From an uncultured Bacilli bacterium (GTDB lineage: Bacteria > Bacillota_I > Bacilli_A > RF39 > UBA660), in NCBI GenBank assembly GCA_944329445.1, contig CALVIH010000011.1, positions 1 through 34,986 on the forward strand: a stretch of DNA of 34,986 bases, in the 5' to 3' direction. The position numbers were made by a program, and so were the translations under genes. This document shows, in pieces, positions 1 to 34,986 of this stretch; positions within the stretch are counted from its first letter, which is position 1, and each line of letters starts with the position of its first letter. The notes under the pieces were generated by a model. The model saw only the letters and a list, made by a program, of their open reading frames with translations. It did not search any database and was not told the DNA's origin.

Positions 1-21
1 GATAAAAAAAGGAGTAAGAAG

Positions 22-717
22 ATGGGAGTAATAAAAAACGAGGTAGGAAGACCAAGTAAGAAAACAAAAATAATAAGGGGAATACTAAAGTTAATAGGTA
101 TATTAATAATCATCGTGGCAGCTTTTTATGTAGGATACGTTATTAATGATAACCAGGATAACAAAGTTAGTCAGAAGGATGATAAAAAAACCACTACAAC
201 GCCTGTTTCAACGGAAAACAATCTTAAGTTTGATGAGAATCAAGTTACCACTAAAAGCATAGATGATGATGGCTTTTTAGAAAACGCTATTGAGGTTTAT
301 GTGTATGGTAATAAAATTGATTACGAGTATGAAACCGATAAAGTCATTAGTATAACGCCAATAGAAGATGTTGCGGTTATTGAATTAAGCGGTTTGGATT
401 TTAATTATTTATTATTAGTAAATCAAGATGGAAAAGTAATTTATGATTTTGAAAGATCTAATGACTATTATTATTGTTCGGATTCCGTTTATTCTAGTGA
501 ATGCTATAAATACGAGGTTAATGGTAACACGGTTAAATTTATGGTCGCTGATTTAGGCCAGGACTCATACACGGCCTGTGTTACGAATTATGATAAAGAT
601 GTTTTAATTGAATATGAAATAACTTATAAAAACGGTGAATTATCTTCTCCTAAAAAAATATCATCCATAACGGGAGAGGAGTACGTAGAAAAACATAACA
701 TAGATTGCTCAAAATAA
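22..717 (+). CDS. Hypothetical single-pass membrane protein
   Basis: A 231-residue protein that I do not recognise. A short basic N-terminus is followed by one hydrophobic segment at about residues 20-43, so the protein is probably anchored in the membrane with the rest outside. A Thr/Ser-rich linker (TTTTPVST) follows, then an acidic domain of about 160 residues rich in Tyr, Asp and Val with four Cys residues. The start is supported by AAGGAG at 9-14, eight bases upstream of the ATG. It ends just before a hairpin shared with the convergent gene at 738-905. Whether it belongs to an operon upstream cannot be seen because the window begins here. Confidence 0.8.
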   Translation: MGVIKNEVGRPSKKTKIIRGILKLIGILIIIVAAFYVGYVINDNQDNKVSQKDDKKTTTTPVSTENNLKFDENQVTTKSIDDDGFLENAIEVYVYGNKIDYEYETDKVISITPIEDVAVIELSGLDFNYLLLVNQDGKVIYDFERSNDYYYCSDSVYSSECYKYEVNGNTVKFMVADLGQDSYTACVTNYDKDVLIEYEITYKNGELSSPKKISSITGEEYVEKHNIDCSK

Positions 718-745
718 AATAGTTGGAATTTATCCAACTATTTAT
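718..745. terminator. Bidirectional hairpin between convergent genes
   Basis: AATAGTTGGA (718-727) pairs perfectly with TCCAACTATT (733-742) around a 5-base loop. A/T-rich tracts lie on both sides, so it can end transcription from 22-717 and from the minus-strand gene whose stop codon lies in its right arm. Confidence 0.65.
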
Positions 746-905
746 TTTCTTTGAAACTATCACAGATGGTTTCTTTTTTCTTTGCGTTGCAACCATTACA
801 AGTTGCACTTACCTTTATTTCATTTAAAGTACAATAATTATCAGAAGAGTTATTATACTTGCATGATTCAACGTCACATTTTATTGATTTATTATTATCG
901 TTCAT
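738..905 (-). CDS. Small Cys-rich DUF1540-like protein
   Basis: A 55-residue protein with the pattern of the DUF1540 family: a CDVESC-type start, then YC, a CNGC pair and a final Cys near ICDSFK. Such small proteins are common in Bacillota and are thought to bind metal; the function is unknown. The chosen start (ATG at 905-903) has GGAGG eight bases upstream. A longer frame upstream begins with low-complexity Asn codons and lacks a ribosome site. The stop codon lies in the hairpin shared with the convergent gene. A TTTACA/TAATAT promoter is visible upstream. Confidence 0.75.
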   Translation of the reverse strand: MNDNNKSIKCDVESCKYNNSSDNYCTLNEIKVSATCNGCNAKKKETICDSFKENK

Positions 906-942
906 TATTCTACCTCCATAAATATTATTTACATTATTAAAA

Positions 943-970
943 ATATTATTCACATATCAAAAAATGTAAA
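943..970 (-). promoter_or_regulatory. Promoter of the DUF1540-like gene
   Basis: On the minus strand, -35 TTTACA (970-965) and -10 TAATAT (948-943) are separated by 16 bases, about 40 bases before the start codon. Confidence 0.5.
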
Positions 971-1019
971 GCTAACATTAAATTAAACTTTTTATCTAAC
1001 ACATATTTACTTAAATTTA

Positions 1020-1048
1020 TTAACCTTTATTTATATACATGGTATAAT
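1020..1048 (+). promoter_or_regulatory. Promoter of the rlmN operon
   Basis: TTAACC (1020-1025), 17-base spacer, TATAAT (1043-1048). It is followed by AAGGAG and the rlmN ATG at 1073. No other strong promoter is seen before the end of the sirtuin gene, so it probably drives the six-gene operon. Confidence 0.6.
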
Positions 1049-1072
1049 TATTATTAGTTAAGGAGTATTTAG

Positions 1073-2110
1073 ATGAATAGTATTTATAATTATACAAGGG
1101 AATGTTTAGAAGATTTTTTTAAAGAAATTGGCGAATCTAAGTTTAGAGCGTTACAAGTTTTTGATTGGTTATATATTAAACGTGTTAAATCATTTGACGA
1201 AATGACTAATTTAAAAAAAGATTTGACAAAGTATTTAAAAAAGACTTTTAGTATGGAAAAACTTAAGTTGGTAAAAAAGCAAAGTGATGTTGACGTTAAA
1301 AAGTATTTGTTTGAACTATTTGATGGTAACAAAATAGAAGCGGTTTTAATGCATCATGATTATGGAAATAGTTTGTGTGTATCAACACAGGTTGGGTGCA
1401 ACATGGGATGTCGTTTTTGCGAAAGTGGAAGATTAAAGAAATTAAGAAACTTAAGTGCTTTTGAGCTTGTTTTGCAAGTACTTGCGGTGGAAGAAGACAT
1501 AAAAGATCGTGTTAGTCACGTTGTGTTAATGGGAATTGGCGAACCGTTTGACAACTATGATAACGTAATGAAATTTATTAATATAATAAACGATCCTAAA
1601 GGAATTAATATTGGAATAAGACATATTACTGTTTCTACGTGTGGGATAGTTCCTAAAATAAAAAAATTCATCGGTGAAAAAACAGGGGTAAATCTCGCAA
1701 TAAGTCTTCATGCTCCAACGGATGAAATAAGAAACAAAATAATGCCTATTAATAAAGTATATAAAATAGAAGATATTATCTCGGCGGTAAAGGATTACAT
1801 TAAAGCGACAAATAGAAGGGTTACCTTTGAATATATTTTATTAAAGGATATAAATGATACCGATGAATGTGCACGTAAACTAGCTAATCTTCTTAAAGGT
1901 ATAAACTGCTACGTGAATTTAATTCCATACAACGAAACATCACACATAGAGTATAAGACAAGCCCTAAAGTGACAATTAATAGATTTTATGATATATTAA
2001 AAGAAAGTAACATAAACGTAACGATAAGAAGGGAATTTGGTTCTAAGGTTTCTGCTGCTTGTGGACAGCTTAGAAGTGAACAAATTGACTTGAAAGGAAC
2101 AATAAAATGA
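1073..2110 (+). CDS. rlmN: 23S rRNA/tRNA adenine C2-methyltransferase RlmN
   Basis: A radical SAM enzyme that methylates C2 of A2503 in 23S rRNA and, in some bacteria, A37 of certain tRNAs. The 4Fe-4S ligands are Cys109, Cys113 and Cys116 in VGCNMGCRFC. The second catalytic cysteine near the C-terminus, which carries the transferred methyl group, is Cys330 in AACGQLR. The glycine-rich SAM motif MGIGEPFDNYD follows the cluster motif. At 345 residues it has normal length. It overlaps the next gene by four bases (ATGA), showing translational coupling. RlmN next to PP2C and PASTA kinase genes is a common Bacillota arrangement. Confidence 0.97.
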   Translation: MNSIYNYTRECLEDFFKEIGESKFRALQVFDWLYIKRVKSFDEMTNLKKDLTKYLKKTFSMEKLKLVKKQSDVDVKKYLFELFDGNKIEAVLMHHDYGNSLCVSTQVGCNMGCRFCESGRLKKLRNLSAFELVLQVLAVEEDIKDRVSHVVLMGIGEPFDNYDNVMKFINIINDPKGINIGIRHITVSTCGIVPKIKKFIGEKTGVNLAISLHAPTDEIRNKIMPINKVYKIEDIISAVKDYIKATNRRVTFEYILLKDINDTDECARKLANLLKGINCYVNLIPYNETSHIEYKTSPKVTINRFYDILKESNINVTIRREFGSKVSAACGQLRSEQIDLKGTIK

Positions 2111-2844
2111 AAGCATATTACATATCAGATACTGGTAAGGTAAGAACCCATAACGAAGATTCGGTAATGGCTGTTAAAAACCTATCCGGAGAACATTTGT
2201 TGGTTGTGGCAGACGGAATGGGAGGACATAAAGCCGGAGAAGTAGCTTCGTCAATCGTTGTTAATGGGCTTACCGATAAGTTTAAAACAATGGAAACAAT
2301 TGGTGAAAAACAAGACGCGGTCAATTGGATTAGAGAAAACGTAAACGAACTTAATGATGCAATTTTTAAATATACTGATGAGTTCCCAGAGAGTAAGGGA
2401 ATGGGTACCACGCTTGTTCTTGCAATAGTTACGAAGGAATATATATTGTTTGGTAACGTTGGTGATTCATCTGGTTTTGTTATTAAAAAAGGAAAATTAT
2501 ACAAGGTAACTAAAGACCATACGTTGGTAAACTTACTTGTTGAAACTGGAGAACTTACCAAGGAAGAGGCCGAAAATCATCCAAGAAAAAACGTTTTAAT
2601 GCGGGCTTTAGGTGCGAACAATCCAGTTGATGTTGATATTTTTGACGTTGATGTAACTTGTGATGGTTTACTATTATGTAGTGATGGTTTAACTAATATG
2701 TTAACGGTTAACCAAATAGAAAAAGTTTTAAATAGCGATTTATCGTTAGAAGAAAAAATTGTTAAGTTAATTAGAAAGAGTAATTTAAGGGGTGGAACCG
2801 ATAATGTATCCATCGCGTATTTAGAAAAGGAAAGTGGTGAATAA
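2107..2844 (+). CDS. prpC: PP2C-type Ser/Thr protein phosphatase
   Basis: A metal-dependent (PPM) phosphatase that reverses phosphorylation by the kinase encoded next. The metal-binding motifs are present: NEDS near the N-terminus, VADGMGGH, GTTLVLA, GDSS, CSDGLTNML and GGTDNVS near the C-terminus. Length (245 residues) is usual for the PrpC/Stp family, and there is no membrane segment, so it is cytoplasmic. The start codon overlaps the rlmN stop, and only two bases separate its stop from the kinase start. Confidence 0.96.
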   Translation: MKAYYISDTGKVRTHNEDSVMAVKNLSGEHLLVVADGMGGHKAGEVASSIVVNGLTDKFKTMETIGEKQDAVNWIRENVNELNDAIFKYTDEFPESKGMGTTLVLAIVTKEYILFGNVGDSSGFVIKKGKLYKVTKDHTLVNLLVETGELTKEEAENHPRKNVLMRALGANNPVDVDIFDVDVTCDGLLLCSDGLTNMLTVNQIEKVLNSDLSLEEKIVKLIRKSNLRGGTDNVSIAYLEKESGE

Positions 2845-2846
2845 GC

Positions 2847-4586
2847 ATGATCGCAAAGGGACAACTTATAAACGATCGTTACGAGATAGAAAAATTAATT
2901 GGTGAAGGTGGTATGGCTAACGTTTATTTAGCCAGGGACACCATATTAGATAGAAAGGTTGCCGTTAAGGTATTAAGGGGCGATTTAGCGGGCGATGAAA
3001 AATTTGTAAGAAGGTTTCAAAGGGAAGCGCTATCTGCTTCTTCACTATCTCATCCTAACATTGTTGAAATATATGACGTGGGAGAAGACGAAGGAAACTT
3101 TTACATTGTAATGGAGTTTATTGAAGGAAAAACTTTAAAACAACTAATAAAAAAACGTGGCGTGCTATCTCTTCCAGAAACAATGGACATCATGCTTCAA
3201 CTTTTAGACGCGTTAGCAAGTGCGCACGACTCTTACATAATACATAGGGATATAAAGCCACAAAACATAATGATTAAGGAAAGCGGATTAGTTAAAATAA
3301 CGGATTTTGGTATTGCAATGGCACTTAATAGTGCGCAATTAACCCAGACAAACTCCGTTATGGGATCGGTACACTACTTACCTCCAGAGCAAGCAAGTGG
3401 TAAGGGATCTACCATTAGAAGTGATATTTATTCTCTTGGTATTTTAATGTTTGAAATGTTAACTGGAAAAGTTCCGTTTAGGGGGGACAGTGCCGTTGAA
3501 ATAGCTTTGAAACATATGAAAGAACCACTTCCAAGTGTAAGAGAAATAAATCCGGTTGTACCTCAATCAGTTGAAAACATTATTTTAAAAGCAGCGGCTA
3601 AAAATCCTAAAAATAGGTATAAAGACGTAAGGGAAATGGCGGATGACATTAGGACTTGCCTTGACGAGTCGCGAGAAAACGAAGAAAGAATAGTATTTAA
3701 ATATCCGGAAACAGATTTTTCTGATACCAAGGCCGTTAACCTTAAAGAAACGAAAAAAGAAAAGGCCGAAGATAAACCGGTTGTTAAGCAGATTACCGAA
3801 GATGACAAAGTAGAAAAAAGTAATAAGAAAAAAACAATTATATTGGCATCGATAATCTCAGTTGCTGTTTTAGCGTTTGTGCTCGTTGTTATTGTTTTAC
3901 CAAAGGTAACCGCATCGAAGGATGTTAAAATTCCAGATGTTTACGGAATGGAAATATCCAAGGCGGAGGACATGCTTAAAGAAAGTGGATTCAAAATAGA
4001 TTCAAAGAAAAAAGCAAGTGATGACGTCGATGAGAACTTAGTAATCGAAACGGAGCCTGCTAAGAACAGGTATGCTAAAAAAGGAACTACCATAACCATA
4101 TATTATTCATCTGGTTCTGAAAAGACTGAAATTGAAGATTATACTGGTCAGAATGCATATGAAGTAAAAGCTAAATTAGAGCTATTAGGACTTACTGTTA
4201 CGATAGAAGAAAAGGAAGTAGAAAATAGTTCTGATTATAAAGATAAGGAGCAACTAATAATAGATCAAAGTGTTAAAGCTGGTGATAAATTAGCATCAGG
4301 AGAAAGTATTATTTTATACATACCTAAAATATTAACGGTTTATCCAGACATGGTAACGGATGGTTGGACGTTAGAAAGAGCAACTGAGTTTTGTGAAAAA
4401 TACGGGCTTACAATAAAGGTTACTTATCAAGAAACTAATGATGTGGAGGAAGGTATCGTTCTTGCGCAATCGCCAAAGGCAGGAGAAGAGGTTTTTGAAA
4501 ATGAAACATTTAAGGTCGTAATTTCTAAAAGGCAAGAAACAACCACTACACAACCTGCCACTACTACTGGCCCTCAAGGAGAATAA
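2847..4586 (+). CDS. prkC: PASTA-domain Ser/Thr protein kinase (PrkC/StkP type)
   Basis: A 579-residue transmembrane kinase that senses cell-wall fragments and regulates growth and wall synthesis. The cytoplasmic kinase domain shows GEGGMANVYLA, the ATP-binding Lys41 (VAVKVL), the catalytic Asp135 in HRDIKPQN, DFGIA, and the PPEQ substrate motif. A Lys/Glu-rich linker leads to one membrane segment (about residues 329-351). Three PASTA repeats follow, starting near KIPDVYGM, EIEDYTGQN and VYPDMVTDG. The C-terminal tail is Thr-rich (TTTTQPATTTGPQGE) and may be exposed in the wall. It is paired with the phosphatase upstream and abuts rsgA. Confidence 0.97.
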   Translation: MIAKGQLINDRYEIEKLIGEGGMANVYLARDTILDRKVAVKVLRGDLAGDEKFVRRFQREALSASSLSHPNIVEIYDVGEDEGNFYIVMEFIEGKTLKQLIKKRGVLSLPETMDIMLQLLDALASAHDSYIIHRDIKPQNIMIKESGLVKITDFGIAMALNSAQLTQTNSVMGSVHYLPPEQASGKGSTIRSDIYSLGILMFEMLTGKVPFRGDSAVEIALKHMKEPLPSVREINPVVPQSVENIILKAAAKNPKNRYKDVREMADDIRTCLDESRENEERIVFKYPETDFSDTKAVNLKETKKEKAEDKPVVKQITEDDKVEKSNKKKTIILASIISVAVLAFVLVVIVLPKVTASKDVKIPDVYGMEISKAEDMLKESGFKIDSKKKASDDVDENLVIETEPAKNRYAKKGTTITIYYSSGSEKTEIEDYTGQNAYEVKAKLELLGLTVTIEEKEVENSSDYKDKEQLIIDQSVKAGDKLASGESIILYIPKILTVYPDMVTDGWTLERATEFCEKYGLTIKVTYQETNDVEEGIVLAQSPKAGEEVFENETFKVVISKRQETTTTQPATTTGPQGE

Positions 4587-5429
4587 ATGAAGGGTAGAGT
4601 AATTAAATTAATAAGTAATAAATGGACCGTTGAACATAACGGAAAGTATTATGAGTGTTCGTCCGTTGGTAAATTTAGATACCATAAAACATCACCAATA
4701 GTTGGTGACATAGTAGAATTTGATGGTGATAACAACGTTATAACAAAAATATTACCCAGAGAAAATGAACTTATAAGGCCTCCAATTGCAAACGTTGATC
4801 AAGCTTTAATATTAGTTAGTTGTCGTGAACCTAATTTTTCTAGTAATTTGCTAGATAAAATGTTAGTCGTAATCGAGTATAACAACATAAAACCAATAAT
4901 CTGTTTTACTAAGTATGATTTACTTGAAGATACGAGTGAGATTGATGAGATAATTTCTTATTACAAAAAGATTGGCTATGAGGTATATATTAATAGTTCC
5001 TTAGCGGACATAACGAACGTTTTAAAGGGTAAACTAAGTGTTTTAACCGGACAAACGGGAGTTGGTAAGTCATCTTTATTAAATCATCTAAAAACGGATC
5101 TTAACCTTGCTACCGGGGAAATATCCAAGGCATTAGGAAGAGGAAGACATACTACGAGACACGTAGAATTACTTGAGGTTGCCCAAGGCTTAGTCGCGGA
5201 TACTCCAGGTTTTTCACAACTTGATTTCGTTGGAATGGATAAAAATGACATAAAAGATAATTTCATAGAGTTTTATGCTAACCAAGATAAATGTAAGTAT
5301 AAAGATTGTATGCATATAAAAGAAGATGGATGTTATATAAAAGAGTTGGTAAAAGAAGGTAAAGTAAGAAGTACAAGGTATGATAATTATAAAAAGTTTA
5401 TTGAAAGTATAATTGATAAGAAGAGGTAG
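4587..5429 (+). CDS. rsgA: Ribosome small subunit GTPase RsgA
   Basis: A circularly permuted GTPase that acts late in 30S subunit maturation. The N-terminal OB-fold is followed by the G4-like motif TKYDL, then the P-loop GQTGVGKSS (residues 155-163), then the G3 motif DTPGFSQ. The C-terminal zinc-binding region has Cys residues and a His in CKYKDCMHIKEDGC. Length (280) is normal. Its ATG directly follows the kinase stop, and three bases separate it from rpe; PrkC-RsgA-Rpe is a conserved Bacillota order. Confidence 0.96.
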   Translation: MKGRVIKLISNKWTVEHNGKYYECSSVGKFRYHKTSPIVGDIVEFDGDNNVITKILPRENELIRPPIANVDQALILVSCREPNFSSNLLDKMLVVIEYNNIKPIICFTKYDLLEDTSEIDEIISYYKKIGYEVYINSSLADITNVLKGKLSVLTGQTGVGKSSLLNHLKTDLNLATGEISKALGRGRHTTRHVELLEVAQGLVADTPGFSQLDFVGMDKNDIKDNFIEFYANQDKCKYKDCMHIKEDGCYIKELVKEGKVRSTRYDNYKKFIESIIDKKR

Positions 5430-5432
5430 AAA

Positions 5433-6053
5433 ATGAAGGTATCGGTATCAGTTTTAAAAGAATATGATAGGTTAATAAAAGCAGTAAAAAAAGTTAATGA
5501 ATCAAGTGCTGATTTCCTGCACGTTGATGTAATGGATGGTAAGTTTGTTGACAATGAGAAATTTCCGTTAGAGGTTGTTCGTGATGTTAAACAAATATCT
5601 GAAAAACCACTTGATGTTCATTTGATGGTGGAAAGTCATGACTTGATAAAAGAGTATGCAAAATTAATGCCTGAGTACTTAACGTTTCACGTTGAGGTAA
5701 TAGACGATTATACGCTAATTGATTACGTTAAATCACTTGGGATTAAGGTAGGTCTTGCAATAAATCCTGAAACCGACATAAAACGTCTAATGCCATACGT
5801 AGATGACGTTGATTTGGTGCTGTTTATGAGTGTTACACCGGGCGCTGGTGGTCAAGAATTTAAGGAAGAAGTCGTTGATAAGATAAAAGCGTTTAAAAAG
5901 GTAGCCCCTTCTGATCTTATCATTAGCGTTGATGGTGGTGTTAATCAAAAAACGGTAGGATTATGTAAGTACGCTGGTTGTGACATGGTTGTTGCAGGTT
6001 CTTATATAACCAATAAAGAAAACTATGAAGAGGCTATTAAACAACTAAGATGA
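5433..6053 (+). CDS. rpe: Ribulose-phosphate 3-epimerase
   Basis: Interconverts ribulose 5-phosphate and xylulose 5-phosphate in the pentose phosphate pathway. The (beta/alpha)8 signature motifs are present: HVDVMDGKF (metal and catalytic residues), DVHLMVE, MSVTPGAGGQ and SVDGGV with the second catalytic Asp. At 206 residues it is slightly shorter than the usual 215-225. The N-terminal motif is SVSVLKEYD rather than the common SILSADF, and the family's NPGFGGQ reads TPGAGGQ here, so it is somewhat divergent. It overlaps the sirtuin gene by four bases (ATGA). Confidence 0.93.
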   Translation: MKVSVSVLKEYDRLIKAVKKVNESSADFLHVDVMDGKFVDNEKFPLEVVRDVKQISEKPLDVHLMVESHDLIKEYAKLMPEYLTFHVEVIDDYTLIDYVKSLGIKVGLAINPETDIKRLMPYVDDVDLVLFMSVTPGAGGQEFKEEVVDKIKAFKKVAPSDLIISVDGGVNQKTVGLCKYAGCDMVVAGSYITNKENYEEAIKQLR

Positions 6054-6769
6054 AAAATAAGGTAGACACACTAAATGAAATAATAAAAAATTCTAAAAAC
6101 ATTGTGTTTTTTGGAGGAGCTGGCGTATCAACGGAAAGTAATATTCCGGATTTTAGAAGTAAAGATGGATTATATAATAGTAACATAAGTGAAGATCCAG
6201 AGTATTTATTAAGTCATGAGTGTTTTGTAAATGAGCCAGAAAAATTCTTTGATTTTTATTTTAATAAAATGATTTATGATGATGCAAAACCAAACGAGTG
6301 TCATAAAAAGCTAAAAAGGCTAGAGGAAAAAGGAAAGCTAAGCGCGGTTATAACTCAAAACATAGACGGTCTTCATCAACGAGCGGGATCTAAAAAAGTG
6401 TTAGAACTACATGGAAACGTTAATTATTTAACTTGTTTCAAATGTGGTAAAAAATATAATTTAAAAGATATTAAAAGGAAAGGTATTCCAAAGTGTTCAT
6501 GTGGTGGCACTTTAAAACCAGACGTCGTTTTATATGGGGAACCATTAGACGATATCGTCGTTAAAGATGCGATTAAAGAAATAGAAAACGCTGATACCTT
6601 AATAGTTGGAGGAACATCACTTGTTGTTTATCCAGCAGCCGGATTTATTAAACTCTTTAAAGGAAAAAATTTAGTAATAATAAATAAAGATAAAACATAT
6701 GCCGATAAATTCGCAACACTTGTTATAAATGATTCCATTGCGAAAATTTTTAAACAAATAGATGAATAA
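6050..6769 (+). CDS. cobB: NAD-dependent protein deacylase (sirtuin)
   Basis: A bacterial sirtuin that removes acyl groups from lysine using NAD. Motifs in order: GAGVSTESNIPDFRS (NAD binding), TQNIDGLHQRAG, catalytic His121 in LELHGNV, a zinc site with CFKC and CSC pairs, PDVVLYGEPL and GGTSLVVYPAAG. The 239-residue length is normal. It is the last gene of the operon begun by rlmN, overlapping rpe by four bases, and a strong terminator follows. A sirtuin joined to this operon is less usual than the genes before it. Confidence 0.94.
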   Translation: MKNKVDTLNEIIKNSKNIVFFGGAGVSTESNIPDFRSKDGLYNSNISEDPEYLLSHECFVNEPEKFFDFYFNKMIYDDAKPNECHKKLKRLEEKGKLSAVITQNIDGLHQRAGSKKVLELHGNVNYLTCFKCGKKYNLKDIKRKGIPKCSCGGTLKPDVVLYGEPLDDIVVKDAIKEIENADTLIVGGTSLVVYPAAGFIKLFKGKNLVIINKDKTYADKFATLVINDSIAKIFKQIDE

Positions 6770-6772
6770 AGT

Positions 6773-6804
6773 AAAAGCACAAGTTGACATACTGGTGCTT
6801 TTTT
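6773..6804 (+). terminator. Terminator of the rlmN-cobB operon
   Basis: AAAAGCAC (6773-6780) pairs with GTGCTTTT (6795-6802) around a 14-base loop, followed by a T-run. Confidence 0.8.
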
Positions 6805-6840
6805 GATATCATAGCGAGCATTGAAAAGGGGAAAAACAAA

Positions 6841-7824
6841 ATGACAAACGAAGAAATTCAAAGAATCGTGAAGATGATTAGTTTTATTATTGCTGTTGGT
6901 TTTAGTACAACGTTTTCAGGAACCTTATCTTATATAATTAATAAACTTCCCGTAATAAAAAAACATAATCAACATTGGATGCGTGTTAATAATAATGAAG
7001 TTAAGTACGAAAAGCAAATAGAAAACTATAATAGGGAAATGTTTGCGTATTGTGATGAAATTAAAAAATTAAATTTATCGGATCTTGAGTTGTTTATAAA
7101 GTTATTTGATGATTTATGGAAGCGAATAGATGGTTATAGTCGTGTGGCTGATGATGTTTGTGGGTTAGAAAGATTGTATTTAAAAGAAGAAAACAAGGGT
7201 AGTTGTAGACATTTTTCTGATGATATGATTGCAAAGTTAAATTATATAAACCCTAAATACCATGCAAGAAAGATAATTGTTTACGTATCAGATACTTTGG
7301 ATGATACATATAATTTACCAATAAAACGTACCATATTGCCAAGTAATCCTAATTTTAGTAAAGAATTATTTGAAGGTTTTAAAAAACATATGATTAATGA
7401 GTTTGGAATTGATTATTTTAATGAAAAGATGAAAGATGAATCAATTTTAAAACCCATAGAAGAAAGTTTAGATGAGCAACCTGTAAAGGAAGATGGAAAC
7501 CATATTGTGTGTGCCGTTGATATACCTGATAAAAATATTACCCTTATGCTTGATCCGACAAACTCTGTTATAGGATATTTTAAAGGTAAAAAAATAATAA
7601 CTTTTGGTGGTAATAAAACGGGTTATAAATATGTTAAAAGAAGAAACTATATAGAAAATAAGACCAGTACGTTTGTAAGACATGAACTTAAATCAGGATT
7701 AAATAATTTTGTTCCATATAAAATAATCAATCGGTTATATGGTGAAGAATCTCAGGAAGAAGCTTATGAAAAAATTTTGTACGTTGATCAAGAATACGCG
7801 TTAAACCGTCAAAAAGGCTTATAA
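6841..7824 (+). CDS. Putative membrane-anchored transglutaminase-like cysteine protein
   Basis: A 327-residue protein with a hydrophobic segment at about residues 10-32. I do not recognise an exact family. The order and spacing of Cys122 (GSCRHFSDD), His221 (GNHIVCAV) and Asp238 (MLDPTN) match the Cys-His-Asp triad of transglutaminase/papain-like folds, where the Asp is often in an LDPT motif. The role, peptidase or otherwise, is unknown. The ATG at 6841 was chosen because AAAGGGG lies about eight bases upstream; an earlier in-frame ATG at 6784 sits inside the preceding terminator and has no ribosome site. It is a single-gene unit before the infC leader. Confidence 0.75.
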   Translation: MTNEEIQRIVKMISFIIAVGFSTTFSGTLSYIINKLPVIKKHNQHWMRVNNNEVKYEKQIENYNREMFAYCDEIKKLNLSDLELFIKLFDDLWKRIDGYSRVADDVCGLERLYLKEENKGSCRHFSDDMIAKLNYINPKYHARKIIVYVSDTLDDTYNLPIKRTILPSNPNFSKELFEGFKKHMINEFGIDYFNEKMKDESILKPIEESLDEQPVKEDGNHIVCAVDIPDKNITLMLDPTNSVIGYFKGKKIITFGGNKTGYKYVKRRNYIENKTSTFVRHELKSGLNNFVPYKIINRLYGEESQEEAYEKILYVDQEYALNRQKGL

Positions 7825-7840
7825 AATAAACATAAAAGGC

Positions 7841-7869
7841 TTTACAAAGTATAAAATATATTGTATACT
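7841..7869 (+). promoter_or_regulatory. Promoter of infC-rpmI-rplT
   Basis: TTTACA (7841-7846), 17-base spacer, TATACT (7864-7869). Transcription would begin near 7876, giving a leader of about 155 bases. Confidence 0.8.
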
Positions 7870-7875
7870 ATAAAA

Positions 7876-8013
7876 GTAATTTTGATATGAAGGAAAGAAG
7901 ATTGTATTTATCTCACCCGATTGCAAGTAAGTAATGGGTTAAACGCCAACTTTGAATAACATAAATTATTTTGCGTTTTTTAAGGTGAATACTAATCTTG
8001 TATTCACTTTTTT
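7876..8013 (+). ncRNA. L20 leader (autoregulatory 5' UTR)
   Basis: The leader carries the conserved parts of the ribosomal protein L20 leader of Bacillota: CTCACCC (7912-7918), GGGTTAAACGC (7936-7946), GCGTTTTTTAAGGTGAA (7973-7989). AAACGC can pair with GCGTTT to make a T-run terminator. CACC can pair at long range with GGTG to make the structure that mimics the L20 site on 23S rRNA. By family knowledge, excess L20 stops its own operon; that function is inferred here. Confidence 0.85.
7985..8013 (+). terminator. Leader attenuator hairpin before infC
   Basis: GTGAATAC (7985-7992) pairs perfectly with GTATTCAC (8000-8007), followed by six T's. It overlaps the GGTGAA of the L20 leader, so formation of one structure would affect the other. 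Confidence 0.7.
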
Positions 8014-8030
8014 AATGGAGGTGCTTTAAT

Positions 8031-8555
8031 ATAGCAAAAGAAAAAGAAATGCCAATTAATGAACAAATAAGAGCAAACCAAATGCTTGTAATTGGCCCAA
8101 ATGGTGAACAACTTGGTATTAAATCTAAGGATGAGGCATTAACGCTTGCTTCATATGCTGGTTTTGACCTTGTATTAATTAACGATAAAGGGGAAAATCC
8201 GGTTTGTAAATTAATGGATTATAGTAAGTTTAAGTATGAGAAGAAGAAAAAATTAAAAGAATCTCAGAAAAGACAGAAAGAAAACAATGCCGAAATGAAA
8301 GAATACCGTTTGTCGCCAAACATAGACGTACATGACTTTAATACCAAACTAAATAATGCAAGAAAGTATTTAGAAAAGGGTCATAAAATCAAATTATCCA
8401 TACGTTTTAGAGGACGTGAAATGCAGTTTACTGATAAAGGTAAAGAAGTATTATTAAGGTTTGCTGACGAATTAAAAGAAATCGGTACAATTGAAAGCGC
8501 ACCAACGTTAGATGGAAGAAACATGATGGCTATGCTTAGCCCAATTAAGAAATAG
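8031..8555 (+). CDS. infC: Translation initiation factor IF-3 (AUA start)
   Basis: IF-3 binds the 30S subunit, prevents 50S joining and checks initiator tRNA pairing. The typical N-terminal text PINEQIRANQMLVIG, the Lys-rich linker, and a C-terminal domain containing the RFRGREM motif are present. An ATG exists at 8049, but it is 25 bases from the only SD. GGAGGTG (8017-8023) is seven bases from an in-frame ATA at 8031, giving (M)AKEKEMPINEQ, as in other IF-3 proteins. infC genes are known to use AUU, AUC or AUA starts, letting IF-3 repress its own translation. With this start the protein has 174 residues. Confidence 0.93.
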   Translation: MAKEKEMPINEQIRANQMLVIGPNGEQLGIKSKDEALTLASYAGFDLVLINDKGENPVCKLMDYSKFKYEKKKKLKESQKRQKENNAEMKEYRLSPNIDVHDFNTKLNNARKYLEKGHKIKLSIRFRGREMQFTDKGKEVLLRFADELKEIGTIESAPTLDGRNMMAMLSPIKK

Positions 8556-8567
8556 GAGGATTAAATT

Positions 8568-8771
8568 ATGGCAAAGAAAACACAAAAGACTCATAAGGGT
8601 ACAAAAAAGGTTTTAAACGTAAGACAAAGTGGTAGTATTACCGTAGGTCACCCAGGACACAGACATAACACTGGTAGTAAAAACGCTGCTTTTAACAGAA
8701 ACAAAAGATCTAAATCATCTTTAAGTAAAGCAGATGCTAACAGATTAAAAAGAATCGTTGACACTTTATAG
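8568..8771 (+). CDS. rpmI: Ribosomal protein bL35
   Basis: A 67-residue, very basic large-subunit protein. The KTHKGTKKVLNV start, the SGSITVGHPGHRHNTGSK centre and the C-terminal LSKADANRLKRIV are recognisable bL35 features. AGGAGG precedes the ATG at good spacing. It lies 12 bases after infC and 25 bases before rplT, in the conserved infC-rpmI-rplT order. Confidence 0.96.
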   Translation: MAKKTQKTHKGTKKVLNVRQSGSITVGHPGHRHNTGSKNAAFNRNKRSKSSLSKADANRLKRIVDTL

Positions 8772-8796
8772 GATAAGAATTAAGGAGGAATAAATA

Positions 8797-9366
8797 ATGG
8801 CAAGAGTAAAAAATGGTGCTGTAACAAAAGCACGTCGTAAGAAGATATTAAAAGAAGCTAAAGGATACTTTGGTAGTAAACATAGATTGTTTAAGACTGC
8901 AAAAGAACAAGTTATGCATTCATATGTCTATGCATATAGAGATAGAAGGCAAAAGAAAAGAGAATTTAGAAAGTTATGGATTGTTCGTATTAACGCTGCA
9001 TGCCGTGAAAATGAAATTAGTTATTCAAGATTTATAAATGGTCTATCAAAAGCAGGTGTAACCGTTAACCGTAAGATGCTTGCAGAAATTGCTATTGATC
9101 AACCAAAAACATTTACTGATTTAGTAGAAATTGCAAAAGATGCATTAAATGGTAAGATGCCTAAAGAAGCAAAGGCATCAGCACCTAAAAAAGAGGTAAA
9201 AGAAGAAGTTAAAAAAGCTCCAGTAAAAAAAGAAGCTTCAAAGAAAGAAGAAAAACAAGATATATCAAAATTAACCGTAGCAGAACTTAAGAAAATGGCA
9301 AAGGAAAAGGGTATTGAAGGATACACTTCAATGAAGAAAGCTGAATTATTAGAGAAACTAGCATAG
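8797..9366 (+). CDS. rplT: Ribosomal protein bL20 with C-terminal Rho_N/SAP-like extension
   Basis: Residues 1 to about 118 are ordinary bL20 ([19 protein letters not shown], then [10 protein letters not shown] and the [10 protein letters not shown] region). This protein assembles the 50S subunit early and represses its operon through the leader. At 189 residues it is about 70 longer than usual. The extra part is a Lys/Glu/Ala linker followed by about 35 residues ([17 protein letters not shown], then [10 protein letters not shown]) that look like the Rho N-terminal/SAP helix-extended-helix nucleic-acid-binding fold. That fold assignment is by eye. The stop codon lies within the terminator. 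Confidence 0.95.
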
Positions 9367-9377
9367 TTTCTTTTTTT
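9353..9377 (+). terminator. Terminator of infC-rpmI-rplT
   Basis: AGAAACTA (9353-9360) pairs perfectly with TAGTTTCT (9364-9371), followed by a T-run. The rplT stop lies in the loop. Confidence 0.85.
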
Positions 9378-9404
9378 GTTGTATAATCTTTTTAGGTGAT
9401 ATAC

Positions 9405-10340
9405 ATGAATACTTATTTAATATACGGAAATGATTATGGTTTAATAAAAAGAGAAATAGATAAGATTACGGAAAATATACGTGACGTTGTTAAGTATGAT
9501 TTATCAGCCTATAAAATAGATGAATTATTAGATGATGCTTCTTGTATTTCTCTTTTTGGCGATAAGAAGGTTTTAATTGGAGAAAACGCACTTTTTTTAA
9601 CCGCAACACCAGGTAATGTAAATCATGATTTGGATTATTTTTCTAGGTATTTGATGAGCGAGAAACATGATAATATAGTTATAATTACGGTTATAGCAGA
9701 TAAGCTTGACGAAAGAAAAAAAATAGTAAAAACATTAAAAGAAAATTCAAAGGTAATACATAAGGAAGTTATTGATCAAAAAGATTTCCCACGTTTTGTC
9801 ATAAATGAATTTAAAAGTGATGGGTATGACATTGATTATAAGACGGCTAATTATTTTGTAGAATACGTTGGTAAAAACATTGATGTATTACTAAGCGAAA
9901 TAAAAAAAATGATGATTTATAAAGGTGGCGATAAGAAAATAACCATAAGTGACATTGATGATATTAGTAGCAAAGGGTTCAATGATAATGTTTTTGATTT
10001 ATCTGATGCAATTATGAAAAAAGATTTTAATAAGATGTTTTCTTGCTATAAAGATTTAATTGTTTTAAAAGAAGAGCCAATAAAGATAATAGCGATGCTT
10101 GGTAACCAATTTACGTTGGTGTACCAATGTAAATTACTTTCAAAACAAGGTTTTATGGGTAAGGACATCGCTGGTATTTTAAAAGTTCATCCGTTTAGGG
10201 TTAAGCTTGCACTGGAAACTGATTACATGATTTATGAGTTAGAAGATATATTAAAAAAACTTCATGATTTGGATTATAAAATTAAGAGTGGTAAAGAAGA
10301 TAAAAACATTGGCTTAGAGAGTTTTCTATTACATCTTTAA
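9405..10340 (+). CDS. holA: DNA polymerase III subunit delta
   Basis: The delta subunit of the clamp loader, which opens the beta sliding clamp. Family features are the N-terminal TYLIYGNDYGLIKREI, the LFGDKKVLIGENA strand, a central Lys-rich region and the C-terminal IIAMLGNQFTLVYQ collar helix followed by HPFRVKLALE. Length (311) is somewhat below the usual 320-345. The ATG at 9405 is four bases after AGGTGAT; an upstream in-frame GTG overlaps the SD and was rejected. A TATAAT at 9382-9387 sits between the preceding terminator and the SD. Confidence 0.92.
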   Translation: MNTYLIYGNDYGLIKREIDKITENIRDVVKYDLSAYKIDELLDDASCISLFGDKKVLIGENALFLTATPGNVNHDLDYFSRYLMSEKHDNIVIITVIADKLDERKKIVKTLKENSKVIHKEVIDQKDFPRFVINEFKSDGYDIDYKTANYFVEYVGKNIDVLLSEIKKMMIYKGGDKKITISDIDDISSKGFNDNVFDLSDAIMKKDFNKMFSCYKDLIVLKEEPIKIIAMLGNQFTLVYQCKLLSKQGFMGKDIAGILKVHPFRVKLALETDYMIYELEDILKKLHDLDYKIKSGKEDKNIGLESFLLHL

Positions 10341-10394
10341 GTTGATGTTTTCTTTTATTTATGTTACTATTAATATGTATTATAGGAGGGTGCT

Positions 10395-12380
10395 ATGGAT
10401 AACTTAACAGATGAGGAAAAGAAGAGTTTAATAATAAAAATAGTGGTTAGTGTTGTACTTCTTATTGCAATGATAATAATCGGATTAGTATTAACTTTTG
10501 GTGGTTCTATTTCCAATAGACTAAGAGGAGACGTAACTGGTGCAGAAGTTGATGCTAAAGCTTCTGCTACCTGTGATAATTTGATACAAGAGAATTATGG
10601 AACTATTGAACTTAGAGGAAATATGGATATAGTTTTATCAATGCTGCCAATAACCCTTGAATTTGTTGATAAAGAAACTAATACTGCTTATAAAAAAGTT
10701 TTAACTTTGGATGAATATGATTCTACGTATGAATATTACACCTTTAAAATTCCAGTTGGTACGTATGATATTAAAATAACTAAACCAGGATATTTATATG
10801 TTTTTTATGAAGATCAGAGTATCGTTAATAGTAGAACTATTTCTTTTTATATTTCAAATCTGATACCTGGTGATATAAATGGTGACGGATACATAAATGA
10901 CGAGGATTTAAACGATTTTGATTCATATAGAAATAAAACTTGTTCTTCTTTAAGCGGAGACGAAGCGTTGATATGTGATGCCGTTGATATGAACGACGAT
11001 GGCGTGGTTAACCAAGAAGACTATACCTTACTAGAGCAAAACGTAGGAAGGGTTTATGCATGGTATAAAAATGGGTCTTTATATACCGGACAGTATATAA
11101 TAGATCAAGATGATTTTGAACTAACATATGGTCAAACAATGCAGTTAACTTATCATAAAACAGATTATTTTAATCAAAGTTATACTTCTAACTGGAGGTC
11201 TAGTAACACTAGGGTAGCAACGGTAGAGAATGGAGTAGTAACACCGGTATCTGTTGGTACCGCTGAGATTAGCTTTGGTAATTCAGAGCCTGTTACCGTA
11301 ACGGTTTCAGAAAAAGGAAGTATCATATTAGAAGAATCTGACATTACGATGGACGGAATTACTGAAAAACAAATTAAATATTCTTATTCAGATGATAATA
11401 CTTTTAATGGTGCTAAGCCAACGTTTACAAGCTCTAACACAAGTATCATTACCGTTGATGAAAATGGTGTTATTAAGTCACTAAAGAAAGGTACTGCTAA
11501 GGTTACCGTAAAGGCAGGATTTAATACTACTGCAACGGTAAACGTAACGGTTAATGACGTTGAAGCAGAAGATTTTACAATTAATGAAAAAAGTATTGTA
11601 TTTAATGGTTATGAAAAAAAACAAATAGATATAACTCCAATTCCTTCTAACGCAACAATATACAAATATAGTTATGAGGTGGTTGACGACGAATATGCAT
11701 CCGTTACAACCGATGGTGTAGTAACTTCTAAAAAATCAGGTAGTACCAGGGTTAAGGTAACTTTAACACAAGATGAAAAAGAAATTTCAAGGTACGTCGA
11801 TATTGAAATTAACTACGTTCCAACGGAATCAATATCATATGAAGAAAGTATATCCTTTAATGGATCAACCACAATGAATGTTGACGTTACTTATTATCCG
11901 GCTAACGGGTTAGATAGAGAAATAGTTGCAACTTCTGATGATGTTTATGGTGATACAAATAATAAAATTTTAAGTAGTATTTCTACCAGTGAGGGTAATG
12001 TTCGTGTAACTAGTGCTTATCCTGGAGAGGCAACGATTAACCTTGTAATTGACAGGGAACAAGGTGAGGATTTAACCGGTACAATAACTGCTAATGTAAG
12101 TGATGTGGCGGTAACTAGGCTTAGCGTTCCTAGCTCTACTTTTGGTACATTGTCATACTTTGTTACTGTTACCATAAGCCCTTATCCTTCAAATTATACA
12201 AAGAACCATTATGTTGGTGGTTATTCAATATATAGTGGGGAATCAAATAGTTTTGCTCAGGCAACTTTATCTGGTAGTAGACTTACGGTACGTAGAAGGG
12301 CAGCACAATACTCAGGAAGCTTAACCGTTTGTGTAAGAAGTGAGGCTGGTTATACTGGATGTGGAACATATTCTAAATAA
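10395..12380 (+). CDS. Surface protein with dockerin-like and bacterial Ig-like (BIG2) domains
   Basis: A 661-residue envelope protein anchored by one N-terminal membrane segment (about residues 12-37). After a beta-rich domain comes a dockerin-like pair of calcium loops: DINGDG at about 160-165 and DMNDDG at about 198-203, about 38 residues apart. Several BIG2-type Ig-like repeats follow, recognised by recurring motifs such as SSNTRVATVENGVVTPVSVG, SSNTSIITVDENGVIKSLKKG and ASVTTDGVVTSKKSG. No LPxTG or other sorting signal is visible. Such proteins often serve in adhesion or as wall scaffolds; the ligand is unknown. GGAGGGTG precedes the ATG, and a terminator shared with uppP follows. Confidence 0.85.
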   Translation: MDNLTDEEKKSLIIKIVVSVVLLIAMIIIGLVLTFGGSISNRLRGDVTGAEVDAKASATCDNLIQENYGTIELRGNMDIVLSMLPITLEFVDKETNTAYKKVLTLDEYDSTYEYYTFKIPVGTYDIKITKPGYLYVFYEDQSIVNSRTISFYISNLIPGDINGDGYINDEDLNDFDSYRNKTCSSLSGDEALICDAVDMNDDGVVNQEDYTLLEQNVGRVYAWYKNGSLYTGQYIIDQDDFELTYGQTMQLTYHKTDYFNQSYTSNWRSSNTRVATVENGVVTPVSVGTAEISFGNSEPVTVTVSEKGSIILEESDITMDGITEKQIKYSYSDDNTFNGAKPTFTSSNTSIITVDENGVIKSLKKGTAKVTVKAGFNTTATVNVTVNDVEAEDFTINEKSIVFNGYEKKQIDITPIPSNATIYKYSYEVVDDEYASVTTDGVVTSKKSGSTRVKVTLTQDEKEISRYVDIEINYVPTESISYEESISFNGSTTMNVDVTYYPANGLDREIVATSDDVYGDTNNKILSSISTSEGNVRVTSAYPGEATINLVIDREQGEDLTGTITANVSDVAVTRLSVPSSTFGTLSYFVTVTISPYPSNYTKNHYVGGYSIYSGESNSFAQATLSGSRLTVRRRAAQYSGSLTVCVRSEAGYTGCGTYSK

Positions 12381-12407
12381 AAAGGGACTTAGACAAGTCC
12401 TTTTTTT
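12379..12407. terminator. Bidirectional terminator
   Basis: A hairpin of AAAAAGGGACTT and AAGTCCTTTTTT with one G-T pair and loop AGAC. A-run and T-run flank it, so it serves both the plus-strand surface gene and the minus-strand uppP. Confidence 0.8.
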
Positions 12408-12409
12408 GT

Positions 12410-13222
12410 TTATAAGAATAGTACTACAAGTATTCCAACAATTAAGCAATAAATTGAAAAATATCCAAGTTTTCCTTTTTTCATGATGTTTATAAACCAT
12501 TTAGCACTAAAGTAAGTTACGATGCAGCTTACAATCATTCCAAGCGCGTATGGAAGAACTAGGCTAGATATATTTGGTGTTTCAATTAAGTCTTTTACTC
12601 CAAGTAACATTGTAGCAAGGCTTATTGGTAAGTATAACATAAACGAATAATTAACGGCGGTTTCTCTTTTTAAGTCACGGCTCATACCTCCAACGATTGT
12701 TGAGCCACTTCTTGATATTCCAGGAAACAACGCAACAACCTGAAATAATCCTACCGTGATAGCATCCATTACCGTCATTTCTTTTTTTTCTTTTTTTCCT
12801 TTAAAATCTTTAATTATGAATAATGCTAAGGCAGTTATTAAAAGTGCTATTCCAATTATCTTTACGTTACCAGATATGCTTTCTATCGTATCTTTTAATA
12901 TGAGACCAACAATTCCAGCTGGAATTGTTCCCAAAACTATTAACCATGCATACTTATAGTTTTCTTTATAAGTATCTTTTTTTGTTTTAATAAACATAAA
13001 AAAGTCTGTTATTATTTTTATAATTTCTTTTCTATATAAGAAACATATTGCGATAAACGACCCGAAGTTAACCACGATTTCAAAGTTCATGTCGTTTAAC
13101 ATCTCAAAGTTAAATAATTCTTTAAATATTAATAAGTGCCCACTTGAAGATATTGGAATTGGTTCGGTAAAACCTTGTACTATGCCTAAAAAAACGTACT
13201 GTAAAACTTGTATTAAATTCAT
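12410..13222 (-). CDS. uppP: Undecaprenyl-diphosphatase UppP/BacA
   Basis: An integral membrane enzyme that dephosphorylates undecaprenyl diphosphate so the lipid carrier for wall synthesis can be reused; it also gives bacitracin resistance. The two signature motifs are GFTEPIPISSSGH near the N-terminus (usually GxTEFLPVSSSGH) and FPGISRSGSTI. Multiple hydrophobic segments cover the 270 residues, the usual length. GGAGG precedes the start on the minus strand. It stands alone between plus-strand genes. Confidence 0.95.
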   Translation of the reverse strand: MNLIQVLQYVFLGIVQGFTEPIPISSSGHLLIFKELFNFEMLNDMNFEIVVNFGSFIAICFLYRKEIIKIITDFFMFIKTKKDTYKENYKYAWLIVLGTIPAGIVGLILKDTIESISGNVKIIGIALLITALALFIIKDFKGKKEKKEMTVMDAITVGLFQVVALFPGISRSGSTIVGGMSRDLKRETAVNYSFMLYLPISLATMLLGVKDLIETPNISSLVLPYALGMIVSCIVTYFSAKWFINIMKKGKLGYFSIYCLIVGILVVLFL

Positions 13223-13296
13223 ATTTTCCTCCGATCATATATTACATTATATACTAATTTAGCCATAAAATAAATATTATTTATTAGGTGATTTTT

Positions 13297-13518
13297 ATGC
13301 TTCTAAGATTTTTTTTGTTTATTACTGGATTTGGTCTTATGGTTACAGGTTTTAATACGATTATTTTATACATAAATTTATTTAGCTTTGGGTATAATTT
13401 TAAAGAATACTTAAGTTACATTGTTAAATTACCAGAATTTTATTATTTATTAGTTGGTTTTGTTCTGGTTAATTTTTCTATTTTAAAAAAAGGAGATAAA
13501 AATGAAAAACGTTTATGA
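13297..13518 (+). CDS. Small two-pass membrane protein, unknown
   Basis: A 73-residue protein with two hydrophobic segments (about residues 3-26 and 46-64) and a charged C-terminus (KKGDKNEKRL). I do not recognise it. The ATG at 13297 lies five bases after AGGTGAT; an in-frame GTG at 13288 falls within that SD. Its last 17 bases overlap the next gene, whose SD (AAAGGAGAT) lies inside it, so translation of the two is likely coupled. Confidence 0.7.
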   Translation: MLLRFFLFITGFGLMVTGFNTIILYINLFSFGYNFKEYLSYIVKLPEFYYLLVGFVLVNFSILKKGDKNEKRL

Positions 13519-14140
13519 TATTTTGGTAAATTTCAAAAATAAAGCATATGAGTTTTATGAGTGGGAACAAACGGATGCGGTAAACCACGTAAAGAAAATA
13601 CCATCCTTTAAGGTAAATGATTTAACCATGTATGAATTTACTAATTATGATGTTAGTGTATCCCGTGAGTTCTTAGAAAAAATATATGATAAAACAGAAG
13701 TTTTTTATAATAGAATGATAAAAAAAATACCATATGCCTGTATATTGTTTAATGATGAATTTTCTCTTGCACTAGTATTTGATGAAACAGGAAGAACCTT
13801 CGGAAAAAGTAAACTTTTATTTGATGAATCTGATGACGTTGTAGAAAAAGGAAAAGATTTAGAATGTTACGATATCTTGTATAACGTAACGTCAAAAGAA
13901 AAAGTAAGCAATAGTTTTACTAGAAAAGAAGGCAAATTGGTTTTATTGCTTACTAAGTATCTAGATAAAATTTATGAATGCCAAAAAAAAGATGAAATGA
14001 AATATTTATATTATGAATGTTTTAATGAAGAGGAGAACGATTTTTTAAAGGCGTATGAAAAAATAAAACAAAACGTTTTAAAAGCTAACTTTGACGTTAT
14101 TAACAAACTTAAAGTTATGGTTAAAGTTTTAAAAAAATAG
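13502..14140 (+). CDS. UPF0736/YjbA-like hypothetical protein
   Basis: A soluble 212-residue protein. The N-terminal stretch YEFYEWEQTDAVNHVKKIP followed by a YCFV-like strand (here YACILFND) and an acidic, Tyr-rich C-terminal helix resembles the Bacillus YjbA (DUF3603) family, of unknown function. The resemblance is by eye and mainly N-terminal; the protein is shorter than YjbA (about 250). It overlaps the small membrane protein gene by 17 bases. Confidence 0.7.
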   Translation: MKNVYDILVNFKNKAYEFYEWEQTDAVNHVKKIPSFKVNDLTMYEFTNYDVSVSREFLEKIYDKTEVFYNRMIKKIPYACILFNDEFSLALVFDETGRTFGKSKLLFDESDDVVEKGKDLECYDILYNVTSKEKVSNSFTRKEGKLVLLLTKYLDKIYECQKKDEMKYLYYECFNEEENDFLKAYEKIKQNVLKANFDVINKLKVMVKVLKK

Positions 14141-14148
14141 TATAAAAG

Positions 14149-14179
14149 TTCCTTCTTATGCCAGATTAATACCAGAAGG
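14149..14179 (+). promoter_or_regulatory. Hairpin that can cover the lipoprotein gene SD
   Basis: TTCCTTCT upstream is complementary to AGAAGGAGGAA, which includes the SD of the gene at 14190. The arms are separated by about 15 bases. Folding would hide the ribosome site; alternatively it could help end transcription from the gene before. No regulatory factor is known. Confidence 0.4.
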
Positions 14180-14189
14180 AGGAAATATC

Positions 14190-14738
14190 ATGAAAAATGG
14201 AATTAAAAAAATATTAGTAGTTTTATGTGCAATATTACTTTTTACTGGTTGTAGTTGTTCAATTAACGATAATAAACCAGAAGAAGCAGTAGAAACTTTC
14301 TTCGAAAAGTATAGAGCAAAAGATGATGATATTATAACCCAGTTAAAAGAAACGATTGAAAACGAAGATTTAACTGATGATTCCAAAGAAAAGTACCAAG
14401 AACTTATGGAAAAGCAGTATGATCAGTTTGCGTACGTTATAAAAGATACTAAGGAAGAAGATAATGAAGCTACTGTTACGGTAGAACTTACGGTACTTAA
14501 CTATCGTAGTGCGATTTTAGAAGCCGAGGAAGAATTAAAAAATAATCCTGATAAGTTCAATGATGAAGAAGGAAACTTCTCTGAGGAAAAATACATGGAT
14601 TATAAAATAGAAAAAATGCAAGAAGTAACAGATACTACTACTCATACAATTGACTTATCGTTAACCAAAGAAAATGGTATGTGGACCGTAAATCAATTAT
14701 CAAGTGATGATATATCTAAATTACATGGATTATACTAA
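14190..14738 (+). CDS. Putative lipoprotein, unknown
   Basis: A 182-residue secreted lipoprotein. The N-terminus has Lys residues, a hydrophobic stretch and the lipobox LFTGC with the lipidated Cys near residue 21, followed by a second Cys. The mature part is acidic and helical at first (EEAVETFFEKYRAKD), then has beta strands and a WTVNQL end. This is the general form of DUF4878/NTF2-like lipoproteins that follow a lipobox with an EEAVxxFF helix. Function is unknown. GAAGGAGG gives a strong ribosome site. Confidence 0.8.
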   Translation: MKNGIKKILVVLCAILLFTGCSCSINDNKPEEAVETFFEKYRAKDDDIITQLKETIENEDLTDDSKEKYQELMEKQYDQFAYVIKDTKEEDNEATVTVELTVLNYRSAILEAEEELKNNPDKFNDEEGNFSEEKYMDYKIEKMQEVTDTTTHTIDLSLTKENGMWTVNQLSSDDISKLHGLY

Positions 14739-14768
14739 AAATTAAGAAAGTGATTTCTTAATTTTTTT
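14738..14768 (+). terminator. Terminator after the lipoprotein gene
   Basis: AAATTAAGAAA pairs with TTTCTTAATTT around loop GTGA, followed by T's. It lies immediately upstream of the CIRCE element. Confidence 0.8.
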
Positions 14769-14779
14769 TAATAATTTAT

Positions 14780-14806
14780 TTAGCACTATACTATTGACAG
14801 TGCTAA
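14780..14806 (+). promoter_or_regulatory. CIRCE operator (HrcA site) upstream of htpG
   Basis: TTAGCACT (14780-14787) and AGTGCTAA (14799-14806) form an inverted repeat spanning 27 bp. That is the exact length of the CIRCE consensus (TTAGCACTC-N9-GAGTGCTAA), here with eight conserved bases per arm. The right arm overlaps the -35 box, which suits repression by HrcA. Confidence 0.9.
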
Positions 14807-14822
14807 CGAATGTGACTATAAT
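14794..14822 (+). promoter_or_regulatory. htpG promoter
   Basis: TTGACA (14794-14799), 17-base spacer, TATAAT (14817-14822): a perfect sigma-A consensus overlapped by the CIRCE operator. Confidence 0.9.
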
Positions 14823-14843
14823 TTATTTTAGGAGATGATTATT

Positions 14844-16703
14844 ATGGTAAAAAGACAATTTAAGGCTGAGTCTAAAAAGTTATTGGATCTAATGATTAAT
14901 TCAATTTACACTAACAAGGAGATATTCTTAAGAGAACTTATTTCAAATGCTAGTGATGCGTTGGATAAGTTGTCATACGAATCTTTAACAAACAAAAAGT
15001 TAAAGATGGATAAGAAGAAATTAGGCATTAAAATTAGTATTGATAAAGAAAAAAGATTACTTACGATATCCGATAATGGTATTGGTATGGATAAGGATGA
15101 ACTAGCAGAAAATCTTGGTACAATTGCAAAGAGCGGATCTTTAGCTTTTAAAGAAGCACTAGAAAAGAAGAATAATACTAATATTATCGGACAATTTGGC
15201 GTTGGTTTTTATTCTAGCTTTATGGTAGCGGATAAAGTTGTGGTAGAAAGCAAAAAAGCAGGTTCGCAAGACGCTTATAAATGGGTATCAACTGGTGCTG
15301 ATGGATATGAAATTACACCGATTGACAAGGAAGAAAATGGAACTAAGATAACACTTCATATTAAAGAAAATGAAAAAGAGGAAAACTATGATGATTACCT
15401 AGAAGATTTTAAGGTACAAAGTTTAATAAAAAAATATTCTGATTACATAAGGTACCCGATTAAAATGGATACCATTGATGAAGAGACAAAAAAGGTAACC
15501 GAAACAGATGCTATAAACAGTATGGTTCCTTTATGGAAGAAAAATAAAAAGAAGATAAAAGAGGAAGAATATTTTAACTTTTATCAAGATAAATTTTTCG
15601 ATTATGCAAAGCCTTTAAAGGTAATTCATACTAGTGCAGAAGGATTAGTAAGTTATGATGCGTTAATGTTTATCCCAGCAAATCCACCATATGATTTTTA
15701 TACCAAGGAATATAAAAAAGGTCTTGAATTATATTCAAATGGCGTTTTGATAATGGGTAAATGTGAGGATTTACTTCCTGATTATTTAAACTTCGTAAAA
15801 GGTGTTGTAGATTCACCAGATTTATCACTTAATATTTCAAGGGAAATGTTACAACAAAATAGGCAACTTAAAATAATTGCTAAAAACATAGAAAAGAAAA
15901 TATTAAAAGAATTAACGAACATGCTTGATAATGAAAGGGATAAATATGAAGCATTTTTTAAGACGTTTGGCGTTAATATAAAATATGGAGTTTACGATAA
16001 TTATGGTGCTAAAAAAGATGATTTAAAGGATTTAATTATCTTCTACTCATCAAAGGAAAAGAAAAACGTTACTTTAAAAGAATATGTATCAAGAATGGGT
16101 AAAGATGATGATACCATTTACTATGCATGTGGTGAAACAATAGATAAAATAGACATGATGCCACAAGTAGAAAGTTTAAAAGAAAAGAAAAAAGAAGTTT
16201 TATACCTAACTGATTACGTAGATGAATTCGTTTTAAAAATGCTTGATAAATACGAAGATAAAAAGTTTGTTAACATCTCATCAAATGATTTTGACTTATC
16301 AAGCGAAGAAGAAAAAGAAACCTTAAAGAAAAAGAACGAAGAAGCTAAAGAGATGTTTGATTACATGAAAAAAGAATTAGGTAATGAAGTTTCACAAATA
16401 AGGTTTACTAACAAACTAAAAAAACATCCTCTATGTTTAACTAGCGAAGGAAACATAACGGCCCAAATGCAAAAGGTAATTAACGCAATGCCAACCGACG
16501 AACACATCGATGCTAAGTTAGTACTTGAAATAAACGAAGAGCATCCAATTGCTAAGAAAATAGAGGACTTATATAAAAACGATAAAGATACACTTAAAAA
16601 ATACACTAAAATACTTTATGATGAAGCAAGATTAATTGAGGGCTTACCTGTTGAAAACCCAACTGAATTAAGCAATTTGGTATGTGAATTTTTATCTAAA
16701 TAA
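14844..16703 (+). CDS. htpG: Chaperone HtpG (Hsp90)
   Basis: The bacterial Hsp90, an ATP-dependent dimeric chaperone. The N-terminal GHKL ATPase shows ELISNASDALDKL, DNGIGM and GQFGVGFYSSFMV; the middle domain shows SLNISREMLQQNR. At 619 residues it has normal length. The ATG at 14844 is nine bases from AGGAG; an in-frame ATG at 14835 lies too close to it. The CIRCE operator makes it a heat-shock gene under HrcA, unlike Bacillus subtilis, where htpG is not in the HrcA regulon. Confidence 0.97.
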   Translation: MVKRQFKAESKKLLDLMINSIYTNKEIFLRELISNASDALDKLSYESLTNKKLKMDKKKLGIKISIDKEKRLLTISDNGIGMDKDELAENLGTIAKSGSLAFKEALEKKNNTNIIGQFGVGFYSSFMVADKVVVESKKAGSQDAYKWVSTGADGYEITPIDKEENGTKITLHIKENEKEENYDDYLEDFKVQSLIKKYSDYIRYPIKMDTIDEETKKVTETDAINSMVPLWKKNKKKIKEEEYFNFYQDKFFDYAKPLKVIHTSAEGLVSYDALMFIPANPPYDFYTKEYKKGLELYSNGVLIMGKCEDLLPDYLNFVKGVVDSPDLSLNISREMLQQNRQLKIIAKNIEKKILKELTNMLDNERDKYEAFFKTFGVNIKYGVYDNYGAKKDDLKDLIIFYSSKEKKNVTLKEYVSRMGKDDDTIYYACGETIDKIDMMPQVESLKEKKKEVLYLTDYVDEFVLKMLDKYEDKKFVNISSNDFDLSSEEEKETLKKKNEEAKEMFDYMKKELGNEVSQIRFTNKLKKHPLCLTSEGNITAQMQKVINAMPTDEHIDAKLVLEINEEHPIAKKIEDLYKNDKDTLKKYTKILYDEARLIEGLPVENPTELSNLVCEFLSK

Positions 16704-16732
16704 AACTGATTAATTAAACTTAATCAGTTTTT
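16703..16732 (+). terminator. htpG terminator
   Basis: AAACTGATTAA pairs with TTAATCAGTTT, followed by T's. A TATAAT (16737-16742) for the next gene starts about five bases later. Confidence 0.85.
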
Positions 16733-16758
16733 ATGTTATAATTTTTTTGGTGATAAAA

Positions 16759-17229
16759 ATGTTAGAAAGGCTAAAGGATAAATATGTATTTTTTGATGTT
16801 GATGGTACTTTAAGTGAATATAGGTTTAATGATAAGCTTTATGCTGGTTTAAAACCAGAACTTGGTTGTCAAACGCTAAATGAATTTTTATTTGGTGATT
16901 TATTTTTAAAGGCAAGACCACTTAAATCCATGCAAAAAATAATATCAAAACTTGATAAAGATAAGGTATTTATTTTGGGTACCATCGTTACTAATAACGA
17001 AATAAATCAAAAGTATATTTGGATAAAAGAAAACTATCCAAACGTAAAAAAAGAAAACATAATTTTTATATCATCCACCATGCTAAAGCCAGATGTTATA
17101 ATGGAGTATTCTAAAACGTATAAAATTAATTTAGAAGACGTAGTTTTTGTAGATGACAGGCTAGATGTTTTAAGAAAAGCAGAAGAAATGGGAATAACAG
17201 CGTATCATCCTAGTTCATTTACTGATTAA
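16759..17229 (+). CDS. HAD-family hydrolase (5'-nucleotidase-like)
   Basis: A 156-residue HAD phosphatase. Motif I is FFDVDGTLS with the nucleophile Asp13 and acid/base Asp15. Motif II is probably the Thr in ILGTIVTN, a Lys follows (LKPDVI), and motif IV is VFVDDRLDVL. The compact size and order resemble the deoxyribonucleotidase-like (NT5C) HAD proteins, but the substrate cannot be told. The ATG at 16759 is four bases after GGTGAT; an upstream TTG was rejected. A terminator follows. Confidence 0.85.
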   Translation: MLERLKDKYVFFDVDGTLSEYRFNDKLYAGLKPELGCQTLNEFLFGDLFLKARPLKSMQKIISKLDKDKVFILGTIVTNNEINQKYIWIKENYPNVKKENIIFISSTMLKPDVIMEYSKTYKINLEDVVFVDDRLDVLRKAEEMGITAYHPSSFTD

Positions 17230-17255
17230 AGGGCAAATATTTAAAGCCTTTTTTT
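17228..17255 (+). terminator. Terminator after the HAD gene
   Basis: AAAGGGC pairs with GCCTTTT (one G-T pair) around an 11-base loop, then T's. TATAAT at 17258-17263 follows at once. Confidence 0.7.
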
Positions 17256-17279
17256 CATATAATTACTTAGGTGATATGC

Positions 17280-18284
17280 TTGAAGAAATATTTGTTATTG
17301 TTATTTTTATTCTTGATTATTCCTTTAAAGATAAACGCTTATAACTTAGGGGAATCGGCAATCTTAATGGAAGAAGATACAAAAAGGGTGCTTGTTTCTA
17401 AGAACATGAGTAAAAAGATGCTTATCGCGTCAACTACTAAAATTATGACGGCGGTAATTGCAATAGAATCAGGGAAACTAGATAAAACTGTTAAGGTAAC
17501 TGATAAGGTGTTGGAAGCTTATGGATCAGCGATATACTTGAGCATTGGTGAAAAAATGAAGCTGGAAGACATGGTGTATGGTCTTATGATGCAAAGCGGT
17601 AATGACGCGGCCTTAATGATTGCAGAATATTTAGGTGGGGAAGATAAATTTGTTAAAAAGATGAATGAAAAAGCAAAGGAAATAGGCATGAAAAACACTA
17701 CTTTTTCAAACCCTCATGGGCTGGATGAGAAAACAAAAAATTATTCAACGGCTTACGACATGGCATTATTAATGAGGTATGCTAACGCTGATCCTACCTT
17801 TAGAAAGATAACAGGATGTAAAAAACACACTGTTAAAACAAATGAAAAGACTTATGTTTGGTCTAATAAAAACAAATTATTATATTCGTATGAGTACACA
17901 ACCGGTGGAAAAACTGGCTTTACAAAAAAGGCACATCGCACATTAGTTACTTCCGCTAGTAAAGATGATTTAAATCTTATTGTGGTAACCTTAAATGATC
18001 CTAATGATTTTCAAAATCATGAAGAACTTTATGAATATGGATTTAATAACTATTCTATGGAGAAGGTTTTTGATCGAAAAAAAATGAATTTGCCAAATAA
18101 AAAAATATATGCTAAAGATGATTATTATTATCCTATCACCGATGCTGAAAAAGAACTTATTAACGTTGATTATAAAATAAAAGAAAAGAAAAAATACAAG
18201 AATGGTGAAAAAGTGGGAGAAGCCATAATAAAACTTGGTAATAAAACAATACATAAAGAAAAGTTATACATAAAAGTAAAATAA
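17280..18284 (+). CDS. D-alanyl-D-alanine carboxypeptidase (PBP5 family, TTG start)
   Basis: A secreted low-molecular-weight penicillin-binding protein of the DacA/DacF type that trims the terminal D-Ala from peptidoglycan stem peptides. It has a signal peptide (residues 1 to about 20, ending INA). The active-site motifs are Ser51-Thr-Thr-Lys54, Ser106-Gly-Asn108 and Lys211-Thr-Gly213. The C-terminal domain is Lys-rich. The start is TTG at 17280, four bases after AGGTGAT, as at neighbouring genes; an earlier GTG lies inside the SD. Length (334) is a little short for DacA/DacF, and no C-terminal anchor helix is clear. Confidence 0.92.
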   Translation: MKKYLLLLFLFLIIPLKINAYNLGESAILMEEDTKRVLVSKNMSKKMLIASTTKIMTAVIAIESGKLDKTVKVTDKVLEAYGSAIYLSIGEKMKLEDMVYGLMMQSGNDAALMIAEYLGGEDKFVKKMNEKAKEIGMKNTTFSNPHGLDEKTKNYSTAYDMALLMRYANADPTFRKITGCKKHTVKTNEKTYVWSNKNKLLYSYEYTTGGKTGFTKKAHRTLVTSASKDDLNLIVVTLNDPNDFQNHEELYEYGFNNYSMEKVFDRKKMNLPNKKIYAKDDYYYPITDAEKELINVDYKIKEKKKYKNGEKVGEAIIKLGNKTIHKEKLYIKVK

Positions 18285-18331
18285 TAGTTTTCACTTTTAT
18301 GTAAAAACGAATTTAAAAAAAATTATTTACC

Positions 18332-18360
18332 TTGACTATAAACCTTGAAAAGTTTAAAAT
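18332..18360 (+). promoter_or_regulatory. Promoter of rny
   Basis: TTGACT (18332-18337), 17-base spacer, TAAAAT (18355-18360), about 50 bases before the start codon. Confidence 0.7.
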
Positions 18361-18411
18361 AGAATTGTATAAGTAAAATATTATACAATAAATAGATTAA
18401 TGGAGGTAAAT

Positions 18412-19965
18412 ATGGGAAATGCACTTATTTTCTCTTTACTTCTAATAGTTGGATTGTTTGTTGGTGCGATTATCGCATTTGTTATAACTTCGTTAAAAAA
18501 TAAAAACGAAGAACACAAGGCTTCAAACATAATTGAAAAGGCTAAGAAAGAGGCCGAAAAAGCAAAGAGGGATGCTTTGCTAGAGGCTAAGGAAGAGTCT
18601 TATAAACTAAAACTAGAAACGGATAAGGAAATTAAAGAAAAAAAGCAAGAGTTAAAGGAGAACGAAGAACGCTTAATAAAACGAGAGGATGGTATTGCTA
18701 AGCGTGATGAATTACTCCAAAAACGTGAACAAATGCTTGATGAAAAAGAAAATGGTATTATCCAAAAACAAAAAGATATTCAAAAATTAGAAGAAAAAGC
18801 TGAAAATATTATAAAGGAACAAATTGATAAACTAGAAAAAATATCTGGTTTTTCTAAGAAAAAAGCAAAAGAAGAGATAATGAAGCAAGTTGAAATTTCA
18901 ATGAGTGCTGAAATTTCAGCTTACATAAAGGAAAAAGAAGCAGAAGCCAAACTTGAGGTTGATAAGAAGGCAAAGAGCCTACTTGTTGAATCAATGCAAA
19001 AGTATGCTTCTGACGTTACTAATGAACAAACCGTTAGTGTTGTAACTTTACCTAACGATGACATGAAGGGTAGAATAATTGGAAGAGAAGGACGAAACAT
19101 AAGGACGATAGAAGCAGTAACGGGTGTTGATTTGATTATTGATGATACTCCAGAGGCAATTGTTTTATCAAGTTTCGATCCGCTAAGAAGAGAAATTGCT
19201 AAACAAACGATAGAAACCTTAATAAAAGACGGAAGAATCCATCCTGCAAGAATTGAAGAATTATATGATAAGGTTTGCAAAGAGATGAATGTTAAAATTA
19301 GAGAGTATGGCGAGGAAGCTATGTTTGATTTAGGTATAACAAAACTAGATCCAGAGTTAGTTACGATAGTTGGTAAGTTAAACTTTAGAACCAGTTATGG
19401 ACAGAACGCTTTACAGCACTCTAAGGAAGTTGCTCATTTAGCAGGTATAATGGCCGCTGAACTAGGTGAAAATGTAGCACTTGCCAAAAGAGCAGGTTTA
19501 CTTCATGACATAGGAAAAGCAATTGATTTTGAAGTGGAAGGAAGCCACGTTGAGATAGGTGCTGACCTTGCTAAGAAACATGGTGAGGATGAGGTTGTTA
19601 TAAACGCAATAGAATCTCATCATGGTGATAAAGATGCAACTAGTATTATTTCTGTTTTAGTTGCGATTGCTGACAGTTTATCGGCCGCAAGACCTGGTGC
19701 AAGAAATGATTCTTTAGAAAATTACGTTAAACGTTTAGAACAATTAGAATCTATTGCCATGGACTTTGATGGCGTTGAAAAGGCTTATGCAATGCAAGCC
19801 GGAAGAGAACTTAGGGTAATCGTTGAACCTGAAAAGGTAGATGATGTTGGTAGCTATAAGACTGCTCGTGACATTAAGGATAGAATAGAAAACGAAATGC
19901 AATACCCAGGTACCGTGAAGGTAATGGTTATAAGAGAAACAAGAGCAACAGAAGAAGCCAAATAA
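18412..19965 (+). CDS. rny: Ribonuclease Y
   Basis: The membrane-bound endoribonuclease that starts mRNA decay in many Bacillota. Domains in order: an N-terminal membrane helix (residues about 3-25), a long Lys/Glu coiled coil to about residue 200, a KH RNA-binding domain ([15 protein letters not shown]), and an HD phosphohydrolase domain with [10 protein letters not shown]. Length (517) is typical. The ATG at 18412 is used because GGAGG (18402-18406) lies just upstream; an in-frame ATG at 18400 overlaps that SD. Confidence 0.97.
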
Positions 19966-19978
19966 GGTTTCTTTTTTT
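19953..19978 (+). terminator. rny terminator
   Basis: AGAAGCC pairs with GGTTTCT (one G-T pair) around AAATAA, then a T-run. It overlaps the rny stop codon. Confidence 0.75.
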
Positions 19979-20015
19979 GTGCTTTTAATCATATAATTTA
20001 ACAAGGAGGTCTATC

Positions 20016-20957
20016 ATGCAAAATATTCTTGCGTTTTACTATAGTTTACATCCGACTGAAGTTTCTCACGTAGATGATAAGTATTTTTTTGAATACCTAG
20101 GAAGTAATTATGTTTTTGAACCATTTAATAGACCTCTTACAGAGGTAGACTCATTGTATAAAGTTAATAGACAAATGATATCAAGGAATCTTTTGGTACA
20201 TGAAATCATAGTAAACAATGAAAATAACGTTTTAACTTACGTAAATAACATACCTTATGTCTTGATGGAAATTTATGTTAATAAAAACGCGAGAATAACA
20301 TTAGCTGATGTTTGCCATATTAATAATAATTCCATAAACATTGAATGTGACAACGTTATTAAAAGACATGATTGGGTTGTTCTTTGGGAAACAAAAAATG
20401 ATTATTTTGAAGCGCAGATAAATGAAATTGGAAAAAAATATCCTAATCTGTGTAATTATGCTAACTATTACATTGGCTTGGCAGAAAACGCAATATCATA
20501 CGTAAGGTTAGCTATGCAACTGGAAGGAGAGGCGCAAAGTAGTATTTGTCACAAAAGAATAAATTGTTCTGACACACTTTTTTGTTTATATAACCCTTTA
20601 AATTATGTTTGTGATTATAAGGTTAGGGATTTAGCAGAATACGTAAAAAATGCATTTTTTTGTGGAAAAGATGCATATGATATAGTTATTACTTATTTTA
20701 AAAATAATTATTTAAGTTATAAAGAAGCGTTGTTATTTTATGGAAGATTACTTTATCCATCATATTTTTTTGACTTACATGATGACATAGTAAACAATGA
20801 TCTACCTGAGAGCAAAATTGAAGGTATAATAAATAAGTCTGATGAATACGAAACATTCTTATTAGAAGTTTATATGTACCTTTCTAAAGTGTATAATAAA
20901 TACATACCAGCGATTGATTGGATAATAAAAAGAAGCTATTCAAAGGCTTCTTCGTAA
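20016..20957 (+). CDS. Hypothetical protein, possible kinase-fold (CotS/YutH-like) without catalytic motif
   Basis: A 313-residue protein that I do not recognise with certainty. Its order of parts resembles aminoglycoside phosphotransferase-like spore-coat proteins: an N-terminal beta region, a Trp-rich linker (RHDWVVLWETKNDYF), a helical region, then CHKRI where the family has CHGD, and VCDYKVRDLAEYVKNAF where the family has IDxD...RDLAxFL. The catalytic Asp of the first motif is absent, so it would be a pseudokinase. AAGGAGG precedes the ATG, with TATAAT about 20 bases upstream. The last 22 bases overlap the convergent NifU-domain gene. Confidence 0.75.
   Translation: MQNILAFYYSLHPTEVSHVDDKYFFEYLGSNYVFEPFNRPLTEVDSLYKVNRQMISRNLLVHEIIVNNENNVLTYVNNIPYVLMEIYVNKNARITLADVCHINNNSINIECDNVIKRHDWVVLWETKNDYFEAQINEIGKKYPNLCNYANYYIGLAENAISYVRLAMQLEGEAQSSICHKRINCSDTLFCLYNPLNYVCDYKVRDLAEYVKNAFFCGKDAYDIVITYFKNNYLSYKEALLFYGRLLYPSYFFDLHDDIVNNDLPESKIEGIINKSDEYETFLLEVYMYLSKVYNKYIPAIDWIIKRSYSKASS
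20924..20952 (-). terminator. Minus-strand terminator of the NifU-domain gene
   Basis: AAGAAGC (20930-20936) pairs with GCTTCTT (20946-20952). On the minus strand the stem is followed by a T-run. It sits inside the 3' end of the plus-strand gene at 20016. Confidence 0.6.
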
Positions 20958-21178
20958 TTAACTACTTTTATTACTTCTGGCACTTCACTTACCAGTATTT
21001 CTTCAATGGTGTTGTTAATGGTCATGTCGGCAAACATGCATCCCGCACAAGCGCCTTGTAATCTAACGTAACATATTCCATCTTCAAATTTGACGAACTT
21101 AACGTCACCACCATCTTGGTTTAGGTAAGGTCTTATTTTATTTAACACTTCCTTTATTTTCTCTTCAGTTTTATTCAT
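20936..21178 (-). CDS. NifU C-terminal-domain iron-sulfur scaffold protein
   Basis: An 80-residue protein made only of the NifU-like C-terminal domain, which holds or transfers iron-sulfur clusters. The signature is IRPYLNQDGGDVKFV followed by Cys44 and Cys47 in GACAGCMFAD. Length matches stand-alone Nfu proteins of Bacillota such as YutI. The start has GGTGAT five bases upstream on the minus strand and a good promoter (TTTACT/TATAAT). Its stop lies within the coding end of the convergent gene. Confidence 0.93.
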   Translation of the reverse strand: MNKTEEKIKEVLNKIRPYLNQDGGDVKFVKFEDGICYVRLQGACAGCMFADMTINNTIEEILVSEVPEVIKVVNYEEAFE

Positions 21179-21195
21179 TTATAATCACCAAATAA

Positions 21196-21224
21196 ATTAT
21201 ACAGCACATAAAAATGAAAGTAAA
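21196..21224 (-). promoter_or_regulatory. Promoter of the NifU-domain gene
   Basis: On the minus strand TTTACT (21224-21219), 17-base spacer, TATAAT (21201-21196). It is back to back with the S1-domain gene promoter. Confidence 0.7.
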
Positions 21225-21231
21225 GCATTGT

Positions 21232-21260
21232 TTGTTTTAGTAATTTATATGTGTTATAAT
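21232..21260 (+). promoter_or_regulatory. Promoter of the S1-domain gene
   Basis: TTGTTT (21232-21237), 17-base spacer, TATAAT (21255-21260). Confidence 0.65.
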
Positions 21261-21279
21261 AAAAAACAGAGGTGCTTTT

Positions 21280-21639
21280 ATGAACAAATACAAGAAGGGA
21301 GATATAGTTAAGGCTAAAATTACTAAGATTGAAAATTATGGTGCTTTTGCTGCACTTGATGAAGAATATAGTGGTTTAATACATATTTCTGAGATTACCG
21401 ATAAGTTTGTAAGAGAAATTACTGACTTTGTTGAAGTCGGTGACGTAATAAACGTTAAGATTTTAGATATTCCGAATAAAAGTAATGGTCTTAAGCTTTC
21501 GGCGAAAGCGGTAAACAATAATTTGTATAAAAATAAAAAAAGAGGGATTAAAGAAACTGTGTTTGGCTTTTATCTTCTAAAGACTGCGTTACCAAACTGG
21601 ATAAAAAAGAAAATGGAAGAGATTGACAAAAAAAATTAA
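21280..21639 (+). CDS. S1 RNA-binding domain protein (YugI/GSP13-like)
   Basis: A 119-residue protein. Residues about 5-75 are one S1 domain (GDIVKAKITKIENYGAFAAL, GLIHISEI, VGDVINVKILDI, LKLSAKA). The C-terminal 45 residues are basic, with ETVFGFYLLKTALPNWIKKK. Size and layout match general stress protein 13/YugI-type ribosome-associated RNA-binding proteins. AGAGGTG precedes the ATG. The gene ends just before the tRNA operon promoter, and no terminator hairpin is clear between them. Confidence 0.88.
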   Translation: MNKYKKGDIVKAKITKIENYGAFAALDEEYSGLIHISEITDKFVREITDFVEVGDVINVKILDIPNKSNGLKLSAKAVNNNLYKNKKRGIKETVFGFYLLKTALPNWIKKKMEEIDKKN

Positions 21640-21646
21640 AACTTAC

Positions 21647-21675
21647 TTGACATTCATTAAAAATATTGATATATT
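21647..21675 (+). promoter_or_regulatory. Promoter of the Val-Thr-Tyr-Gln-Lys-Leu tRNA operon
   Basis: TTGACA (21647-21652), 17-base spacer, TATATT (21670-21675). The first tRNA begins about 30 bases after. Confidence 0.75.
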
Positions 21676-21704
21676 TATATACGTTCTCACGTATGTGATT
21701 TAAT

Positions 21705-21781
21705 GGATGCTTAGCTCAGTTGGTTAGAGCACCTGCCTTACAAGCAGGGGGTCATAGGTTCGAGTCCTATAGCGTCCACCA
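21705..21781 (+). tRNA. tRNA-Val(UAC)
   Basis: A complete cloverleaf of 77 bases. The acceptor GGATGCT pairs with AGCGTCC, the anticodon loop is CTTACAA (anticodon TAC), the T-loop is TTCGAGT, and CCA is encoded. Confidence 0.95.
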
Positions 21782-21826
21782 TTTATTTTTGCCGAAATAG
21801 CTCAACTGGTAGAGCAACTGACTTGT

Positions 21827-22446
21827 GGGATAGAATATCTTTATGATTACTTGAACTATCTTGCACCTTAATTAGGAAACTAGTTAAGTGGACGTCGCTA
21901 ATTCGGGGAACCCTATAGCAAAGGAGATTTATGAATTGTTTAAACTGTTCTAAAAAAATACCTAATAATAAAAAATATTGTGATAATTCATGTCAAAAAC
22001 AATTTGAATACGAATTATATATTATTAAATGGAAATTAGGTGCCGAGAATGGTTTGAAAGGAAAATATCAAATTTCTAATCACATAAAAAAATATTTATT
22101 TAACAAGTATAATAATAAATGTTCAATATGTGGTTGGAGTAAAATGAATCCTTATACTAAAACAATTCCGTTGGAGATAGAACATATTGATGGTAACTAT
22201 CTTAACAGCAAAGAAGAAAATCTCGTATTGTTATGTCCTAATTGTCATTGTTAACCGCTATTTATAAAGGAGCGAATAAAGGCAATGGTCGAAAGGATAG
22301 AAAGCAATACAATTTGTATGGCAATCCCGAGCTAGGTTTAATACCGAGTGTAGAGACTTTATACGATGGGCCTAAGTCTTAAGATATGGCTAAGAGAAAG
22401 TCCAGACTACAAACACGTAAGTGGTAGTGAAAACTATAGTAGTATG
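21827..22446 (+). ncRNA. Group I self-splicing intron (IC3-like) in tRNA-Thr(UGU)
   Basis: A 620-base intron with the sequence order of bacterial tRNA group I introns. P1: exon TGT plus GGGATAG (21824-21833) pairs with CTATCTTGCA (21856-21865), giving the required U-G pair at the 5' splice site. P2: CTTAATTAG/CTAGTTAAG with GAAA loop (21867-21888). P3: CGTCG (21893-21897) with CGATG (22364-22368). P4: TTCGGG (21902-21907) with CCCGAG (22326-22331). P7: GACTTT (22355-22360) with AAAGTC (22397-22402). The intron ends in G before AATCAGT. By eye it matches the cyanobacterial tRNA-Leu intron core closely. The HNH frame sits in a peripheral loop, probably L5. Confidence 0.95.
21931..22382 (+). pseudogene. 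Frameshifted HNH homing endonuclease inside the intron
   Basis: The first open part (21931-22254, 107 residues) starts with AAGGAG eight bases upstream. It has an N-terminal zinc-finger pattern (CLNC, then CDNSC) and an HNH nuclease: CSICGW, EIEHIDGN, NLVLLCPNCH. It stops just after PNCHC. In the -1 frame, from TTA at 22251, coding resumes without a gap as LTAIYKGANKGNGRKDRK, the usual continuation of HNH proteins (NCHSLTPTYKG...NKGNGRK), and runs to a stop at 22380-22382. One lost base, probably T in a TGTTT run, explains this. The restored protein would have about 150 residues, and its tail would overlap the P4', P7, P3' and P8 parts of the ribozyme. Confidence 0.85.
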
Positions 22447-22490
22447 AATCAGTAGGTTGCGGGTTCAAGTCCTGCTTTCGGCACCACTTT

Positions 22491-22574
22491 GGGGAGATAG
22501 CGAAGTGGCTAAACGCGGCAGACTGTAAATCTGTTCCTTAGGGTTCGGTGGTTCGAATCCACCTCTCCCCACCA
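22491..22574 (+). tRNA. tRNA-Tyr(GUA)
   Basis: An 84-base class II tRNA with a long variable arm. Acceptor GGGGAGA pairs with TCTCCCC, the anticodon loop is CTGTAAA (anticodon GTA), and CCA is encoded. Confidence 0.95.
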
Positions 22575-22582
22575 CTTAAGAT

Positions 22583-22657
22583 TGCCTCGTCGCCAAGTGG
22601 TAAGGCATCAGACTTTGACTCTGACATGCGCAAGTTCGAATCTTGCCGAGGCAACCA
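22583..22657 (+). tRNA. tRNA-Gln(UUG)
   Basis: 75 bases. Acceptor TGCCTCG pairs with CGAGGCA, the anticodon loop is CTTTGAC (anticodon TTG), and CCA is encoded. The U1-A72 pair is usual for tRNA-Gln. Confidence 0.95.
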
Positions 22658-22673
22658 CTTTATTTAGTAGTAT

Positions 22674-22749
22674 GTCCTGTTAGCTCAGTTGGTAGAGCAT
22701 TTGACTTTTAATCAAAGGGTCATGCGTTCGAGTCGCATACAGGACACCA
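22674..22749 (+). tRNA. tRNA-Lys(UUU)
   Basis: 76 bases. Acceptor GTCCTGT pairs with ACAGGAC, the anticodon loop is CTTTTAA (anticodon TTT), and CCA is encoded. Confidence 0.95.
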
Positions 22750-22750
22750 C

Positions 22751-22839
22751 GCCCGAGTGGCGGAATTGGTAGACGCACAGGACTTAAAATCCTGCGAGTG
22801 TTAAACCTCGTGCCGGTTCAAGTCCGGCCTCGGGCACCA
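22751..22839 (+). tRNA. tRNA-Leu(UAA)
   Basis: 89 bases with a long variable arm. Acceptor GCCCGAG pairs with CTCGGGC, the anticodon loop is CTTAAAA (anticodon TAA), and CCA is encoded. This is the gene that carries the classical cyanobacterial group I intron, but here it is uninterrupted. Confidence 0.95.
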
Positions 22840-22848
22840 CTTGAAATT

Positions 22849-22877
22849 AACTAACCTTTAAGGTTAGTTTTTTTGTT
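22849..22877 (+). terminator. Terminator of the first tRNA operon
   Basis: AACTAACC pairs with GGTTAGTT around TTTAAA, followed by T's. Confidence 0.85.
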
Positions 22878-22896
22878 ACATAAAAGACATATATCT

Positions 22897-22970
22897 TAAT
22901 AAACTTTAATTAAAATTACACAATATTTTTATATTTAAAGGTTACACTTAAGTTAGAAAGTGAGGTGAAA
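22897..22970 (+). repeat. 74-bp direct repeat, copy 1 (orphan upstream region with SD)
   Basis: Starts TTAATAAACTTTAAT and ends GAGGTGAA. It is identical to copy 2 (23046-23119) at 64 of 74 positions without gaps. It ends in a ribosome-binding site, but no open frame of useful length follows: ATA AAT CTA TTT TAA. The 75 bases between the copies hold nothing I can identify. Confidence 0.85.
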
Positions 22971-23045
22971 CATAAATCTATTTTAAATTATTCTTATAAT
23001 GTTACTTAATAATTATCATTCCTTATTAATTACTTATTTATCTTT

Positions 23046-23119
23046 TTAATAAACTTTAATAAAAATAACACAATAATTTAATATTTAAAAGTTATACTTA
23101 AAATAGGAAGAGAGGTGAA
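23046..23119 (+). repeat. 74-bp direct repeat, copy 2 (upstream region of the decayed redox gene)
   Basis: Copy 2 of the repeat. It ends in GAGGTGAA directly before the pseudogene at 23126. A TATACT (about 23093-23098) within it may be a -10 box; copy 1 has TACACT at the same place. Confidence 0.85.
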
Positions 23120-23125
23120 GGTTAT

Positions 23126-23355
23126 ACGAAGATAAAAATAATAGGTTCTAATTGTAGTAACGGAATAAAACTAAAAAAATGGTAGAAAGGGCTACTGAAG
23201 AAATTGATACTCCAGTAGAAATCGAATTAGAGGAAAAAAATAATAACATAAAAAACATACCAGCACTTGTTATAAATGGTAATTTGATAAGTGAAGGTAA
23301 GGTTTTAACGGTAAGAAAAATAACAAAGCTTATTAAAAACGAAGTAAATTGTTGA
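23126..23355 (+). pseudogene. Decayed thioredoxin-like (redox-active disulfide) protein
   Basis: The text reads KIKIIGSNCSNGIKLKK in one frame (23129-23178), then MVERATEEIDTPVEIELEE and IPALVINGNLISEGKVL in the next frame (from 23179). Together they match the small thioredoxin_3/redox-active disulfide family (usual form: KIEVLGTGCPKCKKLEE, then TPALVINGKV..GKVP). Three faults are visible. An ACG stands where the ATG is expected, seven to eight bases after GAGGTG. The CxxC motif reads CSNG, lacking the second Cys. One A is missing from an A-run at 23173-23179, causing a frameshift. The region before IPALV also looks shortened. Confidence 0.75.
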
Positions 23356-23389
23356 ATATAGATAAAAAATAGAAGAAAGGGTGATTTAT

Positions 23390-23416
23390 ATGATAGCTGG
23401 CTTAAAGGAGTGTTAA
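23390..23416 (+). other. Eight-codon leader-like open frame
   Basis: ATG with an upstream AAAGGGTGAT encodes MIAGLKEC and stops in the left arm of a hairpin. It could be a leader peptide or simply the remnant start of a lost gene that followed the redox gene. No amino acid is enriched enough to suggest attenuation. Confidence 0.3.
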
Positions 23417-23488
23417 ACGAAATTAACATTCTGAGTGGTCAGCGAAAAGCCATATTTCACTAACAGGTACGAGGTGGTGCCTGTTTTT
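23408..23488 (+). other. Run of hairpins ending in a terminator
   Basis: Hairpin 1: GAGTGTTAA (23408-23416) with TTAACATTC (23423-23431). Hairpin 2: an imperfect stem from TGAGTGG (23432) to CCATATTTCA (23459). Hairpin 3: a terminator. No known riboswitch or small RNA is recognised. It may be the structured 3' end of a lost operon or a small RNA. Confidence 0.4.
23462..23488 (+). terminator. Terminator of the decayed region
   Basis: AACAGGTAC (23462-23470) pairs with GTGCCTGTT (23477-23485), with one T-G pair, followed by T's. Confidence 0.8.
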
Positions 23489-23503
23489 ATTGTGTAAAAT
23501 ATG

Positions 23504-23533
23504 TTGACAAATAAAAAACAGGTGTGCTATAAT
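23504..23533 (+). promoter_or_regulatory. Promoter of the tRNA-Ser/fMet operon
   Basis: TTGACA (23504-23509), 18-base spacer, TATAAT (23528-23533). Confidence 0.85.
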
Positions 23534-23591
23534 TTTAATGCTGCCAGATTGTTATATGTATTTGATTTTTGCATATAATAATTATGACATT

Positions 23592-23684
23592 GGAGGAATA
23601 CCCAAGTCTGGTTGAAGGGACCGGTCTTGAAAACCGGGAGGTCGGGTAACCGGCGCGGGGGTTCGAATCCCTCTTCCTCCGCCA
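23592..23684 (+). tRNA. tRNA-Ser(UGA)
   Basis: 93 bases with a long variable arm. Acceptor GGAGGAA pairs with TTCCTCC, the anticodon loop is CTTGAAA (anticodon TGA), the discriminator is G, and CCA is encoded. Confidence 0.95.
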
Positions 23685-23697
23685 CTTATGTTTATAT

Positions 23698-23774
<77 letters not shown>

Positions 23775-23783
23775 AGAAAGTAA

Positions 23784-23812
23784 AACACTTAAGAATGTCT
23801 TAAGTGTTTTTT
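23784..23812 (+). terminator. Terminator of the tRNA-Ser/fMet operon
   Basis: AACACTTAAG pairs perfectly with CTTAAGTGTT around AATGT, followed by T's. Confidence 0.9.
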
Positions 23813-23869
23813 AATTGTTAAATGAATACATTATCTTTTTTGTTCTCATAATAGTATTGGTGATGCAAT

Positions 23870-25369
23870 ATGAAAAAAAGTTTGTGGCAAAAAGATGCTG
23901 GACATAATAGCTTTGATAAATTAAGTAAAAACTTAAGTGCGGATGTTCTTATAATTGGTGGCGGAATAACTGGATTAACAACGGCTTATAACCTTATTGA
24001 TAAAAAGTATAATGTTGTTTTATTAGAAGGAGATAAATTCTTTTCAGGAACAACGTGTAAAAGTACTGGTAAATTAACCTACCTACAAGATTTGAAATAT
24101 CAAGACATATATAATATTTATGACTTTCAAACCGCTAAACTATATTATGAGGCACAAAAAGACGCGATAAGATTAGCAAAAAAAATAATAAAAGATAATA
24201 ACATAGATTGTGATCTTGTTAAATCATCTTCAATAACTTTTACTAATGATGAAAAAGAAATTAAAAAGTTCGATAAAGAACAAGACATTTTAGATGCGTT
24301 AGACGTAAAATACTACATAACATCTAAAGAATTTGATAAAAAAGAAGTTAAAAGATTAATCATGGTTAAAAACACCTACGTTTTTAACCCGGTAAAATAC
24401 CTAAAGGGTGTTTTAAAAACAGTGAAAAATGCAAAAAATATAAAAGTTTACGAAAATAGTAGGGTAACAAAAATAAAAAAAGAAGATAAACATTATGTTG
24501 CATACGCAAACGATTATGAAATAGAAGCAAAAAAAATTGTTATCGCTTGTAACTATCCATTTTTTACAATTCCAGGTTTTATTCCGTTTAAGACGTACAT
24601 GGAAAAATCGTACATAACGGCAACAAAAGTTAGTAATACAAAAGATATATGTGGTATAACTAGTAGTGTTCCAACGGTATCATTTAGGTATCACCAAGAT
24701 GGTGATACATCTTACTTTATCTATCTTAATAACTCTTCAAAGATATGTGACAAATTAAATTATAAAAAGAATTATGATGAATGTGTAGAAAATGCGAAAG
24801 GTATAACTGGTACTAATCCAAACTATAAATGGACTAACATGGACGTAATGACTAATGATTCGTTACCTTTGATAGGCAGGATATCGGAAGACGATAGAAA
24901 CGTTTTTATTGCAACAGGTTACAATACTTGGGGAATGACTAATGGTACCATTGCTGGTAAGATAATATATGATTTAATAAGTGATAGAAAAAATAAATAT
25001 GAAGAAGTATTTAATCCATCAAGAGAAATGACCCTTCTTAAGTTTAAAAACTTTATTAGTAATACAATCCTTTCAAACGCAAAAGCATATACTTTTAACC
25101 TTATAAAGAAGAATCCCAGCTGGTATAAAGATAAGGCGTTTGTAACTAAGATAGAAGGTAAAAGGATGGGTGTTTACTTTGATAGTGAAGGTAAGGAGCA
25201 TAAAGTATCCAATATTTGTCCGCACCTAAAATGCTTTCTTACCTTTAATGAAGTCGATAAGACTTGGGATTGCCCTTGCCATGGATCTAGGTTCGACGTG
25301 GACGGAAACGTTGTTAAAGGTCCTAGTTGCTATAATATAAAAATAGATGAAACTAAACCTTTAAACTAG
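23870..25369 (+). CDS. FAD-dependent oxidoreductase with C-terminal Rieske domain (YhfW-like)
   Basis: A 499-residue two-domain redox protein. The N-terminal DAO-type FAD domain shows VLIIGGGITGLTTAYNL and an acidic second strand (VVLLEGD), and later the GYNTWGMTNG FAD-binding motif. The C-terminal Rieske [2Fe-2S] domain has Cys450 and His452 (CPH) and Cys468 and His471 (CPCH, followed by GSRFD), so the cluster site is complete. The same fusion is seen in Bacillus YhfW; its substrate is unknown. GGTGAT precedes the ATG. The last 17 bases overlap the convergent kinase-like gene, with a shared hairpin over both stops. Confidence 0.93.
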   Translation: MKKSLWQKDAGHNSFDKLSKNLSADVLIIGGGITGLTTAYNLIDKKYNVVLLEGDKFFSGTTCKSTGKLTYLQDLKYQDIYNIYDFQTAKLYYEAQKDAIRLAKKIIKDNNIDCDLVKSSSITFTNDEKEIKKFDKEQDILDALDVKYYITSKEFDKKEVKRLIMVKNTYVFNPVKYLKGVLKTVKNAKNIKVYENSRVTKIKKEDKHYVAYANDYEIEAKKIVIACNYPFFTIPGFIPFKTYMEKSYITATKVSNTKDICGITSSVPTVSFRYHQDGDTSYFIYLNNSSKICDKLNYKKNYDECVENAKGITGTNPNYKWTNMDVMTNDSLPLIGRISEDDRNVFIATGYNTWGMTNGTIAGKIIYDLISDRKNKYEEVFNPSREMTLLKFKNFISNTILSNAKAYTFNLIKKNPSWYKDKAFVTKIEGKRMGVYFDSEGKEHKVSNICPHLKCFLTFNEVDKTWDCPCHGSRFDVDGNVVKGPSCYNIKIDETKPLN

Positions 25370-25380
25370 TTTCATCTATT
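25342..25380. terminator. Hairpin over two convergent stop codons
   Basis: A 14-bp perfect stem (AATAGATGAAACTA with TAGTTTCATCTATT) whose loop contains the minus-strand stop and whose right arm contains the plus-strand stop. A T-run follows on the minus strand only, so it is best as a terminator for the gene at 25353. Confidence 0.65.
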
Positions 25381-26084
25381 GTATCTATTAAAAAATCTTG
25401 ATTAGGCACGTCACTTTCTAATAATAGACTATTACATATTTTTCTTTCATATGAATCATTAAATACACCATAGTTATTTGATCTGATTTTATTTCTTACC
25501 ATGTAAAAGTTATTTAACTCATTTAACCAGTAATATGTTAATAAATTAAACAGAAAAACATCAATTTCAGGTGTTAGTCCGTATTTTGTGATGAATTCTT
25601 TAGAATAATCATTAGTATGATTAATGTTTGCTTTATAATTTTTGTAACTTGAATTATCAAAGTCTATAATAGCACAATCATCTTTAGAATATAGTATATT
25701 AGATGGAATTAAATCTGCGTGAATTATTCCTTCTTGGTGCATAGATAATATTAATTGTTTAATATTTTTCATTTTTTGAATTTTTATTTTATAAGGTTCG
25801 TTGCATAAAAATTCCACATCATTTCCACTAAAATATTCTGTTAAATACATGTTTTTACTTTCTTGTTTTTTAACCCAAAATTTTGGAACATAGAGTCCAG
25901 GTTTATCAATGTCACCTAACATGTTTAGTTTTCTTTTTTTACCATTTAGGTATTCTTTGTTAAAAAATGATTTGCAAACGTATTTTTTTCCGTCTAATAT
26001 GCATCTTTTAATTTCTCCATATGATCCATTATTATATGCGTCTTTGTCAATAAAATCTAAATCTTCGTAATCAATAGTTTCCAA
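25353..26084 (-). CDS. Protein kinase-like (RIO/Kdo-kinase fold) protein, TTG start
   Basis: A 243-residue protein with kinase-fold motifs: GSYGEIKRC (glycine loop), YVCKSFF (ATP-binding Lys), EYFSGNDV (hinge), HADLIPSNILY (catalytic HxDxxxxN) and AIIDFDNS (metal-binding DFD). This set is that of small-molecule or atypical protein kinases such as the RIO/WaaP group. The substrate is unknown. A TTG at 26084 with GGGTG five bases upstream is the best start; a nearby in-frame GTG is possible. An earlier in-frame ATG would add a hydrophobic low-complexity stretch with no SD. It is divergent from tRNA-Asn. Confidence 0.78.
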   Translation of the reverse strand: METIDYEDLDFIDKDAYNNGSYGEIKRCILDGKKYVCKSFFNKEYLNGKKRKLNMLGDIDKPGLYVPKFWVKKQESKNMYLTEYFSGNDVEFLCNEPYKIKIQKMKNIKQLILSMHQEGIIHADLIPSNILYSKDDCAIIDFDNSSYKNYKANINHTNDYSKEFITKYGLTPEIDVFLFNLLTYYWLNELNNFYMVRNKIRSNNYGVFNDSYERKICNSLLLESDVPNQDFLIDTIDETSLKV

Positions 26085-26164
26085 AATAACACCCACTTTA
26101 ATTAATATGTTTGATATTTTAACATAAAATATAATTAAGTAAAGAAATTTATTAAAAAAAGTTG

Positions 26165-26193
26165 TTGACAAAGATATTTAATTAATATATAAT
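26165..26193 (+). promoter_or_regulatory. tRNA-Asn promoter
   Basis: TTGACA (26165-26170), 17-base spacer, TATAAT (26188-26193): perfect consensus. Confidence 0.9.
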
Positions 26194-26218
26194 TTGTTTG
26201 TACCTCAAAAAGGGTTAT

Positions 26219-26294
26219 GCTTCAATAGCTCAGTTGGTAGAGCATCCGGCTGTTAACCGGCAGGTCGTAGGTTCGAGTCCTACTTGAAGCGCCA
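26219..26294 (+). tRNA. tRNA-Asn(GUU)
   Basis: 76 bases. Acceptor GCTTCAA pairs with TTGAAGC, the anticodon loop is CTGTTAA (anticodon GTT), the discriminator is G73, and CCA is encoded. It has its own promoter and terminator. It is the likely effector of the T-box about 900 bases downstream. Confidence 0.95.
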
Positions 26295-26304
26295 TTTAAA
26301 AAAT

Positions 26305-26328
26305 AAAGTAGCGAAAGCTACTTTTTTT
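26305..26328 (+). terminator. tRNA-Asn terminator
   Basis: AAAGTAGC pairs with GCTACTTT around GAAA, followed by T's. Confidence 0.9.
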
Positions 26329-26359
26329 GTTGCAGTCTGCCGGATTAACTGCCTATATA

Positions 26360-26388
26360 TTGATTTTAAAAAAAATATGTGGTATAGT
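26360..26388 (+). promoter_or_regulatory. Promoter of the kinase-like gene at 26415
   Basis: TTGATT (26360-26365), 17-base spacer, TATAGT (26383-26388). The predicted transcript start near 26395 excludes the in-frame ATG at 26391. Confidence 0.6.
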
Positions 26389-26414
26389 AAATGACCGGAA
26401 AAGGGGAAGTTAGT

Positions 26415-27101
26415 ATGATAAAGGTTAGTTGCAGAACAGATATAATGGACCTTTTTGTAAAATCACTAGGTTCAGGAGAAGAATCTATCGTTGGACTTTT
26501 AAAGGATGGACGGCATGTTGCAAAATGTTTTCATCAACCTCGTGATCTTAAGGAGGCAAATAATCTTTTAATGGGTAAGGATTTAAACCAGACATCTTTT
26601 TGCTTTTTAAAAGATTTATATACTAATAGTAATTTTATTTGGGGTGCTTTAGCAGATTATGCCCCTGGTAATAAATTATCAAGTGATATAAAAAAAGTTC
26701 CTTTTATAAACCTTCTATATTCTACATTACTATTAAAAAGAGATATAAAAACAGTTAGTGATGCAGGTATTAAAGTTGGTGATTGGAAAAATTTCAACAT
26801 GAATTTTACTGATGATGAAATAACGATTACCGACGTTGGAAGATGTTTTTATTCAGTTGAAGATAAAAAAGAGATTTATAGATATAATTTAGAAATGATT
26901 TTTGACGTAATTAAAAGAGAGTATTGTAACACTGAGTTATTAAAAGAAATAATTGAAAAAGATCAGTTATTGAATAGGTCATTTAAAAATAATGAATCTT
27001 TTCCTGAGTTTTTTATAGGATTACAAAATTATTTTAAAAAAGAATTGGGTGAAGAGGTATCTAATTTGGTAGAATGTGAAAGTAAAATGAAAAGATTATA
27101 A
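26415..27101 (+). CDS. Hypothetical kinase-fold protein, probably inactive
   Basis: A 228-residue protein. The start GSGEESIVGLLKDGRHVAKCF looks like a kinase glycine loop and ATP-binding Lys. Later, GIKVGDWKNFNMNF and ITITDVGRCF sit where the catalytic HxDxxxxN and DFG motifs would be. They keep D..NFN and TDVGR, but the usual His is missing, so catalysis is doubtful. The exact family is not recognised. GGGGAAG lies eight bases before the ATG at 26415. It stands alone after tRNA-Asn and before the T-box leader. Confidence 0.72.
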   Translation: MIKVSCRTDIMDLFVKSLGSGEESIVGLLKDGRHVAKCFHQPRDLKEANNLLMGKDLNQTSFCFLKDLYTNSNFIWGALADYAPGNKLSSDIKKVPFINLLYSTLLLKRDIKTVSDAGIKVGDWKNFNMNFTDDEITITDVGRCFYSVEDKKEIYRYNLEMIFDVIKREYCNTELLKEIIEKDQLLNRSFKNNESFPEFFIGLQNYFKKELGEEVSNLVECESKMKRL

Positions 27102-27174
27102 TAAAAAACATAAAAATTACTATTTTTGTTATAAAATATAAAAAATATGATATAATTTAAATATAATTTATTTT

Positions 27175-27420
27175 TACTTGCGTTGATAAGGAAAAGTAAT
27201 TAAATAATTCTTAAAAGAGAGCTAGTGATGGTGGAATACTAGTAAGATAGTTTAATGAAAGAACACCTTGGAGCATCTTACCGAAAGAAATTCAAGTAGG
27301 CTAAGACGGAAGATAACCCGTTAAAGTATCATAAAGTGACTATTATTTATTAATAGTAAACTGGGTGGTACCACGGATATAAACAGTTATTCGTCCCTAT
27401 GGGATGGATAGCTGTTTTTT
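27175..27420 (+). ncRNA. T-box riboswitch, specifier AAC (Asn)
   Basis: A T-box leader with Stem I features: AAGGAAAAGTA, AGAGAG and a distal loop GATGGTGG closed by CTAGT/ACTAG. The specifier is AAC at 27262-27264, in GAACACCTTGGAGC, where the codon normally precedes ACC. The T-box is GGGTGGTACCACGG (27363-27376), and a terminator follows. Uncharged tRNA-Asn should stabilise the antiterminator and turn on the operon. The bulge is TGGT, which would pair best with an A73 tRNA, while the tRNA-Asn in this window has G73 (a G-U pair). The promoter is uncertain: TATAAT occurs at 27151 and 27162. Confidence 0.88.
27381..27420 (+). terminator. T-box regulated terminator
   Basis: AAACAGTTAT then TCGTCCC pairs with GGGATGG then ATAGCTGTTT around loop TAT, followed by T's: a 17-bp stem with a few G-T pairs. 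Confidence 0.9.
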
Positions 27421-27438
27421 AGTTGGAAGGTGATAAGT

Positions 27439-28170
27439 TTGAAAAAAAGACCAGCTATACTTATCATTCACGGGTTAGGTGAGGGTATAGAAGATAATGA
27501 AAATTTCTTTAATTTTATTCAGTCAACCCATGAATTTGATGTATATATGTTTACTCTTCCTGGTTCTACTCGTAAAAACAGAATAAAATTTGGAAAAGGT
27601 TATCATGAATGGTTAGAAGTTGCAGAGCAAAATATTTCTAAACTAGAAGAAGAGTATTCAGATGTATACATTGTTGGCCATTCAATGGGAGCAGTTATTT
27701 CATGCTTTTTAGCATCCAAACATAATGTTAAAAAATTAATTTTGGTTGCACCTGCTTTTGGAATTTTTAATTTCAAGCAAAACGTAACTGATGTTAAATC
27801 AATGATAAGTAAAAAGAAAAAATTATCTATAGATGCAAAAATATTTTATCAAATAGTATTTTCTAGATTCTTATCGGTACCACTTCACTCATATAAAAAC
27901 TTTATATTATTCACTTATAAATATAAAAATAGTATAAGGTATGTTAAATGTAATACCCTTATTATTTATGGTAAGAGTGATGAAATTGTTCCAAAGAAGG
28001 TAGTTGATCATGCTTATGAATTATTACCTGGTGAAAACAAATTATATTTATCCTATAAAAAAGTAGGACACGTAATTTTTCAAAGTAATAGAAAAGATGA
28101 AATTAACAATGATATACTTGAATTTTTGCTAGAGAGAAAAATGGTAAAAAAAGGTATAATAAGTAAATGA
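27439..28170 (+). CDS. Alpha/beta hydrolase (TTG start)
   Basis: A 243-residue serine hydrolase. The oxyanion region is IIHGLGEG, the nucleophile is Ser82 in VGHSMGAV, the acid is the Asp in YGKSDEIVP, and the base is the His in VGHVIF. This is the layout of carboxylesterases and monoacylglycerol lipases; the substrate is unknown. TTG at 27439 lies four bases after AGGTGAT, matching the SD spacing of other genes here. It is the first gene of the T-box operon, an odd partner for aminoacylation genes. Confidence 0.85.
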   Translation: MKKRPAILIIHGLGEGIEDNENFFNFIQSTHEFDVYMFTLPGSTRKNRIKFGKGYHEWLEVAEQNISKLEEEYSDVYIVGHSMGAVISCFLASKHNVKKLILVAPAFGIFNFKQNVTDVKSMISKKKKLSIDAKIFYQIVFSRFLSVPLHSYKNFILFTYKYKNSIRYVKCNTLIIYGKSDEIVPKKVVDHAYELLPGENKLYLSYKKVGHVIFQSNRKDEINNDILEFLLERKMVKKGIISK

Positions 28171-28188
28171 TTTAAGGAGGTTTTAAAG

Positions 28189-29442
28189 ATGGATGAGAAA
28201 AAAAGACGTTATGCTAACTTTTTAATAACAAGATGCTTATCCATGAACGCTAAAGAACCATTATTAATAGGTTATATAACTGAGCAAAAGGATTTTGTTA
28301 ACATAATAAAAGAAGAAGCAGAAAAACTTGGTATAACAGAAATATATGAAATTGAAAGTAATAAAGAAAGAACAAAACAAATTTTAATTGATTCTACCAT
28401 CGAGGAAATAGAAAAAGAACCTTATTTTAATAGAAAGATAATAAAAGAAGTATATGATAAAGGTGGTTCATATTTATCTTTAACGTCGTATAGTAAGTCC
28501 ATATTAGATGATGTTGTAAAAGAAAAGAAAAAAGCTATGAATAAAATAAAAGTTGACACGCAAGAAGACGCGGTAGCAGCAAGAGGGGTTTATAAATTTC
28601 CGTGGTGTATAGCAGCCGTAGCAACAGATGAGTGGGCAGAAAAATTAAATCTTAGTTCAGAAGATGAATTATGGGACATTATTTTTAAAATTACGTTGAT
28701 GGATAAAGAAGACCCAGTTAAAGCATGGGATGATAAAATAAAAACAAATACCCAAAGAAGAAGCTTATTAAACGATTTAAAACTTTATAAGTTAACATAC
28801 AAAAATAGTTTAGGAACGAATTTAGAAATAGCACTTCCAAAGGACGTAATATGGTGGGGTGCGGCAAAGAAAAGCTTCGATGGTGAAAAAGACTTAATAG
28901 TAAACATGCCAACCGAGGAAGTATATACAACTCCGGATAGAAACAAAGTAAATGGCATCGTATATTCTAGTAGACCACTCGTTGTTAAAGGAAAAATAAT
29001 AGATGAATTTAGTCTAACTTTTAAGGATGGAAAAGTAGAAAAAGTTTGGGCTAGTAATAACGATGAAGAATTATTAGGATTAATTGAAGAGTTTGATGGT
29101 ATGAACTTTCTAGGAGAATGTGCTTTAGTAGATTATGATTCACCGATTTCTAAAACAAACATGATTTTTAATTCAACTTTAATTGATGAAAACGCATCAT
29201 GCCATCTAGCATTAGGTAGAGGATTTCCTAAATGTATCCCAAACGGAGAAGTGATGAGTGATGAAGAATTATTAGAAAATGGAATAAACAGAAGCAAAAA
29301 TCACGTTGACTTCATGATAGGAACAAGCGATTTAATTATAAAAGGAACGGATGTATATGGTAATGAAGTACCAATATTTGTAGATGGTAACTTTGCTGAG
29401 GAAAAAATAAAAACGTTTTTAAAAGAAAGGAATGATAAATAA
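28189..29442 (+). CDS. M29 family aminopeptidase
   Basis: A 417-residue metallo-aminopeptidase of the AmpS/PepS (thermophilic M29) group, which removes N-terminal residues from peptides in the cytoplasm. Recognisable motifs: MPTEEVYTTPDR, FLGECALVDYDSPIS, DENASCHLALGRGF and KNHVDFMIGTSDL, which together hold the Glu, His and Asp metal ligands. Length is normal. AAGGAGG precedes the ATG. It overlaps aspS by one base (TAATG). In a T-box(Asn) operon, it may supply amino acids from peptides when Asn-tRNA is uncharged (inference). Confidence 0.92.
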   Translation: MDEKKRRYANFLITRCLSMNAKEPLLIGYITEQKDFVNIIKEEAEKLGITEIYEIESNKERTKQILIDSTIEEIEKEPYFNRKIIKEVYDKGGSYLSLTSYSKSILDDVVKEKKKAMNKIKVDTQEDAVAARGVYKFPWCIAAVATDEWAEKLNLSSEDELWDIIFKITLMDKEDPVKAWDDKIKTNTQRRSLLNDLKLYKLTYKNSLGTNLEIALPKDVIWWGAAKKSFDGEKDLIVNMPTEEVYTTPDRNKVNGIVYSSRPLVVKGKIIDEFSLTFKDGKVEKVWASNNDEELLGLIEEFDGMNFLGECALVDYDSPISKTNMIFNSTLIDENASCHLALGRGFPKCIPNGEVMSDEELLENGINRSKNHVDFMIGTSDLIIKGTDVYGNEVPIFVDGNFAEEKIKTFLKERNDK

Positions 29443-31184
29443 TGAGTACGTATAGAACAAATACATGCGGAGAGTTAACACTAAAAGATTTAGATAAGAA
29501 AGTAACATTATCAGGTTTCGTATCAACCATAAGAGACCATGGTGGAGTTATGTTTGTTGATTTAAGAGATCATTACGGAACAACCCAAATTGTCGTACAC
29601 GATGATGCAATGCTTAAAGGTGTGTCAAAAGAAACCGTAATAAAGGTTACTGGTGTTGTAGTTAAAAGAGATGAAGAAACGATAAATAAAAAAATTGAAA
29701 CTGGTGAAATAGAAGTAGTTATAGATTCACTTGAATTGTTATCAGATACTGCTAAAGTATTGCCGTTTGAAGTAGATGAATCTAAAAAGGTATCAGAAGA
29801 TGTTAGGTTAAAGTACCGTTTCTTAGACTTAAGAAATCCAAAGGTTCACGAAAACATTATTACAAGGTCAAAAGCATTTAACTTCTTAAGAAATAAGATG
29901 CAAGAACTAGGCTTTCTAGAGATTCAAACACCAATCCTTACCTCATCATCACCAGAAGGTGCTAGAGACTTTATAATTCCATCAAGGAAACATAAAGGGA
30001 AGTTCTATGCACTTCCACAAGCACCACAACAATTTAAACAATTATTAATGGCATCAGGCTTTGATAAGTACTTCCAGCTTGCACCATGTTTTAGAGATGA
30101 AGATGGTCGTGCTGACAGACTAGTTGGAGAGTTCTATCAATTAGACATGGAAATGGCCTTTGCGGACCAAGAAGACATCATGAAGGTTGCCGAAGACGTA
30201 TTTCCAGCATTCTTTAAGGAGTTCGGTAAAAGACGTGTAACAAAAGGACATTTTAAAAGAATTCCTTACAATGAGGCAATGCTTAAATATGGTACTGATA
30301 AACCAGATTTAAGAAACCCACTTGAGATAATTGATGTATCAGAGGTATTTACCAATACTGAGTTTAAACCATTTAGAGGTGCGATTGTTCGTGCGATAAA
30401 AGTAGATGACATAGCAACAAAACCTAACAGCTGGTTTAACGAAGTTGTTGATTATGCTAAATCAATTGATATGCCAGGTATTGGATACATCAGCATAATG
30501 GAAGATAAATCACTTAAAGGTCCAATTGATAAATTCTTAACTGATGAAGATAGAAACGCATTATTTAATAAAGCTGGTTTAAAAGAGGGTAGCGTACTAT
30601 TCTTTATCGCTGATAAAAGAAAAGACGTTGTAACAAGAAACGCTGGCTTAATTAGAACTGAGTTAGGTCGTAAGCTTGACTTAATGGATCATAATTTATT
30701 TGAATTCTGTTTTATAACTGATATGCCAATGTATGAAATAAGTGAAGTAACAGGTAAGTTAGATTTCATGCACAACCCATTTAGTATGCCACGCGGCGGA
30801 GAAAAAGCATTGGATGAAAAAGATCCTTTAGAAATATACGCAGATCAATTTGACGTTGTATGTAACGGTGTTGAGTTAGTATCAGGTGCCGTTAGAAATA
30901 ATCGTCCAGAAGTATTAGTTAAGGCGTTTGAAAAAGCTGGTTACACTGAAGAAGATATAAAAAGTAAGTTTAACGCATTATACACGGCATTTGGTTATGG
31001 ATGCCCTCCACACGTAGGAATGGCACTAGGAATTGATCGTGCACTTATGATGCTTTTAGAAGAAGATAACGTAAGAGAAACAGTTGCGTTCCCATTAAAT
31101 CAAAATGGTGAAGACGTACTTACTGGTACTCCAAATGAAGTTACTGAATTACAACTAAGAGAAACTCATATTAAGTTAAGATAA
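29442..31184 (+). CDS. aspS: Aspartyl-tRNA synthetase, probably non-discriminating
   Basis: A 580-residue bacterial-type class II synthetase. The N-terminal OB domain binds the anticodon, motif 2 is FRDEDGRADRLVGEFYQ, a GAD insertion lies in the middle, and motif 3 is GMALGIDRALMMLL. In the OB domain the residue that is Leu in E. coli (RDLG) is His33 here (RDHG). His at this place, with loss of the nearby Lys (here RDEETIN, where E. coli has RDEKNIN), is the known mark of non-discriminating AspRS, which also charges tRNA-Asn with Asp. GatCAB downstream would then amidate Asp-tRNA-Asn. Regulated by the Asn T-box. Confidence 0.96.
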   Translation: MSTYRTNTCGELTLKDLDKKVTLSGFVSTIRDHGGVMFVDLRDHYGTTQIVVHDDAMLKGVSKETVIKVTGVVVKRDEETINKKIETGEIEVVIDSLELLSDTAKVLPFEVDESKKVSEDVRLKYRFLDLRNPKVHENIITRSKAFNFLRNKMQELGFLEIQTPILTSSSPEGARDFIIPSRKHKGKFYALPQAPQQFKQLLMASGFDKYFQLAPCFRDEDGRADRLVGEFYQLDMEMAFADQEDIMKVAEDVFPAFFKEFGKRRVTKGHFKRIPYNEAMLKYGTDKPDLRNPLEIIDVSEVFTNTEFKPFRGAIVRAIKVDDIATKPNSWFNEVVDYAKSIDMPGIGYISIMEDKSLKGPIDKFLTDEDRNALFNKAGLKEGSVLFFIADKRKDVVTRNAGLIRTELGRKLDLMDHNLFEFCFITDMPMYEISEVTGKLDFMHNPFSMPRGGEKALDEKDPLEIYADQFDVVCNGVELVSGAVRNNRPEVLVKAFEKAGYTEEDIKSKFNALYTAFGYGCPPHVGMALGIDRALMMLLEEDNVRETVAFPLNQNGEDVLTGTPNEVTELQLRETHIKLR

Positions 31185-31195
31185 GGAGGCAAACA

Positions 31196-31501
31196 ATGCA
31201 AAAGATAACAAGAGAAAACATTCAAGATTACGCACTAAAATTAATGTTTAAGATGAAAGATGAAGAATTTGAAACTTTTGAAAAAGAGTTTGAAACCATT
31301 TTAAAGCATATGAACTTAATCGGGCAAATTGATGGAATAGAAAAAGTTGAACCGATGACTTTTCCATTTAAAAACACGGATGTTAAATTAAGAAAAGACG
31401 TTGCAACATCTACTTTAACTACTGATGATGCAGTTAAAAACGCTCATGAAACAATTTATGACGAAGTAAAAGTTCCAAAAGTAGTTGGAGGTGAATCTTA
31501 A
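31196..31501 (+). CDS. gatC: Asp/Glu-tRNA amidotransferase subunit C
   Basis: A 101-residue subunit that stabilises the GatA-GatB complex by wrapping around it. The N-terminal helices are followed by the IDGIEKVEPMTFPF motif and a loop near RKDVA. Length is normal for GatC. AAGGAGG precedes the ATG. The stop overlaps the gatA start (TAATG), so subunit amounts are coupled. Confidence 0.93.
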   Translation: MQKITRENIQDYALKLMFKMKDEEFETFEKEFETILKHMNLIGQIDGIEKVEPMTFPFKNTDVKLRKDVATSTLTTDDAVKNAHETIYDEVKVPKVVGGES

Positions 31502-32940
31502 TGAGTTATTTAGATAAGAGTTTAGAAGAAATACACAAGGCTTTAAAAGAAGGCAAAGTAACAAGTAAAGAGTTAATAGAAGAATCACTTAAAAGAGCTC
31601 ACGAGTATCAAGAAGAGATAAATAGTTTTGTAACAATATGTGATGATGCTAAGGAAGAAGACATAACTGATAATGTGTTATCCGGTATCCCTTATGCTGC
31701 TAAAGACAACTTATCAACTAAAGGAGTTTTAACAACCGCATCATCAAATATTCTAGCGGATTATGTTCCAGTGTTTGATGCAACTTGTATTAAAAAACTA
31801 AAAGAAGCTGGTGCCGTTATGATGGGTAAAACCGTTATGGACGAGTTAGGTATGGGTGGAACCGGAACAACTGGTCATACTGGTGTTGTTAAAAATCCTT
31901 GGGATGTAACAAGAATGACCGCTGGTTCTTCAGCAGGATCTGCCGCTTGTGTAGCTAAAGGAATTGTTCCGTACGCACTTGGAACTGACACTGGAGATTC
32001 TATTCGTAAACCAGCTGGATATTGTGGTATAGTTGGATTTAAACCTACTTATGGCTTGGTATCAAGATGGGGATTATTTGCATTTGCTTCCTCATTAGAT
32101 CATGTTGGATGCTTAACAAGAAACGTTAAGGATGCTGCGTACGTAATTGATGCCATTAAAGGTATTGATGAAAATGATATGACATCAATAAATTCATTTA
32201 ATATAAAACTAGTAGATAATTATACAACTAACGTTAAAGGAAAGAAGTTATTTTACATTAAAGAATTAAATGATGAACTTAAAAATAGCAAAGAGTATTA
32301 TGATAATTTCATGAAAACACTTGATTATGCTAAAGCTTGTGGTATGGAAGTTACGGAAGAAAGTATCGATGAAGACATATTAAAAGGTATTTATCCATCT
32401 TACATGGCAATAAGTTGTGCTGAGGCAACCAGTAATAACTCAAACCTTACTGGTATTCCATTTGGAAATAGAAAAGAAGGAAGAACTCCAGATGAGGTTA
32501 TGATTAATACTAGAACCGAAGGTTTTTCTGAGTTGATTAGAAGAAGGTTCGTTATTGGATCATTTATTCTTCAAAAAGAAAACCAAGAAAAACTATTCAA
32601 AAACGCGCAAAGAATTAGAAGGTTAATCGTTGACAAAATAACTAAATTATTTGAAAAATATGACGGATTAATTATGCCTAACAGTGATTCCATTGCACCA
32701 CACTTTGGTGAAACAAACGATGTTATGTCAGATAAATATTTATTGTTTGCGGAAAATTTAGCAATTGGTAACTTTGGAGGCTTTCCATCTATCACCATTC
32801 CATCAGGTATTGTTGATGATATGCCGGTTGCAATTAACATAACGGGTCCTATAAAAAGTGATAGTGAGGTTATTAACATCGCGGCAGCTTTAGAAGAAAA
32901 GATAGGTTTTGTACCATTAAACGTAAAGGAGGAAAAGTAA
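31501..32940 (+). CDS. gatA: Asp/Glu-tRNA amidotransferase subunit A
   Basis: The amidase subunit that releases ammonia from Gln for the amidation. The Ser-cisSer-Lys triad is Lys68 (AAKDN), Ser143 (TAGSSAGSAA) and Ser167 (TGDSIRKPAGYCG). The spacing between them (75 and 99) equals that in Staphylococcus aureus GatA. The residue before the nucleophile is Asp166 rather than the usual Gly of TGGSIR, a modest departure. Length (479) is normal. It overlaps gatC by one base and is followed by gatB after one base. Confidence 0.96.
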   Translation: MSYLDKSLEEIHKALKEGKVTSKELIEESLKRAHEYQEEINSFVTICDDAKEEDITDNVLSGIPYAAKDNLSTKGVLTTASSNILADYVPVFDATCIKKLKEAGAVMMGKTVMDELGMGGTGTTGHTGVVKNPWDVTRMTAGSSAGSAACVAKGIVPYALGTDTGDSIRKPAGYCGIVGFKPTYGLVSRWGLFAFASSLDHVGCLTRNVKDAAYVIDAIKGIDENDMTSINSFNIKLVDNYTTNVKGKKLFYIKELNDELKNSKEYYDNFMKTLDYAKACGMEVTEESIDEDILKGIYPSYMAISCAEATSNNSNLTGIPFGNRKEGRTPDEVMINTRTEGFSELIRRRFVIGSFILQKENQEKLFKNAQRIRRLIVDKITKLFEKYDGLIMPNSDSIAPHFGETNDVMSDKYLLFAENLAIGNFGGFPSITIPSGIVDDMPVAINITGPIKSDSEVINIAAALEEKIGFVPLNVKEEK

Positions 32941-32941
32941 T

Positions 32942-34366
32942 ATGTATAAAGTAACAATTGGACTAGAAGTCCACTGCGAGCTTGAATCAAACTCAAAAGT
33001 TTTTTCTCCTGCAATAAATGGCTACACAGAAGCACCAAACAGCCACGTAGCGTACCAAGACTTAGGCTTTCCAGGTATTTTACCAGTTGCTAACGAAGAG
33101 GCCGTTAAAAGGGCTTTAAAAGTGTCTATGGCAATGAATTGTAAAACGCCAGATGAGATAATCTTTGATCGTAAAAACTATTATTATCCAGACCTACCAA
33201 AGGGATATCAAATAACTCAGATGACCAAACCAGTTGGTATAAATGGATATGTTGATATTGATGTAAATGGAGAAATTAAAAGAGTAGACATTCATGATAC
33301 CCACCTAGAAGAAGATACCGCATCACTAGATCACTATGACACTTATTCATTAATTGATTATAACCGTTCTGGTATTCCTTTACTTGAAACTGTAACAGAA
33401 CCATGTTTGCATTCCAAAGAAGAAGCGTTAACATTTTTAGAGACTTATCGTTCTTTAATCGTTTACTGTGGTGTGTCAGAAGCAAGAAGTGATAAAGGAC
33501 AAATGAGATGTGACGTTAACGTATCACTTTCTGAAACAGAAGAACTAGGAAGCAAGGTAGAAATCAAAAACATTAACTCGTTTTATAACGTTGGTCGTGC
33601 AATTGATTTTGAAATTGAAAGACAAACTGAGATACTTCAAAACGGTGGGGTAGTAGAACAAGAAACAAGGAGGTTAGATGATGAAACCGGTGAGACTTTC
33701 CACATGAGAAGCAAGGTTGATGCGGTTGATTATAAATACTTTATTGAACCAAACATTGCACCAACTCCTGTTACTGATGAGATGCTAGAAGAAATAAGAA
33801 AAACAATTCCTATGCTTCAGCTTGATAGAAAAAGAAAATACATGGACGAGTACGGACTTTCAGAGTATGATGCTGAGGTTTTAGTAAAAGTTAAAGAAGA
33901 TTCTGATTTCTTCCAAGAGTGTGTTGACGCTGGCGCTGATCCTAAAAAGGCATGTAACTGGGTTACTGGAATGCTTATGGGATATTTAAATGAAAATGAA
34001 ATAACGATAAAAGACGTACCAATAAAACCAGTTATGATAAAAGAGCTAATTGATCTTGTTGATAACAAAACGATATCTTCAAAACAAGCTAAAGAAGTAT
34101 TTGAATGTATGATAGAAACGGGCAAAGAACCAAACGTAATCGTAAAAGAAAAAGGTATGATGCAAATTACTGATGATAACGCTATTCATGATGTTGTTAT
34201 GGAAGTATTAAAAGAAAACGACGAGCAAGCAAGAAGTTATAATCCTGAAAAAACAAGAATGATTGATTTCTTCGTTGGTCAGGTTATGAAGAAGACTCGT
34301 GGTAAAGCAAATCCAGCTAAGACAATGGAAATGTTAAGAGAAGAACTTGCTAATTATAATAAATAA
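32942..34366 (+). CDS. gatB: Asp/Glu-tRNA amidotransferase subunit B
   Basis: The kinase and amidation subunit that phosphorylates the Asp or Glu on tRNA and replaces the phosphate with ammonia. The N-terminal TIGLEVHCEL, the FDRKNYYYPDLPKGYQITQ region, and the C-terminal YqeY-like tail (VGQVMKKTRGKANPA) are typical. Length (474) is normal. It is the last gene of the T-box operon, ahead of a bidirectional terminator. Confidence 0.97.
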   Translation: MYKVTIGLEVHCELESNSKVFSPAINGYTEAPNSHVAYQDLGFPGILPVANEEAVKRALKVSMAMNCKTPDEIIFDRKNYYYPDLPKGYQITQMTKPVGINGYVDIDVNGEIKRVDIHDTHLEEDTASLDHYDTYSLIDYNRSGIPLLETVTEPCLHSKEEALTFLETYRSLIVYCGVSEARSDKGQMRCDVNVSLSETEELGSKVEIKNINSFYNVGRAIDFEIERQTEILQNGGVVEQETRRLDDETGETFHMRSKVDAVDYKYFIEPNIAPTPVTDEMLEEIRKTIPMLQLDRKRKYMDEYGLSEYDAEVLVKVKEDSDFFQECVDAGADPKKACNWVTGMLMGYLNENEITIKDVPIKPVMIKELIDLVDNKTISSKQAKEVFECMIETGKEPNVIVKEKGMMQITDDNAIHDVVMEVLKENDEQARSYNPEKTRMIDFFVGQVMKKTRGKANPAKTMEMLREELANYNK

Positions 34367-34369
34367 AAA

Positions 34370-34400
34370 CTCATAAGCTAAAACGCCTATGAGCTTTTTT
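34370..34400. terminator. Bidirectional terminator between gatB and the collagen-like gene
   Basis: CTCATAAGC pairs with GCCTATGAG (one mismatch) around TAAAAC, with an A-run before and a T-run after. Confidence 0.8.
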
Positions 34401-34401
34401 A

Positions 34402-34986
34402 TTAAAAGATTCGGTTTATAGATACACTTGCAGAATATAAATCATTTGGTACGAAATCAAAGTCAACGTCAGAAGTGTTAATTAATCTATAGCTTGCGCC
34501 AGGAAGGGCTTCAAAGATTGCGTTACCACTGATTGTTCCGGTGTCACAGCAGGTTAGTTTATTGTGAGTAGAAGAGTGAGCTATTAATACGTCCTCCGGC
34601 CAGAACTGATGAAGTTCTATACCAAGTGTTTTTGGTTCACAATCTTGCTTATCAGTATTTTTATTTCTTACGTTAACCCACCAGTGCATAGCATATATAC
34701 CAGCTTCAGGAATGTAGAAATCACCAGTAGCAGGATTATATGTTATTTTATTTGAAATGTTGGTGTTTTGAAATAATAATGGTGTTTGTGTAGGAACGGT
34801 TGTATTTGATCTATCATGTACCATTGCATAACTGTCTAAGGTAGTTCCAGGGCCTGCAGGACCGGTAGGACCAGTAGCACCCGTTGCACCAGTAGGACCA
34901 GTTACGCCTTGAGGTCCGGTAGCTCCGGTAGGACCAGTTACACCTTGAGGTCCGGTTGCACCAGTAGGACCAGTCACACCTTGAGG
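34402..34986 (-). CDS. Collagen-like repeat surface protein, BclA-type, partial
   Basis: The minus-strand frame is open to the window edge, so the 5' end is missing. The visible N-terminal part is Gly-X-Y repeats in a 12-residue unit ([12 protein letters not shown], encoded by a 36-bp repeat), ending [11 protein letters not shown]. The C-terminal domain of about 140 residues has a jelly-roll look ([32 protein letters not shown], ending [10 protein letters not shown]) like BclA/C1q-type trimer heads. It contains an adjacent Cys pair (TCCDTG). Such proteins form trimeric fibres on spores or cells. The number of missing repeats cannot be told. Confidence 0.85.

Follow-up and report, generated by a model that had tools for sequence, protein, structure and literature searches.

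A split tRNA-Thr(UGU) gene in a tRNA operon

The window (the whole stretch of DNA analysed, 34,986 nucleotides of a contig from an uncultured Bacilli bacterium) carries six tRNA genes in a row, Val, Thr, Tyr, Gln, Lys and Leu, between a probable promoter and a probable intrinsic terminator (Table 1). Promoter-like sites in the region are no more numerous than in shuffled sequence, and the site was called a promoter because it is placed ahead of tRNA-Val, not because of the site count. The second gene of the row, tRNA-Thr(UGU), is interrupted. Its two exons join to a 76-nt tRNA-Thr(UGU) including CCA with a 100% match, and the intron lies between positions 36 and 37, directly 3' of the anticodon, as the sequence-only reading of this DNA had proposed. 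The split gene was not detected by ARAGORN in the window; in intronless relatives the same program finds an uninterrupted tRNA-Thr(UGU) at the same place, and the query positions up to 45 and from 666 onwards (window 21826/22447) are contiguous there. The gene is uninterrupted in most of the 145 same-family genomes searched. Since many genomes of the family, one of the same genus (G089) among them, carry the uninterrupted gene, the boundary 21826/22447 is a comparative fact, exact to the base and not deduced from the fold. The intron model gave no match in the four other sampled genomes of the genus, G089 included. The tRNA-Leu(UAA) gene of the cluster is uninterrupted, as had been noted, and an intron of the same class lies in Leu(UAA) of two other genomes of the family (G370, G217).

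Table 1. Features of the tRNA operon and its intron, in window coordinates
Feature	Position	Strand	Basis or remark
Probable promoter of the tRNA operon	21647..21675	+	TTGACA, 17 nt, TATATT; TG ahead of the second hexamer; 11/12 consensus matches
tRNA-Val(UAC), first gene of the operon	21705..21781	+	ARAGORN; Rfam 74.6 bits
tRNA-Thr(UGU) 5' exon, 3' end is anticodon U34-G35-U36	21791..21826	+	100% match to spliced tRNA; intronless homologues join here
Group I intron, 620 nt, G first, G last (omega G)	21827..22446	+	Intronless alleles, covariation, R1
P1 5' strand, intron part, GGGATAG	21827..21833	+	Sequence; A1 pairs
P1 3' strand; guide GCA (21863-21865) pairs with anticodon UGU	21856..21865	+	Guide triplet varies with host exon
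P2 hairpin, GAAA loop (L2) at 21876-21879	21867..21888	+	7/9 pairs doubly changed
P3 5' strand CGTCG, partner 22364-22368	21893..21897	+	Compensatory changes in 3/5 pairs; 100% paired
P4 5' strand TCGGG, partner 22326-22330	21903..21907	+	Invariant; paired 11/11
HNH endonuclease frame in L5, 107 aa, interrupted	21931..22254	+	Weak Pfam HNH and treble-clef matches; intact homologues
P4 3' strand CCCGA	22326..22330	+	A1
P6 and P6a	22331..22349	+	P6a: compensatory changes
P7 5' strand GACTTT, partner 22397-22402	22355..22360	+	Invariant
P3 3' strand CGATG	22364..22368	+	A1
P8 with 11-nt GAAA receptor: CCTAAG (22371-22376), TATGG (22385-22389)	22369..22391	+	Sequence; L2/P8 types change together
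P7 3' strand AAAGTC	22397..22402	+	A1
P9 domain, GAAA-capped hairpin 22424-22437	22406..22443	+	Compensatory changes, three helices
tRNA-Thr(UGU) 3' exon including CCA	22447..22486	+	Match to spliced tRNA
tRNA-Tyr, Gln, Lys, Leu(UAA), none interrupted	22491..22839	+	ARAGORN
Probable intrinsic terminator of the tRNA operon	22849..22869	+	9-bp stem and T tail

A search of the organism's own genome (assembly 95% complete; 36 tRNA matches, six without a locus of their own) found no second tRNA-Thr(UGU), and the only other Thr genes among the tRNAs read were Thr(GGU) and Thr(CGU). Under the usual wobble rules ACA is then readable only by the interrupted tRNA, so that correct splicing is needed to read this codon; an organism living with its sole Thr(UGU) gene split in this way would argue for splicing that works.

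Elsewhere in the window, a tRNA-Asn gene lies at 26219-26294, a T-box leader (27174-27401, 147 bits) precedes genes for an alpha/beta hydrolase, an M29 peptidase and an AspS-like class II tRNA synthetase with a GAD domain, the last of these at 29442-31184.

Fold, guide and tertiary contacts of the ribozyme

All intron elements drawn by hand in the sequence-only reading are present: P1 with 10 pairs and the U36-G wobble, P2 with its GAAA loop, P3, P4, P7 and the terminal G. In the window, exon U36 faces G21863 at the 5' splice site, and the last base of the intron is G22446. The canonical structure with its P3/P7 pseudoknot was counted, without prediction, on an alignment of 11 related introns from which reading frames had been cut out (A1). 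In A1, 98.3% of the pair cells are kept, changes on both sides occur in 23 of the 58 pairs, and the covariation score was reached by none of 500 shuffles; when partners were slid by 1-3 columns, pairing fell to 29-43%. P1 of the Tyr rows was misaligned by MAFFT, and the P1 pair counts hold for the Thr rows only. P4 and P7 are invariant and paired in 11/11 introns, that is, conserved without covariation to judge them by. The group I fold is thus proven by covariation over 11 relatives, the pseudoknot helix P3 included.

Three structural alternatives were rejected. The 3' exon shows almost no P10 beside the guide, and a five-base complement between the P1 loop (21844-21848, TGATT) and AATCA of the 3' exon is lacking in relatives and was put down to chance. 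A consensus pairing proposed by RNAalifold, of the P7 3' strand with a GGAC before P3, has no compensatory changes, whereas the pseudoknot P3 has them. Subgroup IA had come first to mind because phage introns often belong to it; J7/3 is 3 nt long here, and P7.1/P7.2 are missing.

The search with the Rfam Intron_gpI covariance model (RF00028) that had been suggested as a check gave a divided answer. The model found no match in the window, in its genome or in six relatives; among members of the class, it matched the tRNA-Arg intron of a phage (L034) end to end over model positions 1 to 253, with 47.8 bits (E 3.8e-9), just short of the cut-off of 50. The same phage intron is matched with 59.7 bits by R1, our home-made model of the intron's 3' half, which gives 141 bits at 22323-22446 in the window, itself one of R1's 11 training rows. 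R1 further matches nearly all of the 80 named-genome loci, the 25 viral contigs, and others; the 80 loci were fetched with a 19-base core pattern that selects for similarity, and counts over them are not a census. Since L034 is found by both models, the class is tied to the known group I family, and since, in addition, the P3 of the pseudoknot core covaries, the missing RF00028 match was not taken as a refutation. The assignment of the insert in tRNA-Thr(UGU) as a group I intron is therefore supported by core covariation and by the RF00028 match of a class member.

The guide follows the host exon. Where exons end in UGU (Thr, Tyr, Asn), the guide is GCA in 64/64 placed introns; where they end in CUU (Leu, Arg), it is GAG in all 10 placed; and the Lys exon CUCU meets GGAG. 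No swap of guide and exon occurs among the introns placed automatically, the remaining ones not being placeable that way. Likewise, L2 is GAAA where P8 contains the 11-nt receptor CCUAAG/UAUGG, and a P8 that forms a plain helix with UCUU/AAGA goes with GUGA, GCAA or GUAA in L2 (Fisher p 2e-8, uncorrected for kinship; several apparent exceptions stem from loose text matching of UCUUAA). In P5, relatives have the receptor variants UCUAAG/UAUGA and CCUAAU/UAUGG, and the receptor of the window copy has diverged. Guide, L2 loop and receptor, which change together, make the class a natural ribozyme series.

A host site in the tRNA anticodon loop, a short J7/3, and L2-P8 and L9-P5 tetraloop-receptor contacts (the P5 receptor being diverged in the window copy) are features of subgroup IC3, and on these sequence features we assign the architecture to group IC3, Azoarcus type. 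The Azoarcus IC3 ribozyme has two GAAA/11-nt contacts in its crystal structure (PMC3494683) and a 3-nt guide (PMC6274277). Like this intron of tRNA-Ile(CAU), the one described here is an anticodon-loop intron with a 3-nt guide, a U-G pair at the 5' splice site, a terminal G and, with its altered P5 receptor, the same L2-P8 and L9-P5 GAAA/receptor contacts as the small Azoarcus intron; it differs in its host (Thr, in another phylum), its HNH gene in L5 and the lack of an RF00028 match.

Hosts, endonucleases and phage relatives

Exon joining places introns of this class in Thr(UGU) between positions 36 and 37, in Tyr(GUA), Lys(CUU) and Asn(GUU) between 35 and 36, and in Leu(UAA) and Arg(UCU) between 34 and 35, the Asn intron being in a phage-like tRNA array. 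Named records with the class comprise uncultured Bacilli and Clostridia, Gammaproteobacteria (Thr introns with the splice junction TTTGT/AA, set by eye), one Alphaproteobacterium, Omnitrophota and the isolate Ruminococcus albus 8 (Leu). The model search was positive in 24/386 genomes of the window's family, 11/395 of its class and 5/392 of its phylum sample, nearly all positives being of the window's family and those of the family being scattered over genera. The earlier statement that such introns are rare in Bacillota was too strong, given these 24 genomes and many Clostridia. As a side observation, a tRNA-rich phage-like contig (G362:C82; L078, L084, L085), from a genome with 8% contamination, contains three intron-model matches, one of them in tRNA-Asn(GUU).

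In other genomes of the family, related introns with or without a reading frame lie in the same tRNA gene or in the neighbouring tRNA-Tyr. Both genes are split in one genus (G045, G179, G343), and the near-identity of the two cores suggests gene conversion or a recent spread between neighbours; some cells thus have two neighbouring tRNA genes each split by near-identical ribozymes. Adjacent split tRNA-Thr and tRNA-Tyr genes with near-identical cores and differing P1 regions were seen at L005, L064, L065 and L142, an apparent case of concerted evolution. Parsimony gives 15 changes of host tRNA on an intron tree that is weak (129 columns, 47 open forks) and good for broad statements only.

A gene that had been overlooked in the sequence-only reading lies in L5, the loop of P5. 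The frame in the window contains CxxC pairs and an HNH motif ending in LLCPNCH, followed by a stop, and the conserved C-terminal part of its homologues continues in another frame to about 22340; the break may be either decay or a sequencing slip. The intact homologues (136-139 aa) reach or come close to the Pfam HNH threshold, and with pS 0.55-0.86 versus pN 0.16-0.25 they are under purifying selection. Their frame extends into P4 and P6 of the ribozyme core, and ORF-less relatives at the same site (L006, L007) keep the same core. In Bacilli, the Tyr introns encode an enzyme of another family, Pfam PDDEXK_5 (3.6e-18), in the P1 loop. An IStron was rejected as an explanation of the insert, whose 620 nt hold the HNH frame only and no IS transposase.

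The same partners occur in phages. The viral contig L039 has an intron of this class in tRNA-Thr(UGU), at the same site and with an HNH gene that shares 70% identity with its counterpart in a relative (L002), in an array with 13 further tRNA genes and a tmRNA. Free-standing phage homologues of the HNH have Thr(UGU) as the nearest tRNA in 19/32 loci and another tRNA in 13/32. In loci with at least three tRNAs, Thr(UGU) is nearest in 11, against 3.4 expected for a random tRNA of the same locus (P about 1e-4, to be read as a guide only, with the related contigs L244/L257, L248/L249 and L254/L255 counted separately). In Enterococcus phage iF6 the distance is 13 nt; Raoultella phage Ro1, Klebsiella phage B01 and Synechococcus phage DSL-LC03 are further examples. 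By the model, two exceptions aside, no intron of this class lies in the Thr(UGU) neighbourhoods of the free-standing HNH genes. The PD-(D/E)XK enzyme has three phage homologues, two of which lie near tRNA-Tyr(GUA), 13 and 84 nt away (L272 1501-1857, L274 1501-1851). On a further viral contig (L246), an intron of this class was seen at 1911-2012, with an HNH homologue about 490 nt further on.

Proposed mechanism, alternatives and known systems

The explanation that we hold, as a whole, to be highly probable is a group IC3-type self-splicing intron in the sole tRNA-Thr(UGU) gene, with an HNH-mobilised ancestry and a composite origin. In a genome-reduced, uncultured Bacilli species of the gut with the intron in the anticodon loop of its only tRNA-Thr(UGU), the 3-nt guide GCA of the pre-tRNA would pair with the anticodon UGU, so placing a U36-G pair where the RNA is cut. 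A guanosine held by P7 would attack 3' of U36, and the freed U36 would then attack after the terminal G, joining U36 to A37 and restoring the anticodon loop. L5 would once have held an HNH homing endonuclease, the frame of which is broken in the window copy. The intact enzyme of relatives most likely cuts the intronless tRNA-Thr(UGU) gene, a specificity suggested by gene neighbourhood, and repair would copy the intron in. As to its origin, the composite is probably the product of an insertion, in which a free-standing phage HNH gene, one already directed at tRNA-Thr, moved into a ribozyme seated at the same site; phages whose tRNA arrays are large could plausibly have carried it, in the direction of transfer that we infer.

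A relic that no longer splices, in a dead gene with ACA read by another tRNA, would agree with the broken HNH frame. We consider it very unlikely, as the ribozyme core is intact, the exons form an intact tRNA within a complete operon, and only GGU and CGU Thr genes accompany it among the tRNAs read; a second Thr(UGU) copy missed in the 95% complete assembly is possible but unlikely. The assembly is of metagenome type, with 59 contigs, and an insert that is an assembly chimera or part of a contaminating contig might be suspected; yet this has a negligible probability and is refuted, since independent genomes of other genera and of Clostridia, from several studies, carry the same insertion at the same base with the tRNA gene order conserved.

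Instead of a homing endonuclease for tRNA-Thr, the HNH protein could also be a maturase that assists splicing, or an unrelated passenger. The frames of intact relatives that run into the ribozyme core, and the 13 of 32 phage loci with another tRNA nearest, fit such a role, which is nevertheless rather unlikely: the ORF-less introns L006 and L007 keep the same core, so that splicing at that site can do without the protein, and the free-standing homologues favour Thr(UGU) neighbourhoods which, with two exceptions, are without an intron of the class. Vertical inheritance from an old Bacillota ancestor with many losses, in place of movement between genomes, would explain Thr introns at the same site in Bacilli and Clostridia. 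We judge it improbable, because only 24 of 386 genomes of the family have the intron, scattered over genera, four other sampled genomes of the genus are without it, and a phage has a Thr intron; moreover, on the few columns available, the gammaproteobacterial Thr introns fall together with phage Leu introns, apart from the Thr introns of Bacillota. 

On a wider proposal we hold the balance to be even: tRNA genes may be a place where mobile introns are assembled, in that free-standing phage endonucleases specific for one tRNA gene (HNH for Thr-UGU, PD-(D/E)XK for Tyr-GUA) would have entered IC3 ribozymes seated in that tRNA's own anticodon loop, and phages that carry tRNA arrays would have brought the composites to cellular tRNA genes in several phyla.

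In the literature read, the bacterial tRNA introns on record sit in Leu(UAA), fMet, Ile(CAU) and Arg(CCU) genes, and the organisms are cyanobacteria and proteobacteria (PMC4033280, PMC8450103, PMC5733544); the sequence-only reading had named the same four as classical hosts. 'Introns' of 22-49 nt have been given for Arg, Gly and Lys tRNAs (PMC5733544), in our judgement too short for group I. In line with the claim that no Thr(UGU) case is well described, a full-text search of open-access papers and a minority of preprints returned no earlier Thr or Tyr group I tRNA intron. Provisionally, the class in Thr, Tyr and other tRNA genes is thus unreported: IC3 tRNA introns as such are known, and what is new lies in their hosts, in the partnership with an HNH and in the phage pairs. 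The cyanobacterial and plastid tRNA-Leu(UAA) intron likewise belongs to group I and interrupts the anticodon loop of a tRNA that is essential, and members of the class share its site between positions 34 and 35; the intron of the window, in contrast, lies between 36 and 37 of Thr and is mobile-type, patchy and in Bacillota. The Synechocystis tRNA-fMet intron with I-Ssp6803I resembles it as a group I intron of a tRNA gene that brings an endonuclease of its own, whereas the Thr introns carry an HNH in L5 and not a PD-(D/E)XK enzyme. PDDEXK_5, found in the Tyr introns of the class, we take to be the family of I-Ssp6803I.

Collaborative homing in phages, for which PMC3984707 cites Zeng 2009 and Bonocora and Shub 2009, starts from a free-standing endonuclease already adapted to the site at which an ORF-less intron sits; recombination at a later stage then yields a mobile intron (PMC3984707; PMC2988022). 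A free-standing HNH beside an uninterrupted Thr(UGU) gene is, by analogy, the arrangement predicted for mobile introns built from pre-adapted endonucleases. As in that system, a free-standing phage endonuclease stands at a gene which elsewhere, in different genomes, is split by an intron that encodes a homologue of the enzyme; here, unlike there, the presumed target is a tRNA gene and the pairing, judged by gene positions, occurs twice (HNH/Thr, PDDEXK/Tyr). SegB of T4 is also a free-standing homing endonuclease gene within a phage tRNA array; it differs from the HNH in belonging to the GIY-YIG family and in cutting a tRNA intergenic region, with no intron (PMC2988022). With each of the two endonucleases present both inside introns and free-standing in phages, natural enzymes are at hand for a direct test of how mobile introns are assembled. 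The class is frequent in gut Bacillota and is missed by Rfam and by tRNA finders, and essential tRNA genes therefore look absent in annotations.

In a review of 2014, the phage introns then known were all in protein genes (PMC3984707). Besides L039, introns were observed in phage tRNA genes of L034 (tRNA-Leu and tRNA-Arg) and of L036, L040, L042, L044, L045, L048 and L052 (tRNA-Leu), some phage tRNA introns having HNH-type endonuclease frames of their own. A phage tRNA-Arg annotated at 286 nt (OR578706.1, 84823-85108) has a group I intron inside. A similar intron 3' end lies at 66787-66838 of the crAss-like phage cr111_1 (MT774387.1, L236), between genes for a GIY-YIG endonuclease and the replicative helicase, and probably belongs to a protein-gene intron with a related core.
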